Source: Neptunicoccus cionae (GTDB lineage Bacteria > Pseudomonadota > Alphaproteobacteria > Rhodobacterales > Rhodobacteraceae). From it: a stretch of 64,000 nucleotides of DNA. Below, one piece after another: positions 1 to 64,000 of this stretch. Each line of letters starts with the position of its first letter. The first letter of the stretch is position 1. The notes beneath the pieces were generated by a model, which worked only from the letters and a program-made list of their open reading frames with translations, did not search any database and was not told the DNA's origin. Where the stretch lies: NCBI RefSeq assembly GCF_002860325.1, contig NZ_PKOJ01000001.1, positions 310,001-374,000 on the forward strand, in the 5' to 3' direction. The translations under genes were made by a program, and so were the position numbers.

Positions 1-388
1 CGATCAGCCAGGGGGCGTCGGTCAGGTGGGGTTTGTGCTTGTCGGTGCCAATGGGTTCCAGCGCTGCCAGCCATTCCGCGCCGGCACCGCCTTCATAAAA
101 GGCGTCTTCTTCGGATTCTGCGGCAGCCCTTACTCGGGCCTTCATGTCGGGGTTGCGGATGGCCACAAAATGCCAGGGCTGGTGGTTGGCCCCGCTGGGG
201 GCGGTACCGGCGGCGGCGATGCAATCCTCGATCACGCCCCGATCCACATCCCGATCCGAATAATCCCGCACCGTATGCCGTTTGCGCATGAAATTCATGA
301 AAGACAGCGCATGAAAGCGGGTCTCTTCGTCTGTATACTCAAAGCGGTCGGGCAGGGGGATCGGGGTGTATTTCGGGGGCTGGGTCAC
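1..388 (-). CDS. nitroreductase family protein (partial, N-terminal part)
   Basis: The first ~129 codons of an FMN-dependent nitroreductase-type flavoprotein; the C-terminus lies beyond the left edge. The reading frame shows RKRHTVRDYSDRDVD and then APSGANHQPWHFVAIRN, the two early FMN-contacting motifs of this superfamily (RxSxRxF-like and APSGxNxQPWxF). This places it nearer the BluB/iodotyrosine-deiodinase-like branch than the NfsA type, but the substrate cannot be told from the fragment. The start is a GTG overlapping the stop of the upstream NYN gene by four bases (GTGA), so it is the third gene of the frmA operon and probably translationally coupled. Confidence 0.8.
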   Translation of the reverse strand, partial: MTQPPKYTPIPLPDRFEYTDEETRFHALSFMNFMRKRHTVRDYSDRDVDRGVIEDCIAAAGTAPSGANHQPWHFVAIRNPDMKARVRAAAESEEDAFYEGGAGAEWLAALEPIGTDKHKPHLTDAPWLI

Positions 389-1097
389 TTTGTTTTCGCC
401 TTTTCCTGTACAAAGACTACATTGCCCCGTTTCGTGACTTTGAATTTGCTGATTTCGTTGATCAGATCCAGCAAACGTTTCTTGCCAAAAGAACGGGGGT
501 CAAAATCGGGATAACGTTTGTTCAGCTCTTGTACCACCTGGCTGAGATGGACCTCTTCGTTATCCTCGTTGATGGCGCGCAGGGCCGTGCGGATACGGTT
601 GTAGGCAAAATTCAGGTCTGCTTTTTCTACAGTCGGTCCTGTCTTGGCATCCTCCGCCTTGGGTAGCAGGTTTTCGATAAAAATGAACCGCTTGCAGGCC
701 ATTCTGAAGGCTTCTGGAGTTTTGCGCTCCCCGATGCCGTAGACATGCACTCCTTCTTCGCGGATGCGGTGCGCCAGACGGGTATAGTCCCCGTCTGACG
801 ATACAATGAAGAACCCGTCATAAAGACCCGAATGCAACTGGTCGATGGCGTCAATTACCAGAGCAATATCGCTGGCATTCTTGCCGGTTGTGGTGCTTGG
901 AACGTGTTGGGCCACGATGCCAAACTTGACCTGATTTTCCGACCAGCGGTTCATGCGAGAGCTGGAAAAATCCCCGTAAATGCGGCGCAAGCTGATCTCA
1001 CCGAAACTGGCAATTTCTTCCAGTATCACCTCGGCGTAAGCCGCACTGACGTTGTCGCCGTCAATAAAGACGGCGAGTCGGGGGATGTTTGCGTCGA

Positions 1098-1101
<4 letters not shown>
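385..1101 (-). CDS. NYN-domain (LabA/DUF88) RNase-like protein with C-terminal LOTUS domain
   Basis: A 238-residue cytoplasmic protein. Residues ~8-140 form a NYN (PIN-like) nuclease core: the acidic motifs [17 protein letters not shown] and SSDGDYTRL supply the Asp residues expected to bind the catalytic metal. Residues ~165-230 (beginning [18 protein letters not shown]) fit an OST-HTH/LOTUS fold, an RNA-binding module often paired with NYN. The family is thought to process or degrade RNA; no specific target is known here. The start is TTG at 1101, overlapping the frmA stop (TTGA); no ATG lies before the first conserved strand. It sits between a formaldehyde dehydrogenase and a nitroreductase, an odd pairing for an RNase. 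Confidence 0.85.
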
Positions 1102-2210
<1,109 letters not shown>

Positions 2211-2324
2211 GTGCTTTCTCCGTATCAGAACTTTCGCGCTACCCTGCAAAATCTGGCGCTGTTTGACAATTCAATTCCCCGAAGCGCTAGGAGTTTATTA
2301 ACTAATTTTAAGCAAAGTTTAAGG

Positions 2325-3149
2325 ATGTTCCGCTTTTGCTTCCTGACGCTTGCTGTTCTGCTGAACGCTGCACTGCCTTTTCAGGCAGAACCCTTGCGCC
2401 TGTTCAATCGAAGTTATGACTATTCGCTGGAAATCTACGGTTCCTTTAATGCACCTCCCGATCTGGCCGAGATCTATCAGGAGAACGCAAAGTTCGAACT
2501 GTATATAAAACCCTCTGTAACCCTTTTCAGGCTATCGGAAAAATCTGTTTTTGCGGCTTATGCGACTCTTGTTTTGCTCAAAGACAGTGACGGTTTCGAG
2601 TATAATAACAAATACACTTTTGCCTTGGGTAGCGAGATCCGGTTCAGGCCGAATGATGCTGTCAAACTGTCCTTTGGTGGTAAATGGAAGATGGAGCAGG
2701 AGTTCAGTACCGGCGTGATGCGCAGTGCATTCGTCTGGACGGCCGATGCTTCCGTTTACAAAACATGGCAACCCCGCTGGTTGTCCCGCAGGGAAGGTAG
2801 CGAACTGGTGCTAAGCGGTTGGGCCAACTTCCGTCATCCAGGCTCCCTCCATCTTAGCGAACGCAACAACGGACAGTTGCAGGCGTTTGGTAAACTGGCG
2901 GTGGCGGTGCCCTATCGAACTACAGACCTGAAAGTTGTGCCTTTCGTATCGTTACTGGCCAAGGCGGACCAGAAAGGCAGGGACTTTAACAACAGGCTGG
3001 AACCGGCCCTTGGGCTGGAGTTGAAGATACCGCTCAAAAGGGACGGCAGTATCGAGATCGGGGCGAAAACCGCCTATCAAAACCGCTTTGCCTCGCGCAC
3101 CAGTTCGACCGGAGGAACGGTTTATGTGAAATGGTACAAAAGGTTCTGA
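2325..3149 (+). CDS. hypothetical exported beta-rich protein
   Basis: A 274-residue protein I do not recognise. The first ~22 residues (hydrophobic LTLAVLLNAALPF, then an Ala-containing cleavage site) look like a Sec signal peptide. The remainder is a series of alternating polar and hydrophobic stretches such as KFELYIKPSVTLFRL and LEPALGLELKIPLKRDG, and it ends in aromatic VYVKWYKRF. A C-terminal aromatic and strand-rich composition suggest an outer-membrane beta-barrel or periplasmic beta protein. The start codon follows AAGG with almost no spacing, so the ribosome site is weak. Base composition is somewhat more AT-rich than its neighbours. Confidence 0.6.
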   Translation: MFRFCFLTLAVLLNAALPFQAEPLRLFNRSYDYSLEIYGSFNAPPDLAEIYQENAKFELYIKPSVTLFRLSEKSVFAAYATLVLLKDSDGFEYNNKYTFALGSEIRFRPNDAVKLSFGGKWKMEQEFSTGVMRSAFVWTADASVYKTWQPRWLSRREGSELVLSGWANFRHPGSLHLSERNNGQLQAFGKLAVAVPYRTTDLKVVPFVSLLAKADQKGRDFNNRLEPALGLELKIPLKRDGSIEIGAKTAYQNRFASRTSSTGGTVYVKWYKRF

Positions 3150-3260
3150 ACGGCTGGTCTCCTCAAACACGGAACGAGGCTGATTTAACTGTTGTAACTT
3201 GCCGACCGTGTCCTATTTTTAACGAATAGACTCTTCGTCCAACAGATTTTGAGGTTTTTC

Positions 3261-4244
3261 ATGGGGCTTGCACGGCTGATTCCGGCAATTTCAGTACTTT
3301 TCTTTTGTATGTCGCCAGCAGCCGCGCAGGTGAATGTTCCTGTTGAAAATGACAACCTGCAGCTGCCTGTTGATCAGGTTGAAGACAGTACCAACCGGAC
3401 CAGTGTTTTGGGCGCTTATGTTTCCGAACGGGGGGTTCTGGACCTGCGTAACGTACAGGCGGATGATTTTTCCGAACTGGCTGGCGTGGATGATGTGCGC
3501 GATTTGCTGCTTGACGGGTCGTCTATTGTTGACCTGTCTCCGCTGGCAAAGATGCGCGGGGTTGAAATGATCAGCATGTCCGAGACGCAAGTGACTGACC
3601 TTTCGCCCCTGACCTCTCTGAAATCCTTGCGCCATCTGTATATGAACGGTTCGGCTGTAACGGATCTGTCCCCTCTCGCAAGGATGACATGGATTGAAGA
3701 CATTGGCGCCGACGATACCTTGATCGAGGATTTGTCGCCCCTCAAACAGCTTGCCAATCTGCGACGGCTGAGCATTCGGGGCACTTTGGTGTCCGACCTT
3801 TCGCCGCTGCGCAATCACAAGAAACTGACGTGGTTGAACCTTGCAGACAGTCTGGTCACGGATATTTCCGTGTTGCGCGGGTTCGAGGTGATGCACGAGC
3901 TGTCTCTTGGTGGCACGATGATAGAAGATATTTCGCCCCTGTCGGAGCTGTTCCTGATAAAAATCCTGAAGCTCGACGGGACATTCGTGCGTGACATCAG
4001 CCCGCTGAGCAAACTGGACCTGCTGGTGGAACTGAACCTCGGGCTGACTGCTGTAGAAGATATTTCGCCGCTGGCCACCATGGAAAACCTCCGGTTCCTT
4101 GATCTGAGCGCCACTGCCGTGCAGGATGTTGCACCGCTGGCGGGACTCGAAAAATTGCGGGAAGTACGGTTGCAAGGCTCTGCTGTCAGTGATTTTTCGC
4201 CTTTGGCAGAACGGGAAAACCGCGGCTTGAAGATCGGCCGTTAA
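3261..4244 (+). CDS. exported leucine-rich repeat protein
   Basis: A 327-residue secreted protein. A signal peptide covers about residues 1-23 (MGLARLIPAISVLFFCMSPA). From about residue 75 to the end there are eleven internalin-like 22-residue leucine-rich repeats, each containing D-[LIVF]-[SA]-x-L followed by LxxLxxLxLxxTxV. Such solenoids bind proteins. There is no visible anchor, transmembrane helix or enzymatic domain, so it is probably free in the periplasm or at the surface. The ATG at 3261 has GAGG seven bases upstream; the frame also has a TTG 12 bases earlier. Its 3' end overlaps the convergent dnaE2 end by four bases. The ligand is unknown. Confidence 0.78.
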   Translation: MGLARLIPAISVLFFCMSPAAAQVNVPVENDNLQLPVDQVEDSTNRTSVLGAYVSERGVLDLRNVQADDFSELAGVDDVRDLLLDGSSIVDLSPLAKMRGVEMISMSETQVTDLSPLTSLKSLRHLYMNGSAVTDLSPLARMTWIEDIGADDTLIEDLSPLKQLANLRRLSIRGTLVSDLSPLRNHKKLTWLNLADSLVTDISVLRGFEVMHELSLGGTMIEDISPLSELFLIKILKLDGTFVRDISPLSKLDLLVELNLGLTAVEDISPLATMENLRFLDLSATAVQDVAPLAGLEKLREVRLQGSAVSDFSPLAERENRGLKIGR

Positions 4245-7105
4245 CGCCCTCCCCGCTCTTTCTGCGGCTTGCCAACCGGCCCACTGTCTGGCGTTAACAA
4301 AGGCCGCAACAGGGCCATCGGGTGGGCCCGCAGGGTCAGGCGCATGGACACATAGTCTTCCACCACATTTTCACCCGCGCTCATCTCGGGCAGGGTGACG
4401 GGCGGTTCCTCCAGTCCTTCTCCGTCCAGTTCCTGTGCGAACAGGGGCAGGGGCGCTGCACCTTTGACCGCCTTTGCGTGCCACAAAGCCTCGCGCCGGT
4501 TATCTCCCAAAGCGGCGAAAGCATCCGCCTCGGCCAGTATCTCCAGCACATGGGGCGGAGTTCCGGCGCGGCGCCAGACATCTTCCACTTGGGTATAGCC
4601 GTTGCCCCGCGCCGAACAGATCCACATGGCCTCTTCCTCGCGCATTTTGCGGATCTGGCGAAACCCGAGCCGCAAGGCCAGCCCGCCGCGACCGTCCGGT
4701 TCCATCACATTGTCCCAGTAGCTGGCGTTGATACAGACAGGGCGCACTGTCACCCCGTGTTCGCGGGCATCCCGCACGATCTGGGCCGGCGCGTAAAACC
4801 CCATCGGTTGGCTGTTCAAAAGCGCACAGGCGAAAATTCCGGGGTGGTGGCATTTCAGCCATGCGCTGGCATAAACCAACAGGGCAAAGCTGGCGGCATG
4901 GCTTTCGGGAAAACCGTAAGACCCGAAGCCTTCGATCTGGCCGAAACAGCGGGCTGCGAAGTCTTCATCATAGCCGTTTTTTGCCATACCCGAGAGGAAA
5001 AGCTCGCGGAATTCCGATACATTGCCGTGTTTCTTGAAAGTGGCGAGCGACCGGCGCAAACGGTCCGCCTGTTCCGGCGTGAAACCTGCACCAATGATCG
5101 CAATCTGCATCGCCTGTTCCTGAAACAGCGGCACACCAAGGGTCTTGCCCAGTACTTCCCCTAAGGCATCAGAGGGAAAAGACACCTCTTCCAACCCCTG
5201 ACGGCGGCGGATGAAAGGGTGCACCATATCCCCCTGAATGGGGCCGGGCCGGATGATCGCCACCTCGATCACCAGATCATAAAACGTGCGCGGCCGCATA
5301 CGGGGCAGAAAGTTCATCTGCGCGCGGCTTTCCACCTGAAACACCCCCAGACTGTCCGCCTCGCACAGCATGTCGTAAACTTTAGGGTCTTCGGGCGGCA
5401 GACTGGCGAGTGTGTATTCCGTGCCGTGGTGGTTTTCGATCAGATCAAACGCCTTGCGGATGCAGGTCAGCATGCCGAGTGACAGCACATCCACCTTCAG
5501 AATACCCAGCGCGTCGATGTCGTCCTTGTCCCAACAAATGACAGTCCGCCCCTCCATCGCGGCGTTTTCAATCGGCACCAGTGCATCCAGCGCGCCTTCG
5601 GTAATGACGAAACCGCCCACATGTTGGGACAGATGGCGGGGAAAGCCGACAATCTGATCCACCAGATCAAGAGTCTGTTTCAAACGCGGTTCGTTCGGGT
5701 CCAGCCCCAGTTCGCGTAACTGCTGTTCCGGCATTCCGCCGCTGCCCCACCCCCAAAGCTGCGAGGACAGGGCCGAGATCGTATCTCCGGACAGACCCAT
5801 CGCGCGGCCCACCTCGCGGATCGCCCGTTTGCCACGGTAATGCACCACCGTTGCGCAAAGCCCCGCGCGGTGGCGGCCATAGCGTTCATAGATATACTGG
5901 ATCACCTCCTCGCGGCGTTCATGTTCAAAATCCACGTCGATGTCGGGTGGTTCGTCCCGCGCCTCTGAAACGAACCTCTCAAACACCATCGTCCCCACCT
6001 CTGGCGAAACAGAGGTCACGCCCAAGGCAAAACAGGCCACGGAATTGGCCGCCGAGCCACGCCCCTGACACAGGATATTGCGGGAGCGGGCAAAATCCAC
6101 CAGATCATGCACGGTCAGGAAATAGGGCGCATAGCCCAGCTTTCCGATCAGGGTCAGTTCATGGGTCAGCATTTGCGCCACCCGCTCCGGTACGCCCTCG
6201 GGGTAACGCCATTTCAACCCCTCTCGCGATAGCCTTTCCAGCCGTTGCTGCGGGGCTTCCCCGACCGAAATTTCCGAAGGGTATTCATATTTCAGCTCAT
6301 CAAGGGAAAACCGGCAGCGCTGTGCAATTTCACCGCTGCGGTGGACCGCGTCTTCATGCCCTGCAAAAAGCCGCAACATCGCCGCTTCGTTGCGCATGTG
6401 CCGTTCCGCATTGGACAACGCCTTATGGCCGATGTCGTCGATGCACAGGCTTTCGCGGATGCAGGTCAGAACATCGCTCAGCCTGCGGCGCGACCCGCGA
6501 TGCATCACCGGCGTGGCAGAGGCAACGGTCTGCACCCCCAACTTTCGGGCCTGCTCTGCCACAGCGTCAAACCGCGCGCTGTCCTGCCCGTCATAACAGG
6601 GTGCCATCAGCACAGACACGGCCGCACCAAAGCGCCGGATCAACCTTTGCGCCCGTACCTGCCAACCATCAGCCCCCTGTGGATATATGGGGCTGACCGG
6701 CAAGAGCAAAAGCTCCAGTCCCTCTCCCTGTTCCAGAATATCTTCAAACCGCAGCAGGCATTCCCCCTTGCCCGCCCGCTGTTTTGCCTGCGTCAGCATC
6801 TGGCACATCCGCCCCCAGGCTGTCCGGTCCCGTGGCAGTGCGACCATCGATAATCCTTCGACCGTTTCCAGTCGTGTCGCAGGCAGCAGGCGCGGAACGA
6901 TGGCCTCTTCCCCTGTTTCCCGCAGCTTACGCGCGATCTCGCGCAGTTCCACATGGGCGCGCACGATCCCCGCCACGGAATTTACATCCGCAATGGCAAG
7001 GGCCGGCATGGCAAATTCAAACGCCTGACGTGCGTATTCCTCGGCATGGGAGCCGCCACCCAGAAAGGTGAAGTTGGAGGTGTTGCACAGTTCGACGAAA
7101 GCCAT
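4241..7105 (-). CDS. dnaE2: error-prone DNA polymerase (DnaE2)
   Basis: Alpha subunit of the SOS-induced mutagenic C-family DNA polymerase used in translesion synthesis. The order is an N-terminal PHP domain (ELCNTSNFTFLGGGSHAEEY), a palm carrying PDIDVDFEHERREEVIQYIY with the catalytic Asp residues, a finger region, and a C-terminal OB fold. It is 954 residues, slightly short for the family (about 1000-1100), with no internal break. I chose the ATG at 7105 because homology begins there and a LexA-type box lies just upstream; the open frame continues 24 codons through that box. In many alphaproteobacteria dnaE2 follows imuA-imuB; here neither gene is adjacent, so the accessory proteins must be elsewhere or absent. 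Confidence 0.93.
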   Translation of the reverse strand: MAFVELCNTSNFTFLGGGSHAEEYARQAFEFAMPALAIADVNSVAGIVRAHVELREIARKLRETGEEAIVPRLLPATRLETVEGLSMVALPRDRTAWGRMCQMLTQAKQRAGKGECLLRFEDILEQGEGLELLLLPVSPIYPQGADGWQVRAQRLIRRFGAAVSVLMAPCYDGQDSARFDAVAEQARKLGVQTVASATPVMHRGSRRRLSDVLTCIRESLCIDDIGHKALSNAERHMRNEAAMLRLFAGHEDAVHRSGEIAQRCRFSLDELKYEYPSEISVGEAPQQRLERLSREGLKWRYPEGVPERVAQMLTHELTLIGKLGYAPYFLTVHDLVDFARSRNILCQGRGSAANSVACFALGVTSVSPEVGTMVFERFVSEARDEPPDIDVDFEHERREEVIQYIYERYGRHRAGLCATVVHYRGKRAIREVGRAMGLSGDTISALSSQLWGWGSGGMPEQQLRELGLDPNEPRLKQTLDLVDQIVGFPRHLSQHVGGFVITEGALDALVPIENAAMEGRTVICWDKDDIDALGILKVDVLSLGMLTCIRKAFDLIENHHGTEYTLASLPPEDPKVYDMLCEADSLGVFQVESRAQMNFLPRMRPRTFYDLVIEVAIIRPGPIQGDMVHPFIRRRQGLEEVSFPSDALGEVLGKTLGVPLFQEQAMQIAIIGAGFTPEQADRLRRSLATFKKHGNVSEFRELFLSGMAKNGYDEDFAARCFGQIEGFGSYGFPESHAASFALLVYASAWLKCHHPGIFACALLNSQPMGFYAPAQIVRDAREHGVTVRPVCINASYWDNVMEPDGRGGLALRLGFRQIRKMREEEAMWICSARGNGYTQVEDVWRRAGTPPHVLEILAEADAFAALGDNRREALWHAKAVKGAAPLPLFAQELDGEGLEEPPVTLPEMSAGENVVEDYVSMRLTLRAHPMALLRPLLTPDSGPVGKPQKERGGR

Positions 7106-7116
7106 TCTATAGGTAT

Positions 7117-7131
7117 ATTCACGTTTTGTTC
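7117..7131 (-). promoter_or_regulatory. LexA box of dnaE2
   Basis: Read on the minus strand this is GAAC, seven bases, then GAAT. The alphaproteobacterial LexA site is the direct repeat GAAC-N7-GAAC, so seven of eight bases match. It ends 12 bases before the dnaE2 ATG, where a repressor would block transcription initiation. SOS control of dnaE2 is established in this class; binding here is inferred. Confidence 0.65.
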
Positions 7132-7186
7132 TTTTTGCGAGTCCTCCTGAAACCTTCAAGCCCAGCATTTCCGGCAATGTCAGGAC

Positions 7187-7210
7187 TGGATATTTTAACC
7201 AAAAAGAGGC
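7187..7210 (+). repeat. dispersed intergenic motif copy 1
   Basis: Contains TGGATATTTTAACCAAAAAG. A near-identical copy lies inverted at 7324-7349 and a relative at 48730-48753. All lie between genes. The function is unknown. Confidence 0.45.
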
Positions 7211-7280
7211 TCTTAACTTTTTCTTTACGTAGGCGTGGCAAAGTGAGGATGCGGTACAGCCTGGGAAGGCGATGACCGCC

Positions 7281-7318
7281 CAAAAAGAGGGCGCCCTGTC
7301 AGGTTCTATCAGGGCGCC
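7281..7318 (-). terminator. Rho-independent terminator of the gpmI-to-7359 operon
   Basis: A perfect 9-bp stem (GGCGCCCTG and CAGGGCGCC, 11-base loop). On the minus strand it is followed at once by CTCTTTTTG. It lies about 40 bases past the stop of the Cys-rich exported gene. CAAAAAGAG and CTCTTTTTG lie outside the arms on both sides, so it could act in either direction. Confidence 0.75.
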
Positions 7319-7323
7319 TGATT

Positions 7324-7349
7324 GCTCTTTTTGGATTAAATATCCAAAG
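7324..7349 (-). repeat. dispersed intergenic motif copy 2
   Basis: On the minus strand reads TTTGGATATTTAATCCAAAA followed by AGAGC, matching the copy at 7187-7210 with one base shifted. The two copies are inverted around the terminator at 7281-7318. Confidence 0.45.
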
Positions 7350-7358
7350 TCTGCGCTG

Positions 7359-7859
7359 TCAGCGTTCTTCCATCGTCCGCAGGTCTGACTCTGTGCATCT
7401 GCCCCGCTTCAGGCAGGATTGCAAAAGGTCGACGCGGTCTTTGCTAGGCAGGGTCAGGCTGCCATCGGGGCAGGCCTGCATATCAAGTGTCAGCCCGTCA
7501 GCCGTGCGGCGCAAGAACATAAGCTGTTCCTGTTCCGGAGAGGCTGGCAAGCCGCCGCACCAATGGGCCAGACAATGTGTTTCTATGGTCAGGTTGCGGG
7601 TCGTCTCTGCACCAAATCCGTCTAACCCCATGAAACGACCGGAAAGTTCCGCCGACATTCTACGAGATTGGCCTTCCTGATAAGGGGGCTGTTTGCCAGT
7701 AGGCCGGATTTTACCCATGGCGATCACATAGGTGTCGTCAGAGGCCTGAAAGCGGTTGAACGCTTCGGCCAGATTCGGGCGCATACAGCTAAGCGCCTGA
7801 ACCTCACCGCCGAAAAACAGGCCCGCGATCACCATGGAAAACAGGCCTGTCCGTTTCAT
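7359..7859 (-). CDS. hypothetical exported Cys-rich protein
   Basis: A 166-residue protein with no family I can name. Residues 1-22 are a clear Sec signal peptide ending EVQA. The mature part has six Cys ([30 protein letters not shown]), suggesting disulfides in the periplasm. The start overlaps the rppH stop by four bases (ATGA), making it the last gene of the gpmI operon, and a strong terminator follows. Its co-transcription with cell-wall (EnvC-like, CtpA) genes suggests, but does not show, an envelope role. Confidence 0.75.
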
Positions 7860-8341
7860 CCGGCGAGATCCTTGAATTCGCGGATCACCCGTTCATAGGT
7901 GTCCCGTTTGAAGGGGACTATCTTTTCCAGAAGGTCTTCGGGTTTCAGCCAGCACCATTCCCGGAATTCCGGTTCTTTGGTTGCGATATTCACCACGGAA
8001 TCCTCTCCGGTGAAGCGCAGCAGGAACCACTTTTGCTTCTGTCCGCGAAACCGCCCTTTCCAGAGTTTGGGCACCAGTGCATGGGGCAGGTCGTAGGGAA
8101 TCCAGTCTTCGGTCTCGGCCACCACTTCTACCGCGCTGGCGGGGATGCCGGTTTCCTCTTCCAGTTCACGCAGAGCAGCAGTGCGGGGGGATTCGTCCCG
8201 CTCCACACCGCCTTGCGGCATCTGCCAGGCGTCCTTGAAATTGTCGAGCCGCTGGCCGGCAAAGACATGGCCGTCCCTGTTGATAACCATCAGCCCGACA
8301 CAGGGGCGATAGGGCAGCTCTGCTATGGCTTCAGGAGTCAT
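7856..8341 (-). CDS. rppH: RNA pyrophosphohydrolase (Nudix)
   Basis: Removes pyrophosphate from the 5' end of transcripts, which starts RNase E-dependent decay. It is 161 residues, the usual RppH length. It opens with [11 protein letters not shown]; the Nudix box is [20 protein letters not shown] followed by TGI, with the metal-binding [14 protein letters not shown] and the C-terminal [14 protein letters not shown] are RppH hallmarks that separate it from other Nudix enzymes. It overlaps ctpA upstream and the exported gene downstream by four bases each. Confidence 0.93.
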
Positions 8342-9669
8342 TCGGCGTCATTCTCCAGAACGGACAAACCTTTCAGCACATCCAAAGCATAGGCCAGTTG
8401 CGCGTCTTCATTGCGCAGCTCAGCGGCTTTCTCTGCGGCGAGCCGTTCCTCTTCCAACTGGTTTTGCTGGTCTTCGGTCAGGCTGTCATTGTTCAGAGCG
8501 CCACGCAGGTCGGCCTCAAAACGTTGCTGGCGGGCGTCTTCTTCGGCAGCGACTTCGATTTGAGGACGCTGTTCGACGATAATGTCAGGAGATACGCCCA
8601 ATGCCTGAATGGAGCGGCCAGATGGTGTGTAATACCGCGCTGTTGTCAGGCGCATGGCGCCATCGCCTTGCAGGGGCATGATGGTTTGCACAGACCCTTT
8701 CCCGAAAGAGCGGGTGCCGATAACTACGGCGCGGTGATGGTCTTGCAGTGCACCTGCAACAATTTCCGAGGCCGAAGCAGAGCCGCCGTTGATCAGCACC
8801 ACGATGGGCTTGCCCTGTGCCAGATCGCCCGGCTGGGCATTGATCCGGTCGCTGTCCTGCGGGTTGCGGCCGCGGGTCGATACGATTTCGCCTTTCTCGA
8901 GGAAGGCGTCGCTGACCAGGATTGCCTGATTGAGCAGACCACCCGGATTGTTCCGCAGGTCGATGACAAAGCCGCTGACCTTGTCGATCCCGCCAAGTTC
9001 CGCGACTTTTTCGTTCAGACCGGCTTCTAGGTTGGCATATGTCTGGTCCGAGAAGGTTGTGATCCGCAGGACCACGCTGTCCCCTTCGATCCGCGCGCGG
9101 GAGGCTTTGACCTTGATGGTGTCGCGCACGATGGTGACATCAAAGGGTTCTTCGCTGCCTTCGCGCACGATGGTGATGACGATCTCGCTGCCGATCGGCC
9201 CGCGCATCAGATCTACTGCATCGTCAAGGGTCATGCCGAGCGTGCTTTCGCCGTCCACCTGCGTAATGAAGTCACCGGCCTGAACACCGGCGGCATCAGC
9301 GGGAGTGTCGTCAATCGGACTGACCACTTTCACAAAGCCGTTTTCCTGAGTGACTTCGATACCAAGGCCACCGAACTCGCCCCGTGTCTGCACTTGCATG
9401 GAATCGAAATCTTCGGGCGGCAGATAGGACGAATGGGGATCAAGCGAGGTCAGCATGCCGTTGATGGCGGAGCGGATCAGTTCCTGTTCGTCCACCTCTT
9501 CCACATAGGCGGAACGGATGCGTTCGAAAATGTCTCCGAACAGGTCAAGCTGCTCGTAGGTGGATTTCGTGCGCGCGGCCTCTTGTGCGATCAGCGGCCC
9601 AGTCAGTTGTGCCGTCAGGACAATCCCCGCCAGAGTTCCGCCAACTGCGGCCAGTGCAAGTTTCTTCAT
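8338..9669 (-). CDS. ctpA: carboxy-terminal processing protease (S41 family)
   Basis: Periplasmic serine protease with a PDZ domain that trims the C-termini of envelope proteins. It is 443 residues: signal peptide or anchor at ~1-28, PDZ domain at ~75-160 ([20 protein letters not shown]), then the S41 catalytic core with [15 protein letters not shown] holding the nucleophilic Ser and [11 protein letters not shown] the Lys. The last ~50 residues form a Gln/Glu-rich helix. The ATG at 9669 follows AGGA by about nine bases; the frame opens earlier at 9699, overlapping the upstream gene. In Gram-negatives such proteases control murein hydrolases, fitting the adjacent EnvC-like gene. Confidence 0.93.
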
Positions 9670-9679
9670 AAAATCCATC

Positions 9680-10822
9680 CTACCTGTCATTGATGGCAAA
9701 CCAGACTCCGGGGTCTACAGGCTTGCCGTTATGTCTCAGCTCCATATAGAGCGTTTCTTGCGCGGTTGCGCCAGTGCCATCCGAGGCTTCGACCAGAAAC
9801 TCTTGCGTGGCTGCCTGACTTCCGCCCAGCAATCCCACCGGAGCGCCCTGATCGACGATTTGTCCGGTTTCACCGTATACCTGTTCCATGCCCGCGATCA
9901 CCAGAAGATAGCCGGACTGGGGTTCCAGAATGATCACGTTTCCGTAATCCAGAAAAGCCCCTGAATAGCGGATTGTCGCGGCGACCGGTGCTGTCACCAG
10001 TGCCAGCGGACGCGCCGCAATCACAAGTCCGGGGCGTTTCAATCCGGCCGCGTCCACCTCGTTGAAGCCGCGCAGTTGCGTGCCTTCCACTGGCAGGCGA
10101 AGGGTGCCGCGCATCCGGTCGAACGGGATCGTCGCTGCTGCATCTGTTTCCGGTGGAAGGACACCAATGCTTTGGGCAAAAACTTCAAGCGAAGTGGCGC
10201 TGTCTGCCAGAATTTGTGTCTTTATCGGGTCGTCCGACAGGCGGGTGGGTAGATCGGTGCGATCCGATATCGCCTGACTGAGCGCGACGCGCGCTTCCTG
10301 AACGCCTGCCAGCCCCAAGCGCAGTTTTTCTTCCGCGTTGGTCTGGAGGGTGCGCAATTCCTGTAGCTCTTCCAGCTGGGAGCGCAATTCTTCGGCCTGT
10401 CTTTGCAGGGCCGGCGTGACCTCGGACATCATCATGCCGGATCGGGCAGTGCCAACAGGACCGGTGGGATGGATCAACAGCATGGGCGTGCTGGCGCGTT
10501 CCAGAGTTTGCAGGATTCCCAATAACCGGCTGAGCTGGTCACGGCGGTTTTCAAACTCCAGCCGGATCACCCGTTCGCGGATCGTGGCACCGCGCAGCCC
10601 GTCGCGCATGGCGCTGAGACCTGCTTCATAGGCCCGTACCGTTTCACTCAGAGCCTTAACACGGTCTTTTGCACTTTCGGCTTTGGCAAGATCGCGGGTT
10701 GCAGCGCTGAGCGCTTCAGAGGCGAGTTGAGCTTTCATCACAGGGTCGCCCTGCGCGAGTGCCGGACCACAGCCAAGCGTGGCAGCCAATACTGCCGCTA
10801 GAATTCCGCGCCCTGCTCTCAT
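9680..10822 (-). CDS. EnvC-like murein hydrolase activator (degenerate LytM/M23 domain)
   Basis: A 380-residue periplasmic protein: signal peptide ~1-23, long coiled coil ~30-190 (repeated Leu/Glu/Arg heptads), and a C-terminal LytM/M23 fold ~245-375. The peptidase fold lacks the HxxxD and HxH zinc ligands (around RPGLVIAARPLA and GYLLVIAGME), so it should be inactive as a protease. Like EnvC it would activate cell-wall amidases at division. The start overlaps the gpmI stop by four bases (ATGA), and ctpA follows after 10 bases. Confidence 0.85.
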   Translation of the reverse strand: MRAGRGILAAVLAATLGCGPALAQGDPVMKAQLASEALSAATRDLAKAESAKDRVKALSETVRAYEAGLSAMRDGLRGATIRERVIRLEFENRRDQLSRLLGILQTLERASTPMLLIHPTGPVGTARSGMMMSEVTPALQRQAEELRSQLEELQELRTLQTNAEEKLRLGLAGVQEARVALSQAISDRTDLPTRLSDDPIKTQILADSATSLEVFAQSIGVLPPETDAAATIPFDRMRGTLRLPVEGTQLRGFNEVDAAGLKRPGLVIAARPLALVTAPVAATIRYSGAFLDYGNVIILEPQSGYLLVIAGMEQVYGETGQIVDQGAPVGLLGGSQAATQEFLVEASDGTGATAQETLYMELRHNGKPVDPGVWFAINDR

Positions 10823-12336
10823 GCGTCCAGCAAACTCTTACCTGTCATTTCAGGTGGCTGGTCCAGCCCCATCAGCGCCAGCAGCGTCGGGGCAAGATCG
10901 GCCAACCGACCGTTTGCGCGCAGCTTTGCGCTTTTCGGGCCGCCGATCAAGGCTACAGGCACCGGATTTGTGGTGTGAGCGGTATGTGGCCCGCCGGTTT
11001 CGGGATCAACCATGGTTTCACAATTGCCGTGATCTGCACACAGCAGCATCGCGCCGCCTGCATTTTCAAGCGCCGCCAAAACCTGACCCAACCCCTTATC
11101 CACCGCAGCGCAAGCGGCGGTTGCGGCTTCTATACTGCCGGTATGGCCGACCATATCGGGGTTGGCGTAATTCACGACGATCAGGTGGTATTCACCGGAG
11201 TTGATCGCCCCCACCAGATGCTCTGTCACTTCGGCAGAGGACATTTCCGGCTGCAAATCGTAGGTCGCGACCTTGGGACTGGCGGCAAGATAGCGGTCCT
11301 CGCCGTCTTCGGGGACTTCGACACCGCCGTTCAAAAAGAAGGTCACATGGGGGTATTTTTCGGTTTCTGCAATGCGGAACTGGGACAGGCCCTTTTGCGC
11401 GACCCAAGCGCCGAGTGTGTTTACAATGTCTTCTTCGGGAAAGATGCAATCCACGTAGGCGCTGTGGGCTTTGGAATATTCGGTGAAGCCGCTGACCAGC
11501 GCGAGTTCGGGGCGGGGGCCGGTGTCAAACCCGTCAAAGCCGGGTTGTGCAATTGCCGCAAGGATTTCACGGGCACGGTCGGCGCGGAAGTTCAGGCACA
11601 CCAGAACATCGCCGTCTTCCATACCGGAATAGGATCCGATGACGGCGGGTTTGAAAAATTCGTCCGTGATGTCATCCGCGTAATTTTTTGCGATGACGTC
11701 TTTGGCGCTGGCGAAGGGGGTGCCGGTGCCGTTCACCATCGCGCGATAGGCCAGTTCCACGCGGTCCCAGCGATTATCGCGATCAAGCGCATAATACCGG
11801 CCGGACACCGTGGCAATCGTTGCGCTTTCGGGAAGGGCGGCTTGCAAGGTGGCCAGATATTTATCAGCGGATTGCGGGGCTACGTCACGCCCGTCGGTGA
11901 ACAGGTGCAGCGCAGTTTTCCGGCCAGCTTTGTCCATAATCTGCGCCATCGCGATCATATGGTCCAGATGGCTGTGCACGCCGCCGTCCGAAAGGACACC
12001 ACAGAGATGCACAATGCCGTTGCCCATCGTCATGATGCGCTCCACGGCGGGTTGTTGCGCCAGTTCACCCCGTTTGATGATACCGTTGATCTTGGCCAGA
12101 TCCATTTCCACCACGCGCCCTGCGCCAATGTTCATATGGCCAACTTCGGAATTGCCCATCTGACCTTCCGGCAGGCCCACATCCGGCCCGAACGTTGTTA
12201 GCGTGTTATTCGGACAGTTCCGCATGATGCGATCGAAGTTCGGCGTGTCCGCCAGCGCGACGGCGTTGCCTTCCGTTTCGGGGCGTAGTCCCCAGCCGTC
12301 CAGAATACACAATACAACGGGTTTGATCGGGGACAT
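10819..12336 (-). CDS. gpmI: 2,3-bisphosphoglycerate-independent phosphoglycerate mutase
   Basis: Interconverts 3- and 2-phosphoglycerate using two Mn ions and a phosphoserine intermediate. It is 505 residues, standard length. The alkaline-phosphatase-type core opens VVLCILDGWG; the phospho-Ser is S63 in MGNSEVGH; the C-terminal metal site shows ADHGNCETM and GGPHTAHT. The ATG has AGAGG nine bases upstream. First gene of the five-gene minus-strand run with the EnvC-like gene, ctpA, rppH and the exported protein, so a glycolytic enzyme drives an envelope operon. Confidence 0.97.
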   Translation of the reverse strand: MSPIKPVVLCILDGWGLRPETEGNAVALADTPNFDRIMRNCPNNTLTTFGPDVGLPEGQMGNSEVGHMNIGAGRVVEMDLAKINGIIKRGELAQQPAVERIMTMGNGIVHLCGVLSDGGVHSHLDHMIAMAQIMDKAGRKTALHLFTDGRDVAPQSADKYLATLQAALPESATIATVSGRYYALDRDNRWDRVELAYRAMVNGTGTPFASAKDVIAKNYADDITDEFFKPAVIGSYSGMEDGDVLVCLNFRADRAREILAAIAQPGFDGFDTGPRPELALVSGFTEYSKAHSAYVDCIFPEEDIVNTLGAWVAQKGLSQFRIAETEKYPHVTFFLNGGVEVPEDGEDRYLAASPKVATYDLQPEMSSAEVTEHLVGAINSGEYHLIVVNYANPDMVGHTGSIEAATAACAAVDKGLGQVLAALENAGGAMLLCADHGNCETMVDPETGGPHTAHTTNPVPVALIGGPKSAKLRANGRLADLAPTLLALMGLDQPPEMTGKSLLDA

Positions 12337-12435
12337 CTGCTTACCTCTGGTCGGTTATTGCCTTGGGATGAGCAGATAGCGGTGATCGGCTCGGTTGGCA
12401 AGTTTTCCCAAGGTAGTAAGGGGGGAATCGGCGGT

Positions 12436-12906
12436 TCAGGCCCGATGATAGGGCGCGTTGCCCATGATTGAAGCTGCGCGATAAAGCTGTTCGCTTAACA
12501 TCACACGCACCAGCATATGGGGCCATACCATTTTGCCGAACGACAGGGCGAAATCCGCTTCGGCCCGCAAATCCGGCGCCAGCCCGTCAGCGCCACCGAT
12601 CAGGATCGCCAGATCCTGCGTTCCGGTGTCGCGCCACTGGCCGAGCTTGTCTGAAAAATCCACCGAGCTGAGCAATTTGCCCCGCTCGTCCATGATCATG
12701 GTTGTTGCGCCCTTGGGAATGGCCTTGCGCAACAGTTCTGCTTCGGCGGCCATACCGGCGTTTTTCTTGTCTTCGACTTCGATTACAGAAACAGGACCGA
12801 GCCCCAAAGCGCGGCCCGATTTGTTGAAACGGTCAAGATAATCGGAAATCAAATCCAGTTCGGGCCCTTTGCGCAAGCGCCCGACAGCAATGATATGCAG
12901 CCGCAT
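12436..12906 (-). CDS. rlmH: 23S rRNA pseudouridine-1915 N3-methyltransferase
   Basis: SPOUT-class methyltransferase that modifies pseudouridine 1915 of 23S rRNA on assembled 70S ribosomes. It is 156 residues, normal length, opening MRLHIIAVGRLRKGPE. The SAM-binding trefoil knot shows LAILIGGADGL and LSFGKMVWPHMLVRVMLSEQ, with the C-terminal YHRA. The ATG at 12906 is preceded by an in-frame TTG, which I consider less likely. It follows rsfS by seven bases; this rsfS-rlmH pair is widely conserved. Confidence 0.95.
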   Translation of the reverse strand: MRLHIIAVGRLRKGPELDLISDYLDRFNKSGRALGLGPVSVIEVEDKKNAGMAAEAELLRKAIPKGATTMIMDERGKLLSSVDFSDKLGQWRDTGTQDLAILIGGADGLAPDLRAEADFALSFGKMVWPHMLVRVMLSEQLYRAASIMGNAPYHRA

Positions 12907-12913
12907 CAAGGGC

Positions 12914-13297
12914 TTATTCCGCGTCTTCCGCCACGGGCTGCCACATTTTTTCCAGCTGGTAGAACTCGCGCACTTCCGGGCGGAACAGATGAACGATTAC
13001 GTCCCCTGCGTCGATCAGAACCCAGTCTCCGGCACTTTTGCCTTCGATGCGTGCGCTGATGCCCTTGTTCTGCTTCAGTCGGTCAGCCAGTTTTTCAGCC
13101 ATGGAAACAACCTGACGGGTTGAGCGACCGGAGGCCACAACCATATGGTCGGCAACGGAAGATTTTCCGGCCAGATCCAGTGTCACGATGTCTTCGGCCT
13201 TATCGCCTTGAAGCGAGTTCAGTACCAGATCCAGCATCGACATTGCTGGAATGTTTTCTTCTTTTTCGGCCGCTTGGGGCCCAACACGTTCAACCAG
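12914..13297 (-). CDS. rsfS: ribosomal silencing factor RsfS
   Basis: Binds ribosomal protein uL14 and blocks joining of the 30S and 50S subunits in slow growth. The core KAEDIVTLDLAGKSSVADHM, then ASGRSTRQVVSMAEKLADRL and DAGDVIVHLF, is diagnostic. The start is unclear. I give CTG at 13297, which has a strong GGAGG eight bases upstream and yields 127 residues, the usual size. The nearest ATG (13243) gives a short 109-residue form with a poor ribosome site, and a TTG at 13378 would add 27 residues without homology. Upstream of rlmH. Confidence 0.88.
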   Translation of the reverse strand: MVERVGPQAAEKEENIPAMSMLDLVLNSLQGDKAEDIVTLDLAGKSSVADHMVVASGRSTRQVVSMAEKLADRLKQNKGISARIEGKSAGDWVLIDAGDVIVHLFRPEVREFYQLEKMWQPVAEDAE

Positions 13298-13340
13298 AAC
13301 GATGTCCTCCGAATATACGCCACTCTTCCTCGGGCGCCGA

Positions 13341-13357
13341 GATACCCCAAGGGTATC
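13341..13357. repeat. perfect 7-bp inverted repeat upstream of rsfS
   Basis: GATACCC, three bases, GGGTATC. It lies between the ilvE end and the rsfS start, about 45 bases before the CTG. It could be an operator or a short hairpin in the rsfS leader; no run of T follows on either strand, so it is not a clear terminator. Confidence 0.4.
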
Positions 13358-13399
13358 AGAGCGACCGAGTAGTCTCAAGCGAGAACAGATAGCGTTATT

Positions 13400-14269
13400 T
13401 TAGCTGCGAACCAGTTTTTCGTATTCTTCAGCGATGCTGCGGGTCAGTTCGCCCACTTCAAAGGTGTGTTCGCCGATCTGGCCGACCGGTGTGACCTCTG
13501 CTGCGGTGCCTGTCAGCCAGCACTGCTCGAACCCGTCGAGCTCTTCGGGCATGATGTGGCGCTCTACCACTTCGACACCACGATCTTTCAGCATTCCGAT
13601 AACCGTCTGACGGGTCAGACCATTCAGGAAGCAATCGGGTTTCGGTGTGTGTACGACGCCGTCTTTCACAAAGAAGATGTTCGCGCCTGTTGCCTCGGCC
13701 ACATAGCCGCGGTGGTCGAACATCATGGCATCCGAACAGCCTTTGGCCTCGGCTTCGTGTTTTGCCATGGTGCAGATCATGTAAAGACCGGCGGCTTTCG
13801 CGAAACATGGGATCGTTTCCGGGGAGGGGCGCTTCCAGCGGGAAATATCCAGTTTGGCTCCGACCATTTTGGCATCGCCGTAATAGGCACCCCATTCCCA
13901 GACCGCGATGGCCATGCGGACAGGGTTTCGGGCGGAGGCAACACCCATGTCGTCCCCCGAACCGCGCCAGCAGACAGCACGCACATATGCATCTTTCAGG
14001 CCGCTGGCTTCCAGCGTCTCGTATTTGGCCGCTTCGATTTCATCAACGGTGTAGGGGATCGGGATATCCAGTTCCTTGCCGGAAAACAGCAGGCGTTCGG
14101 AATGTTCGCGGCTTTTGAAGATTTTGCCGTTATAGGCCCGTTCGCCTTCAAAAACAGAGGAAGCGTAGTGCAGGGCGTGGGTCAGAATGTGGACATTTGC
14201 CTCCCGCCAGGGGACGAGTTTTCCGTCCAGCCAAATAGAACCATCACGATCATCATAAGCACCGGCCAT
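13400..14269 (-). CDS. ilvE: branched-chain amino acid aminotransferase
   Basis: PLP enzyme of fold type IV that performs the last step of valine, leucine and isoleucine synthesis from the 2-oxoacids. It is 289 residues. It opens with DGSIWLDGKLVPW and ALHYASSVFEGERAYNG; the PLP Lys is in FAKAAGLYMICTMAKHEA, and the phosphate-cup region is EATGANIFFVKDG and LTGTAAEVTPV. The ATG has GGAGG about eight bases upstream. It is divergent from petP, sharing a 175-bp AT-rich region with an inverted repeat. Confidence 0.95.
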   Translation of the reverse strand: MAGAYDDRDGSIWLDGKLVPWREANVHILTHALHYASSVFEGERAYNGKIFKSREHSERLLFSGKELDIPIPYTVDEIEAAKYETLEASGLKDAYVRAVCWRGSGDDMGVASARNPVRMAIAVWEWGAYYGDAKMVGAKLDISRWKRPSPETIPCFAKAAGLYMICTMAKHEAEAKGCSDAMMFDHRGYVAEATGANIFFVKDGVVHTPKPDCFLNGLTRQTVIGMLKDRGVEVVERHIMPEELDGFEQCWLTGTAAEVTPVGQIGEHTFEVGELTRSIAEEYEKLVRS

Positions 14270-14300
14270 TGCATTTCCTCCACCAGAAGCTGTGTAATTT

Positions 14301-14319
14301 GCGAAAATTTCGTTTTCGC
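14301..14319. promoter_or_regulatory. inverted repeat in the ilvE/petP divergent region
   Basis: GCGAAAA, five bases, TTTTCGC: a perfect 7-bp dyad about 32 bases before ilvE, in an AT-rich promoter region shared with the MarR-type petP. A MarR dimer or another regulator could bind it; this is inference. Confidence 0.4.
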
Positions 14320-14444
14320 GGCAAAATACGACATAATATTACGCCAAAGTCGAAATTTGCTATCATTTGATTCTTGGAAAGTCAATAAGACTGACATAAA
14401 TTGGCGGGTAACGTAAAAATATGTGATCGGATGAAATATCAACC

Positions 14445-14942
14445 ATGCAAGATCGTTTGCAACCCGGCGGGGAAAACCTGCTTTTCCTGACTGATGACCA
14501 GTTGTTGCAGGGCATTGAACTGCTGTTCTTCGCCTATCGCGGATTCACGTCCGATCCTGATCGCATCCTTGAAAATTATACTTATGGCCGCGCCCATCAT
14601 CGCGCGATCCATTTTATTCACCGTCGTCCCGGCACAACTGTAAATGCCTTGCTGGACATCCTCGGGGTGACGAAACAGTCGCTTAACCGTGTGCTGCGCC
14701 AGTTGATTGACGACGGTCTGGTCGAAAGCAAGGTTGGGGTGCGGGACCGGCGCGAACGGCATCTGTATCTGACCCCTGCGGGTCAGGCGCTGGAATCCGA
14801 TCTGTCTTCGACCCAGCGCAAGCGTCTTCGTGCGGCTTATAAAGAGGCCGGACCGGATGCAGTGCACGGTTTTCGCAAAGTTCTCGAAAATATTATGGAC
14901 CCGTCCATGCGTCAGCATGTTAAGAAGCTGGTAAAGGACTGA
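14445..14942 (+). CDS. petP: MarR-family transcriptional regulator PetP
   Basis: A 165-residue winged-helix dimer. The DNA-binding part is ~55-125: TVNALLDILGVTKQSLNRVL is the recognition helix and VRDRRERHLYLTPAG the wing. Its position directly before an OmpR-type response regulator and next to ilvE matches petP-petR of Rhodobacter capsulatus, reported there as needed for photosynthetic and respiratory growth. The stop is six bases before the petR ATG. What it binds in this organism is not shown; the palindrome at 14301-14319 is a candidate site. Confidence 0.85.
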   Translation: MQDRLQPGGENLLFLTDDQLLQGIELLFFAYRGFTSDPDRILENYTYGRAHHRAIHFIHRRPGTTVNALLDILGVTKQSLNRVLRQLIDDGLVESKVGVRDRRERHLYLTPAGQALESDLSSTQRKRLRAAYKEAGPDAVHGFRKVLENIMDPSMRQHVKKLVKD

Positions 14943-14948
14943 TCTTGT

Positions 14949-15656
14949 ATGAACGAACCACTCTCCGACGCCCACATTCTGATCGTTGACGATGACGAAC
15001 GTATTCGCACGCTGTTGCAGAAGTTTCTCTCCCGTAACGGCTATTGGGTGACGGCAGCGCGGGATGCGGCCCATGCGCGGCGTTTGCTGGGTGGGCTGGA
15101 TTTCGATCTCATCGTGCTGGACGTGATGATGCCGGGAGAGGACGGTCTGACCCTGACCCGCAGCCTGCGGGAAACCCTGACAACGCCGATCCTTTTGCTG
15201 ACGGCGAAGGGGGAATCGAGCGAACGGATCATGGGGCTAGAGGCGGGCGCGGATGATTATCTTACCAAACCGTTTGAACCCAAAGAGCTGGTCCTGCGGA
15301 TAAATGCCATCCTGCGCCGTGTGCCGGTTGAACAGGCTGTTGTCGAAGCACCGAAAACCCTGCAATTGGGACCGGTGCGTTATGACGTAACCCGCGGCGA
15401 GTTGTGGGAAGGCGATACGTTGATCCGTCTGACCGCCACCGAAAGCACGCTAATGCGGATATTCTCTGCCAGCCCCCATTCGCCCATCAGCCGCAGCAAG
15501 CTGGTAGAGGATTTAGGCCGGGACAGTGATCAGGCTCAGGAACGGGCCGTAGATGTGCAGATTACCCGCCTGCGGCGCAAGATCGAAGCAGACCCGAAAT
15601 CGCCACGCTATCTGCAGACCGTGCGCGGTGCGGGATACATGCTGGCACCTGACTAG
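14949..15656 (+). CDS. petR: OmpR-family response regulator PetR
   Basis: A 235-residue two-domain regulator. The receiver is ~8-120, with acidic pocket DDDE at 14-17, phospho-acceptor D58 (LIVLDVMMPGEDG) and LTKPFEP carrying the switch Lys. The winged-helix output is ~140-233, with RAVDVQITRLRRKI and TVRGAGYML. No histidine kinase lies beside it; only the MarR protein petP shares the operon, as in Rhodobacter, so the signal source is unclear. Confidence 0.9.
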   Translation: MNEPLSDAHILIVDDDERIRTLLQKFLSRNGYWVTAARDAAHARRLLGGLDFDLIVLDVMMPGEDGLTLTRSLRETLTTPILLLTAKGESSERIMGLEAGADDYLTKPFEPKELVLRINAILRRVPVEQAVVEAPKTLQLGPVRYDVTRGELWEGDTLIRLTATESTLMRIFSASPHSPISRSKLVEDLGRDSDQAQERAVDVQITRLRRKIEADPKSPRYLQTVRGAGYMLAPD

Positions 15657-15689
15657 AATATCTGTCCCGACGGACCGGAGGAGGGTTCA

Positions 15690-16622
15690 ATGACCACCGC
15701 TTTTCTGTCCCACAGTGATTGCCTGTCGCATCACAACCCCGAAGGGCACCCTGAATCCGTAGCGCGTCTTGAGGCCATTCAACAACGGATGTCCGCGCCG
15801 GAATTCGATGGCTTGATGCGGATTGAGGCGCCGCTTTGCAGTGACGAAGATATCTTGCTCGCCCATCCTGCCGCCCATTTGTCTGCGATGAAAGCGGCCT
15901 CCCCTGAAAGCGGCTTTCAGTTTATTGACGGCGACACATCCTTGTCGCCCGGCAGTTTGCAAGCGGCCTGTCGCGCTGTCGGGGCGAACGTAAAAGCCGT
16001 GGATATGGTCCTGTCAGGGCAGGTGCAAAACGCCTTTTGCGCCACAAGACCGCCCGGCCATCACGCAGAACAGCTGCAGGCTATGGGGTTCTGTTTCTTC
16101 GGGAATGTTGTGATCGGCGCAAAACATGCGCTGGAGCGGCACGGGCTGTCCCGCGTTGCGGTTGTGGATTTCGACGTGCATCACGGCAATGGCACGCAGG
16201 ATCTGGTCTGGGATGATCCGCGCACCCTGTTCGCCTCTACCCATCAGATGCCGCTTTACCCCGGAACCGGCTCGGCGTCCGAAACGGGCGCTTCGGGCAA
16301 TGTGGTGAATGTGCCTCTGGTACCTTACGCTGACGGATCGGATCTGCGCGCGGCTTTCGAACAGGAAATCCTGCCAGCCCTTCATCAGCATAAGCCGGAG
16401 ATGGTTTTTATTTCAGCCGGATTTGACGCACACGCCCGTGATCCGCTGGCCAATCTGCATTTCACAGAAGAGGATTTTGCATGGGCCACCCGAGTCCTGT
16501 GTGATTTCGCCAAAGACACCTGTCAGGGACGTGTGGTCTCGACTTTGGAGGGTGGATATGATTTGCAGGCGCTGGCTGCATCCGTTGCAGCCCATGTTGG
16601 CGTTTTGATGGAGCAGACCTAA
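15690..16622 (+). CDS. histone deacetylase family protein (acetyl-amine amidohydrolase)
   Basis: A 310-residue zinc amidohydrolase of the arginase/deacetylase fold. RPPGHHAEQ has the paired catalytic His, VVDFDVHHGNGTQ the Asp and His that bind zinc, and ISAGFDAHARDP the second Asp; LEGGYD closes the site. Bacterial members act on acetylated polyamines, acetoin-pathway proteins or other acetyl-amines. With no polyamine gene near, the substrate is open. The start has GGAGGAGGG upstream. The stop overlaps xseB by one base, making it the first gene of the xseB-ispA-dxs run. Confidence 0.9.
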   Translation: MTTAFLSHSDCLSHHNPEGHPESVARLEAIQQRMSAPEFDGLMRIEAPLCSDEDILLAHPAAHLSAMKAASPESGFQFIDGDTSLSPGSLQAACRAVGANVKAVDMVLSGQVQNAFCATRPPGHHAEQLQAMGFCFFGNVVIGAKHALERHGLSRVAVVDFDVHHGNGTQDLVWDDPRTLFASTHQMPLYPGTGSASETGASGNVVNVPLVPYADGSDLRAAFEQEILPALHQHKPEMVFISAGFDAHARDPLANLHFTEEDFAWATRVLCDFAKDTCQGRVVSTLEGGYDLQALAASVAAHVGVLMEQT

Positions 16623-16861
16623 TGGCGGATACACCGATTTCCGAAATGAGTTTTGAAACCGCAATGGCGGAGCTGGAAAAGGTCGTTGGACAGTTGGAAA
16701 GCAGTCAGGTTGCGCTGGAAGAAAGCATCAAACTTTACGACCGCGGCGCAGAGCTGAAAAAGCATTGCGCGGTGAAGCTGAAGGAAGCGGAAGAGAAAAT
16801 TGCCCAGATCACCCTTGGTGCAGATGGCAACCCCGCCGGTTTGAAGCCTTTCGAAGGTTAA
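16622..16861 (+). CDS. xseB: exodeoxyribonuclease VII small subunit
   Basis: A 79-residue subunit of exonuclease VII, which degrades single-stranded DNA. The family signature is SFETAMAELEKVVGQLESSQ and then LEESIKLYDRGAELKKHC, a two-helix protein that decorates XseA. The length is typical. The ATG overlaps the stop of the deacetylase gene (TAATG). ispA follows after six bases; the xseB-ispA-dxs order is widely conserved. xseA is not in the window. Confidence 0.95.
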   Translation: MADTPISEMSFETAMAELEKVVGQLESSQVALEESIKLYDRGAELKKHCAVKLKEAEEKIAQITLGADGNPAGLKPFEG

Positions 16862-16867
16862 GTTTCC

Positions 16868-17737
16868 GTGGAACGATTTGAACAGAGACTGGCCCGCATT
16901 GCGGCGACCACGGAACAGGCGCTGCGCGATCTGCTTCCGCCCGTCGCCACCAACCCGATTGCCGCCCCGATGCATCACGCCGTTCTGAACGGGGGCAAGC
17001 GGCTGCGGGCCTATCTTGCGGTGGAATCTGCCGCCTTGTTCGGGCTCGATGTGGTGAATACAGCAGCGGCGATAGAGGCGATGCACGCCTATTCGCTTGT
17101 GCATGACGATCTGCCCTGCATGGATGATGATGACCTGCGCCGTGGCAAGCCGACGGTCCACGTGCAATGGGACGAAGCCACCGCTGTGCTGGCCGGAGAT
17201 GCGTTGCAAACACTGGCTTTTGAAATTCTGGCCGATCCGCTGACCTCGGCCAATGCCTCGGTGCGCATCAAACTGGTTGCCGATCTGGCGCGGGCCTCCG
17301 GCGCGAGTGGCATGGTTCTGGGGCAGGTACAGGATATTGCGGCCGAGACCGCGGACGCGCCACTGACACTGGACCAGATCACCGAGTTGCAGGCCAATAA
17401 AACCGGCGCGCTGATCGAATGGTCTGCCTGTTCCGGCGCGACACTGGCGCAGGAAGACGCAGGCCCGCTGGCCGCGTATTCCGCCGCGCTGGGCCGGGCC
17501 TTTCAGATACAGGATGATGTGCTGGACGTGGTCGGAGATGCAAAACTCGCCGGAAAACGCCTGCAAAAGGATGCTGAGGCGGGCAAAGCCACCTTTGTTT
17601 CCATCCTCGGACTTGAAGCCGCGCAACAGCAGGCCAGATCACTGGTAGATCAGGCTTGTGATGCCCTTTCCGTCTATGAATCGCGTGCCGAACCGTTGCG
17701 ACAAGTGGCGCAATTCGTCATAAGCCGCAATTCGTGA
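16868..17737 (+). CDS. ispA: polyprenyl (farnesyl) diphosphate synthase
   Basis: Short-chain trans-prenyltransferase that condenses isopentenyl diphosphate with DMAPP and GPP to give farnesyl diphosphate for quinone, hopanoid and carotenoid precursors. It is 289 residues. GGKRLR binds diphosphate; the first Asp-rich motif is [10 protein letters not shown] (80-89) with the four-residue insertion typical of bacterial type II FPPS; the second is [12 protein letters not shown]. The start is GTG at 16868. The stop overlaps a GTG of the dxs frame. Chain length (C15 versus C20) cannot be settled by eye. Confidence 0.93.
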
Positions 17738-17763
17738 TAAAACGGCCCCAGAAGGAACCCCTT

Positions 17764-19692
17764 GTGAGCGACAGACCCAACACACCCCTGCTGGATCAGG
17801 TAAATGCCCCCGAAGACCTGAAACGTTTTTCAGATAAAGAATTGCGTCAGGTGGCGGATGAATTGCGTGCGGAAACCATTTCTGCCGTGTCCGAAACCGG
17901 CGGGCATCTTGGCGCGGGGTTGGGTGTCGTGGAACTGACCACGGCAATCCATGCGGTGTTTGATACGCCAAAGGACCGTCTGATCTGGGATGTCAGCCAC
18001 CAGTGTTACCCCCATAAAATCCTGACAGGACGACGGGATCGTATCCGCACGTTGCGGCAGGAAAACGGCCTGTCCGGTTTCACAAAACGCAGCGAGAGCG
18101 CCTTTGATCCCTTTGGCGCGGCCCATAGTTCTACCTCTATTTCCGCCGCGCTGGGTTTTGCGGTAGCGCGTGATCTGGGCGGTGCGCCGGAACACGGGCT
18201 GGGCGATGCGATTGCGGTGATCGGGGACGGAGCCATGTCCGCCGGTATGGCTTACGAGGCGATGAACAACGCGGGCCATCTGAAAAAACGTCTGATAGTC
18301 ATTCTGAACGACAATGAAATGTCCATCGCCCCGCCTGTGGGCGCGATGTCGTCCTATCTGTCAAAACTCTATGCCGGTGAACCGTTTCAGGAATTCAAAT
18401 CCGCCGCCAAAAGCGCGATTTCCCTGCTGCCCGAGCCGTTTCAGGACGGAGCGAAACGGGCGAAAGATATGGTCAAGCATATGACCGTCGGCGGCACCCT
18501 GTTCGAACAGCTCGGCTTTTCCTATGTGGGGCCGATTGACGGGCATGATATGGAACAGCTACTGGCGGTGTTACGCACCGTGAAGCAGCGGGCCACCGGA
18601 CCGATGCTGATCCATGTGCTGACGCAGAAGGGCAAGGGGTATGCGCCGGCGGAAGAGTCTTCGGACAAATACCACGGTGTTGCAAAATTTGATGTCATCT
18701 CGGGCAAACAGAAGAAAACACCTTCAAATGCACCCAGTTACACCTCGATCTTCGCGCAGAGCCTGATTGCAGAGGCAGAGAAAGACAGCAAGGTTGTCGC
18801 CGTCACGGCGGCCATGCCGGATGGGACGGGGCTGGATAAATTCGCCGCCCGTTTCGGATCGCGTTGCTTTGATGTGGGGATTGCCGAACAGCACGCTGTT
18901 ACCTTCTGTGCAGGCATGGCAGCGGGCGGGCTGAAACCGTTCTGCGCGCTTTATTCTACCTTTTTGCAACGGGGCTATGATCAGGTGGTTCACGACGTGG
19001 CGATACAGCGTCTGCCGGTCCGTTTTGCCATCGACCGCGCCGGACTGGTCGGCGCGGACGGGGCGACCCATGCGGGCAGCTTTGACATCGGTTTCCTTGC
19101 CAATCTGCCGGATTTCGTTGTGATGGCCGCCGCGGATGAAGCCGAGCTCGTCCATATGGTCGCCACGGCTGCCAGCATCAATGACCGTCCCAGCGCGTTC
19201 CGGTTCCCGCGCGGCGAAGGGGTTGGCGTTGAGCTGCCAGAGGTTGGCGTACCGTTGGAAATCGGCAAGGGCCGGATGATACAGGAAGGCAGCCGCGTGG
19301 CGCTGCTGACTTTCGGAACCCGCTTGCAGGAATGTGAGCAGGCGGCGATCTCGCTTGCGCGTAAGGGGATTACCCCGACGATTGCAGACGCCCGTTTCGC
19401 CAAGCCGCTGGACGAAGATCTGATCCGTGATCTCGCGGCCAACCACGAAGCCCTGATCACCATTGAAGAAGGCGCAATAGGGGGGTTCGGCTCTCATGTG
19501 GCGCAGTTTCTGGCAGAAGATGGCGTCTTTGATACGGGGTTGAAGTTCCGCTCTATGGTGCTGCCCGACACGTTTATCGATCAAAGCAGTCCGGCCCGCA
19601 TGTATGAAACTGCTGGTATGAATGCGCCCCAGATAGAATCTAAAGTTCTGGAAGTGCTTGGAATTTCGCAGATTGGTAAAGCCCGCGCCTGA
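17764..19692 (+). CDS. dxs: 1-deoxy-D-xylulose-5-phosphate synthase
   Basis: TPP enzyme that condenses pyruvate with glyceraldehyde 3-phosphate, the first step of the MEP isoprenoid pathway. It is 642 residues. [11 protein letters not shown]-like [10 protein letters not shown], the TPP motif [18 protein letters not shown]...LND, and the C-terminal transketolase part ([10 protein letters not shown]-like [27 protein letters not shown]) are intact. I chose the GTG at 17764, preceded by AAGGA; another GTG at 17734 overlaps the ispA stop. Coupling with ispA groups supply and use of C5 units in one transcript. Confidence 0.96.
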
Positions 19693-19699
19693 CGCGGGC
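19681..19699. terminator. hairpin at the dxs 3' end
   Basis: GCCCGCG, five bases, CGCGGGC: a perfect stem that includes the dxs stop codon. On the plus strand TTTCGCTATTTTT follows a few bases later; on the minus strand only TTTACC. It lies between convergent dxs and the ion-channel gene and may end both transcripts. Confidence 0.5.
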
Positions 19700-19710
19700 C
19701 GCCTGTTTCG

Positions 19711-20517
19711 CTATTTTTCCAGCCGCGCCAGTCTGGCGCTAATCTCGTCCAGTCGGGCCAACATGTCGTCACGATATGCGCCTGTCGCTTCTGCGTCTTC
19801 CGCAAGGTGGGCGTCTTGCATGGAGTTCACGATCAGGCCCACAAGAAGGTTCACAACGGCGAAGGTTGTAACCATGATAAACGGTACGAAAAAGGCCCAG
19901 GCGTAAGGGTAGATCTGCATCACAGGGCGCACGATCCCCATGGACCAGCTTTCCAGTGTCATGATTTGGAACAGCGAATAGGCGGAGCGCCCCAGCGTGC
20001 CAAACCAGTCGGGGAAGGTGTTACCAAACAGTTTGGTGGCCATCACTGAACCGATGTAAAAAATAATTGTCATCAACAGGAAAACCGAGGCCATTCCCGG
20101 CAGGGCAGAGACAAAGCCCTCCACCACGCGGCGCAGGCTCGGGGCAAAGGAAATGACCCGCAACACCCGCAGGATACGCAGGGCCCGCAACACGGAGAGT
20201 CCGCCGCTGCCCGGTGCAAGAGACACGCCAACCACCAGAAAATCGAAGATATTCCATGGCCTGAGAAAGAATTTCCAGCCATAGGCGATCAGCTTTACGG
20301 CAAGCTCGATCACAAAGATCGCAAGACAAATACCGTCGATCACGCCCAACAGGCCACCGAACATGCTCTTTGCTGTGTCAGAGGTGTCGAGCCCCAAAAC
20401 AATCGCGTTCAGCACAATCACGGCCAGCACGAAGTTTCGCACGAGCGGGGATTCCACCCATTGGGTCAGTCTGGCGCGAAAATCGCCTTTGGATTCAAGC
20501 TGCGAAGAAGTATTCAT
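19711..20517 (-). CDS. voltage-gated sodium channel (BacNav / NaChBac family)
   Basis: A 268-residue six-helix ion channel that works as a tetramer in the inner membrane. S1-S3 are ~27-103; S4 (VLRALRILRVLRV) has Arg at every third position, the voltage sensor; the pore loop has TLESWSM, the selectivity filter of bacterial sodium channels such as NavSp1 from a Roseobacter relative; S6 is ~203-228. A Glu/Asp-rich neck and coiled coil (LARLDEISARLARLEK) end the protein. Its physiological role in marine bacteria is probably pH, motility or sodium signalling. Convergent with dxs. Confidence 0.93.
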   Translation of the reverse strand: MNTSSQLESKGDFRARLTQWVESPLVRNFVLAVIVLNAIVLGLDTSDTAKSMFGGLLGVIDGICLAIFVIELAVKLIAYGWKFFLRPWNIFDFLVVGVSLAPGSGGLSVLRALRILRVLRVISFAPSLRRVVEGFVSALPGMASVFLLMTIIFYIGSVMATKLFGNTFPDWFGTLGRSAYSLFQIMTLESWSMGIVRPVMQIYPYAWAFFVPFIMVTTFAVVNLLVGLIVNSMQDAHLAEDAEATGAYRDDMLARLDEISARLARLEK

Positions 20518-20555
20518 GGCGGTTTTATAGGGGCTCCGAAAGGTAGAAACCAGCG

Positions 20556-21782
20556 TTAACGACGGGTGAAATTTGCGACAAGTTCACAATGACCTGACCA
20601 GAGAAACTGATCCACAACCTGAACCCATTCCAGCGTAAACCCGCCGTCCAGCAGCGTGCGGGCATCGCGGGCGAATGTAGCAGGGTTGCAGGACACAAAT
20701 GCCAGCTTGGTTACGCCGCTGTCTGCGATTTGTCTGGTTTGTTCCTTGGCACCGGCACGGGGCGGGTCCATGACTACGGCGTCATAGGCTTTGAATTCAT
20801 CCGAGAGCAGCGGGTTGCGGAACAGATCCCGTTGGATCGTACGCAATTTTTTCAAACCGGTTGCGTGACGCCAGCCCCGATCCATCGCATCGAGCATCGG
20901 TTGGCTCGATTCAATTGCGACCACTTCGGCTTTACGGGCCAGCGGCAGGGAAAACGTGCCACAGCCTGCAAACAGGTCGAGCACGGATTTGCTTTTGCCG
21001 GTGATTTCATCCACCGCATCCCAAAGTGCGGCCTCTCCGTGGGCGGTTGCCTGAAGAAAGGCGCCGTTGGGCGGGGTAACAAGTGCGCCGCCAAAATCCT
21101 GTTGCGCCGGCTGGCGCTCCAAAACAATATCGCCATTCCAGAATACGCGGGCAAAACCGTTGTCATGCGCGATCTTTACCACATCTTGCATGATGTTGGT
21201 GTCCATCGGTTTCGCCTCTGTCAGGTCGACATCCAGGCCGCCAAGGCTGGTGGAAACAGACAGTCGCACCGCGCCCTTGCGGGTGGCGGCGAGTTGAACC
21301 AAGGCCTTCAACCCGTCGAAACCGTTCATAATTTCAGGTTCAAGCAGCGTGCAGGTCTCAATCGCCACCAGTTGATCGGAGCTTTTCGCATGAAAGCCGA
21401 GCATTGCACCCGATTTGGTCCGCTTACCGGTAAAAACCGCACGCCGCCGCGAGTTGGGCGGGCTGGTCACGGTTTCGCGAAAGCTGGCCTCTATACCCTG
21501 CCGTTTCAAAGCTGTATCGACGATGGCACGTTTCCAATCCGCCAGAAAGTCGCCGCGGATATGCTGGGTTGCGCAACCGCCGCAGGTTTTGAAATGGCGG
21601 CAAGGGGCTTTGACGCGAATAGGCGCCGGTTCCAGAATGCGCACGTTCTCCAGACGGTCTCCTTGCAGATCGCCGCTGACTTTTTCACCGGGAGCGGTGT
21701 ACGCAGCAAAAATCTCGGTTCCGTCAAGCACACCAACGCCGTCGCCCTGGCTGCCCAATGTCTCGATTGTAAGTTCTGTCAT
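20556..21782 (-). CDS. class I RNA m5U methyltransferase (TrmA/RlmD-type)
   Basis: A 408-residue SAM-dependent enzyme that methylates uridine C5 in rRNA or tRNA. An N-terminal TRAM-like segment is followed by the [4Fe-4S] ligands C61, C67 and C70 (CRHFKTCGGC), with a fourth Cys in IETCTLLEP. The Rossmann domain shows VLDLFAGCGTFSLPLA, MDPPRAG and the catalytic SCNPATFARD. RlmD/RlmC/TrmA identity needs a tree. It is transcribed away from the CCA enzyme after a 54-base gap and may share its promoter. Confidence 0.9.
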   Translation of the reverse strand: MTELTIETLGSQGDGVGVLDGTEIFAAYTAPGEKVSGDLQGDRLENVRILEPAPIRVKAPCRHFKTCGGCATQHIRGDFLADWKRAIVDTALKRQGIEASFRETVTSPPNSRRRAVFTGKRTKSGAMLGFHAKSSDQLVAIETCTLLEPEIMNGFDGLKALVQLAATRKGAVRLSVSTSLGGLDVDLTEAKPMDTNIMQDVVKIAHDNGFARVFWNGDIVLERQPAQQDFGGALVTPPNGAFLQATAHGEAALWDAVDEITGKSKSVLDLFAGCGTFSLPLARKAEVVAIESSQPMLDAMDRGWRHATGLKKLRTIQRDLFRNPLLSDEFKAYDAVVMDPPRAGAKEQTRQIADSGVTKLAFVSCNPATFARDARTLLDGGFTLEWVQVVDQFLWSGHCELVANFTRR

Positions 21783-21836
21783 GCCGTTGCCTTATAGAAA
21801 AACACTGCGCGCCGAAAGCGATCTGTGATGCGGGCG

Positions 21837-22991
21837 TCAGGATAGCCCGCTCAATAAGTCAGCTTTGCTGCTTGTGAAACCGGATTCGATCCATGCGCTC
21901 TCCAATTCGCGCAGTTTATCGCCGAGCGCCTTGCCTTCAAATCCTTGCAGATCCTTTGCAGCCACGGGAAAACGGGCCGCCGCCCCCTGCTTGATTTGCG
22001 CAAGGACCGCCGGATCGACAGGCAGGCCAAGGCTGGCCGACTGTACCAGCGCAAGGTCAAGCCCTGTGTCCTCACCGAACCGGTAAGCGGCGACGTTGGG
22101 GGACAGCAGTTGTACGTTCGCCTGATGGTACTGCCGGACGCGCGTGGCTTCCGCATTGCTCAGGCGAAGCGCGGCTTTCAAGCCCTCTCCCCCCAAGACC
22201 AGCAGGCGGCGCAGCCAGTCTGCGGGCAGGCCAAGCTGGTGTTCCAGATGCACAAGGGGCGCAAAACTTCGGGTCGTTGCACCCGGCAGGATACGCTGCA
22301 GAACGCCAGTTTGCTCCATCGCGGCGAACGCCATTTCGGGCGTTTCTGCCTTCAGCAGCTTGCGTATTTCCGCGCCTATCCGTTCCTTTGACAGCTTGTC
22401 CAAACCGTCCAGATTATCGCTGATCGCCGCCAGCGCTTCTGGGTCCAGACCGGAGGATTGATCTCCGTACCACGCAAAAAAGCGGAAGTAGCGCAGAATG
22501 CGCAGGTAGTCCTCTTTGATGCGACGGTCCGCATCCTCGATAAACCGTAAGCGGCGCGCGATCAGATCAGGCAACCCGTTCAAAGGGTCTACAACCCGGC
22601 CGTCCGCTCCGGCATAAAGCGCGTTCATTGTGAAATCCCGCCGTCGTGCGTCATCGGTAATATCGCTTGAAAAGGCGACAACGGCACGGCGACCGAACGT
22701 TTCCACATCCTTGCGAAAACTGGTGACTTCGAAGCTGTTTTTCTGGATCAGAACTGTAATCGTCCCGTGTTCAATTCCTGTCGGAACAGTGCGGAACCCT
22801 TTGTTTTCCATGATGTTCTGAACATCTTCGGGTCGTGCGGAAGTGGCCACGTCCAGATCCGAGACAGGTGCATCCAGCAGGGCATTGCGCACACATCCCC
22901 CGACGAAATACGCTTCAAAGCCCTGTTCGGTCAGGGCGCCTAGCAAGGCTTGGGATGTGCTGTCGCGCAGCCAGTCAGCGGTGATTATCAT
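21837..22991 (-). CDS. CCA-adding tRNA nucleotidyltransferase
   Basis: Class II nucleotidyltransferase that builds or repairs the CCA end of tRNA without a template. It is 384 residues. FEAYFVGGCVRNALLDAPVS followed by DLDVAT gives the GG(x)VRD-like motif and the metal-binding DxD; RRDFTMNAL is motif B and the neck has EDYLRILRYFRF. The ATG at 22991 overlaps the upstream Nudix stop by 17 bases, with GGCAGGA just before it; the open frame runs further upstream without homology. Pairing with a CoA-type Nudix gene is common in Rhodobacteraceae. Confidence 0.94.
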   Translation of the reverse strand: MIITADWLRDSTSQALLGALTEQGFEAYFVGGCVRNALLDAPVSDLDVATSARPEDVQNIMENKGFRTVPTGIEHGTITVLIQKNSFEVTSFRKDVETFGRRAVVAFSSDITDDARRRDFTMNALYAGADGRVVDPLNGLPDLIARRLRFIEDADRRIKEDYLRILRYFRFFAWYGDQSSGLDPEALAAISDNLDGLDKLSKERIGAEIRKLLKAETPEMAFAAMEQTGVLQRILPGATTRSFAPLVHLEHQLGLPADWLRRLLVLGGEGLKAALRLSNAEATRVRQYHQANVQLLSPNVAAYRFGEDTGLDLALVQSASLGLPVDPAVLAQIKQGAAARFPVAAKDLQGFEGKALGDKLRELESAWIESGFTSSKADLLSGLS

Positions 22992-23622
22992 GTCCTGCCT
23001 GCCCGACAGTTTCTGCCAGTAATCTAAGCATCCGCGCGGTCGCGCCCCAGATGTAATAGGGGCCATAGGGCACGACGTAATAGCGCCGTTTTTTGCCCAT
23101 CCAGATACGGCCCTCAATAAAATAATTCGCGGGGTTCAGCACATGTTCCAGCGGCACCTGAAACACTTCTTCAACTTCTCCGGGGTCGCTGAGAGATGCA
23201 AAATCGGTGGAAATTTCCGCCACGACCGGATGCACTTCAAAGCCGGTTACCGTCTTATGGCAGGGCAGGCGCCCGATCAGCCTCGCGTGTTTGCGGTTCA
23301 GACCGATTTCCTCAAAGGCTTCTCGCAGGGCGGCATCCTCGACGGAATCGTCGCTGGTTTCCACCTTGCCGCCGGGAAAGGAAACCTGCCCGGGATGGTG
23401 CTTCAAATGGGCCGCCCGTTTGGTCAGCACCAGTTTCGGGCCTTCTGGCGCCGGAATGATCGGCACCAGCACCGCAGCAGGGCGAAACTTCCACGACGCG
23501 TCAGCACCGTCCTGATTCAGATCGAAATCCGACGATCCACCTTCAGCGGAAGGGGATGCAAGCGCGGTTTCAACCCGCGCCAGCAGATTTTCGTGTTCCG
23601 GCCTCTCCCCTTCAAGTGGCAT
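22975..23622 (-). CDS. Nudix hydrolase, CoA pyrophosphatase type (NudL-like)
   Basis: A 215-residue Nudix enzyme. LTKRAAHLKHHPGQVSFPGG is the UPF0035 motif specific to CoA diphosphatases, running into the Nudix box GGKVETSDDSVEDAALREAF with EEIGL. It would cut CoA, oxidised CoA or acyl-CoA into 3',5'-ADP and phosphopantetheine. The C-terminal YYVVPYGPYYIWGATARMLR is also typical. It overlaps hslO upstream by 11 bases and the CCA gene downstream. Confidence 0.9.
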   Translation of the reverse strand: MPLEGERPEHENLLARVETALASPSAEGGSSDFDLNQDGADASWKFRPAAVLVPIIPAPEGPKLVLTKRAAHLKHHPGQVSFPGGKVETSDDSVEDAALREAFEEIGLNRKHARLIGRLPCHKTVTGFEVHPVVAEISTDFASLSDPGEVEEVFQVPLEHVLNPANYFIEGRIWMGKKRRYYVVPYGPYYIWGATARMLRLLAETVGQAGHDNHR

Positions 23623-24619
23623 CCGGTGCGTCTTTCCCCAGTGTCTCGGGCGGCAATTCGTAATGGGCGCCGCAGAACTGGCAGTCCGCTGTGACCATAC
23701 CGTTGTCAGCGGTCATCTTCTGGATGTCTTTCGCAGAATAGATCGACATTGTCTGGCGCACTTTGTCCTCTCCGCAGGTACAGCCGAACTCGACCGGCTG
23801 GGCAGGGAAAACGCGCGGGGTTTCTTCGTGAAACAGTCGCCGCAAGAGCTGTTGCTGGCCAACGTGTGGGCCGATCAGTTCCATTTCTTCCACGGAATCC
23901 AGAAGTATCGACGCGCGGTTCCAGTTATCATCCTCGTCATAAGAACTGGTATCGGCCGGCTGCGCCGTTTCTGCCCCGGCCGACCCTTCTTGTGTGTCTT
24001 CGGCGGGTTTCGCAAAGGGCGAGGCTTTGGGCATGTGTTGCAGCATAATACCACCCGCGCGCCATGCAGGGCCTTCGGACTGTCCGAGTTCCTGCGCCGC
24101 AGAGGTGACAAAACGGGTTGGCAGTTGTTCCGAATGGGCAAAATAGCTTTCCGCACAGGCCGAAAGCGACCCGCCTGTCAGCGGAGTGATTCCCTGATAG
24201 GGCTGCGTGCCCTTGCCCTGATCAATCAGGATCGCGAACATCCCCTTGCCGAGCAGGTCGAAGGGTGCGAGATCGCTTGCCTCTATGGCTTCTGCATCAA
24301 AGCTCGCGTAGGCGCGGATTCTGGCTGGTTCCGCCTCGCTTTTCGGGGCGAAATAATCAGTCGCAATAATCCTTAAAGGTCCGTCGCCGCGGATCTGTAT
24401 CGAAAGTTTCCACCGCAAATCAATGGTCTGGCCAATCAGCGCGGTCAACAGGGCGGCTTCGGCAACCTGTCCGGATACAACCGCTGGATAATCGTGCTGG
24501 CGCAGGATCTGGTCAAGCGTGGAATCGAGCCGTGCTACGCGGCCCCGCACATCAGCGCGATCCAGCTGGAAAGGCAGGATGATGTCATCCCAACGTTTAG
24601 TGTCTTTTTCTGTGTGCAT
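23612..24619 (-). CDS. hslO: redox-regulated chaperone Hsp33
   Basis: Holdase activated by oxidation in the cytoplasm. It is 335 residues. The N-terminal fold (DDIILPFQLDRADVRGRVARL) and GGSLSACAESYFAHSEQLPT are characteristic. The C-terminal zinc site is CTC near 278 and CQFC about 30 residues later, the CxC-x(27-32)-CxxC switch. A ~45-residue Asp/Glu/Ala-rich insert precedes it (about 205-240), longer than in E. coli. The ATG at 24619 faces the divergent Nudix gene. It overlaps the CoA Nudix gene. Confidence 0.94.
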   Translation of the reverse strand: MHTEKDTKRWDDIILPFQLDRADVRGRVARLDSTLDQILRQHDYPAVVSGQVAEAALLTALIGQTIDLRWKLSIQIRGDGPLRIIATDYFAPKSEAEPARIRAYASFDAEAIEASDLAPFDLLGKGMFAILIDQGKGTQPYQGITPLTGGSLSACAESYFAHSEQLPTRFVTSAAQELGQSEGPAWRAGGIMLQHMPKASPFAKPAEDTQEGSAGAETAQPADTSSYDEDDNWNRASILLDSVEEMELIGPHVGQQQLLRRLFHEETPRVFPAQPVEFGCTCGEDKVRQTMSIYSAKDIQKMTADNGMVTADCQFCGAHYELPPETLGKDAPDAT

Positions 24620-24716
24620 GGTTCTTATCCTTGTTACCGGCTGGAAATAGTGTTGTTTTCGGATAAGTGCAAATGCAGTGCCCCTGCGGGGTGGTAAATT
24701 CTTTGGGGGAACGCGG

Positions 24717-25169
24717 ATGAGACGCTTCGGTGAACCGAAACGAAGAGGGGTGGCTTATACTCAAAGGGCCGGCGCCTATGCTATCATCGCGGACGGACAA
24801 TATTTGCTGTTAACACGGCAGAACGCGCAAGTCCCCGAAATCCAATTGCCAGGTGGTGGCATTGATCCGGGAGAAACTCCCGTGCAGGCCCTTCACCGCG
24901 AAGTATACGAAGAAACAGGCTTTCATATCGCCAATCTGCGGCGTGTGGGGGCGTATCAGCGATATACCTACATGCCGGAATACAGGCTTTGGGCCCGCAA
25001 AGTGTGCCACATCTTTATAAGTACTGCCACGCTGCGTATTGGCCCGCCGGTCGAACCGGATCACGAGGTGCTCTGGATGCGGCCTGAAGAAGCGGTCGCG
25101 ACGTTGAGCAACAGCGGCGATCGTGATTTTGTGCAGCGGGTTTGCAGGTTGCGATCGTCAGCGCGTTAG
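24717..25169 (+). CDS. Nudix hydrolase
   Basis: A 150-residue Nudix enzyme with the full box GGGIDPGETPVQALHREVYE followed by ETG. The N-terminus GVAYTQRAGAYAIIADGQYLL and a late YRLWARKVCHIF region do not point to a named substrate. It may act on a nucleotide sugar, an oxidised nucleotide or a diadenosine polyphosphate. The ATG at 24717 follows GGGGGA by six bases; the frame opens at a GTG 13 codons earlier. Divergent from hslO; its last four bases overlap the end of the convergent phosphatase gene. Confidence 0.85.
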   Translation: MRRFGEPKRRGVAYTQRAGAYAIIADGQYLLLTRQNAQVPEIQLPGGGIDPGETPVQALHREVYEETGFHIANLRRVGAYQRYTYMPEYRLWARKVCHIFISTATLRIGPPVEPDHEVLWMRPEEAVATLSNSGDRDFVQRVCRLRSSAR

Positions 25170-26506
25170 GTTTCCCGGTCTCTTGCCCCTTGCAGTGTTC
25201 GCCGTGTGTCTTCGGCGCGCGGCGGTGTCCCGTATTTTTTGAACTCGAACATGATGGCGGATAAATCGTCATAAAAAGGCCTGCCCCCGGCAAATTCGGT
25301 AAGGTCACACGTAAGATCCGGAAGAAATTGCGCACCGGTGCTTGAAGATCGTTTGTCGATCATGCGCAGCAGATTGGCATCGTTCAGAAGGTCCCCTTCA
25401 AAATTCTGACATTCGGTGAGCCCGTCCGAGTACAAGAGCAGACGGTCACCCGGAGAAATTGAAAACGTGACTGTCTCATATTTCATATCCGGCATCAGAC
25501 CGATGGGAGGCCCGCCCTGCCCAAGGAAACAGGCGCCCTGTGATGTCGTGCAAAGAACCGGATGGGGATGTCCGGCTTGGACCATTTCTACCCTGCCAGT
25601 GGTAAGATCAAGGTCGGCAAAAACCATTGTGAAATAAAGCTCTGTGGCAAGCTCCTCGATAATAAGCTGGTTCAAAGACGCAGCGATTTCTGCGGGTGGA
25701 AGTTGTCGGTACTCGTCTCCCCCTACGTGTTCGAAGGCGACGTTCTGTTCCCGATTGTGGGCGCTGAGATAGCCGGCCAGCCGCGCCGTGAACAGTGCGG
25801 AGGATACCCCGTGGCCCGAAACATCTATGGAGTACAATCCCAGGCGTGTGTCGGTGAAATTGAAGAAACCGACGAGATCGCCGCCCACATGGCTGCTGGG
25901 CTGGAACAGAACTGACATGTCTCCGAAATCTCCCCTCCGGAAAGGGGGCGGTATTAACGATTTCTGGAGCTTTTCCGCTTCTAAAAGGTCCTTGTTCATC
26001 CCTTCGTAAAGCGTCTGGAGTTCATCCAGTGTGTTCGCGAGCGTGGTATTCTGTGCAATCAGGGTTCGTTCCATATCAAGCACACGTTCGCCAGCGCGGA
26101 TACGGGCCTTCAGTTCCGCAGAATTCACTGGTTTGGATAGAAAATCGTCGGCACCGATATCCAGCCCTTCGGCGACGTCATTTTTCTCATTCTTGGAGGT
26201 GAGCAGAATAAAATACCCGTAACTTTCACGGGGCAATTGTCTGAACTGTTTACAAAACTCCAGTCCGTCCATTTCTGGCATCATCCAATCGCTTAATACC
26301 AGATCAATCTTTTCTCTTTTGCAAATCGCCAGCGCCTCCACGCCGCTTGACGCCTCGAACACGGAGTATCCCCATTTGCGCAAGCTAAGCGCGACGATCC
26401 TTCGCTGTAAAATACTGTCGTCTACAACGAGTACGCGCAGCGCCTGTTCCCCGTTGGGGGGTATGAAAGCGGGCTGGATGTCCTCTATCTGTCCGGCGTT
26501 TTCCAC
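25166..26506 (-). CDS. receiver-SpoIIE/PP2C phosphatase (RsbU-type)
   Basis: A 446-residue cytoplasmic signalling protein. An N-terminal receiver is ~22-140, with D73 as phospho-acceptor (LVLSDWMMPEMDG) and LSKPVNS holding the Lys. A coiled linker ~150-185 is followed by a SpoIIE/PP2C domain ~195-430 with VGGDLVGFF, DVSGHGVSSALFT and YSDGLTE supplying the metal-binding Asp. It would dephosphorylate an anti-sigma-antagonist (STAS) protein when its receiver is phosphorylated. The start is GTG at 26506 with AAGGA upstream. The opposite-facing Hpt gene may be its phosphodonor. No STAS or anti-sigma gene is next to it. Confidence 0.9.
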   Translation of the reverse strand: MENAGQIEDIQPAFIPPNGEQALRVLVVDDSILQRRIVALSLRKWGYSVFEASSGVEALAICKREKIDLVLSDWMMPEMDGLEFCKQFRQLPRESYGYFILLTSKNEKNDVAEGLDIGADDFLSKPVNSAELKARIRAGERVLDMERTLIAQNTTLANTLDELQTLYEGMNKDLLEAEKLQKSLIPPPFRRGDFGDMSVLFQPSSHVGGDLVGFFNFTDTRLGLYSIDVSGHGVSSALFTARLAGYLSAHNREQNVAFEHVGGDEYRQLPPAEIAASLNQLIIEELATELYFTMVFADLDLTTGRVEMVQAGHPHPVLCTTSQGACFLGQGGPPIGLMPDMKYETVTFSISPGDRLLLYSDGLTECQNFEGDLLNDANLLRMIDKRSSSTGAQFLPDLTCDLTEFAGGRPFYDDLSAIMFEFKKYGTPPRAEDTRRTLQGARDRET

Positions 26507-26593
26507 GTTGGGATCCTTTTTCGATCAATGGCGAAGATCGCGGTAAACCCTTAATAAATCGTCTACGGGAATAACCTTTTTCACTGTCCGGAC

Positions 26594-26608
26594 TTAACCG
26601 AAAATTCA
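26594..26608 (+). promoter_or_regulatory. possible CtrA-like site in the phosphatase/Hpt promoter region
   Basis: TTAA, seven bases, TTCA; the CtrA site is TTAA-N7-TTAA, so seven of eight bases match. It lies in the 156-bp divergent region, about 55 bases before the Hpt start. Such near-matches occur by chance; this is a weak call. Confidence 0.25.
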
Positions 26609-26662
26609 CACCCATCGTTTCTACTTCATCCGGACTCCGATGCAGCATAGGGGACGCTGGCG

Positions 26663-27007
26663 ATGATTGACTGGGCACAGGTCAGGCAGTTGAGAGAGGA
26701 TATCGGGCTTGAAGAACTCTCCGGTGTCGTCGCCGTGTTTCTTGCAGAAGCGGAAGAGGCGATTGAAGAGCTGAAAAGCCAGCCACCTGACGCGGGTGAT
26801 CAAATGGCTGCCACGCTCCATTTTCTGAAAGGAAGCGCGTCTTCAATGGGATTTGTCGCCTTCGCAGAGACCTGTGCGCAGGGTGAATCCAAGGCGGAGA
26901 AAGGGCAGGTTTTCGATGTATCGGTAGGCGATGTGGTACGGCTGTACCAAAGTTCCAAGGCGATATTTCTGAAAGGTTTTCCTGCCCGTTTTGCAGAAGG
27001 CAAATAA
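26663..27007 (+). CDS. histidine phosphotransfer (Hpt) protein
   Basis: A 114-residue four-helix protein. H53 in TLHFLKGSASSMGF is the phospho-His (Hpt signature HxxKG). There is no other domain, so it is a stand-alone phosphorelay shuttle. The ATG has AGGGGA upstream. It faces the receiver-SpoIIE gene, sharing 156 bp of promoter, and the natural hypothesis is that it passes phosphate to or from D73 of that protein. The cognate hybrid kinase is not in the window. Confidence 0.85.
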   Translation: MIDWAQVRQLREDIGLEELSGVVAVFLAEAEEAIEELKSQPPDAGDQMAATLHFLKGSASSMGFVAFAETCAQGESKAEKGQVFDVSVGDVVRLYQSSKAIFLKGFPARFAEGK

Positions 27008-27046
27008 AGGCCCGCGCAGATTTAAGTGTTCGGTGTGTTTAGATTT

Positions 27047-27808
27047 TCACTCAATGAACTCTTTCACGATAGACAGGAATTCTTTCGGCTTTTCAGCATG
27101 GAGCCAGTGGCCAGCTTGCGGAATTGTTTCTATCGTTAACTGTGAAAAACGCTGTTTCAGCGCCTCCTGCCCCTTTTCATCCACATAATCCGAGGCACCG
27201 CCGCGAATGGCGAGGGTGGGTTTGTCAAAGTGAAAATCAACCTCAGGAAATCCCACAATATCAGCCATATGGGTGGCCAGAGCATCGTGGTTCAAAAGCC
27301 AGTGGGCCTTGCCGTCCTGCAGCTCCAGACCTTGGGAAAAGAAGGCGGCAAGGGCGGGATCTTCTGTTTTCGTTTCCAACCAGATCTGTGCTTCCGAGCG
27401 TCTGGTGATCTCATCAAGCGGCAGTGCTTTCATGATCTCGATATTATCTGTCTGGTCATGAGCGTAAGTTACAGGAGCGATGTCTGCGATAATCAGGCGA
27501 TCGATTTTTTCGGGCGCCGTCGCAGCGAGCATCATGGCGGCTTTCCCACCCATTGAGTGGCCGAGAACTGTTGCCCGACCGCCCAATCCGTCGATTGTTT
27601 CTCCAAGATCGCTGGCGAGATCGGGATAAGTGTTAGATTCGCTCCATCCGCTCTGGCCGTGATTGCGCAGGTCAACAGAAACAACCCACCGTTCTCTGGC
27701 CAGATTACGCGCCAAACTGTGCCAGTTCCGCGCGGACCCGAACAGCCCGTGAACGATGACAAGAGGGGTGCCGGTTTCTTCACCGAAACTGTAGGAATTT
27801 AATTTCAT
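27047..27808 (-). CDS. alpha/beta hydrolase (YbfF-like esterase)
   Basis: A 253-residue alpha/beta hydrolase. HGLFGSARNWHSLARNL gives the oxyanion-hole His-Gly and the family motif; the nucleophile is S85 in LGHSMGGKAAM; IPQAGHWLH near 230 gives the His. It resembles the E. coli YbfF esterase, which acts on short acyl esters including acyl-CoA in vitro. The physiological substrate is unknown. It lies between the Hpt gene and argG and is transcribed alone. Confidence 0.87.
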   Translation of the reverse strand: MKLNSYSFGEETGTPLVIVHGLFGSARNWHSLARNLARERWVVSVDLRNHGQSGWSESNTYPDLASDLGETIDGLGGRATVLGHSMGGKAAMMLAATAPEKIDRLIIADIAPVTYAHDQTDNIEIMKALPLDEITRRSEAQIWLETKTEDPALAAFFSQGLELQDGKAHWLLNHDALATHMADIVGFPEVDFHFDKPTLAIRGGASDYVDEKGQEALKQRFSQLTIETIPQAGHWLHAEKPKEFLSIVKEFIE

Positions 27809-27943
27809 TGTTGGAGGTTTCCGGTAAATTTAGCGTCGCTCGTTGATACGGGGCCCATGGTGCGGGCACTATGTCCCCTTGTCGAGAGCAAAAAAAACAA
27901 ATAGATGCGAGAAAAAAATCACGGTTTTTTAGGAGAAGGCTCG

Positions 27944-29161
27944 ATGGCGGCACCGAAAAAAGTAGTTCTGGCATATTCTGGCGGGCTGGATACTTCGATT
28001 ATCTTGAAATGGTTGCAAACCGAATACGGTTGCGAGGTTGTGACCTTTACGGCTGATTTGGGTCAGGGTGAAGAACTGGACCCGGCCCGCAAGAAAGCGG
28101 AACTGCTGGGGATCAAGCCGGAAAATATCTTCATTGAGGATGTCCGTGAAGAATTCGTCCGCGATTTTGTCTTCCCGATGTTCCGCGCGAATGCAGTTTA
28201 TGAGGGTCTGTACCTGCTGGGGACTTCCATCGCGCGGCCGCTGATTTCCAAACGGCTGGTCGAAATTGCCAAAGAAACCGGTGCCGATGCCGTAGCCCAC
28301 GGGGCGACCGGAAAAGGTAATGATCAGGTGCGTTTCGAACTGTCGGCTTATGCGTTGAACCCTGACATCAAGGTCATTGCGCCGTGGCGGGAATGGGATC
28401 TGTCCAGCCGGACCAAACTGTTGGCATTTGCCGAGGAAAACCAGATTCCGATCGCAAAGGACAAGCGCGGCGAAGCGCCTTTCTCGGTGGATGCGAACTT
28501 GTTGCACACGTCTTCGGAAGGCAAGGTTCTGGAAGATCCAGCACAGGAAGCGCCGGATTATGTGTACCAGCGCACAGTTAACCCTGAAGACGCACCGGAT
28601 ACGCCGGAATTTGTCGAAATTACCTACAGCAAAGGTGATCCGGTTGCACTTAACGGTGTTGAGAAATCGCCTGCAGAGATGCTGACTGCCCTGAACGAAT
28701 TGGGTGGCAAGCACGGGGTCGGCCGGCTTGATCTGGTTGAAGGGCGTTACGTGGGCATGAAATCCCGTGGTGTTTACGAAACACCGGGCGGGACCATCAT
28801 GCTTGAAGCGCACCGCGGTATTGAATCGATCACGCTTGATCGTGGTGCAGCCCATCTCAAAGACGAGCTGATGCCGAAATATGCAGAGCTGATCTACAAC
28901 GGTTACTGGTACAGCCCTGAACGTGAAATGTTGCAGGCGCTGATTGATCAGAGCCAGACACATGTGAACGGTGTTGTGCGGGTCAAACTGTACAAGGGTT
29001 CTGTGAACACTGTGGCCCGCTGGTCTGATGACAGCCTGTATTCCGAACAGCATGTTACGTTCGAGGATGACGCTGGGGCCTATGATCAGGCGGATGCGGC
29101 CGGCTTTATCAAAATCAACGCGTTGCGTTTGAAACTGCTGGCGGCGCGGAATAACCGCTAA
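27944..29161 (+). CDS. argG: argininosuccinate synthase
   Basis: Joins citrulline and aspartate with ATP to make argininosuccinate, the penultimate step of arginine synthesis. It is 405 residues. It opens [19 protein letters not shown], the ATP pyrophosphatase P-loop; [14 protein letters not shown] and [15 protein letters not shown] are strongly conserved. The ATG at 27944 follows AGGAGAAGG; the frame continues 13 codons upstream. A strong terminator follows at 29175, so it is monocistronic. Confidence 0.97.
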
Positions 29162-29174
29162 GAATTTATGAAAT

Positions 29175-29207
29175 AAAATGCCGGAGTTACGGACTCCGGC
29201 ATTTTTT
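29175..29207 (+). terminator. Rho-independent terminator after argG
   Basis: A 13-bp perfect stem (AAAATGCCGGAGT and ACTCCGGCATTTT, five-base loop) ending in a run of T, 14 bases past the argG stop. The A/T symmetry could also stop the convergent sulfotransferase-like transcript. Confidence 0.9.
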
Positions 29208-29222
29208 GTTCGCTGGATGATT

Positions 29223-29966
29223 TCAGGCCGTCAATTTCAGCGGCGCGATCCTGTCGTAAATCTCTTGCGCCTGTTCCAGAACCGGCAAGAGCCTTTCGGA
29301 AACCTCTGGCACCGGACCTTCCGCACCAGCAAAGCCCGTGCTGTTCCAGACCGCACCATACCAGTGCGGCGCCCAGACCCCATCTTGCGGATTGCCGCCT
29401 TTTTCCCACGATAACATCGACGGATAAAACGGAATCTCCAGACGATCACAAAGCAACCGCAGCATTTTTTCAGGATTTTCTCGTATGTCAGCGCTATCGA
29501 TAATAATCGGTGGTTGCCCTTTATCTTTTTGCAGAAGGTCGATCAGTTCCTCCTGCTGACGGAAACCTATGTCGTCCAATGTGGGATTGCCGCGCTTCTT
29601 GTCGTAAGAGGCAAGCACCCGTGCAGGATGGCGGATCAGGAACACATTGCACATTTCCCTGATCCAGTTTCGATCGACCCCCTCTATCATATGTTGGGTC
29701 ATATGTTTTTGATAAAAAACCGGTTTTGACGCTGGTCCGGCACTGGCGCAGGCTTTGATCACCGCGCTGGCGTCCTGTTCCCCCGCGGCGCGAATTTCAG
29801 CGCCCATCGGGTGATCCAGACCGGTCGCCTTCAGATAGGCGGCGTAAAAGGGTTCGTCCCAAACCTCTGTGTCGGGGCGTTGGGCAAAAGCATACATCAT
29901 CGCCGTGGAGAGATTTCGCGGGCCGGACCACATGGCAATTTTAAGCGGTTTGTCTGTCGAAGTCAC
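29223..29966 (-). CDS. sulfotransferase-like protein
   Basis: A 247-residue P-loop-type protein. IAMWSGPRNLSTAMMYAFAQ resembles the 5'-phosphosulfate loop of PAPS sulfotransferases, and VFLIRHPARVLASYDKK matches the 3'-phosphate motif (RxPxxxxxSxY). These two are enough to place it in the sulfotransferase fold, though the substrate is unknown. I chose the GTG at 29966 (MTSTDKPLKIAMW) by similarity to family starts; the frame opens 34 codons earlier with a non-conserved stretch. Divergent from msrA by about 84 bases. Confidence 0.75.
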   Translation of the reverse strand: MTSTDKPLKIAMWSGPRNLSTAMMYAFAQRPDTEVWDEPFYAAYLKATGLDHPMGAEIRAAGEQDASAVIKACASAGPASKPVFYQKHMTQHMIEGVDRNWIREMCNVFLIRHPARVLASYDKKRGNPTLDDIGFRQQEELIDLLQKDKGQPPIIIDSADIRENPEKMLRLLCDRLEIPFYPSMLSWEKGGNPQDGVWAPHWYGAVWNSTGFAGAEGPVPEVSERLLPVLEQAQEIYDRIAPLKLTA

Positions 29967-30050
29967 ATCTATCACCGAGTTGTTAATTGTAAGTGAACCA
30001 GTGAATTTGCAGTAACAATAAACCTTGCCTAGCGAAAGAACTGTTGTCCC

Positions 30051-30701
30051 ATGGTCTATTCCAAACATCTTTTACGCCTCATTGCCGTGACTATTTTTGC
30101 CGGAGTTGTGCCCTTAAAGGCGGCGGTGGCAGAGGATGCGATTTTTGCGGGCGGATGTTTCTGGTGTGTGGAATCCGATTTTGAATCGCTCCCCGGTGTG
30201 ATTGACGCACAATCGGGTTACATCGGCGGGCCGGCGGATAAGGCGGATTATAAGACTGTTTCTAAAGGGGGAACCGGCCATTACGAGGCCGTGTTGATCC
30301 GCTTTGATCCGGCGAAGATCAGTTATGCCAGCCTGTTGCATAAATTCTGGCGTTCAGTGGATCCGACAGATGCGGGCGGGCAATTTTGCGATCGGGGCGA
30401 CAGTTATCGAACCGCTGTCTTTCCGGTAAATGCGGCGCAAGAGAAAACAGCGCGAGCGTCAAAAGCAAAGGCCGAAGCTGCGCTTGGCCAGCGGATTGTA
30501 ACCCCTATCCTGAAGGCACCGGCGTTTTATCCCGCAGAAGCCTACCATCAGGATTACTACAAAAGCTCGAAAAAAGTCTTAACGCGGTTCGGCTTGGTCA
30601 AGCGCAAGGACGCCTACAAAAAATACCGCGATGCCTGTGGTCGGGACCAACGCATCCGCGCCTTGTGGGGCGCAGAAGCGCACAGCCTGCCGAACGGTTG
30701 A
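30051..30701 (+). CDS. msrA: peptide-methionine (S)-S-oxide reductase, exported
   Basis: Repairs oxidised methionine. It is 216 residues. An N-terminal signal peptide ~1-27 (LRLIAVTIFAGVVPLKAAVA) sends it to the periplasm. GGCFWC (C36 nucleophile) with GGCFWCVESDFESLPGV is diagnostic, as is GHYEAVLIRFDPAKISY. AYHQDYY and a late Cys (RDACGRD) could serve for recycling. Periplasmic MsrA needs a DsbD-type electron source, not seen here. It ends six bases before the convergent YggT gene. Confidence 0.93.
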   Translation: MVYSKHLLRLIAVTIFAGVVPLKAAVAEDAIFAGGCFWCVESDFESLPGVIDAQSGYIGGPADKADYKTVSKGGTGHYEAVLIRFDPAKISYASLLHKFWRSVDPTDAGGQFCDRGDSYRTAVFPVNAAQEKTARASKAKAEAALGQRIVTPILKAPAFYPAEAYHQDYYKSSKKVLTRFGLVKRKDAYKKYRDACGRDQRIRALWGAEAHSLPNG

Positions 30702-30707
30702 TCCGGA

Positions 30708-30989
30708 TCAGTAGATCATATTCTGCGTGATGATGATCCGCAGAACGACAATCCCCAGAAACACGATGATCGGCGAGAAATCCAGACCGCCGGTGGGCGG
30801 CAGGAAACGGCGGATCGGTTCGTAGATCGGTTCCAATATGCGGTTCAGGCCAAAGTAGATCTGCGCAACGATCGGTTGGCGCATGTTCAGCACCTGAAAG
30901 TTTACCAGCCAGCCGATCACGATATGTGCGATCAAAATCCACCATGCAACGTTCAGAATGGCGAGAAGGATAAGTCCGAGAGTGGTCAT
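30708..30989 (-). CDS. YggT family membrane protein
   Basis: A 93-residue protein with two YggT-type hydrophobic segments: ~5-27 (LILLAILNVAWWILIAHIVI) and ~68-88 (FSPIIVFLGIVVLRIII). Between them is NRILEPIYEPIRRFLPP, the family motif. The role is not settled; members occur with division and osmotic stress genes. I prefer the ATG at 30989, preceded by GGGA six bases upstream, over the ATG four codons earlier. Confidence 0.85.
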   Translation of the reverse strand: MTTLGLILLAILNVAWWILIAHIVIGWLVNFQVLNMRQPIVAQIYFGLNRILEPIYEPIRRFLPPTGGLDFSPIIVFLGIVVLRIIITQNMIY

Positions 30990-31168
30990 CTGTATTCCCA
31001 TTTTACTTTATTAGAGACCTAGTGTCTGCAAGGCTCCAGCGCAAGATGGTGCAAAGGTGTTAAGCCGGCGTTACAGCGAAGTCCGCCTCCAGGTTCGTTA
31101 TTCCTTGCACGGCTTTGCGGAAACGGGTTCTACTTAAGCAAAGATCCAATTCATTAAGGAACCACCCT

Positions 31169-32500
31169 ATGGCCACCGTACCCTCAAAAAAATCCGTCTG
31201 GGGCTGGTTCTTCTATGATTGGGCGGCCCAACCCTATCATACGCTTTTGATCACATTTTTCTTTGCCCCCTATTTCACCGATTTTGTGGCACTCGATAAG
31301 GAAACAGGCACCGCCTACTGGAGCCTGATGCTGACCCTGACGGGGATCACCATTGCCATCGCAGCGCCGATACTGGGGGCGATTTCAGATACGACCGGTC
31401 CGCGTAAACCGTGGATTTTTGTTTTTTCACTGTTTTACATCATCGGCGCGACGGGTCTGTGGTTTGCCTTGCCCCAGATGGAGACGGTTTTCTGGGTGCT
31501 GGTTTCCTTCGCGATCGGGCTTGTCGGGGTCGAATTATCGCAGATTTTTGTGAACGGGATCCTGCCGACATTGGGGGCGAAAGACGATTTGGGCCGTATT
31601 TCGGGCAGCGGCTGGGCCTTCGGGTATCTTGGCGGTTTTTTCGCGCTGATCCTTGCCATCCTGTTTGTGGTTGTCCTCTCCGAAGGCAAGACCATCACCG
31701 GTATGGATCCGATCCTCGGGCTTGATCCGGCTTTGGGGGAGGATAAACGCGCGCTCGGGCCGTTGACGGCGCTTTGGTATTTCATCTTTATCCTGCCGTT
31801 TTTCTTCTGGGTGCCCGATGTGGTGCGGCGCAAGCGGGCCGCGGGTGCTGTCGGACAGGCGCTGAAGGGGCTGTGGAACACCGTTCGCAGCCTGCCCGAG
31901 CGGCGCAGCTTTGCCATGTATCTCGGCTCGTCCATGTTTTACCGCGACGCGCTGAACGGGCTTTATTCCTTTGGCGGCATCTATGCTACGGGGGTTTTGG
32001 GCTGGGAAATCGGCCAGCTTGGTGTTTATGGCATCGTGTCGATTGCGGCGGGGGCGTTGTTCTGCTGGCTTGGCGGTTATCTTGATAAATGGATGGGTCC
32101 GAAATTCGTTGTGGTACTGTCTATCTCGATCCTGATCGGGGTCTGTGTCCTGATTGCAGGAACGGGGCGCGAGTCTGTCTTTGGTGTGCAACTGGCGGCG
32201 GGCAGCAGCCTGCCGGACATATTGTTCATGATCTGCGGTGCGTCCATCGGCGCGGCAGGGGGCACAATTCAGGCGGCCTCGCGAACCTTGCTGGTGCATC
32301 AGGTGAAAGACGACCGTTTAACCGAGGCATTTGGCCTTTATGCGCTGTCGGGACGGGCGACGACCTTCATCGCGCCGATGCTGATCGGCATTTGTGTGCT
32401 GGCCACCGGTAGCCAGCGGTTTGGAATTTCACTACCAATTATACTATTGTTCGGTATCGGACTGATCATGTTGAAGTGGGTTGAGACATCAAAGGAGTAG
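31169..32500 (+). CDS. MFS transporter (UMF1/Atg22-type)
   Basis: A 443-residue inner-membrane transporter with about twelve hydrophobic segments. WGWFFYDWAAQPYHTLLITF is the UMF1 opening motif, and TGPRKPWIFVFSLFYIIGAT follows the second helix. The substrate is unknown (amino-acid efflux is known for Atg22 relatives). The ATG at 31169 has AAGGA upstream. Its 3' end abuts mepA, four bases apart, so the two may be one operon. Confidence 0.85.
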   Translation: MATVPSKKSVWGWFFYDWAAQPYHTLLITFFFAPYFTDFVALDKETGTAYWSLMLTLTGITIAIAAPILGAISDTTGPRKPWIFVFSLFYIIGATGLWFALPQMETVFWVLVSFAIGLVGVELSQIFVNGILPTLGAKDDLGRISGSGWAFGYLGGFFALILAILFVVVLSEGKTITGMDPILGLDPALGEDKRALGPLTALWYFIFILPFFFWVPDVVRRKRAAGAVGQALKGLWNTVRSLPERRSFAMYLGSSMFYRDALNGLYSFGGIYATGVLGWEIGQLGVYGIVSIAAGALFCWLGGYLDKWMGPKFVVVLSISILIGVCVLIAGTGRESVFGVQLAAGSSLPDILFMICGASIGAAGGTIQAASRTLLVHQVKDDRLTEAFGLYALSGRATTFIAPMLIGICVLATGSQRFGISLPIILLFGIGLIMLKWVETSKE

Positions 32501-32504
32501 GATA

Positions 32505-33491
32505 ATGCGATTTTCTGTTGTAGGGGCGACTGCTGTACTGGCCTGTGCCTTGGGTTTTCCGGTACTGGCACAGACAGGTCAAACACTGCGGGACGGGGCG
32601 GCCATAGCGCCCGAGCCCCAAGCCCAGATCATTCGCAAATCCACCTCCGGCACCAAGGCAAACCAGCTTTTCGGGTCCAAGGGAGCACCTTCGGCGCATA
32701 AACCGGCGGCGATTGGAACTTATGCCAAGGGCTGTCTTGCCGGTGGGGTGCAATTGCCTGAAAGCGGGCCGACCTGGCAGGCTATGCGGCTGAGTCGGAA
32801 CCGTCATTGGGGCCATCCCGAGACCATTCAGTTTCTCAAGGAGCTTAGCGCATATGCGGCGACACAACCGGGTTGGTCGGGGCTTTATCTGGGGGACATC
32901 TCGCAGGCACGGGGCGGGCCTATGCTGTCAGGGCACCAGTCCCACCAGCTGGGGCTGGACGCGGATATCTGGCTTTATCGCCCGACACGTCTGAACCTCA
33001 GCCGCGCCGAGCGGGAGCGTCTGTCCTCTACCAACGTCCGTTCGGGCGATCAGCGTAGCGTTAACAGCAACTGGACCCAGCAGCACGCGAATATCATCAA
33101 ACGGGCGGCGGAAGACCCTCGCGTGGATCGTATTTTCATCACGGCACCGGCGAAAATCTGGATGTGCAACAACACCAGGGGAAACCGGAAGTGGTTGCAA
33201 AAGGTGCGTCCCCTGTACGGGCATAACACCCATTTCCATGTGCGCCTGAAATGTCCGCGCGGGCAGGCAGGCTGCATCAACCAGACGCCGACCGTCAAAG
33301 CGCTGTCCAAAGGTGGAGACGGCTGTGATGCAACGTTGAACTGGTGGGTCACGGATTATCTGAATCCGCCCAAAAAAGTGACGCAAACAAAGAAGAAACC
33401 AGCGAAAAAGACGCCGCGCAAACGGGGTGCACGGGATTACACAATGGCCGATCTTCCAAAGCAGTGCATGACTGTGTTGCAAAGCAACTGA
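32505..33491 (+). CDS. mepA: penicillin-insensitive murein endopeptidase
   Basis: Zinc metallopeptidase that cuts D-Ala-mDAP crosslinks in periplasmic peptidoglycan. It is 328 residues with a signal peptide ~1-22. RNRHWGHPET, SGHQSHQLGLDADIWLY (zinc His and Asp) and NTHFHVRLKCP (second zinc His) are the M74 hallmarks. It ends with a Lys/Arg-rich tail (KKVTQTKKKPAKKTPRKRG) longer than in E. coli, perhaps for binding anionic envelope polymer. The ATG has GGAGTAGG upstream. A terminator follows. Confidence 0.92.
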   Translation: MRFSVVGATAVLACALGFPVLAQTGQTLRDGAAIAPEPQAQIIRKSTSGTKANQLFGSKGAPSAHKPAAIGTYAKGCLAGGVQLPESGPTWQAMRLSRNRHWGHPETIQFLKELSAYAATQPGWSGLYLGDISQARGGPMLSGHQSHQLGLDADIWLYRPTRLNLSRAERERLSSTNVRSGDQRSVNSNWTQQHANIIKRAAEDPRVDRIFITAPAKIWMCNNTRGNRKWLQKVRPLYGHNTHFHVRLKCPRGQAGCINQTPTVKALSKGGDGCDATLNWWVTDYLNPPKKVTQTKKKPAKKTPRKRGARDYTMADLPKQCMTVLQSN

Positions 33492-33551
33492 CAGGCTTCA
33501 CGCGGATCGTCGGCCCGGTGTCGGGCAGGGGGGCTGGATATTTCTTGAGGG

Positions 33552-33584
33552 CACGGGCGCAAGCAGGCATTGCGCCCGTGTTTT
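33552..33584 (+). terminator. Rho-independent terminator after mepA
   Basis: An 11-bp stem (CACGGGCGCAA and TTGCGCCCGTG, seven-base loop) followed by TTTT, about 60 bases past the mepA stop. Confidence 0.8.
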
Positions 33585-33613
33585 ACGTTTGTTCCGAGTG
33601 AACAGCCGGAACG

Positions 33614-34471
33614 TTATTCCGGTACTGTTGAATCGATCAGAGGCGCGTCCAGAGGCTCGGTGATGTCCTTGAAATCTTCAATGATCTGAACCGCTTCCGC
33701 AGCGGTTTCAACAAAGTGGAACAGCTTGATATCCTCGGCAGAGATGGTGCCCGCATCTGCCAGCGCCTCCCAGTTGATGATCTTGCGCCAGAACTCTTCG
33801 CCAAATAGAAGAACAGGCATCCGTTCCATCCGGCCGGTCTGGATCAATGTCAGGGTCTCGAACAATTCATCCAGCGTCCCGAAACCGCCCGGAAAAACCG
33901 TGATCGCTTTGGCGCGCATCAGGAAGTGGATCTTGCGGGTCGCGAAATAGTGGAAGTTGAAGCAGAGGTCCGGCGTGCAATATTCGTTTGGCGCCTGTTC
34001 ATGGGGCAGCACGATGTTCAGTGACATGGATGCTCCCCCTGCATCCGCAGCACCACGGTTCCCTGCTTCCATCACACCGGGGCCACCACCGGTCACGATT
34101 ACATCTTCGCGCCCGTAGCTTTCCATTGATTTGATCGTCATCAAACGGGCGAATTCACGGGCTTGATCGTAATATTTTGACAGTTCGGCCAGCGTTTTGG
34201 TGCGGGCTTCATCCTTGCGGGAGGGTTCGGGAATACGTGCGCCACCAAACATGACAACAGTGCTTTCAATCCCTTTTTCTGCAAGGATCAGCTCCGGTTT
34301 CAGCATCTCAAGCTGGATGCGCGTCGCGCGCAATTCATCACGGCACAGGAAATCATCGTCGGCAAAAGCCAGTCGATAGGCTGGCGAACGGGTTTGCGGC
34401 GTTTCAGGGACGCCTGCTGCTCTTGAAATGTCGTCTTCGGCGTTGGGAAATGTATTCTGTTTGCGTGCCAT
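33614..34471 (-). CDS. LOG-family (TIGR00730) nucleotide-monophosphate phosphoribohydrolase-like protein
   Basis: A 285-residue Rossmann-like protein. VMFGGARIP, VTGGGPGVMEAGNRGAADAG and FPGGFGTLDELFETLTLIQT (PGGxGTxxE) define the LOG fold; such proteins hydrolyse nucleoside monophosphates to base and ribose 5-phosphate (cytokinin-activating in plants, nucleotide salvage in bacteria). The N-terminal ~65 residues form an extra helical lead found in the long LOG type. The older 'lysine decarboxylase' name is misleading. Divergent from the dehydratase gene. Confidence 0.88.
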   Translation of the reverse strand: MARKQNTFPNAEDDISRAAGVPETPQTRSPAYRLAFADDDFLCRDELRATRIQLEMLKPELILAEKGIESTVVMFGGARIPEPSRKDEARTKTLAELSKYYDQAREFARLMTIKSMESYGREDVIVTGGGPGVMEAGNRGAADAGGASMSLNIVLPHEQAPNEYCTPDLCFNFHYFATRKIHFLMRAKAITVFPGGFGTLDELFETLTLIQTGRMERMPVLLFGEEFWRKIINWEALADAGTISAEDIKLFHFVETAAEAVQIIEDFKDITEPLDAPLIDSTVPE

Positions 34472-34568
34472 TGATAAAGCCTCTTGGTTCTGTGTTGCAC
34501 CAGCATTGCCTGTCGTCTAGCCTTTTGCAATGTCCGTGTCAGGTCAAGAAATCGGAAAGACTAAACTA

Positions 34569-35489
34569 ATGAATTGGCAAACAGAAATTACCGCAGCCTA
34601 TCAGCGGGTTGCGCCCCATGTGTTGCGCACTCCGGTGCTGGAAATCGATGGCTTCGGCCTTGGCTATCCGGTTTCGCTCAAGCTGGAGCAAGTGCAACAT
34701 ACCGGCAGTTTCAAGGCACGCGGCGCGTTCAACACGCTGCTGTCTCTGGATGTGCCAAAGGCGGGACTGGTGGCGGCATCGGGGGGCAACCACGGTGCGG
34801 CGGTGGCCTATGCCGCACAGAAACTGGGCCATCGTGCAAAGATTTTTGTGCCGGAACTGGCTGGCCCTGCCAAAATCGCCCTGATCGAACGTTGCGGGGC
34901 TGATTTGGAAGTGGTCGGCGGCGTCTATGCCAATGCGCTGACGGCGGCGCAGGCTTACGAGGCTGAAACCGGCGCGATGCAGGTGCATGCTTATGACGCC
35001 AATCCGACCGTGGCAGGGCAGGGCACGGTTGCTCTGGAATGGGAAGAGCAGGGTCTTGATGCGGACACGGTGCTGATTGCTGTCGGCGGCGGCGGGTTGA
35101 TCGGCGGGGCGATGGCTTGGCTTGGCAAGCGGCGCAAAATCGTGGCAGTCGAACCCGTGCTTGCCCCGACGCTGAATGCTGCGCTCGCTGCCGGAGAACC
35201 GACGCAGGTGGACGTGAGTGGTGTTGCAGCCAATGCGCTGGGCGCAGGGAAAATCGGGCAGATCTGTTTTGATCTGGCGCGGGAGACGCAGGTTGAATCT
35301 GTGCTTGTGCCCGATGATGCGATCCTGACGGCCCAAGCCGCCTTGTGGAAGGAAACCCGCCAGTTGGTCGAACCCGCCGGCGCCACTGCCCTGTCAGCTT
35401 TGATGTGCGGCGCCTACAAGCCCGCGCCGGGAGAGAAGGTAGCTGTGCTGTTGTGCGGCAGCAACTTGACCGAAGACCCGTTCGGGTGA
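34569..35489 (+). CDS. PLP-dependent serine/threonine dehydratase-like enzyme
   Basis: A 306-residue fold-type II PLP enzyme. The PLP Lys is in HTGSFKARGAFNTLL; ASGGNHGAAVAYAA binds the substrate carboxylate; AVGGGGLIGGAMAW is the phosphate cup. It has the catalytic domain only, with no ACT domain, so it resembles catabolic threonine/serine dehydratases or serine racemases, not feedback-inhibited IlvA. The ATG at 34569 has GGAAAG eight bases upstream; the frame opens at another ATG 13 codons before. It precedes dapD by 66 bases. Confidence 0.85.
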   Translation: MNWQTEITAAYQRVAPHVLRTPVLEIDGFGLGYPVSLKLEQVQHTGSFKARGAFNTLLSLDVPKAGLVAASGGNHGAAVAYAAQKLGHRAKIFVPELAGPAKIALIERCGADLEVVGGVYANALTAAQAYEAETGAMQVHAYDANPTVAGQGTVALEWEEQGLDADTVLIAVGGGGLIGGAMAWLGKRRKIVAVEPVLAPTLNAALAAGEPTQVDVSGVAANALGAGKIGQICFDLARETQVESVLVPDDAILTAQAALWKETRQLVEPAGATALSALMCGAYKPAPGEKVAVLLCGSNLTEDPFG

Positions 35490-35555
35490 TTGCGCGACGG
35501 GCGCTTTAGGGCTATAGCGCCTTGGAACTTCAGACCATCAGAACGGAAAACCGAT

Positions 35556-36383
35556 ATGTCTAACGCACAGCTTGAATCCGCCATCGAAGCCGCTTGGGAA
35601 GATCGTGATGCGATCACACCGGCCACCACGGGTGAAACCCGTGATGCGATCGAGGAAACACTGAATGCGCTGGACAGTGGCAAGCTGCGGGTTGCAGAGC
35701 GTCAGGACAACGGCGACTGGCATGTGAACCAGTGGGCCAAAAAGGCTGTTCTGCTGGGCTTCCGCCTGAAGGACATGGAACAGCAGTCCGGCGGGCCGCA
35801 AGGCGCTGGCTGGTGGGACAAAGTCGACAGCAAGTTCAAAGGTTGGGATGATGCGCAATGGAACGAAGCCGGCTTCCGCGCTGTACCAAACTGCATCGTC
35901 CGTAAATCTGCTTATGTGGCTCCGGGCGTGGTGCTGATGCCCTCTTTCGTGAATCTCGGCGCATATGTAGACACAGGCACCATGGTAGACACTTGGGCCA
36001 CTGTGGGAAGCTGTGCGCAGATCGGTAAAAACGTGCATCTGTCGGGTGGTGTTGGCATCGGGGGCGTTCTGGAACCCATGCAGGCCGGCCCGACCATCAT
36101 TGAAGACAACTGCTTTATCGGTGCCCGCTCTGAAGTGGTTGAAGGTTGTATCGTTCGTGAAGGTTCGGTTCTGGGCATGGGTGTGTTTATCGGCCAGTCC
36201 ACCAAGATCGTGGACCGCGAAACCGGCGAAGTAATGTATGGCGAAGTACCATCCGGTTCGGTTGTGGTGTCCGGTTCCATGCCTTCGAAAAACGGTGTGA
36301 ACCTCTACTGCGCCGTGATTGTGAAACGGGTTGATGCGCAAACACGTTCCAAAACCTCGATCAACGAGTTGCTGCGCGACTAA
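35556..36383 (+). CDS. dapD: 2,3,4,5-tetrahydropyridine-2,6-dicarboxylate N-succinyltransferase
   Basis: Transfers succinyl from CoA in the lysine/diaminopimelate route. It is 275 residues, matching E. coli. It has an N-terminal helical domain, then a left-handed beta-helix of hexapeptide repeats ~100-230 ([40 protein letters not shown]). [14 protein letters not shown] is typical of the C-terminal part. The ATG at 35556 follows GGAAA. dapE is not beside it. Confidence 0.96.
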
Positions 36384-36442
36384 GCCACCAATTCTACGAA
36401 ACCGGCGCATCGCCTTGCGGTGCGCCAGCAAAGGCATTCCCT

Positions 36443-36766
36443 GTGGCAAAACCAGATTCCAAACAGCAAGTGTTCACCCTCTTGGTCGAAGTCGGCCGCA
36501 GCGACGGGGACGGCCTGCCAAAGAACGCAACCGGTGCAGCGCTGATGTGTTTTGCCAGCGGTATAGACGAAGCGGAAGCGGTGCGGGAAACCGTGGCGAT
36601 TCTGAAACAGGCGGATATGGCGCCGCTGGATGTGTCGGGCTATGGCACGCTGGCGGAACGCCGTGCAGAAGGCCATGACATCAGCGAAGACGAAGAAGGC
36701 CTGATGCAACGGGCGCTGGATGAAAATTCGGTCGTTGTGGCGCAAGTTACGCCGTTTTACGACTGA
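36443..36766 (+). CDS. small hypothetical protein between dapD and the HAD gene
   Basis: A 107-residue acidic cytoplasmic protein with no family I can name. It starts at GTG with AAGG eight bases upstream. It contains VFTLLVEVGRSDGDGLPKNA and ends ALDENSVVVAQVTPFYD, with an alternating strand-helix-strand pattern and no signal peptide or membrane helix. It follows dapD by 60 bases and may be in its transcript. It looks real by codon use and a good ribosome site. Confidence 0.65.
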   Translation: MAKPDSKQQVFTLLVEVGRSDGDGLPKNATGAALMCFASGIDEAEAVRETVAILKQADMAPLDVSGYGTLAERRAEGHDISEDEEGLMQRALDENSVVVAQVTPFYD

Positions 36767-36883
36767 ACCGTGGCGAAACCCTGCGCCGCACACAGGGTCT
36801 TTATCTGTTCCCGCAAGGTATGGGCTGGCAATCCGCTTTGTTTTTACCGATAACAGCGGCGACAGGACCAGCAGCGGGTTATC

Positions 36884-37546
36884 ATGCTTACACTCTTCTT
36901 TGATCTCGACGGGACACTGATTGACCCTAAAGAGGGCATCACCCAAGCCATCCAGCACGCGCTTGGTGAAATGGGGATGGTTGATATTCCCCACGCCGAT
37001 GATCTGACTTGGTGCATCGGTCCGCCCTTGTGGAACAGTTTTGACGTATTGCTGGGGCCGGGTGCCGATCTGGATCAGGCTGTGGATCTGTACCGCGCGT
37101 TTTATACAGACGAGGCCATGTATCTGGCGGATGTCTATGACGGAGTCGGGGAGATGTTCGATGCCTTGCATCAGGTGGATGCGAAAATGTTCATCACCAC
37201 CAGCAAGCCCCACGTCTATGCGCAGGAAATTATCGAACATTTCGGTATCCACGCTCATGTGGAACAGCTTTTCGGATCAGAACTGGATGGCACGAATTCT
37301 GACAAAACCGATCTGCTGAAGTTTGCGCTGGATGAAACCGGTGCTGATCCGGCAAAAACTGTCATGATCGGGGATCGCCGGTTCGACATTTTTGGCGCGC
37401 GCAATAATGACATCCCGAGCGTCGGGGCGCTGTGGGGGTATGGCGAGCCGGACGAGTTGCGCCAGTCCGAAGCAGACGCGCTGGCCGGAGCACCCGAAGA
37501 AGTGCCGGAAATTGTTTTTGATCTTCTGGGGTTGGATGCTGACTGA
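36884..37546 (+). CDS. HAD-family hydrolase (phosphoglycolate phosphatase-like)
   Basis: A 220-residue HAD phosphatase with a helical cap. Motif I is FFDLDGTLIDP, motif II ITTSKP, motif III KTDLLKFALDE, motif IV MIGDRRFDIFGARNND. The layout matches Gph/PpaX-like enzymes; substrates could be 2-phosphoglycolate or another small phosphomonoester. It overlaps the FAD oxidoreductase start by 11 bases, so the two are coupled. Confidence 0.85.
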   Translation: MLTLFFDLDGTLIDPKEGITQAIQHALGEMGMVDIPHADDLTWCIGPPLWNSFDVLLGPGADLDQAVDLYRAFYTDEAMYLADVYDGVGEMFDALHQVDAKMFITTSKPHVYAQEIIEHFGIHAHVEQLFGSELDGTNSDKTDLLKFALDETGADPAKTVMIGDRRFDIFGARNNDIPSVGALWGYGEPDELRQSEADALAGAPEEVPEIVFDLLGLDAD

Positions 37547-38711
37547 CATCATAGCCTGTGACGTCCTGATCGTCGGCGGCGGGCCTGCCGGACTGTCCGT
37601 TGCCTCCCATCTCGGGGATGATGTGCACAGTATCGTTGTGCATCAGGACGCGGAAATCGGACTGCCTGTACGCACCAGTGGCGGCACGTGGCAACGGGAT
37701 ATGCAGGCGCTGGGTATCCCGCCGGAAATGTACCGTGTGATCGACCAGCTCGACTTTTTTTCGGACAACGCCGAGGCGCGTTTCGCGGTGAAAGACGATA
37801 AAATGGCCGTGATGGATGTGACGGCGGTATACCGGCACCTTGCCAGCCTGTCGGATGGCAAGCGCAGCGAGTTGATGACTGGCGCGAAGTTCTTGAGTTG
37901 CATAGAGCAGGAGGACGGGCAGTTCCTGTCGCAAATCCGGTCTCGGGATCGGGGTAATTTCAACATCCTGTCCCGTATGGTGATCGACGCTTCCGGCTGG
38001 CAATGCGCAGTACTTGAAAGTCTGGGGCTGGGGCAAAAGCCGCAGCGGACCGGTGTCGGGATCGAGTACGAATTTCTCCGCGGCGATTTTGAACCCAACC
38101 GGGCGGTGCTGTTTGTGGGGTCTTCAGCGCTTACGGGATACGGGTGGATTTTTCCAACGCCAGACAACCGTCTGCGACTTGGGATCGGGGTGATCAATCC
38201 CGATACAGATCTGACGCCAAGGCAGGTGATGGACGCCTTCGAAGCTTCGGGGCAGGCGGCCCGTTATGGTATCGAGATTCCGGAAGACTATGAAACCAAT
38301 GCGGGGATCATTCCGTCAGAGCCTTACGACCCCGAGCTGGTTTTCGGCAACGTTGTGCGCACAGGGGACGCTGCGAATTTCGCGACCCCGACCGTGGGGG
38401 AAGGCATCCGCATCGCCGTGGAATACGGCCGTTTGCTGGGGACCGAAGTGACGGCCCACCTTGGTGGAGACGATAAGGCGCTTGGCCGGTATGAAGCGGC
38501 GGCGCGGCGGGAGTTCCAGCGGGATTACAAGTTCGGCTTCATGGTGAACAAACGCATTGCGGGATATTCACCGGAGCGTTGGGATAAATCCGTCGCGCGC
38601 TTGGGCCGGCTGTCAGAGCAGGAAATGACAGCGCTGGTGCGATCCCGATTTAACCTGCGCACAATGGCGCGGACGATCTGGCTGAACTTCAAAGCCAAAG
38701 TTTCCGGCTAA
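37536..38711 (+). CDS. FAD-dependent oxidoreductase (geranylgeranyl-reductase/lycopene-cyclase-like)
   Basis: A 391-residue flavoprotein. CDVLIVGGGPAGLSVASHLG is the dinucleotide-binding start; VVIDASGW-like MVIDASGWQCAVL and VRTGDAANFATPTVGEGIRI are the FAD motifs of the p-hydroxybenzoate-hydroxylase/geranylgeranyl-reductase group. It could saturate an isoprenoid or hydroxylate an aromatic, but nothing adjacent decides this. The ATG at 37536 lies inside the end of the HAD gene. Confidence 0.8.
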   Translation: MLTDIIACDVLIVGGGPAGLSVASHLGDDVHSIVVHQDAEIGLPVRTSGGTWQRDMQALGIPPEMYRVIDQLDFFSDNAEARFAVKDDKMAVMDVTAVYRHLASLSDGKRSELMTGAKFLSCIEQEDGQFLSQIRSRDRGNFNILSRMVIDASGWQCAVLESLGLGQKPQRTGVGIEYEFLRGDFEPNRAVLFVGSSALTGYGWIFPTPDNRLRLGIGVINPDTDLTPRQVMDAFEASGQAARYGIEIPEDYETNAGIIPSEPYDPELVFGNVVRTGDAANFATPTVGEGIRIAVEYGRLLGTEVTAHLGGDDKALGRYEAAARREFQRDYKFGFMVNKRIAGYSPERWDKSVARLGRLSEQEMTALVRSRFNLRTMARTIWLNFKAKVSG

Positions 38712-38817
38712 AGGCGGCGCCCCGAATCTGACGGGAATCGTGCAAAACACACGAAATAAATCAAACATTCAAGTATCTGTTTTTGTTAGATAAGTACCTT
38801 CATCATACTGCATATAT

Positions 38818-38853
38818 GAAGCTTCATAAAAGAAGCTTCTTAAATGAAGCTTC
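38818..38853. repeat. three 14-bp tandem repeats with GAAGCTTC palindromes
   Basis: GAAGCTTC occurs at 38818, 38832 and 38846, exactly 14 bases apart, with A/T-rich spacers (ATAAAA, TTAAAT). The first copy sits in a 14-bp palindrome (TATGAAGCTTCATA) and the second in a 12-bp one. They lie in a 258-bp AT-rich gap between convergent genes, so no ordinary promoter is expected there. Confidence 0.7.
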
Positions 38854-38891
38854 GCAAATGCAGGGTCTTGATAAGGCTGCTTTCTGACGAC

Positions 38892-38920
38892 AAAAAAAGG
38901 CCCTGCCACAAGGGCAGGGC
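38892..38920 (-). terminator. Rho-independent terminator after ccrM
   Basis: On the minus strand GCCCTGCC, a short loop, GGCAGGGC, then CTTTTTTTG, about 50 bases past the ccrM stop. A strong classical terminator. Confidence 0.88.
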
Positions 38921-38969
38921 TAGTCAGGCTTCGCGCCCGGGGGCGGCCCCGGACGTCGGCGGTAAACTT

Positions 38970-40160
<1,191 letters not shown>

Positions 40161-40166
40161 CTAGAA

Positions 40167-40799
40167 TTAGACGTTTTTGGGGCAGCCCTCTGAACACAAT
40201 ATGTTGTGTATCGGCTTGAAGGACTTGCGATGATGTTGTGTCACCCCAAGAGTTTCGAGGCCCGCGATATGGGCTTTCGTGCCATATCCGGCGTTGGTTT
40301 CCCATCCATAGCCGGGAAACTGTTGCGAAAGCGCAACCATCATCCGGTCGCGCGTCACTTTTGCCACAATGGAGGCAGCTGCGATCGAAAGGCAGCGCCC
40401 GTCTCCTTTCACCAGCGTTTCAGACGGGCAGGCCAGTCCCTGTGGGGTTTTATTCCCGTCAATCAGTGCAAACTCTGCCGGTCGGGCGAGACCTTCAATA
40501 GCGCACCGCATTGCCAGCAAGGAGGCTTGCAGGATGTTGATCCGGTCGATTTCTTCCACACTGACGTGAAAAACAGAGACATCCGCCTGCGCCATGATCT
40601 GATCGAACAGAACATCACGCCGCTTTGCCGACAGTTTTTTCGAATCATTCAATCCGTCCGGTATACGCATCGGATCGAGCACTACGGCACAGGCGGTAAC
40701 CGGTCCGGCCCAAGGGCCGCGTCCCACTTCGTCAACACCTGCGATGCGGGTGAGTCCATGTTTGCGGCGGAGTTCGGGTTCTATGCTTGTATCAATCAT
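40167..40799 (-). CDS. rnhB: ribonuclease HII
   Basis: Cleaves RNA in RNA-DNA hybrids and at single ribonucleotides in DNA. It is 210 residues. GVDEVGRGPWAGPV has the catalytic Asp-Glu, ALIDGNK the next Asp and SIVAKVTRDRMM the last Asp region; GYGTKAH is typical. It lies directly upstream of ccrM, an order common in Rhodobacteraceae. The 90-base gap suggests ccrM has its own promoter. Confidence 0.95.
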   Translation of the reverse strand: MIDTSIEPELRRKHGLTRIAGVDEVGRGPWAGPVTACAVVLDPMRIPDGLNDSKKLSAKRRDVLFDQIMAQADVSVFHVSVEEIDRINILQASLLAMRCAIEGLARPAEFALIDGNKTPQGLACPSETLVKGDGRCLSIAAASIVAKVTRDRMMVALSQQFPGYGWETNAGYGTKAHIAGLETLGVTQHHRKSFKPIHNILCSEGCPKNV

Positions 40800-40848
40800 T
40801 CTCTGTAGGTGCCGTTTGTGCGCAGTTTTGGCAAGCGGCCCCGTGCAA

Positions 40849-40872
40849 ACAGCGCCCGATACAAGGCGCTGT
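40849..40872. terminator. possible terminator hairpin between rnhB and the His-rich gene
   Basis: ACAGCGCC, eight-base loop, GGCGCTGT. On the minus strand it lies ~25 bases past the His-rich gene stop but is followed only by TTTGC; on the plus strand CTGGTTTTTTT follows. It probably ends the minus-strand transcript. Confidence 0.5.
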
Positions 40873-40895
40873 CTGGTTTTTTTCCGGTGTCCTGC

Positions 40896-41288
40896 TTAGC
40901 GGCGGTAATGGCCGTGGTGGTTCGCAGGACGGTATTTGTTCACACAAGCTTGATTGTAGAATTTGACCCAGCCGTTCTGTGTCCATTTCTTGCGCAGGCA
41001 GTTCGCAGGCGGGGTGAAGTGGCGTTTGACGGGGCGCTGTGCTTGATAGTGTGTCTTGCCGTGGTAATGGGGCTGGTAATGTGGCCGCGGCCGGGGTGCG
41101 GGACGCACATAGGTCGGCTGGTGGTTCGATTTGCTGGCTTCATTGGCGATTACGCTGATCACACCCAGTGCGGTCAGGCCCAGCAGCAGACGGTCGACGT
41201 TGTCTTTTGCCAGTGCTGCCGGTGCTGTGATCGGCGCTGCAACAAGGGCAAGGGCGAGAATTCCTGTCAGGGTCATTTTATGGAACAT
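40896..41288 (-). CDS. small exported His/Arg-rich protein
   Basis: A 130-residue exported protein. The signal peptide is ~1-27 (LTGILALALVAAPITAPAAL). A short hydrophobic segment follows (LLLGLTALGVISVIANEA), then a His/Pro/Tyr/Arg-rich region (RPHYQPHYHGKTHY) and a C-terminal CLRKKWTQNGWVKFYNQAC that could form one disulfide. Rich in metal-binding or cationic residues; no function assigned. The ATG follows AAGGA. Divergent from the small exported gene at 41454. Confidence 0.68.
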   Translation of the reverse strand: MFHKMTLTGILALALVAAPITAPAALAKDNVDRLLLGLTALGVISVIANEASKSNHQPTYVRPAPRPRPHYQPHYHGKTHYQAQRPVKRHFTPPANCLRKKWTQNGWVKFYNQACVNKYRPANHHGHYRR

Positions 41289-41359
41289 GGCGTTTTCCTT
41301 TGTGGGCTCGGGCAATGCGGAATGCATCGCGACATGGTCCAACCCTGCCCGAACCCCTG

Positions 41360-41371
41360 TTGTCAGACAAA
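41360..41371. promoter_or_regulatory. palindromic 12-mer, copy 1
   Basis: TTGTCAGACAAA contains the dyad TTGTC-A-GACAA. The same 12 bases occur at 42475-42486, in the next intergenic region of this cluster. A shared operator is possible. Confidence 0.45.
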
Positions 41372-41381
41372 AACACCGCCT

Positions 41382-41396
41382 TGTTATGGGATAACA
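41382..41396. promoter_or_regulatory. operator-like dyad 1 (TGTTAT-N3-ATAACA)
   Basis: A perfect 6-bp inverted repeat with a 3-base spacer, between two divergent exported genes. A near-copy is centred 32 bases downstream, close to three helical turns. Confidence 0.5.
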
Positions 41397-41413
41397 CGGC
41401 CCCAAAACGGCTT

Positions 41414-41428
41414 TGTTATTGTATTACC
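41414..41428. promoter_or_regulatory. operator-like dyad 2 (imperfect)
   Basis: TGTTAT-TGT-ATTACC matches ten of the twelve arm bases of the dyad at 41382-41396. It ends 25 bases before the ATG at 41454. Confidence 0.4.
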
Positions 41429-41453
41429 CGTCCGTATTGCGCAGGAATTTGGC

Positions 41454-41771
41454 ATGAGACACGTATCACACATATGGATATTGGGTGTACTGCTGGCCGG
41501 TCTGGTCGCAGTGCAACCGGTTCGCGCACAGCAGAACGGTTGTTTCGCCGATTACAAAGCGAAACGGTCTGTTTCGGGCAGTCTGGAATTGCATTATGGT
41601 GTCATAGAATTGAGCGCCCGTGCCTGCCAGTCTCCGAGTCGGGCAGAACAGGCCGTTAGCCGCCGGATCGCGCCGGATGGCTGGACCCTGCTGCGCATCG
41701 TTTCCACATTCGGCCGCAATGGCCTGCAAGCGAGACAGGACAATGCCGGACCCTATTTCCTTAGATACTGA
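41454..41771 (+). CDS. small exported hypothetical protein
   Basis: A 105-residue protein with a signal peptide ~1-26 ending PVRAQ. The mature part has two Cys (NGCFADYK, ARACQSP) and no family I recognise. It starts at ATG with AGGA eight bases upstream. The 3' end overlaps the membrane DNA-binding gene by 29 bases, so the two are co-translated and probably work together, perhaps as a periplasmic partner or sensor. Confidence 0.65.
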   Translation: MRHVSHIWILGVLLAGLVAVQPVRAQQNGCFADYKAKRSVSGSLELHYGVIELSARACQSPSRAEQAVSRRIAPDGWTLLRIVSTFGRNGLQARQDNAGPYFLRY

Positions 41772-42468
41772 TGCTTCATCCAAAAGCCTGATTCACCGGT
41801 TGAAGCCCCGTAATGTGGTGGTTTCCGGATCTGTTATGGTTCTGCTGCTTATCCTTGTGACAGCGGTTGTTCTGTTTATGGCCTTGCCGGATGCCAATGC
41901 GTTCAACGACCGGGTGGCGCGGATATTTGCAGAAAATGATGCGCTGACCACCGGAGAGCAGATCAAACTGCTGGAGGTTCTCGCGCAGTCGGGAACAGCT
42001 TTTGCGGATGTGTTGCAAAGCTACCGTTTGATAATCTTCATCCTGCTATTGCTGGCCTCGGCGCTGTTGCTGTCAGCGCTATACTTTTTGTTCACCAATT
42101 ACGGACTGTCGCGCCGGCTGGATGAAATCGAACAGTTTGGCATTCATATCACCAGCCTGATCGTCAGCCGTGACGAACGGGTGGTTTATATCAACAACAT
42201 GGAATTCGAACTGACCGAAAGTATCTGTGAGACACTTTCGGTTCTTTGCGAGGCCCGTCTTGATGACGAAGTAATTACAGGGGCCGAACTGGAATCCATG
42301 ATTTCGGGTAAAAATGCAGCCGATTGCGAGGAAGCGGCCGGTGCCACGCGGATCAAACGTCTGCGGGACCAGCTTGGCAACCAGTTGGTCTCTCATCTTC
42401 TGGTCAAGAATATCAGCCGCAAGGGCTATACCCTGTCGATTGATAGGGATGTCATCCGCATGTTGTGA
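41743..42468 (+). CDS. membrane-anchored winged-helix (OmpR-like) regulator
   Basis: A 241-residue protein. Transmembrane helices lie at ~25-48 (VVVSGSVMVLLLILVTAVVL) and ~96-118 (LIIFILLLLASALLLSALYF), with a ~45-residue loop between them. The C-terminal ~95 residues fit an OmpR/PhoB winged helix: the beta entry ERVVYINNMEFELTES, helices ETLSVLCEARLDDEVI, GATRIKRLRDQLGNQL and the wing NISRKGYTLSI. Topology puts the DNA-binding part in the cytoplasm and a short loop in the periplasm, the reverse of ToxR/CadC, where the wing comes first. No kinase or receiver is present. The palindromes in the flanking intergenic regions are candidate sites. Confidence 0.75.
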   Translation: MPDPISLDTDASSKSLIHRLKPRNVVVSGSVMVLLLILVTAVVLFMALPDANAFNDRVARIFAENDALTTGEQIKLLEVLAQSGTAFADVLQSYRLIIFILLLLASALLLSALYFLFTNYGLSRRLDEIEQFGIHITSLIVSRDERVVYINNMEFELTESICETLSVLCEARLDDEVITGAELESMISGKNAADCEEAAGATRIKRLRDQLGNQLVSHLLVKNISRKGYTLSIDRDVIRML

Positions 42469-42474
42469 TTCTGA

Positions 42475-42486
42475 TTGTCAGACAAA
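42475..42486. promoter_or_regulatory. palindromic 12-mer, copy 2
   Basis: TTGTCAGACAAA, identical to 41360-41371. It lies seven bases after the regulator gene stop, in the 176-bp region before the DUF2125-like gene. Confidence 0.45.
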
Positions 42487-42644
42487 CTGTGTGAATGTGC
42501 ACAGACGCTGCCTTCGGGTCCGGCCTAAATTGCAACCCGTTCCGAACTATGAGAAACTAACACCCGTGCCGAATCCGAATATCCCCAAGATCACAATACA
42601 CCGGCGCGGCCCGCATATGATTTCCACAAATTTCAGGAGGCTTC

Positions 42645-44087
42645 ATGTCATTTTCCTTTAAAAATTTATCTTCGGCTTTTCTACTGTCCACAGCCCTCGG
42701 CTCTCCGGTTCTGGCGCAGGAACTGGCACAAGAAGTGGTGAACGAATACTTCGACGAGTTGCGCGCAAGCGGCATGACCGTGGCACCCGGTCAGGAAAGC
42801 GTAACCGGCTCAACCGTTGAATGGCGTGATATTGTGATTGGACTGCCAGAGGATGAAGGCAGTTACACACTGGACTTCATGCGGGCCGAGGAATTGGGCG
42901 GTGGTAAAGTTTCTCTCAGTTACCCGCCGGAGGTAAAGATCACCATTGATCCCAAAGGAGAACAGCCCAAAGCTGATATCATGGTGCGCACAGAGGGCAT
43001 TACCCACATCGTGTCCGGTGTAAAAGCGGCGCGGAACCACGACATTACGGCCAGCCGGATCGCCGTCGAAATGGCTACCGGAGAGCCGCCGTTTTCGATG
43101 GAACTTGCCGCGAATGATGTGGTGGTCAATCAGGTCAGTTCCGGCGCAGAGGCGCTGCACTACAAGGGAAATATGAAAGCGGCCAATCTGGAGATGCGGT
43201 ATGATCTGGATGACGGCGAGACCAAGATGTCCTCGACCGGCAGCTACGACGATCTGTCCGCCACCTTCGATATGGACGCCGTGAACGATGCGTCACTGGA
43301 TGAACTGTTTGCCGGAACGCGCAACCTGTCTGTCAGTTACCAGATGGGTAAAATGGCTGGGTCTACCGATATTACCGCCCCGCAATCGGCTATGGTTGTA
43401 GAAACAAGCGCCAGTAGTGCAGATGGCAGTTTTTCGGTGCTGGATGGAACTTTCGATATGGGCGGTACAGCCCAAGACGTGGCTTATGACATCAAGCTGA
43501 AGGACATACCTTTGCCCCCGTTCACTGCACGTATGAAGGCTGTGACGACGCAGGTGAAACTGCCGCTGAAAAAAGTAGAGACACCGCTACCTGCACGGAT
43601 ACAGATGGGGTTTGACGGTCTGGAACTGTCCGATACTGTATGGGGTATGTTCGATCCGACCGGATCGCTGCCACGGGATTCGGCCAAGCTGAATGTTGAT
43701 CTGAGTGCGCAAATCAGATGGCTGGTTGAAGCACTCAGCGCCGCGGAGGCCAAATCGGTTCCGGTGGAGGTCGATAGTGTGAAGATAAACGATATAACCC
43801 TGAACATTGCCGGCGCCGCCCTTAACGGAAGCGGTGAGGCCAAGCTGAACAATGCAACATTCCCGCCGATGCCGGTGGGGGAAGTTAACATGGATCTTCG
43901 GGGGGGCGTTGGCCTGCTGGACAAACTGGTTGCATTGGGACTGGTGCCGCAACAGCAGGGGCAGATGGTCAAGATGATGTCCGGCATGTTCGCAGTTCCC
44001 GGTGGCGATGGCACAGATCATCTGGTTTCGAAAATCGAGATGAACGCGGACGGGTCCATTCTGGCCAATGGCCAGCGGATCAAGTAA
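42645..44087 (+). CDS. DUF2125-like exported protein
   Basis: A 480-residue secreted protein. The signal peptide is ~1-24 (FLLSTALGSPVLAQ). The rest is strand-rich with long amphipathic repeats, as in AsmA/YdgA-like and DUF2125 proteins of alphaproteobacteria, which are thought to act in envelope lipid or membrane homeostasis. I recognise the family type but not a function. The ATG has AGGAGG seven bases upstream. A hairpin follows the stop. Confidence 0.72.
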   Translation: MSFSFKNLSSAFLLSTALGSPVLAQELAQEVVNEYFDELRASGMTVAPGQESVTGSTVEWRDIVIGLPEDEGSYTLDFMRAEELGGGKVSLSYPPEVKITIDPKGEQPKADIMVRTEGITHIVSGVKAARNHDITASRIAVEMATGEPPFSMELAANDVVVNQVSSGAEALHYKGNMKAANLEMRYDLDDGETKMSSTGSYDDLSATFDMDAVNDASLDELFAGTRNLSVSYQMGKMAGSTDITAPQSAMVVETSASSADGSFSVLDGTFDMGGTAQDVAYDIKLKDIPLPPFTARMKAVTTQVKLPLKKVETPLPARIQMGFDGLELSDTVWGMFDPTGSLPRDSAKLNVDLSAQIRWLVEALSAAEAKSVPVEVDSVKINDITLNIAGAALNGSGEAKLNNATFPPMPVGEVNMDLRGGVGLLDKLVALGLVPQQQGQMVKMMSGMFAVPGGDGTDHLVSKIEMNADGSILANGQRIK

Positions 44088-44110
44088 CCGCTCTTTTCAG
44101 GTAAAAACAG

Positions 44111-44138
44111 AACGGCAGGGTTTTGCAGCCCTGCCGTT
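44111..44138 (+). terminator. terminator after the DUF2125-like gene
   Basis: AACGGCAGGG, eight-base loop, CCCTGCCGTT: a 10-bp perfect stem, then TTTGTTC (short T run), 23 bases past the stop. Confidence 0.65.
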
Positions 44139-44179
44139 TGTTCTAGGTGTCTATGACAGACAAAACAGGCGGAGCAGGC

Positions 44180-45526
44180 ATGACAGGTAGATTGTCGGAT
44201 TTGGCGCAACAGGTGTTGGACGCCGCAAAACGCGCAGGGGCAGATAGCGCGGACACGCTGGTGATGGAAGGCACGTCGATTTCTATCGAAGTGCGCACAG
44301 GCGCTCTGGAACATGCGGAACGCTCTGAAGGTGTGGATCTTGGGTTGCGGGTTCTGTGCGGTGCGAAACAGGCTTGTGTATCGATTTCCGATGACAGCGC
44401 AGCCAGTATTGCCACGATGGCGGAGCGGGCTGTGGCCATGGCCCGCGAAGCACCGGACGATCCCACCTGCGGACTGGCAAGGCCGGACCAGTTAGCGACC
44501 GATTGGGATGTGGCCGCGCTGGAACTTTATGATGACCGCGCCGCACCAAGCCCTGCGGATCTGGAACGGCTTGCACTGGAAGCGGAAGCAGCCGCGCTGG
44601 AGGTCTCTGGCGTGGATCAGGTGCAGGGTGCCAGTTCCGGTTATAGCGAAACTTCTTTGCATTTGGCCGCCAGCAACGGATTTTCCGGCGGCTATCGCCG
44701 TGGCGCCTATTCCACTTCTTGTGTGGCGATTTCCGGTCAGGGCCTGTCAATGGAGCGGGACTATAACGGAGAGGCCCGCAGCCATTATGCCGATCTGCCG
44801 GACCCGCGCAGCATCGGGCGCATCGCCGGAGAGCGGGCCGCCGCTCGCGCCGGTTCGACCCGCCCGCCAACCGGCGCTTATCCTGTGCTGTTTGACGAGC
44901 GGATCGCGGCCTCTTTGATCGGGCATCTGGTCGGAGCGATTAACGGCGCGGCCATTGTACGTGGTGCCAGCTTTCTCAAGGATGCGCTGGGCGAACAGGT
45001 TCTGCCTGCCAGCCTGTCCCTGATCGAAAACCCCCACCGTCCCCGTGTAGCGGGCAGCCGCCCGTTTGACGGCGAGGGCCTGCCGGTGCAGGAGCGTGCG
45101 CTGGTAAAGGACGGTATCCTGCAAGGCTGGACGCTGGATCTGGCGACAGGGCGCAAGCTGGGTATGGAAAGCACCGGTAATGCAAGCCGTGGTATCTCTA
45201 CGCCACCGTCGCCATCCCTTGGCAACCTTGCACTGACACAAGGCACGGCCAGCCGCGAAGACCTGATTGCGCAGATGGGCACAGGATTGATCATCACCTC
45301 GATGATCGGGTCTACCATCAACCCGAATACAGGGGATTATTCGCGCGGGGCTTCGGGCTTCTGGGTGGAAAACGGGGAAATCACCGGCCCTGTAAATGAA
45401 TGTACTGTGGCGGGCAACCTGCGGGATATGTTGATGAATATCACGCCTGCCAATGACGGGCGCCCCCATCTCAGCCGCGTTGTGCCAAGCCTTCTGGTTG
45501 AGGGGCTGACCATTGCCGGTGCGTGA
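44180..45526 (+). CDS. pmbA: metallopeptidase-like protein TldE/PmbA
   Basis: A 448-residue subunit of the TldD/TldE protease, which in E. coli matures microcin B17 and degrades the CcdA antitoxin; TldE itself lacks the zinc motif. EGVDLGLRVLCGAKQACVS-like positions near 55-75, SSGYSETSLHLAASNGFSGG and IGSTINPNTGDYSRGASGFW are characteristic. tldD is not in the window. I chose the ATG at 44180 with GGAG close upstream; ATG at 44153 is also possible. It overlaps the next gene by 14 bases. Confidence 0.9.
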   Translation: MTGRLSDLAQQVLDAAKRAGADSADTLVMEGTSISIEVRTGALEHAERSEGVDLGLRVLCGAKQACVSISDDSAASIATMAERAVAMAREAPDDPTCGLARPDQLATDWDVAALELYDDRAAPSPADLERLALEAEAAALEVSGVDQVQGASSGYSETSLHLAASNGFSGGYRRGAYSTSCVAISGQGLSMERDYNGEARSHYADLPDPRSIGRIAGERAAARAGSTRPPTGAYPVLFDERIAASLIGHLVGAINGAAIVRGASFLKDALGEQVLPASLSLIENPHRPRVAGSRPFDGEGLPVQERALVKDGILQGWTLDLATGRKLGMESTGNASRGISTPPSPSLGNLALTQGTASREDLIAQMGTGLIITSMIGSTINPNTGDYSRGASGFWVENGEITGPVNECTVAGNLRDMLMNITPANDGRPHLSRVVPSLLVEGLTIAGA

Positions 45527-46292
45527 TCTCGACCTGCTTCTGGATGTGGCAGAAGAGGCAGGCGAAATTGCTCTGAAACATTTCCAGCAAGAGCCTGATC
45601 ACTGGGACAAGCCGGGGGAACAGGGGCCGGTCTCTGTGGCCGATCTGGAGGTAAACCGGATGCTGGAGTACCGCCTTCAGGCCGCACGGCCCGATTACGG
45701 CTGGCTGTCCGAGGAAAGCCCAGACGATCCGGAACGGCTGGACTGCGAACGCACGTTTATCATCGACCCGATCGACGGTACCCGTTCCTTCATCGCCGGA
45801 CACGAAAATTTTGCCCATTCCCTTGCGATCGCCAAGAACGGTGTGGTGACAGCGGCTGTAGTGCATATGCCCGCCAAAAGCCTGACCTTTGCCGCCGCGC
45901 TCGGGTGCGGGGCGACGCTTAACGGAGAACCGATCACACCCAGCACTACAGAGGCGCTGGATCAGGCCGAAGCGCTTGTAGCGAAACCGATGATGGATGC
46001 GACTTACTGGCCCGGTGGAGTGCCGCCGCTGCGCCGGAACTTCCGCTCTTCTCTGGCATATCGCCTGTCGCTTGTGGCGAATGGCCGGTTCGATGCCATG
46101 ATCACATTCCGCCCTGCGTGGGAATGGGATGTGGCCGCAGGGGATCTGATCTGTACAGAGGCAGGCGCCTGCGTTTTTGACACCAAAGGCAGGGTTCCGG
46201 CCTATAATTCGCGCGGCGCCAAGACCGCCGGAATGATCGCCTGCGCCCCGCGTATCAGAGACAGCTTGCTGACGCATGTGACCGGATCGTAA
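45513..46292 (+). CDS. inositol monophosphatase family protein
   Basis: A 259-residue metal-dependent phosphatase. ERTFIIDPIDGTRSFIAGHE and PAWEWDVAAGDLICTEAGA carry the paired Asp metal ligands of the IMPase/CysQ fold. Close relatives hydrolyse 3'-phosphoadenosine 5'-phosphate or inositol phosphates. The start is TTG at 45513, with GAGGGG upstream; a GTG two codons later is an alternative. It lies between pmbA and waaA and precedes the lipid A genes, an order seen in many Rhodobacteraceae. Confidence 0.88.
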   Translation: MPVRDLDLLLDVAEEAGEIALKHFQQEPDHWDKPGEQGPVSVADLEVNRMLEYRLQAARPDYGWLSEESPDDPERLDCERTFIIDPIDGTRSFIAGHENFAHSLAIAKNGVVTAAVVHMPAKSLTFAAALGCGATLNGEPITPSTTEALDQAEALVAKPMMDATYWPGGVPPLRRNFRSSLAYRLSLVANGRFDAMITFRPAWEWDVAAGDLICTEAGACVFDTKGRVPAYNSRGAKTAGMIACAPRIRDSLLTHVTGS

Positions 46293-46419
46293 AGGCGGAT
46301 GAAAAGCACAGGGTGATTGCAAGCGCCGCTGCCAGCCCTTAAATTCAGATCAGACCTGCACCCGTTCTTTCGTCTGCGCCTCTGGCACAGCGTTTTTATA
46401 AATTCCGGCGGAGCCGCTT

Positions 46420-47703
46420 ATGTCCAGCAAGAGCCTTGGCGAGACCCTGATCCGAAGTGCCGCGCGCATCACCGAACCGCTGATGCAGCACGAACTGGCC
46501 CGCCGCGTTGCCCGTGGCCATGAAGACGCCAACCGTGCCCATGAACGGCAGGGCAAAAGCGATCTTATCCGCCCTGAAGGCGTGCTGGTCTGGTGCCACA
46601 CTCATGACATGCAGGGCGCGCTGAACCTGATCGGGGTCATTGGCCAGATCCATGCGCAACTGCCCGAGATCACCTTTCTGGTAACGACACAGATCCGGAT
46701 CAAGGACTATGTCTTTGCCATGCGGATGCCGGCGCGTACCCTGCATCAATACGCGCCTCTGGATAAACTGGCGGCGGTGGAGCGGTTTCTGGATCACTGG
46801 CAACCGGATCTGTGTGTCTGGACGGACGACCTGTTGATGCCCGTCCTGAACACAGCCAGTGCAAGACGGGGTATCCCTTCGGTGTTGGCAGATCTTGGTA
46901 ATGTGGGGGGGAGCGGTCCGCAGTTCCGCTGGATGTCGCGGGTTTCCAAATCCGCGCTGCGCAGTTTTGAAACAATCCTGACCGCAGATGAAGCAACCGC
47001 ACAGGCCGTGCGCGGCTTCGGGGTAGAGGCCAGCGTAATGGGACGCCTTTGTGAGGAAACGCTCGCCTTGCCCCATGATGAAACCCGCCGCGCGAAACTC
47101 TCGCGACAGTTGGACGGCCGTCCGGTCTGGCTGGCGGCGAAAGTGGCGCAGACAGAGATCAGTCAGGTGCTCGACGCGCATAGTCAGGCGATGCGTATGA
47201 CCCACCGCCTGCTGCTGATAATTGTTCCCGTCAGTCCGGAGGATGTACCTTCGGTTAAGACGGCCTGTGACGCGGCCGGAATTGTCTGGCGCTGCAGCGA
47301 CGATCTCGACGATCTCCCCCCCCGCACCGATGTGATCATTGCGCGGGGGCTGGACGGACTTGGCCTGTGGTACCAACTGGCTGCTGTGTGTTTTCTCGGA
47401 GGCTCTCTGGTGGAGCGGGGCGGCCATACGCCGCTGGAGGCCGCAGGGCTGGGTTCTGCCATCATCCATGGCCCCCATGTGGACAATTACGCCGATATTT
47501 ACCTGCGCTTGCAACAGGCGGGTGCGGCGATCGAGGTCAACTCTGTTCCCTCACTCGCAGAGGCCGTAAGCGAATTGATCGTGCCGGACCGCGCCGCGGA
47601 GATGGCCCATGCAGGCTGGCACGTGTGTTCGGAAGGGGCAGATGCAACAGACGAACTGGTAGAAGTGCTCTGGGATATGATTCCGATGGGGGCGTCCCTA
47701 TGA
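46420..47703 (+). CDS. waaA: 3-deoxy-D-manno-octulosonic acid (Kdo) transferase
   Basis: Inner-membrane glycosyltransferase that adds Kdo to lipid IVA. It is 427 residues. The N-terminal half has WCHTHDMQGALNLIGVI and VTTQIRIKD; the C-terminal nucleotide-sugar half has GGSLVERGGHTPLEAAGLGS and IIHGPHVDNYADIY, the GT30 signature. The WCHTHDMQGA form is the Rhodobacteraceae variant of the usual WxHxxSxGE, lacking the Glu at the expected place. The stop overlaps lpxK by four bases. Confidence 0.88.
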   Translation: MSSKSLGETLIRSAARITEPLMQHELARRVARGHEDANRAHERQGKSDLIRPEGVLVWCHTHDMQGALNLIGVIGQIHAQLPEITFLVTTQIRIKDYVFAMRMPARTLHQYAPLDKLAAVERFLDHWQPDLCVWTDDLLMPVLNTASARRGIPSVLADLGNVGGSGPQFRWMSRVSKSALRSFETILTADEATAQAVRGFGVEASVMGRLCEETLALPHDETRRAKLSRQLDGRPVWLAAKVAQTEISQVLDAHSQAMRMTHRLLLIIVPVSPEDVPSVKTACDAAGIVWRCSDDLDDLPPRTDVIIARGLDGLGLWYQLAAVCFLGGSLVERGGHTPLEAAGLGSAIIHGPHVDNYADIYLRLQQAGAAIEVNSVPSLAEAVSELIVPDRAAEMAHAGWHVCSEGADATDELVEVLWDMIPMGASL

Positions 47704-48698
47704 AGCCGCCTGCATTTTGGTATGCACCACAGTCCGCACCCGGATTTTGGCCATATGTGCTGTCACCCCTCTCTGCGCTTTGGCGCTTTGGCGCTGCGCG
47801 ACGGCACGCCAAGGGGCGGCACCTGCGGGTGCCGGTGCCGGTGATTTGCGTCGGTAACATCAACATCGGCGGCACCGGAAAGACACCGACAGTGATTGCC
47901 CTTTTGGGCTTGCTGGCCGAAATGGGGATGCGCCCCCATGTGGTCTCCAAAGGTTACGGCGGACAGGCAATCGGGCCGCTGCGGGTGGATGAGGTGACAC
48001 ACACCGCCAGCGATGTAGGTGACGAGCCCTTGTTGCTGGCTGCATTCGGTCCGTGTTGGGTCGCCAAGGACCGCGCGGCGGGTGCCGAGGCTGCCGTGGC
48101 CGCAGGCGCAGATGTGATCATTCTGGATGACGGCATGCAAAATCCCGATCTGGTGAAGGATTTTACCATCACCGTGGTGGATGCTGCTGTGGGCTTTGGC
48201 AACGGGCGGGTTTTGCCTGCCGGACCTTTGCGCCAGACCCTTGAAAGCGGGTTGGCGCAGGCGGATATGGTCCTGTCCATTGGCCCGCCAGAGGCGCAAA
48301 AGGCTTTTGCGACCGCATGGCCCGATCTTGGCGGCGTGCCCCTATTGCGTGCCGAGTTGAAGCCGCTTGAAACCGGAATGCTCTGGCAGGATCTGCGGGC
48401 CTTTGCCTTTGCCGGAATTGGCCGGCCAGAGAAATTCTTTGAAACCTTGCGGGCAAGCGGTGCCACAGTCGTGGCGACACGGTCTTTCGGGGATCACGAG
48501 ACCCTGTCGGATACGCTGCTCAAGCGGATGGAGAGCGAGGCCGAGAGTTTGAGCGCGCAGATGGTGACCACCGAAAAAGACGCCGTGCGCCTGCCCCGTA
48601 GTTTCCGTCACAAAGTCGTAACCCTGCCGGTGCGCCTGTCGGTTGAAGAACCGGAACGTCTGGCAGAGTTGCTGGAACCGGTTGTCGCGCGCAACTAG
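47700..48698 (+). CDS. lpxK: tetraacyldisaccharide 4'-kinase
   Basis: Phosphorylates lipid A precursor at the 4' position using ATP at the inner membrane. It is 332 residues. PPAFWYAP and an amphipathic N-terminal helix precede the P-loop NINIGGTGKTPTVIALLG (57-63); ILDDGMQNPDL is the Walker B region. The ATG overlaps the waaA stop (ATGA), so lipid A phosphorylation and Kdo addition are made together. Confidence 0.95.
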   Translation: MKPPAFWYAPQSAPGFWPYVLSPLSALWRFGAARRHAKGRHLRVPVPVICVGNINIGGTGKTPTVIALLGLLAEMGMRPHVVSKGYGGQAIGPLRVDEVTHTASDVGDEPLLLAAFGPCWVAKDRAAGAEAAVAAGADVIILDDGMQNPDLVKDFTITVVDAAVGFGNGRVLPAGPLRQTLESGLAQADMVLSIGPPEAQKAFATAWPDLGGVPLLRAELKPLETGMLWQDLRAFAFAGIGRPEKFFETLRASGATVVATRSFGDHETLSDTLLKRMESEAESLSAQMVTTEKDAVRLPRSFRHKVVTLPVRLSVEEPERLAELLEPVVARN

Positions 48699-48729
48699 GC
48701 TCGTTCCGCGGTGCCGCGGCGTGTGGATC

Positions 48730-48753
48730 TGGATATTTTTAGCCAGAAGAAGC
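48730..48753 (+). repeat. dispersed intergenic motif copy 3
   Basis: TGGATATTTTTAGCCAGAAG and following AAGC, related to the copies at 7187 and 7324. It lies about 30 bases past the lpxK stop. Confidence 0.4.
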
Positions 48754-48894
48754 TGGCGTGTTCGGCTTGGATCGCTGGCGCGGTGAAAAGCTGTTATAAG
48801 TGGGGCGGAGCGTGGTTTTACATCACAATCGGCTTGCGCTTTCACCAGCGCTGCGTAGCCTACGGCGCAAACGAGTTTACAATAGGATGACGTG

Positions 48895-50013
48895 ATGAAC
48901 AGTGCAGTTGACCCCGATGGTTTGATGGAATTTTCGGTGGTGTTCACCGACCGGTCTTTGAACCATATGAGCAAGGCATTCCAGCAGGTCATGCTGGATA
49001 TTTCCGGCATGTTGAAAGAAGTCTACAAGGCCGAGGGTGTTGCGATTGTTCCGGGGGGTGGCACCTACGGGATGGAAGCTGTGGCCCGCCAGTTTGCCGC
49101 CGGTAAAAAGGCGCTGGTGATCCGCAACGGCTGGTTCTCCTATCGTTGGACCCAAATCTTCGAGGCTGGCGGCATTCCGGCCAGCGAAACCGTGATGAAG
49201 GCCCGTCCGGTGGCCAATGAAACCGCATCGCCGTTTGCCCCGGCGCCGATTGGCGAAGTGGTGGCAAAAATTGCCGAGGAACAGCCCGATGTGGTTTTTG
49301 CCCCCCATGTGGAGACTTCCAGCGGGATGATCCTGCCGGAGGAATATATCACCGCTGTGGCCGAGGCGGTTCACGCCTATGGCGGGCTGTTTGTACTGGA
49401 TTGTATCGCTTCGGGCTGTGTCTGGGTGGACATGCAGAAAACCGGCGTCGATATTCTGATCTCCGCCCCGCAAAAGGGCTGGTCTGCATCACCCTCTGCC
49501 GGTCTGGTCATGATGGGCGAACGGGCGCTGGCCAAGATTGGCGAGACGCAAAGCAGTTCTTTCGCCTGTGATCTGGGTAAGTGGTATTCCATCATGCAGG
49601 CCTATGAAAACGGCGGCCACGCCTATCACGCTACCATGCCCACCGATTCATTGCGGTCCTTCCGCGATACCATGCTGGAAACCAAAAACTACGGGTTTGA
49701 CAAGGTCTGCGCCGAGCAATTGGAACTTGGTGCAGCGGTGCGAAAGCTGCTGGCGGAAAAGGGCTTTACCAGTGTGGCGGCGGACGGGTTCGGCGCGCCG
49801 GGTGTGGTGGTCAGCTACACCGATGATTCCGACATCCAGAACGGCAGCAAATTTGCCGCCCAAGGGATGCAGATCGCAGCTGGTGTGCCGTTGATGTGTG
49901 ACGAGCCTGCGGATTACAAATCCTTCCGTCTGGGGTTGTTTGGTCTGGACAAGCTGCATGACGTGGATGGTGCGGTGGCCAAGCTGCGCAAGGCGCTGGA
50001 TGCGGTGGCCTGA
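48895..50013 (+). CDS. class-V aminotransferase (alanine/serine-glyoxylate type)
   Basis: A 372-residue PLP enzyme of fold type I, group V. VPGGGTYGMEAVARQFA binds the phosphate; VLDCIASGCVWVDMQKTGVD leads to the PLP Lys in SAPQKGWSASPSAGLVMM. It would transfer amino groups between alanine or serine and glyoxylate, or do a related reaction. The ATG at 48895 has AGGA eight bases upstream; a GTG sits one codon before. The fadJ-like gene follows after about 48 bases. Confidence 0.88.
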   Translation: MNSAVDPDGLMEFSVVFTDRSLNHMSKAFQQVMLDISGMLKEVYKAEGVAIVPGGGTYGMEAVARQFAAGKKALVIRNGWFSYRWTQIFEAGGIPASETVMKARPVANETASPFAPAPIGEVVAKIAEEQPDVVFAPHVETSSGMILPEEYITAVAEAVHAYGGLFVLDCIASGCVWVDMQKTGVDILISAPQKGWSASPSAGLVMMGERALAKIGETQSSSFACDLGKWYSIMQAYENGGHAYHATMPTDSLRSFRDTMLETKNYGFDKVCAEQLELGAAVRKLLAEKGFTSVAADGFGAPGVVVSYTDDSDIQNGSKFAAQGMQIAAGVPLMCDEPADYKSFRLGLFGLDKLHDVDGAVAKLRKALDAVA

Positions 50014-50061
50014 TCAGGGACAGGCTGACGGATTGACGGAACAAGCTGAGGAAACAGGACG

Positions 50062-52038
50062 ATGACGGCAGTAACAATGGAAATGACAGACGGTATTGCC
50101 GTTATCACGGTAGACAATCCTCCGGTGAATGCGCTGGGCCACGGGGTCCGTCAGGGGCTGGCGGATGCGGTGGCGCAGACCGATGCGGATGATGCGGTGC
50201 AGGCGGTGGTTCTGATCGCGGCCGGTCGAACCTTTATGGCCGGGGCCGAGATCAAGGAATTTGGCAAGCCGATGCAGGACCCGAACCTGCCCGATGTTGT
50301 TCTGGCGATTGAAGCGGCTCGCAAGCCCTGGATCGCCGCGATCCACGGCACAGCGCTTGGCGGTGGTCTGGAAGTGGCGCTGGGCTGTCATTACCGGATC
50401 GTGGATGCCCGCGCCAAGCTGGGACTGCCAGAGGTGCATCTGGGCCTTATTCCGGGGGCGGGCGGGACTGTTCGGCTGCCCCGCGTTGTGCCAGTGGCCC
50501 GCGCTGCGGAAATGGTGGCAACAGGGCGTCCGGTCCGTGCGCAGGATGCGGTGCAAATCGGGCTGGCCGACCGGAAATCCGGCGGCGATCTGAGAGCGGA
50601 TGCTATCGCCTTTGCCCGTGAAATTGCCGGCGATCCCCTGCCCGAAGCCCTTGTGAACCGTGCGCCGGTGGATGCACCGGATGAGGAAAGCTGGCGCGAC
50701 ATAGCGGGCAAGCTGGTTTCCAAAGCACGGGGGCAGAATTCGGTGATCCGCGCCGTGGATGCCATCGGAGAATCCGTGCGGCTGGACGGAACAGCGGCGC
50801 TGGCGGTGGAGCGGCAGGTGTTTTCAGACCTGATGGCTGATCCGCAATCGGCGGCCTTGCGTCATGTGTTCTTTGCGGAACGTTCCGTTGGCAAGCTGCC
50901 GGAACTGCGCGGCGTTGCGCCCCGCCCGCTGTCCCATGTGGGGGTAATTGGCGGTGGCACGATGGGGGCAGGTATTGCCGTGGCGCTGCTGTTGTCCGGC
51001 CTGCATGTCACAATGATCGAACGGGATTCCGAAGCGCTGTCTGCCGGTCAGAACCGCGTCGCCGATACGCTGATGGCCAGTGTCCAGCGGGGGCTGATTT
51101 CACCGGACAAGCGCGATACGCTTTTAAAAGGGTTTATCGGTTCGGTCGAATACGACTCTCTGGCACAGGCCGATCTGGTGATCGAAGCGGTGTTTGAGGA
51201 TATGGAGGTCAAGAAACAGGTGTTTGCCGCGCTTGACGCTGCCACACGGCCCGATGCGGTGCTGGCCACCAATACCTCTTATCTGGATGTGAACGAGATC
51301 GCCGCCAGCGTGGCGGATCCCTCCCGCGTGTTGGGGCTGCATTTCTTCTCTCCCGCCCATGTGATGAAACTGCTGGAAATCGTGCGCCCCGATAAGGTGG
51401 CGGATGATGTACTGGCAACGGGATTCGCGCTCGGGCGGCAGTTGGGCAAGATCGCGGTGCCTGCGGGGGTTTGTGACGGGTTTATCGGCAACCGCATCCT
51501 GTCGGCCTACCGGCGGGAGTGTGACTATATGGTTGAGGATGGGGCGACACCGCAGGAAGTGGACAGCGCGATGAAAGCCTATGGTTTCCCGATGGGCATT
51601 TTTGCCATGCAGGATATGGCAGGGCTGGACATCGGCTGGGCCGCCCGCAAACGCCGCGCCCCGACCCGCGATCCGAAGGAAAGATACGTGTCCATTGCGG
51701 ATCGTCTGTGCGAACTGGGGCGCTTCGGGCAGAAAACCGGCGCGGGCTGGTTCAACTACCCCGATGGCAGCCGCAGGGGAGAACCGGATCCGCAGGTCGC
51801 AGCGATCATTGCAGAGGAAGCGAAGAAAAACGGTGTTGAGCAGCGGGATTTTACCGCCGAGGAAATCATGGACCGCATCCTCGGTGCGATGGTGTCCGAA
51901 GGCAAAGCCATTCTGGACGAAGGCATTGCCGCCAGCCCCGAGGCCATCGATGTGGTTATGATCAACGGTTACGGCTTCCCACGCTGGCGCGGAGGCCCGA
52001 TGTTTGCTGCACGGACGGCGGAACAGGGCAATGGCTGA
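50062..52038 (+). CDS. fadJ: FadJ-like multifunctional enoyl-CoA hydratase / 3-hydroxyacyl-CoA dehydrogenase (short C-terminus)
   Basis: A 658-residue beta-oxidation enzyme. The hydratase domain is ~1-180 (GRTFMAGAEIKEF, LPEVHLGLIPGAGGTVRLP); the dehydrogenase starts near 293 with VGVIGGGTMGAGIAVALLLS; FSPAHVMKLLEIV and two C-terminal helical domains follow. The second of these ends at PRWRGGPMFAARTAEQGNG. Homologues usually continue about 45 residues past the GGPM motif, so this protein looks truncated where the thioesterase gene begins. The ATG has GAGGAAACAGGA upstream. Confidence 0.9.
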   Translation: MTAVTMEMTDGIAVITVDNPPVNALGHGVRQGLADAVAQTDADDAVQAVVLIAAGRTFMAGAEIKEFGKPMQDPNLPDVVLAIEAARKPWIAAIHGTALGGGLEVALGCHYRIVDARAKLGLPEVHLGLIPGAGGTVRLPRVVPVARAAEMVATGRPVRAQDAVQIGLADRKSGGDLRADAIAFAREIAGDPLPEALVNRAPVDAPDEESWRDIAGKLVSKARGQNSVIRAVDAIGESVRLDGTAALAVERQVFSDLMADPQSAALRHVFFAERSVGKLPELRGVAPRPLSHVGVIGGGTMGAGIAVALLLSGLHVTMIERDSEALSAGQNRVADTLMASVQRGLISPDKRDTLLKGFIGSVEYDSLAQADLVIEAVFEDMEVKKQVFAALDAATRPDAVLATNTSYLDVNEIAASVADPSRVLGLHFFSPAHVMKLLEIVRPDKVADDVLATGFALGRQLGKIAVPAGVCDGFIGNRILSAYRRECDYMVEDGATPQEVDSAMKAYGFPMGIFAMQDMAGLDIGWAARKRRAPTRDPKERYVSIADRLCELGRFGQKTGAGWFNYPDGSRRGEPDPQVAAIIAEEAKKNGVEQRDFTAEEIMDRILGAMVSEGKAILDEGIAASPEAIDVVMINGYGFPRWRGGPMFAARTAEQGNG

Positions 52039-52450
52039 TCCTGTTCACACCACGACCCAAGTGGTCCGGTTCCAGCATTGCGATCCGGCGGGGATTGTGT
52101 TTTATCCCCGCTATTTCGAGATGCTGAACCTGACAGTAGAAGAATTCTTCGAACAAACCGCAGGCTGGTCGTTCCACAGGATGCACGAAGAACTGAAGAC
52201 CTCCGTGCCGACGGTGCATATCGAAACAGATTTCACCGAAGTGTCGAGGCTGGAGGACCGACTGGATTTCCGGTTGCGCATTTCCCGTCTGGGCGGGCGC
52301 AGTCTTGATCTCTCGATTGTAGCGCTTTGCGGGGCTGAACAGCGCCTGAGTGCGCGGATTACCCTTGTCTGCGTGGATTTTATCAAAAAACATGCGGTAC
52401 CTTGGCCCGAACCGCTTCGAAAACTGTTAGAACCTTTATCAGAGGGATGA
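52031..52450 (+). CDS. 4HBT-family acyl-CoA thioesterase
   Basis: A 139-residue hot-dog-fold thioesterase. FQHCDPAGIVFYPRYFEMLN is the 4-hydroxybenzoyl-CoA thioesterase motif with the catalytic Asp. It cleaves short or aromatic acyl-CoA. The ATG at 52031 lies within the last codons of the fadJ-like gene (8-base overlap), so it is co-translated and likely frees the acyl product or CoA from the beta-oxidation intermediate. Confidence 0.9.
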   Translation: MADPVHTTTQVVRFQHCDPAGIVFYPRYFEMLNLTVEEFFEQTAGWSFHRMHEELKTSVPTVHIETDFTEVSRLEDRLDFRLRISRLGGRSLDLSIVALCGAEQRLSARITLVCVDFIKKHAVPWPEPLRKLLEPLSEG

Positions 52451-52451
52451 C

Positions 52452-53459
52452 ATGGACCTGACACGGCGGCAGATGATGGCACTTACGGGGGCGGCTTTCG
52501 TCAGCCCTGTCAGCGGAACGGCCGAGGTTCTGCCCGCTTTCATCCCCACCGCTGTGATTGACGCTGCTTTTGATATGACACGGCGCAAGGGTATGATGGA
52601 GATGCTGGTGGCACGCAAGGTGCGCACTGTGTTTCGCTATTACGCCTATAAGGACCAGCCCGAGCGCAACCTGCCCCACAAAGTGCTGCGCCGCCACGAA
52701 GCCGAGGCGCTGTGGGATGCAGGGATAAACATCGGCGCAGTCTTCCAATACAACAACGACAAGCTGGAGAGCATCACACCGGAGCGCGGGCAGGCGGATG
52801 CGGAGCATGCGCTTGATTATGCGCAGAACACGATCGGCCAGCCGGCAGGTTCGGCAATCTATTTCGGTGTGGACGGCAGTTGGAACGGCCCTGCGCAACT
52901 GGCCGGTGTCATGGCCTATTTCGAATCCGTGCGCCGCGTGTTCCAGCAGAACGGCAACCGCTACCGTGTTGGGGCCTATGGCTCGGGGCTGGTGCTCGGG
53001 CGGTTGCTGGATGTAGGGCTGACGGATCTGACGTGGCTTGCCCTGTCGCGGGGCTGGCCCGACACACGGCAGTTCTACAATCAGGAGCGGTGGAACCTGT
53101 TCCAGTTTTCCCACCATCTCTGGTTCGGAAAAAATCAGGTGGACGGGAACGTGATCAATCCGGTCGCGCCGGATTTCGGGGACTTCTCGCGCACGTCTGT
53201 CGGGCAACCTGCGGATTTCGGAACGGCGTTCTTGTTGAAGGACCAGTTCTATTTTTCAAGCCGCCGTAAGGCTGCGGTATATGAAAAGCCGGATACAAGT
53301 GCCAAAGTGGTCCGGTCCCTGACACTGGCCTACAACCCGATTGTGTTAAAATCCATTAAGGACTGGCACGCGGTGTCGCTGGACGGGACGGACCGGATCG
53401 CAGGCTATGTCCGCGCCGAAGTGTTGACCACCTCGGCGCAGATGCCAGCCTATCAATAG
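52452..53459 (+). CDS. Tat-exported DUF1906 glycoside-hydrolase-like protein with SH3-like tail
   Basis: A 335-residue exported protein. The N-terminus MDLTRRQMMALTGAAFVS has twin Arg followed by a hydrophobic stretch, a Tat signal. Residues ~33-245 fit the DUF1906 TIM-barrel fold (FRYYAYKDQPERNLPHKVL, GSAIYFGVDGSWNGPAQLAG). The last ~65 residues (AVYEKPDTSAKVVRSLTLAY) fit a bacterial SH3-type wall-binding module. Mycobacterial Rv2525c, also Tat-exported, has the same core. The role is probably in cell-wall glycan processing. The stop is five bases from the convergent CoA transferase. Confidence 0.8.
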   Translation: MDLTRRQMMALTGAAFVSPVSGTAEVLPAFIPTAVIDAAFDMTRRKGMMEMLVARKVRTVFRYYAYKDQPERNLPHKVLRRHEAEALWDAGINIGAVFQYNNDKLESITPERGQADAEHALDYAQNTIGQPAGSAIYFGVDGSWNGPAQLAGVMAYFESVRRVFQQNGNRYRVGAYGSGLVLGRLLDVGLTDLTWLALSRGWPDTRQFYNQERWNLFQFSHHLWFGKNQVDGNVINPVAPDFGDFSRTSVGQPADFGTAFLLKDQFYFSSRRKAAVYEKPDTSAKVVRSLTLAYNPIVLKSIKDWHAVSLDGTDRIAGYVRAEVLTTSAQMPAYQ

Positions 53460-53463
53460 CCGT

Positions 53464-54606
53464 TCAGGACGTTTTTTTCCCGAGCAGTTCTTCGGTATGC
53501 GCCCCAAGCTTGGGTGCTGCGTCTTTGGTGGCCAGATCGGCACCTGAGAAGCGGATCGGAGAGCGCACACCGGGCAGCCCGTCCAGTTCGATCTGCATGC
53601 CGCGGGACTGGACATGAGGGTCTTCGAACAGCTCTTTCATATTGTTGATCGGGCCGGCAGGAACCGTATTGGCATCACAGGCGGCCAGCAACTCTGCTTT
53701 AGTGTGCTTTCGGGTTTCTTCCTGTAGCACGGGCACCAGAACCTCGCGGTTTTTGACCCGCAACGGATTGGTCGTGTAATCCGCGTGGCTTGCCAGATCG
53801 GGGCGGCCCAGAACATCGCAGAAGCGGCGGTATTGGCCGTCATTGCCACAAGCGATAATCACATGCCCGTCCGATGTGGGCAGCACTTGATAGGGCACAA
53901 TATTGGGATGGGCGTTGCCTGTCAGACCGGGCGGGTTTCCGGTGGCCAGATAGTTCCACGCCTGATTGGCCGTCACTGCTGTGGCCACATCCAGCAGGGA
54001 CATATCAATGTGTTGCCCCTTGCCGGTTCTTTCTCGGTGGGCCAGCGCGGCCTGAATGGCGATCACAGAGTATAATCCGGTGAACAGGTCGGTAATCGCC
54101 ACGCCGCATTTCTGCGGTTCACCGTCAATTTCGCCGGTAATCGACATCAGGCCGGACATGCCCTGCATCAGAAAATCATATCCCGCCCGGGGGGCATAGG
54201 GGCCGGTCTGCCCGAAACCTGTGACCGAACAATAGACCAGACGGGGATTTGCCTCTTTCAGGCTGTCGTAATCCAGCCCGTATTTCGCCAGCCCGCCAAC
54301 CTTGAAGTTCTCGATCAGCACATCGGCTTCGCTGATCAGGCCCAGCAGGTCTGCCTTGCCCTCGGGGGTGCGGAAATCCACCACCACCGATTTCTTGCCG
54401 CGGTTGCAGGCATGGAAATAACCGGCGGCGACATCATCGCCCCGATCAATAAAGGGCGGGCCCCACTTGCGGGTATCATCGCCGTCCGGCGCTTCGATTT
54501 TGACAACTTCCGCCCCCAGATCGGCGAGCGTCTGGCCAGCCCACGGGCCAGCCAGAATACGGGCGAGTTCAACCACCCGCAGGCCATGTAATGGCGTATT
54601 TGTCAT
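53464..54606 (-). CDS. CaiB/BaiF (family III) CoA transferase
   Basis: A 380-residue CoA transferase that moves CoA between acids through an aspartyl-CoA thioester. LARILAGPWAGQTLADLGAE, VGFGQTGP-like TGFGQTGPYAPRAGYDF and HIDMSLLDV (catalytic Asp) are the family marks. The acceptor could be a dicarboxylate, carnitine-like compound or aromatic acid; the adjacent FadJ-like and thioesterase genes suggest acyl-CoA metabolism. The DsbA-like gene lies three bases upstream. Confidence 0.9.
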   Translation of the reverse strand: MTNTPLHGLRVVELARILAGPWAGQTLADLGAEVVKIEAPDGDDTRKWGPPFIDRGDDVAAGYFHACNRGKKSVVVDFRTPEGKADLLGLISEADVLIENFKVGGLAKYGLDYDSLKEANPRLVYCSVTGFGQTGPYAPRAGYDFLMQGMSGLMSITGEIDGEPQKCGVAITDLFTGLYSVIAIQAALAHRERTGKGQHIDMSLLDVATAVTANQAWNYLATGNPPGLTGNAHPNIVPYQVLPTSDGHVIIACGNDGQYRRFCDVLGRPDLASHADYTTNPLRVKNREVLVPVLQEETRKHTKAELLAACDANTVPAGPINNMKELFEDPHVQSRGMQIELDGLPGVRSPIRFSGADLATKDAAPKLGAHTEELLGKKTS

Positions 54607-54609
54607 GGA

Positions 54610-55215
54610 TCAGCTGCCAAGTTCGGCGTCGATGATCTTAGCCAGCTCGTCGTAGGGCAGGTTGCCGTATTTGGTACCGTTCACAAACAGGGTCGGCGTG
54701 GAGTTCACCTCGTCCGCTGTGGAGGTTTCCTGAAAACGGGCAACCATGGCTTCGGCCATTTTCTGATCGTTCAGGCATTCGTCCAGTTGTTCGTCGGACA
54801 GGCCGGCAATTTTGCCGATCTTGCGCATCTCTCCGACGATCTCAGCCGGTTCACCAGCGCGGGACCATTCGGCCTGACGTTTGTAGAGCATATCCGCAAT
54901 GCCAAAGAATTTGGACGGATCACAGCGGGCGATCATCGCGCCCCACAGACCGAACCGGTCAAAATAGACTTCGCGGTAAACAAAGTTGATCTTGTCCGTG
55001 TCGATGTAATTCGCTTTCAGCTGCGGATAGGTGTTGGCGTGGAAGCTGGCACAATGGGGGCAGGTGAAAGACGCGTATTCTGTCACTGTCACTTTGGCGA
55101 GTTCGTTGCCAAGGCGCATGTCCGGAACGGTTAGGGTCTCTTCCTGTGCGAAAGTGATAGAGCCAGGCAGTGTGGTCGCAGCCAGTGTGGCCAGTGCGGT
55201 ACGGCGGGTAATCAT
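54610..55215 (-). CDS. DsbA-family thiol-disulfide protein
   Basis: A 201-residue periplasmic thioredoxin-fold protein. The signal peptide is ~1-24 (TRRTALATLAATTLPGSITF), with twin Arg that may make it a Tat substrate. C52-P-H-C55 in FTCPHCASFH is the active site, and VNSTPTLFVNG has the cis-Pro loop. The helical insert ~95-165 is the DsbA-like long form. It follows the DUF721 gene by 17 bases; DUF721-DsbA next to mutY is a conserved alphaproteobacterial arrangement. Confidence 0.92.
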   Translation of the reverse strand: MITRRTALATLAATTLPGSITFAQEETLTVPDMRLGNELAKVTVTEYASFTCPHCASFHANTYPQLKANYIDTDKINFVYREVYFDRFGLWGAMIARCDPSKFFGIADMLYKRQAEWSRAGEPAEIVGEMRKIGKIAGLSDEQLDECLNDQKMAEAMVARFQETSTADEVNSTPTLFVNGTKYGNLPYDELAKIIDAELGS

Positions 55216-55232
55216 AACGGGAACCTCTTGGA

Positions 55233-55772
55233 TTAGGATTTCTGTTTCTTCAGGATGTTTTCACCCAGCGCGGCAAGGGCCGCTTTTAACCCACCGTCTG
55301 ACACGTCAGATACGGTCCGGGCAAGCACCTCTTTCTTTTCGGCGCTCAGGGGCGGTTTTTCGGGGCGGTCGTGGTAGAAATCCGCCTGTTTATCGGCAAA
55401 ACCTGTGGGGGATGTCTGGGTGATATGGATGCGGCTGATCGCGGCATAGCCATAGGTGGCGTTCACGCGGTCCTTGATCTGGGGTAGCTGCATCTGCACC
55501 ATCGGCGCGTTGGCACCGGTCGTCAGAAGGGTCAGGGTTGCGCCCATGCCCTGACGGGTATAGCCGACTTTCACAGGGCGGGCGATCCGCGCAACAGACT
55601 CTCCGGCGATTTCCGCCCAATGGGTCAGCAGACGGGTTTCCGAAAACCCCCGCTTTTCCGATGCCTTGCGGATTTGCGTGCCAAGGATACCGCCGGTTTG
55701 CAGAAACCCACGGGCCTTGCGCCGCGTAAACGCGGGCTTGGACGGGGAATTCTTCGATTTCATGGCGGCCAT
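55233..55772 (-). CDS. DUF721 (DciA-like) protein
   Basis: A 179-residue protein of the DUF721 family, related to DciA, which loads the replicative helicase. The core is LLTHWAEIAGESVARIARPV and LTLLTTGANAPMVQMQLPQI. The N-terminal ~20 residues are basic. The start could be the ATG at 55772 or 55763. It is divergent from mutY, sharing about 95 bases. A replication role is known for the family but not shown here. Confidence 0.8.
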   Translation of the reverse strand: MAAMKSKNSPSKPAFTRRKARGFLQTGGILGTQIRKASEKRGFSETRLLTHWAEIAGESVARIARPVKVGYTRQGMGATLTLLTTGANAPMVQMQLPQIKDRVNATYGYAAISRIHITQTSPTGFADKQADFYHDRPEKPPLSAEKKEVLARTVSDVSDGGLKAALAALGENILKKQKS

Positions 55773-55867
55773 GGCTGTCTTAACCTTCGATTCACGTTAT
55801 CTTACGCAGGCAAAGGGCGGATGCCAGCGAATTGGTGGTAAAGAGGTGATAAAACTTGTGTGAGAAG

Positions 55868-56899
55868 ATGACACAGCAGTCGGCAGATTTGCTGGACTGG
55901 TACGATATTCACGCCCGCGAAATGCCGTGGCGTGTCGGCCCCGCCGCACGGCAGGACGGTGTGCGGCCCGACCCCTATCACATCTGGTTGTCAGAGGTCA
56001 TGCTGCAGCAGACAACCGTGGCCGCCGTGAAGGATTATTTCCGCAAATTTGTCAGCCGCTGGCCGACTGTGCGCGATCTGGCGGGGGCTCAGGACGGTGA
56101 TGTCATGGCTGCTTGGGCGGGGCTTGGCTATTACGCGCGGGCCCGAAACCTGCTGAAATGTGCCCGCGTGGTGGCGCAGGAGCATGGCGGTGTCTTTCCC
56201 GATACTTACGACGCGCTGTTAAAGCTGCCGGGCATCGGCCCCTACACAGCCGCCGCCGTTTCAGCCATTGCCTTTGACCGCCGTGCGGTGGTTCTGGATG
56301 GGAATGTGGAACGGGTAATGGCCCGTTACTACAGGGTGTTAGACCCTTTGCCTGCCTCTAAAGAGACCCTTCGGACACTCGCAGACGGTCTGACACCAAA
56401 CCGCCGCTGCGGGGATTATGCACAGGCGGTAATGGATCTGGGGGCGACGATCTGTACGCCGCGTTCTCCGGCCTGCGGGATTTGCCCGTGGATGGCCGAT
56501 TGCGCAGCGCGGCTGGCTGGCGATGCGGCCAGCCTGCCGCGTAAGACACCGAAAGCCGCAAAACCGATCCGGCTGGGCGTTGCCTATGTGGCAGAGCGCA
56601 CAGACGGCGCGGTGCTGTTGGAACGCCGCCCTGACAAAGGGCTTCTGGGCGGAATGCTCGGCTGGCCCGGCAGCACGTGGCAGGAGGCGCCCCATGACGC
56701 AGAGCCACCTCTTGATGCGGACTGGCAGGACAGGGGCGAGGTGCGCCACACCTTCACCCATTTCCACCTGCGCCTTCAGGTCCGCTTTGCCCGAGACGTC
56801 AGCGGCGATCCGGACAGTGGCAGTTTCCTGCCACGGACGCAGTTTTCTCCTGCCGATCTGCCCACAGTCATGCGCAAGGCTTGGGATCTCTGCCGCTAA
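55868..56899 (+). CDS. mutY: A/G-specific adenine DNA glycosylase
   Basis: Removes adenine opposite 8-oxoguanine. It is 343 residues. SEVMLQQTTVAAV has the catalytic Glu; LPGIGPYTAAAVSAIAFDRR is the helix-hairpin-helix; VVLDGNVERVMAR has the Asp; CTPRSPACGICPWMADC gives the [4Fe-4S] cluster (C-x6-C-x2-C-x5-C); a Nudix-like C-terminal domain reads the 8-oxoG. An in-frame TTG at 55856 has a better ribosome site (AGAGG) than the ATG at 55868. Divergent from the DUF721 gene. Confidence 0.95.
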   Translation: MTQQSADLLDWYDIHAREMPWRVGPAARQDGVRPDPYHIWLSEVMLQQTTVAAVKDYFRKFVSRWPTVRDLAGAQDGDVMAAWAGLGYYARARNLLKCARVVAQEHGGVFPDTYDALLKLPGIGPYTAAAVSAIAFDRRAVVLDGNVERVMARYYRVLDPLPASKETLRTLADGLTPNRRCGDYAQAVMDLGATICTPRSPACGICPWMADCAARLAGDAASLPRKTPKAAKPIRLGVAYVAERTDGAVLLERRPDKGLLGGMLGWPGSTWQEAPHDAEPPLDADWQDRGEVRHTFTHFHLRLQVRFARDVSGDPDSGSFLPRTQFSPADLPTVMRKAWDLCR

Positions 56900-56912
56900 C
56901 CCCTTGCGCCCT

Positions 56913-58148
56913 TCAGCCCTTGCGGATCGTCCCGTCGGCCACCCACGCGTCAAAGATTTCCAACGCTTTATCGGCAAAAGCCTGATCGTTGATATGGGCA
57001 TCTACCTCGGAATAGCTGATCGGGTCGGTCATCACCTTGCGGGCTTCATCGGTAAACGCGGCCAGCCCTTCGGGATCATGGGCGACATCACCTTCCCTGT
57101 CCCATTCCTCAACCCCGTGCAGCGGCATGATGAAATGGGTCGGAGCAGTTGCTGTTCCCAGCCGTTTCGCCACTTCGCGGGCGGATTCGCGGCGTTCCTC
57201 GGCGTTGAAGGCAGAAGATTTAATCAGGCGGTTGTGTTCGTGGAAGGGGCGGTCGCGATAGCTTTCGGGGATATCCTGCCAGCCTGCGAAATCCACCAGA
57301 TCGAAACAGCCGGGGGCCACGATTTGTGGGATGCCGCTGCGCCCCGCGCTCAGCATCCGCTGGCTGCCGCTGCTGACGACGGATCCGGCAATGAGATTAC
57401 CGAGTTCCGACAGGCCGAAATCCATCACGCAACAGAACCGCCTCTGTGCGGCAAGGGATTCAAAGGCCATGCCGCCCATGCCGGTGGCGTGGAAAATGGC
57501 AACCTCGTAGCCGCGTTGTTCCAAAGCGGGTTTCAGCAATTTCATGTATTTCAGGCAGGACGACCCGAGCGAGGTCATCCCGACAATGGGCCGGTCGGTA
57601 GAAGGTGGCTCTACCGCACGGGCCGCCCCCAGCACCGCTCCGGCTGCTTGCGACAGGGATGCCTTGCAGACAGAGTTCAGGCCGTAGAGGCCACCCGCCC
57701 AAAGGATCATCTGAATGTCCGCTGACAGGCGTTCCGGCGGGATGATCGGGGAAAAAGAGACTGTTGAAACGACATATTTCGGCACGCCCATCGGCAGCGC
57801 CTGACAGACATCCAGCGCCAGATCGGTGCCCATCGTGCCGCCCAGAATGACTACGCCGTCAAACGCGCCGTCGCGGTACAGCTGCGCTGCTAGCTGCGAT
57901 GCGCCCCGCGCCATGATCTGCATGGCGGTGTTTTCATCGCCAGAGTCGATCGCCGCCTTGATAGAGCTTCCAGCGGCTTCGGCCACGGCATGTTTGGAGT
58001 GGTCACAAGGCTCTGACGGGTCGCCCAGTACGCTGACATCCATCGTCAGAACACCGCCACCCATTGCGGTGATCCGCTCTGCCATATAGTTCAGTTCGTC
58101 GTCTTTCGTGTCATAGGTGCCAACGATCAGAATAGTCTTGTCAGACAT
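56913..58148 (-). CDS. Tm-1-like ATP-binding (UPF0261) protein
   Basis: A 411-residue cytoplasmic protein. ILIVGTYDTKDDELNYMAER is the Tm-1 N-terminal motif; GGTMGTDLALDVCQALPMGV, GMTSLGSSCLKYMKLL and GIPQIVAPGCFDLVDFAG follow. Tomato Tm-1, its distant relative, binds ATP and inhibits a viral helicase; bacterial members are of unknown function and are often next to a TIM-barrel partner, which is absent here. It is the last gene of the catabolic operon, overlapping the kinase by eight bases. Confidence 0.85.
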   Translation of the reverse strand: MSDKTILIVGTYDTKDDELNYMAERITAMGGGVLTMDVSVLGDPSEPCDHSKHAVAEAAGSSIKAAIDSGDENTAMQIMARGASQLAAQLYRDGAFDGVVILGGTMGTDLALDVCQALPMGVPKYVVSTVSFSPIIPPERLSADIQMILWAGGLYGLNSVCKASLSQAAGAVLGAARAVEPPSTDRPIVGMTSLGSSCLKYMKLLKPALEQRGYEVAIFHATGMGGMAFESLAAQRRFCCVMDFGLSELGNLIAGSVVSSGSQRMLSAGRSGIPQIVAPGCFDLVDFAGWQDIPESYRDRPFHEHNRLIKSSAFNAEERRESAREVAKRLGTATAPTHFIMPLHGVEEWDREGDVAHDPEGLAAFTDEARKVMTDPISYSEVDAHINDQAFADKALEIFDAWVADGTIRKG

Positions 58149-59088
58149 GGGTGCCTCCCGAATTCAGCCAGTTTGCAACCACTTGGGTTGCTGTTTTGAT
58201 GTTGCGCGCATTCCGTGCTTCTGCGCCTTCAAGTTCCATCCGCGTTACGATCCAGCCTACATAGGTGCAGGCCCGCAGGGCGATGAACAGAGGCAGATGG
58301 GTGATGTTGATAGCGCGTTCGGACTGGTAGCCGCCAATCAGCGCAGCTTGCAATTCACTGGCGTTGCTTTCTTCGCGGATGCGGAAAATCGTTGTGGCCA
58401 GTTCAAACAGCCGGAAACCGTGGCCGCAATCGTCAAAGTCGATCAGATGCAGGTCGTCCCCGTCGATCAGGATGTTCTCGCGCAGCAGGTCGGCGTGGAT
58501 CAGGCCGAAATCATGCTGCCCCTCCGCCAGTGCCGTTGCAGCCTTCGCGCGAAAGCGTTCAAGCAGCGTTTCTTGCTCTGCCGTCAGGGTCGGATTTTCC
58601 CAGAACCGCCCCCAGAGCGGTGTCTCACCGATCAGACCCTCCGTATCCCAAGCCGGACGGGTGAACCCCTGTGGCGGTGTCCACGCATCAGAGGCCGCAT
58701 GCATCCGCGCCATGGCCTGACCAAGCCTGTAAAACGTGCCTTCCGGATCATCCAGATCAAGAGGCGTTCCGTAGGCGCCCATCTGATGGCCGGGCAACCA
58801 TGTCAGCAAATCGAATTGCGCGCCCTCTAACACTTGCAGATGGGCCCCATCCGAACCGGCAATCGGGCGGGGCAGCGAAAGCCCGGCCCCGTCGAGTGCG
58901 TCCATCCACGCCAGTTCCGAGCGCAACTCCCCGTCCGTGCGATAGCCGCCGCGGTGATGGCGCAGGGCGTAGACCGCATCAGGTGTTGTCACGCGGTAGA
59001 CGCGGTTTTCTCTCTCGGCCACCAGATCCACAGACAGTGTTTCAATATCCCAGCGGTCGATCGCCTTTTGCGCAAGCGTCTCTGTCAT
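58141..59088 (-). CDS. APH-fold small-molecule kinase (hydroxylysine-kinase-like)
   Basis: A 315-residue phosphotransferase of the aminoglycoside-phosphotransferase/homoserine-kinase-II fold. FGLIHADLLRENILIDGDD is the catalytic loop and LHLIDFDDCGHGFRLFELA the metal-binding Asp. The N-lobe begins ~25 (RENRVYRVTTPDAVYALRHH). Human AGPHD1 (hydroxylysine kinase) has the same fold, and it is coupled (ATGA) to a phospho-lyase-like PLP enzyme, so an amino-alcohol substrate such as hydroxylysine or ethanolamine is likely. Confidence 0.82.
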   Translation of the reverse strand: MTETLAQKAIDRWDIETLSVDLVAERENRVYRVTTPDAVYALRHHRGGYRTDGELRSELAWMDALDGAGLSLPRPIAGSDGAHLQVLEGAQFDLLTWLPGHQMGAYGTPLDLDDPEGTFYRLGQAMARMHAASDAWTPPQGFTRPAWDTEGLIGETPLWGRFWENPTLTAEQETLLERFRAKAATALAEGQHDFGLIHADLLRENILIDGDDLHLIDFDDCGHGFRLFELATTIFRIREESNASELQAALIGGYQSERAINITHLPLFIALRACTYVGWIVTRMELEGAEARNARNIKTATQVVANWLNSGGTHV

Positions 59089-60365
59089 GGCTGTACATCC
59101 GTCAGCACCTGATCCAGCGTTTCTACCAGCAGATCCGCGTTTTCGCGCGTGAATTGCAGGTTCGGTCTGATTTTCAGTGTGTTGTAGTGGATGCCGATCT
59201 TGTTCAGCAGCACACCGCGATTGCGCAGTTCCTCAATCACCCGCAACAGATACTCCGTCGCAGGCGCTTTGGTGGCGCGATCCGTCACCAGTTCCGCGCC
59301 AAAGAACATGCCCCGACCCCGCACATCGCCAATGACTATGTGTTTGTCTGCAAGCTCTTGCAGTCTGGCTTTGGCATAGGCCCCCACATCCGCGGCCTGT
59401 TGCATCAGTCCTTCCTGTTCAATCACTTCCAACACCGCCATTGCGGTGGCGCAGGATACTGGATTGCCGCCAAAGGTGTTGAAATAGCGGAATGCAGTGC
59501 GGAATTCGTGCATGATTGCGGATGTTGTTACGACACCTGCCACCGGATGGCCGTTGCCCATCGGTTTGCCAAGGGTCACAACATCGGGCGTGATCCCCTG
59601 ATACTGATGCCCCCACATATGGCTTCCGGTGCGTCCGAAACCGGGCTGGACCTCATCCGCGATCAGGATGCCGCCGGCATCGTGGACAGCTTTCAGCGTC
59701 GCATCAAGGAAACCGGCGGGCAGATCGGGAAAACCTTCATTGGCAAAGAACGGATCAATCAGCAGGGCGGCAAACCCGTGACCGCTTTCTTCCAGTTCGC
59801 CAATCTTTGCCTTCACCTGCTCGGCAAAATACGCCGCCGGATCATCCGAGGGCGGACGATAGCTGTCGGGGGCCGGAACATGGCGGATATGGCCCGATTT
59901 GCCGAATTTCGACGGGTTGGTGGTGGACAGGGCCGAAACTGCCGTGGTGTTGCCGTGATAGGTGTGATCGGTGACGATGATCCCCGTTTTACCGGTCACG
60001 GCCTCTGCCATGCGCAGGGCAACGTCATTGGCCTCTGACCCGGTGCAACACAGCAGCGCAGTGTTCAGCGCATCGTCAAAGGTCGCTGTCAGCTTCTCCG
60101 CGTAATCGACAATTCCTTCGTGCAGATAGCGGGTGTGGGTGTTCAGCGTTGCCGCCTGATCGCACATGGCTTTGACCACATGGGGGTGGCAATGCCCCAC
60201 ATGGGGGACATTGTTGTAGCAATCGAGGTATTTCTTGCCGTCATGGTCCCAGACCCAGACGCCTTCACCTTTCACCAGATGAACAGGCTCTTCGTAAAAG
60301 GTGGACATGTTGGGCCCGAGAACGGCATCGCGGCGGGCAAGGAGAGATTTGCTGAGCGGGTTCAT
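59085..60365 (-). CDS. class-III PLP enzyme, AGXT2L1/AGXT2L2 phospho-lyase-like
   Basis: A 426-residue fold-type I PLP enzyme. The PLP Lys is in TPDVVTLGKPMGNGHPVAGV; LIADEVQPGFGRTG binds PLP. The motifs YNNVPHVGHCHPHVVKA, NTFGGNPVSCA and GDVRGRGMFFGAELV closely resemble human AGXT2L1 (ethanolamine-phosphate phospho-lyase) and AGXT2L2 (5-phosphohydroxylysine phospho-lyase) more than ordinary transaminases. The neighbouring kinase would supply the phosphorylated substrate and the dehydrogenase would take the aldehyde. ATGA overlap with both neighbours. Confidence 0.85.
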   Translation of the reverse strand: MNPLSKSLLARRDAVLGPNMSTFYEEPVHLVKGEGVWVWDHDGKKYLDCYNNVPHVGHCHPHVVKAMCDQAATLNTHTRYLHEGIVDYAEKLTATFDDALNTALLCCTGSEANDVALRMAEAVTGKTGIIVTDHTYHGNTTAVSALSTTNPSKFGKSGHIRHVPAPDSYRPPSDDPAAYFAEQVKAKIGELEESGHGFAALLIDPFFANEGFPDLPAGFLDATLKAVHDAGGILIADEVQPGFGRTGSHMWGHQYQGITPDVVTLGKPMGNGHPVAGVVTTSAIMHEFRTAFRYFNTFGGNPVSCATAMAVLEVIEQEGLMQQAADVGAYAKARLQELADKHIVIGDVRGRGMFFGAELVTDRATKAPATEYLLRVIEELRNRGVLLNKIGIHYNTLKIRPNLQFTRENADLLVETLDQVLTDVQP

Positions 60366-61846
60366 AACTGTATCCATGCGGTTTTCAGGTTGGTGTATTT
60401 GTCCAGCGCGTGGAGCGATTTATCCGAACCGTTGCCCGATTGTTTATGACCTGTCAGCGGCACAGTGTTATCCGGCCCGCCGTAGGTGTTCACATGGACA
60501 ACGCCCGAATTGATTGCCCCGATCATGCGATGGGCGCGGGACAGGTTGGCGGTCCAGACACCGGCGGCCAGACCCAATTCGCTGTCATTGGCAAGCTGTA
60601 CGGCCTCTTCCTCTGTGTCAAACGGCGTTACCGCCAGAACCGGCCCGAAAACTTCCTTGCGGAACACGGTGTTCGACGGTGTCACGCCGGACAGGATGGT
60701 TGGCGCCATATAGCTGCCGCCGGTTTCTTCAAGAATGCGGTTGCCGCCTGTGACGCATTCCGCACCTTCGCTGATTGCGGCTTGCGTCAGGCGCAGGTTT
60801 CCGGCCAGTTGGGTTTCCGAATTGACCGCACCAATCTGGGTGTTCAGGTTCAGTGGATCACCAACCTTGAAGGCTTCGGCGTGGGTTTTCAGTGCGGCCA
60901 CAAAATCGTCGTGAATGCTGCGTTCGACCAGCAGGCGGGACGCGGCCACACAGACCTGTCCCGCGTTTCGGAAGATGCCTGCCGCCGAAACTGCCGCCGC
61001 CTTATCGAGATCGGGCGCGTCGGCAAAAACCACATTCGGGGATTTCCCGCCCAGTTCCAGATAGACCCGTTTCAGGTTCGACTGGGCCGAAGCCTCCAGC
61101 AGCTTGCGCCCCGTCATGCCCGATCCGGTAAAGGCCAGCACATCCACGTCCATAGACCGTGCCAGCGCATCCCCTGCGATCCGGCCATCGCCGGTGATGA
61201 CGTTCAGCACACCCGCAGGCAAACCGGCGCCCGCAGCGATTTCAGCCAGCCGCAGCAGAGACAGGGATGCGGTTTCAGCCGGTTTCACCACGATGGAATT
61301 GCCCGCTGCAATGGCTGGGGCAATCTTCCACGCGCCGATCATCAGCGGGAAGTTCCAAGGGATAATAGCACCGACCACGCCGACCGGTTCGTGATGCACC
61401 AGACCCAGCGTGCCGGCTGCGGTAGGGGCGATTTCGCCCGGAATCTTGTCGATGGCTTCGGCGTAATAGCGGAAGGTTGCAGCGGCGGAACCGGCCTCGG
61501 CCTTGTAGGCCATAGCAAATTCCGTGCCGTTGTCGCGGATGCCAAGCACCGACAGCGCCAGCGCATCGGCCTCAATCGCGTCGGCCACAGCAAAAAGAAT
61601 TTTTTTGCGGGCAGCAGGGGCCAGTCGTGACCAGCGCCCGTCGTTAAAGGCTGCACGGGCAGAGGCCACGGCCATATCCACCTCGGCCGAAGTGGCGTTG
61701 GCAATCGTGGTCAATTGCGCACCGTCAATCGGAGAAGTCACAGCCATCGGTTCGGCGGCACCTTGCACGGGGGCGTTGTCGATGAACAGGGATTGAGGGG
61801 CTACAGTTTCACGCCGCAGCGCGTCGATTTGCGTTTGTGTCGTCAT
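60362..61846 (-). CDS. NAD(P)-dependent aldehyde dehydrogenase
   Basis: A 494-residue aldehyde dehydrogenase that oxidises an aldehyde to the acid. VGAIIPWNFPLMIGAWKIAP binds the cofactor; LELGGKSPNVVF has the general-base Glu and RNAGQVCVAASRLLV the catalytic Cys. It resembles the gamma-Glu-aminobutyraldehyde (PuuC) type. The ATG at 61846 overlaps the tctA stop; its frame opens far upstream inside tctA. It would accept the aldehyde from the phospho-lyase. Confidence 0.94.
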   Translation of the reverse strand: MTTQTQIDALRRETVAPQSLFIDNAPVQGAAEPMAVTSPIDGAQLTTIANATSAEVDMAVASARAAFNDGRWSRLAPAARKKILFAVADAIEADALALSVLGIRDNGTEFAMAYKAEAGSAAATFRYYAEAIDKIPGEIAPTAAGTLGLVHHEPVGVVGAIIPWNFPLMIGAWKIAPAIAAGNSIVVKPAETASLSLLRLAEIAAGAGLPAGVLNVITGDGRIAGDALARSMDVDVLAFTGSGMTGRKLLEASAQSNLKRVYLELGGKSPNVVFADAPDLDKAAAVSAAGIFRNAGQVCVAASRLLVERSIHDDFVAALKTHAEAFKVGDPLNLNTQIGAVNSETQLAGNLRLTQAAISEGAECVTGGNRILEETGGSYMAPTILSGVTPSNTVFRKEVFGPVLAVTPFDTEEEAVQLANDSELGLAAGVWTANLSRAHRMIGAINSGVVHVNTYGGPDNTVPLTGHKQSGNGSDKSLHALDKYTNLKTAWIQL

Positions 61847-63327
61847 TGGTTTTCCGTAGTGTTGCGATCCCTCCACATGCGCCAGACATGAGAGCCGAGC
61901 ACGACGAGGATCAGAAGAAACAGGATAAAGGCGATGGGACGGTCGATCATATCGAGCGGGGATTTCACGCGCATCATCGAGGTGCGCAGCTTTGCTTCCA
62001 TGATACCGCCCAGAACCATGCCCAGAATGATCGGCACAATCGGCAGGTTGAGCCGCTTCAGCATAAATCCGAACACACCGAAACCGGCAGCAATGGCGCA
62101 GTCGATGGTAGAGTTGCGCAGGGAATATACGCCGACAAAAGACAGGGTCAGAATGATAACGCCCAGAAAACGGGTCGGAATCTGGATGATCTTCAGCAGC
62201 AGGTTGGTGGAACACAGCAGGAAGGCCACCACCATCACGTTCAACACCAGAAGCGCGATATATAGTGCGACAACAAAATCCATCTGGTTCTGAAATAGCT
62301 GCGGGCCGGGTACGACGTTGTGCACGTAAAACACGGACAGCATCATTGCCGTCAGCGCCTCGCCCGGAATGCCAAGCGCCAGTAACGGGATCATCGCGGC
62401 GGCGGGCACAGCGTTGTTGGAGGCTTCAGAGGCGATCAGCCCCTCTGGTGCGCCGTTGCCGAACAATTCCGGCGTTTTCGATCCGCGCCGTGCGGCAGTG
62501 TAAGACATGAATTGCGCGGTAAATTCCCCGACACCGGGGATCATCCCCATCAGCACCCCGAAAGAGGCACTGACACTGGCCACCTTTTTGTAGCGGAACA
62601 GTTCCTTAAAGCCCTGAAACAGATCGCCGGACAAGGTGCCGGTGCGCGGTGCGCGGTTTTTGTCCACCAGCAAGACGATAGCTTGGGAAATGGCGAACAG
62701 ACCCAGCACGACCACGATCAGATCAACGCCGCCGGACAGCCAGCTTTGCCCGAAGGTGTAGCGTTTGGAATACTGGATCGGCTCCAGCCCGATGGTGTTC
62801 AGCCAGATGCCGAAACAAGCCAAAGCACCCGCAATCAGGATCTGCCCGCGATGGGCCAGAACCACCAGAATGATGCCGAGCAGCGAGGCGAGGAAAATCT
62901 CGCGGCTGCCGAAATGGGGGGCGATTGCGGCTAGCATGGGCGACAGGAAGATCAGGCAGACCACCGCAAAGACGCCACCGAAAAAGCTGGCAGAATAGGC
63001 CAGCGACAGCGCGCGGCGGCCTTCGCCCCGTTGGGTCATCGGATAACCGTCATAGGTGGTCAGTGCGTTGACCGCTGTGCCCGGTGTGTTCACCAGTACG
63101 GCAGGTATCGCGCCGCCATACATGGAACTGCCGTAAATCCCCAGCAGCGCGGTCAGACCGACAATAGGATCAAGCGAGAACGTCGCCGGAAGCAGGATGG
63201 CAATCGCCACCGCAGCGCCAACACCGGGAATAGCGCCGATGATGACACCTCCGACTGAACCGACAACAAGGGCGATGAGGACATCCCAGCGGGCGAGGAT
63301 GTCAAAGCTGGAAAGAAGCAGATCCAT
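61843..63327 (-). CDS. tctA: tripartite tricarboxylate transporter, large membrane subunit
   Basis: A 494-residue integral membrane subunit with about twelve hydrophobic segments. VIIGAIPGVGAAVAIAILLP and GMIPGVGEFTAQFMSY are the two TctA signature loops. Its partners are TctB and the binding protein TctC. TTT systems usually import carboxylates, some with amino groups; here the operon suggests the cargo is a precursor of the amino-alcohol pathway. It begins one base after the tctB stop. Confidence 0.94.
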   Translation of the reverse strand: MDLLLSSFDILARWDVLIALVVGSVGGVIIGAIPGVGAAVAIAILLPATFSLDPIVGLTALLGIYGSSMYGGAIPAVLVNTPGTAVNALTTYDGYPMTQRGEGRRALSLAYSASFFGGVFAVVCLIFLSPMLAAIAPHFGSREIFLASLLGIILVVLAHRGQILIAGALACFGIWLNTIGLEPIQYSKRYTFGQSWLSGGVDLIVVVLGLFAISQAIVLLVDKNRAPRTGTLSGDLFQGFKELFRYKKVASVSASFGVLMGMIPGVGEFTAQFMSYTAARRGSKTPELFGNGAPEGLIASEASNNAVPAAAMIPLLALGIPGEALTAMMLSVFYVHNVVPGPQLFQNQMDFVVALYIALLVLNVMVVAFLLCSTNLLLKIIQIPTRFLGVIILTLSFVGVYSLRNSTIDCAIAAGFGVFGFMLKRLNLPIVPIILGMVLGGIMEAKLRTSMMRVKSPLDMIDRPIAFILFLLILVVLGSHVWRMWRDRNTTENQ

Positions 63328-63328
63328 A

Positions 63329-63847
63329 TCAGAAATTCAAAATCATAAAGTTGCGCAATCCGTCGGGCAGATACTCATAGAGCGCGCCTCCGGGGATTTT
63401 CACGCCGAGAAGCGTCTTGAAGATCACTACAATCGCCACACCGGATGCAGCGGCCCAGCCCAGCATCGCCGGACTGCGATAGCCCATTCGTAGGGCCAGA
63501 AGGGAGGTGAAGAGAACAGTGCTGGGCAGATAGCCCAGTCGCGGGACCAGCACCACATAGACCATGAACCAGCCAACGAATTCAAAGGCTCTCAGCCAGA
63601 TTACGACTTCAGCACCGGTGCCGTTTTTGGCCTGTTGCCGCATGTGGGTCAGAAGGTGCAGACCAGTGAATAGGACCATGCCGATCACACCGACACCGGG
63701 CCAGAAGGCGGGCTGTGCAAAAAGTTTCCCTTTGGCGGAAAACTTGGCCTGATCGCCGATTTGCGTCAGCAGTAGAACGGATATTGCGAAGAACAGACCT
63801 ACAAACAGAAACTCTCCGGGTTTGGCTCTTTTCGGTTCGGCGCTCAT
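63329..63847 (-). CDS. tctB: tripartite tricarboxylate transporter, small membrane subunit
   Basis: A 172-residue TctB-family protein with four hydrophobic helices (FLFVGLFFAISVLLLTQIG; FWPGVGVIGMVLFTGLHLL; YLPSTVLFTSLLALRMGYR; MLGWAAASGVAIVVIFKTLL). The ATG at 63847 has GAAGGAG upstream; the frame opens 17 codons before. It lies between the hairpin after tctC and tctA. Confidence 0.9.
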   Translation of the reverse strand: MSAEPKRAKPGEFLFVGLFFAISVLLLTQIGDQAKFSAKGKLFAQPAFWPGVGVIGMVLFTGLHLLTHMRQQAKNGTGAEVVIWLRAFEFVGWFMVYVVLVPRLGYLPSTVLFTSLLALRMGYRSPAMLGWAAASGVAIVVIFKTLLGVKIPGGALYEYLPDGLRNFMILNF

Positions 63848-63870
63848 TTCGTGCTCCTTCGCAGGTTTGG

Positions 63871-63896
63871 AAAAACCGGCCCGATTGGGCCGGTTC
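63871..63896 (-). terminator. intercistronic hairpin between tctC and tctB
   Basis: On the minus strand AACCGGCCC, four-base loop, GGGCCGGTT, then TTTCC. It lies about 20 bases past the tctC stop and 25 before tctB. It may partly terminate, leaving more tctC than tctBA mRNA, as is common in binding-protein operons. Confidence 0.7.
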
Positions 63897-63917
63897 AAAT
63901 CTTGAAACAGGGTAGGA

Positions 63918-64000
63918 TTATTCTACCAGACCGTTCAGTGTGCCCAGTTTGCCGGCGTCTGTTTCGATCCGCGCAGCAGATGTTTCAGCATCCTGCCAGT
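63918..64000 (-). CDS. tctC: tripartite tricarboxylate transporter substrate-binding protein (C-terminal fragment)
   Basis: The last 27 codons of a minus-strand gene cut by the right edge, ending with WQDAETSAARIETDAGKLGT and LNGLVE before TAA. The fragment alone cannot be assigned. Its place before tctB and tctA makes it almost surely the periplasmic binding protein of the same transporter. Confidence 0.6.
   Translation of the reverse strand, partial: WQDAETSAARIETDAGKLGTLNGLVE

What the first reader, a model, noticed from the sequence alone, without database searches (positions are those of the whole stretch)
56913..64000. Operon for a kinase / phospho-lyase / aldehyde dehydrogenase route with its own TTT transporter
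Seen: seven minus-strand genes in one run, with 4- to 8-base overlaps joining tctA, the aldehyde dehydrogenase, the class-III PLP enzyme, the APH-fold kinase and the UPF0261 gene. Known: AGXT2L1 and AGXT2L2, which this PLP enzyme resembles in several motifs, remove phosphate and ammonia from phosphoethanolamine or 5-phosphohydroxylysine to give an aldehyde, and AGPHD1, an APH-fold protein, is hydroxylysine kinase. Inference: the organism imports an amino alcohol (5-hydroxylysine, ethanolamine or a relative), phosphorylates it, eliminates it to a semialdehyde and oxidises that to an acid such as 2-aminoadipate. The TTT transporter and the UPF0261 member are not part of any described version of this route that I know of.
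Basis: partly seen in the sequence, partly recalled or inferred. Interest (0 to 1): 0.75.

Follow-up and report, generated by a model that had tools for sequence, protein, structure and literature searches.

The report
Predicted aromatic amine breakdown operon
A bacterium carries a gene set that probably imports dopamine- or noradrenaline-like amines and breaks them down by adding phosphate and eliminating it, which would be a new way for microbes to eat such compounds, but no enzyme test has been done.

Summary
In detail: seven co-directional genes with short overlaps. The PLP enzyme is a phospho-lyase by homology: it groups with both solved phospho-lyases and apart from 12 other class III enzymes of its genome. 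The APH protein looks like an amino-alcohol kinase. So 'kinase, phospho-lyase, aldehyde dehydrogenase' stands, as homology. The proposed substrates (hydroxylysine, ethanolamine) do not fit the surroundings. In relatives the recurring core is transporter, omega-transaminase, aldehyde dehydrogenase and UPF0261; the lyase lies near UPF0261 in 24 of 73 UPF0261 genomes. UPF0261 is tied to the homoprotocatechuate (hpa) meta-cleavage pathway: it co-occurs with hpaF in 62 of 198 family genomes (odds ratio 65, p=5e-29) and in 7 of 7 UPF0261 genomes drawn outside the family (p=9e-9). In G095 lyase and kinase join hpaF by 4-base overlaps. The closest solved UPF0261 protein (9mpy) has acetovanillone bound. 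My reading: the operon degrades phenolic or catecholic phenethylamines; kinase plus lyase turn beta-hydroxylated ones (octopamine, noradrenaline type) into arylacetaldehydes on the way to 3,4-dihydroxyphenylacetate, and UPF0261 probably phosphorylates a ring hydroxyl. All substrates are inferred.

The parts
56913..58148 (-). UPF0261 (PF06792 + PF23189) protein, predicted ATP-dependent kinase of a ring hydroxyl
   Evidence: NF002676, 626 bits, cut-off 556; best solved match 9mpy with bound acetovanillone; 52 of 86 locus-invariant residues in the aligned range shared with 9mpy, including every invariant His and Lys
58141..59088 (-). APH-fold kinase, predicted to phosphorylate the side-chain alcohol of an amino alcohol
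   Evidence: 6ef6, E 3.3e-35; H198, D200, N205, D217 invariant in 15 of 15
59085..60377 (-). class III PLP enzyme, predicted amino-alcohol-phosphate phospho-lyase (ammonia and phosphate releasing)
   Evidence: NNV motif in 54 of 54 lyase-clade rows, 0 of 12 other class III
60362..61846 (-). aldehyde dehydrogenase (best NCBIfam scores PuuC 520 bits and aminobutyraldehyde dehydrogenase 429, StyD phenylacetaldehyde dehydrogenase 404, all below their cut-offs), predicted arylacetaldehyde dehydrogenase
61843..63327 (-). tctA, large membrane subunit of a tripartite tricarboxylate-type transporter
63329..63898 (-). tctB, small membrane subunit (probable start 63847)
63918..64000 (-). tctC, periplasmic binding protein (3' part only; the gene begins at 64910, beyond the window); its first loop reads PPGDLED

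Best explanation
The operon is the upper part of a catabolic route for phenolic or catecholic phenethylamines that ends in homoprotocatechuate (3,4-dihydroxyphenylacetate) and its meta-cleavage. The TTT transporter brings in the amine. Amines without a side-chain hydroxyl (dopamine, tyramine type) are turned into arylacetaldehydes by the divergently coded omega-transaminase. Beta-hydroxylated amines, Ar-CH(OH)-CH2-NH2 (noradrenaline, octopamine type), are phosphorylated on the side-chain hydroxyl by the APH kinase; the PLP phospho-lyase then eliminates phosphate and releases ammonia to give the same arylacetaldehyde. The aldehyde dehydrogenase oxidises it to the arylacetate. UPF0261 phosphorylates a ring hydroxyl of substrate or intermediate, as trapping, protection or activation; in some relatives a HAD hydrolase gene in the same locus may take the phosphate off again. 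The hpa enzymes of the genome (contig C12) finish the route. Shown by sequence: families, operon, phylogenetic placement, linkage to hpa. Inferred: every substrate, the order of steps and the role of UPF0261.
For: Lyase placement. Kinase. Co-occurrence of UPF0261 and hpaF (PF02962) in 198 genomes of 197 genera: 62 with both, 11 and 10 with one, 115 with none, odds ratio 65, p=4.7e-29; within the 132 homogentisate-dioxygenase-positive genomes odds ratio 71, within the 66 negative ones 14 (p=0.013). Independent set outside the family: 7 of 7 UPF0261 genomes (from 4 families) have hpaF against 16 of 278 others, p=8.7e-9. Physical linkage: hpaF within 20 kb of UPF0261 in 15 of 62 genomes with both (about 0.6 expected if placed at random in 3.9 Mb). 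Single runs: G095 PLP-KIN-hpaF-hpaE-hpaD-hpaG-hpaH (L089; 4-base overlaps PLP/KIN and KIN/hpaF; hpaD by clustering); G104 tctCBA-ALDH-UPF0261-hpaF-hpaE-hpaD-hpaG-PLP-KIN, all one way, with 809 bases between hpaG and PLP (L078); G187 tctCBA-ALDH-UPF0261-hpaF-hpaE-hpaD-ALDH-decarboxylase-hpaG-hpaH-hpaI, hpaR on the other strand (L083). HpaB near UPF0261 in L085 and L097-L100; Pyridoxal_deC decarboxylase within hpa in L079, L080, L083, L085 (Pfam on L085 only). UPF0261 and aromatics: 9mpy with acetovanillone; MarK, a single-component kinase that starts acetovanillone catabolism in Novosphingobium aromaticivorans (passages in PMC13101465). The host has an hpaI-H-G-D-E-F cluster on C12 (L082). TctC loop PPGD[LMSF]ED in 46 of 47 operon TctCs (some loci duplicated) against GG in 7 of 9 own-genome TctCs: a weak hint of a cationic ligand. 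Control: the arfB-pncB-linked lyase-kinase clade sits in loci without this gene set, apart from one MarR-type hit (11 loci), and the mid-scoring lyase group shows no association with UPF0261 (10 of 24, p=0.65).
Against: No enzyme or growth test exists. Among UPF0261-bearing genomes, lyase presence adds nothing to hpaF presence (26 of 29 against 36 of 44, p=0.51), so the aromatic link of the lyase rests on its operon. 47 of the 62 genomes with both genes, the window's included, do not have hpaF within 20 kb of UPF0261, and of 20 fetched UPF0261 loci without a lyase only 1 shows an hpa gene, against 7 of 20 with one. 11 of 73 UPF0261 genomes lack hpaF; only three of these are under 90% complete. 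TTT transporters are known mostly for carboxylates (recalled). UPF0261 shares only about 28% identity with 9mpy, and that 9mpy (Saro_1862) is MarK is my inference. The decarboxylase's best named family is L-2,4-diaminobutyrate decarboxylase, far below cut-off, so its substrate is open. Without HpaB in the host a tyramine or octopamine product would not reach homoprotocatechuate by the known hydroxylase, and the P450 of relatives is absent (matches 25% over 371 residues and 36% over 157).
Confidence: 0.58

Rival explanations
1. One reading: the operon imports an aliphatic amino alcohol (5-hydroxylysine, ethanolamine, 1-amino-2-propanol), phosphorylates it, eliminates it to a semialdehyde or aldehyde and oxidises that.
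For: Lyase and kinase are homologous to enzymes that act on such compounds (6ef6's substrate recalled); a TTT carrier would suit an amino acid such as hydroxylysine (recalled family knowledge).
Against: No lysine, aminoadipate or ethanolamine genes recognised among the neighbours that I read; instead hpa genes, HpaB and a decarboxylase in several relatives. UPF0261 co-occurs with hpaF at odds ratio 65. An aliphatic route gives no reason for a family with an acetovanillone-binding member.
Confidence: 0.17
2. The substrate is a ring-methoxylated or otherwise modified phenethylamine or phenylacetate (3-methoxytyramine, normetanephrine, homovanillate). UPF0261 phosphorylates the 4-hydroxyl as MarK does with acetovanillone, and O-demethylation supplies homoprotocatechuate.
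For: The 9mpy ligand carries a 3-methoxy-4-hydroxyphenyl ring; 55 of 62 genomes with hpaF and UPF0261 lack HpaB, so homoprotocatechuate must come from elsewhere; P450, ferredoxin, glutamine synthetase-like and amidotransferase genes recur near the locus.
Against: The P450 is absent from this genome and found in only 3 of 20 lyase-bearing fetched loci; no O-demethylase was looked for elsewhere in the genome.
Confidence: 0.15
3. Kinase and lyase are a nitrogen-scavenging add-on with an unrelated substrate that only shares regulation with the UPF0261-transaminase core.
For: Only 24 of 73 UPF0261 genomes have a close relative of the lyase within 20 kb (window genome added), and a sister clade sits alone at an arfB-pncB locus with no transporter recognised.
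Against: Linked kinases group apart from the arfB ones (98, outgroup doubtful); kinase and lyase are joined by 4-base overlaps to hpaF in G095 and to transaminase-MBL genes in G190.
Confidence: 0.1

Closest known systems
Ethanolamine-phosphate / 5-phosphohydroxylysine phospho-lyases (ETNPPL 6tor, phospholyase 5g4i, the latter recalled as from Arthrobacter; Veiga-da-Cunha 2012 known from a reference list in PMC8154272)
   Same: Same class III clade, same predicted chemistry: elimination of phosphate from a terminal amine with release of ammonia.
   Different: Operon partners point to aryl substrates; activity untested.
(S)-1-amino-2-propanol kinase and the RMM/Aaum (Aut) microcompartment of Mycobacterium and Rhodococcus (Mallette and Kimber 2018, title seen in the reference list of PMC8007038; PMC6620236 passages)
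   Same: APH-family phosphotransferase, aminotransferase-like enzyme and aldehyde dehydrogenase in one cluster.
   Different: No shell proteins here; TTT carrier, UPF0261 and hpa link; aldehyde dehydrogenase of the PuuC type, not acyl-CoA forming as predicted there.
MarK (Hall 2025; title and a citing passage seen only) and Saro_1862 structure 9mpy, acetovanillone catabolism
   Same: Same UPF0261 family as Saro_1862, 52 of 86 locus-invariant residues shared.
   Different: About 28% identity; I recognised no biotin carboxylase genes in the fetched loci; amine and hpa genes instead.
4-hydroxyphenylacetate / homoprotocatechuate (hpa) meta-cleavage pathway
   Same: The host encodes it, and it is joined to the operon in relatives.
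   Different: HpaB is absent from the host and from 55 of 62 genomes with both markers.
Bacterial aromatic amine catabolism by amine oxidases or dehydrogenases (tyramine, dopamine, octopamine in Pseudomonas; recalled, no paper on it seen here)
   Same: Same presumed substrates and same arylacetaldehyde stage.
   Different: Here transaminase plus kinase and phospho-lyase instead of an oxidase.

Membership tests
Class III PLP phospho-lyases (AGXT2L / A1RDF1) | Falls with characterised phospho-lyases and not with transaminases | tested here: met
   Tree (quick method, SH-aLRT only), 100 for the split from 12 class III enzymes of the same genome; 5g4i and 6tor on the lyase side; the 12 rows checked as class III
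Class III PLP phospho-lyases (AGXT2L / A1RDF1) | Eliminates phosphate and ammonia from an amino-alcohol phosphate | not testable with these tools
   needs enzyme assay
APH-fold amino-alcohol kinases | APH domain with intact catalytic motifs | tested here: met
   PF01636 120.8 bits; H198, D200, N205, D217 invariant in 15 of 15
APH-fold amino-alcohol kinases | Closer to an amino-alcohol kinase than to other APH enzymes | tested here: inconclusive
   best solved match 6ef6 at 125 bits, next 59; the call names it 'Aminoglycoside phosphotransferase', that it is the aminopropanol kinase is recalled
Hydroxylysine degradation (HYKK + PHYKPL) | Genetic link to lysine or 2-aminoadipate metabolism | tested here: inconclusive
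   none recognised among neighbours read; substrate itself not testable
RMM/Aaum aminopropanol microcompartment | BMC shell protein genes in the cluster | tested here: not met
   all seven operon genes and IclR have other Pfam families
UPF0261 / MarK-type aryl kinase | Both UPF0261 domains, and residues conserved in the locus kept in the aryl-binding homologue | tested here: met
   PF06792, PF23189; 52 of the 86 invariant residues in the aligned range identical in 9mpy, among them K15, K124, H220, H303, H305, N306, H385, N387, D388
UPF0261 / MarK-type aryl kinase | Phosphorylates a phenolic hydroxyl | not testable with these tools
   needs enzyme assay; MarK paper not held
Upper pathway to homoprotocatechuate | Host encodes the hpa lower pathway | tested here: met
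   hpaF above the Pfam cut-off, below the NCBIfam one; hpaI 368.5 bits, cut-off 368.8; hpaD, E, G, H by clustering and similarity
Upper pathway to homoprotocatechuate | Operon physically joined to hpa genes in the window's own genome | tested here: not met
   operon on C1, hpa on C12; joined only in relatives
Tripartite tricarboxylate transporters | TctA, TctB and TctC present | tested here: met
   PF01970, PF07331, PF03401

The most novel reading that the evidence does not exclude
Catecholamine-like beta-hydroxylated amines are degraded by double phosphorylation: UPF0261 caps a ring hydroxyl, which would keep the catechol aldehyde from oxidising or cyclising, and the APH kinase activates the side-chain alcohol for a PLP phospho-lyase. 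That would be an oxidase-free bacterial route for noradrenaline and octopamine, with a TTT carrier for an aromatic amine.
Probability: 0.33. Interest if true: 0.82.

Novelty: new variant of a known kind. Interest (0 to 1): 0.63.

Why it matters
If true, it gives genes for a phosphorylation-elimination route to aryl amino alcohols, a role in amine catabolism for a UPF0261 subfamily that NCBIfam still calls hypothetical (the family includes the tomato virus-resistance protein Tm-1), and an aromatic amine as substrate of a TTT carrier. It also gives a marker, UPF0261 with hpaF, for finding candidate dopamine- and noradrenaline-using bacteria in genomes.

Tried and rejected
Rejected: PLP enzyme as an ordinary omega-transaminase (tree); microcompartment (no shell genes); general catabolic versatility as the sole cause of the UPF0261-hpaF link (it holds within homogentisate-dioxygenase-positive genomes); HpaB-fed 4-hydroxyphenylacetate as the general entry (UPF0261 against HpaB odds ratio 1.0; HpaB in 19 of 198 and not in the host).

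Led nowhere: paper searches on phospho-lyase with hydroxylysine, phosphoethanolamine or aminopropanol kinase and on bacterial octopamine, norepinephrine, tyramine or dopamine catabolism, of which I saw listings only; no single search put phospho-lyase and octopamine together. Search for the MarK paper; VIA-align second look (library absent). The first gene caller took antisense frames for genes and was replaced by a codon-usage caller; it still misplaces some starts and merges or misses some genes (UPF0261 of L053 missed, hpaF of L078 missed and located). Overlap lengths in relatives depend on its starts.

Counting notes: the lists of genomes and positions were typed. In the main test I kept 73 of 77 UPF0261 genomes (four with only 31-34% identity dropped) and 72 of 81 hpaF genomes (nine weak ones dropped); with all kept the table is 64, 13, 17, 104, p=8e-23. 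The 'strong' lyase list (37 genomes) includes some arfB-linked members (L139, L140, L143, L145). The loci L042-L061 were chosen for lacking a lyase nearby, L062-L081 for having one (two of them from G104), L083-L089 for hpaF near UPF0261 or the lyase. The kinase tree left out 11 loci (duplicates or close relatives), and of eight loci searched for a distant kinase one was recovered; its branch is so long (10) that its kinship is doubtful. The 12 class III rows include the operon's own omega-transaminase; one search confirmed that all 12 match class III queries.

Full report
Observation. The window is bases 310001-374000 of contig C1 of its genome. Start and stop codons overlap by 4 bases (tctA/ALDH, PLP/kinase), 4 or 16 (ALDH/PLP) and 8 (kinase/UPF0261). 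Divergent to tctC, outside the window, lie an IclR regulator and an omega-transaminase (P0006, NCBIfam NF005683 714 bits, cut-off 575). Families were confirmed by Pfam and NCBIfam.

The PLP enzyme and the kinase. Against all solved structures the PLP enzyme matches 5g4i 'phospholyase' at 415 bits and 6tor 'ethanolamine-phosphate phospho-lyase' at 371; the next family, dialkylglycine decarboxylase, is at 213. In a tree of 66 rows (quick method, SH-aLRT support, several long branches among the outgroup) the window enzyme, 20 UPF0261-linked relatives, the arfB-linked group, the Rhizobiaceae group, the fused PRK06148-type protein of the same genome, 5g4i and 6tor lie on one side of a branch with support 100, and 12 class III enzymes of the same genome, the operon's omega-transaminase among them, on the other. 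The own genome has 15 class III matches; besides these 12 and the window enzyme, the fused protein is on the lyase side and L125 was not used. The kinase keeps the APH catalytic residues in 15 of 15 sequences. Its best solved match is 6ef6, E 3.3e-35, which I recall as the (S)-1-amino-2-propanol kinase; one search showed the title of that paper in a reference list, not the entry code. Kinases linked to UPF0261 form one group with five others (98), apart from those of the arfB-pncB locus.

The core is not the kinase and lyase. A scan of named genomes gave 39 loci. In 9 of 13 loci from Rhodobacteraceae or Thiotrichaceae (L003-L015) transporter, lyase, kinase and UPF0261 stand together, mostly with a divergent transaminase and IclR, and ALDH in five of the nine; L007 is too short to tell, and L010, L014, L015 differ. 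In Rhizobiaceae the lyase sits with an ABC-type transporter, a short-chain dehydrogenase, a GntR regulator and its kinase (binding protein, dehydrogenase, regulator and kinase by Pfam on one locus each). I then searched 198 genomes of the window's family: UPF0261 in 77, and 24 of the 73 with a good match have a close relative of the lyase within 20 kb (window genome added). I read 20 UPF0261 loci without a lyase nearby and 20 with one (19 genomes). By the strict gene calls, the first 20 hold transaminase in 12, transporter in 11, ALDH in 9 and any hpa gene in 1; the second 20 hold transporter in 17, transaminase in 16, ALDH in 16, kinase in 19 and any hpa gene in 7. Some loci end at contig edges. 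So transporter, transaminase, ALDH and UPF0261 often hold together without lyase and kinase.

The link to homoprotocatechuate. hpa genes appeared beside these loci, so I tested hpaF (PF02962) in the same 198 genomes. UPF0261 and hpaF: 62 both, 11 UPF0261 only, 10 hpaF only, 115 neither; odds ratio 65, p=4.7e-29. Homogentisate dioxygenase as a control for catabolic breadth also associates with UPF0261 (odds ratio 8.4), but within the 132 genomes that have it the UPF0261-hpaF odds ratio is 71. The genomes are from 197 genera, yet no species tree was used. Outside the family, in the class-level draw (285 genomes after removing the four listed as of the family), 7 of 7 UPF0261 genomes have hpaF against 16 of 278 (p=8.7e-9); the seven are from four families. 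Where both genes occur in the family, hpaF is within 20 kb in 15 of 62 genomes, about 0.6 expected. The clearest loci: G095 (L089), lyase-kinase-hpaF-hpaE-hpaD-hpaG-hpaH with 4-base overlaps between lyase, kinase and hpaF; G104 (L078), tctCBA-ALDH-UPF0261-hpaF-hpaE-hpaD-hpaG-lyase-kinase, all one way, with 809 bases before the lyase; G190 (L080), tctCBA-ALDH-UPF0261-hpaF-hpaE-hpaD-decarboxylase-hpaG, with transaminase-MBL-lyase-kinase divergent and joined by 4-base overlaps; G187 (L083), tctCBA-ALDH-UPF0261-hpaF-hpaE-hpaD-ALDH-decarboxylase-hpaG-hpaH-hpaI; hpaR lies on the other strand in the last two. NCBIfam equivalog cut-offs are passed by HpaD, HpaE, HpaH and HpaB-1 of L097, by HpaD of L078 and by HpaD_Fe of L081; HpaG, HpaF and HpaR score below theirs. 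HpaB stands near UPF0261 in L085 and, outside the family, in L097-L100.

What this says about substrates. The lower pathway starts from 3,4-dihydroxyphenylacetate. A phospho-lyase that acts on Ar-CH(O-phosphate)-CH2-NH2 and a transaminase that acts on Ar-CH2-CH2-NH2 give the same arylacetaldehyde, which the ALDH would oxidise to the arylacetate. That would explain why kinase and lyase are optional and the transaminase commoner. HpaB is rare (19 of 198) and unrelated to UPF0261 (odds ratio 1.0), and the host has none, so in the host catecholic amines (dopamine, noradrenaline) fit better than tyramine or octopamine. This is inference. Genes that I read as DMGDH-like or trimethylamine-dehydrogenase-like in L009, L047, L048, L077 and L094 (Pfam: Oxidored_FMN for L009 and L077, DAO-GCV_T for L094; L047 and L048 by similarity) would suit N-methylated amines, again inference.

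UPF0261. An AlphaFold2 model (pLDDT 80) and sequence search give as best solved match 9mpy, 'Saro_1862, a UPF0261 domain protein from Novosphingobium aromaticivorans with bound acetovanillone'. Global superposition is poor (TM 0.54), so the sequence match is the better evidence. Of 89 residues invariant in 26 locus sequences, 86 fall in the aligned range and 52 of these are identical in 9mpy, including every invariant His and Lys. [quoted passage not shown] the MarK paper was not held. Two-component phenol kinases of other families start the same route elsewhere (PMC9618137 abstract and passages). That Saro_1862 is MarK, and that the window protein is likewise a kinase of a ring hydroxyl, is inference. 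HAD hydrolase genes in some of the loci (3 of 20, 3 of 20 and 4 of 8 in the three sets) could remove the phosphate.

Transporter. The first loop of TctC reads PPGD[LMSF]ED in 46 of 47 operon-linked TctCs and PPGDVDD in one (some loci are duplicates), whereas 7 of 9 TctCs of this genome have the usual GG there. Extra acidic residues would suit a cationic ligand. This is a hint only.

Results against the reading. Lyase presence does not add to hpaF presence among UPF0261 genomes (p=0.51). In the window's own genome operon and hpa cluster are on different contigs. hpa genes are adjacent in a minority of loci. The decarboxylase inside hpa has no assigned substrate. The P450 seen near several loci is missing here, and the role of the P450-glutamine synthetase-amidotransferase set is unexplained. 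Nothing in the paper listings that I saw supports or excludes the substrate, and no search joined phospho-lyase with octopamine; a claim of novelty rests on those searches alone.

Verdict. The surroundings point to aromatic, not aliphatic, amino alcohols. A new variant of a known kind, testable with a few enzyme assays.

Noticed in passing
L146 (own genome C13:37708-45892): A paralogous TTT locus with an acidic TctC loop (PPGDIED), a class III transaminase, an ALDH 65% identical to the operon's, an MBL fragment and an IclR 40% identical, but no UPF0261, kinase or lyase among the genes called.
   Followed up: partly
L126-L131, L139, L140, L143, L145: Many Rhodobacteraceae carry a sister lyase-kinase pair at a recurring site, mostly beside arfB- and/or pncB-like genes, without transporter recognised; its substrate is unknown.
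   Followed up: partly
L123 (own genome C11:388729-389892): The genome also encodes a fused protein (open frame 1032 aa) whose lyase-like domain groups with ETNPPL (96); I take it for the PRK06148 type, not scanned.
   Followed up: no
L058, L062, L072, L087, L088, L097, L098, L101: P450 and glutamine synthetase-like genes, in several loci with amidotransferase or ferredoxin genes, recur next to UPF0261; perhaps a glutamyl-protected oxidation of an amine.
   Followed up: partly
L009:10440-12479, L048:6331-8421, L077:14135-16171, L094:9132-11594, L047:6549-8543: Flavin oxidoreductase (Oxidored_FMN) and DAO-GCV_T type genes inside UPF0261 loci, possible N-demethylases.
   Followed up: partly
L016-L035, L037-L041 (Rhizobiaceae and other Rhizobiales): A different lyase-kinase locus with ABC-type transporter, short-chain dehydrogenase and GntR regulator, conserved across these genomes.
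   Followed up: no
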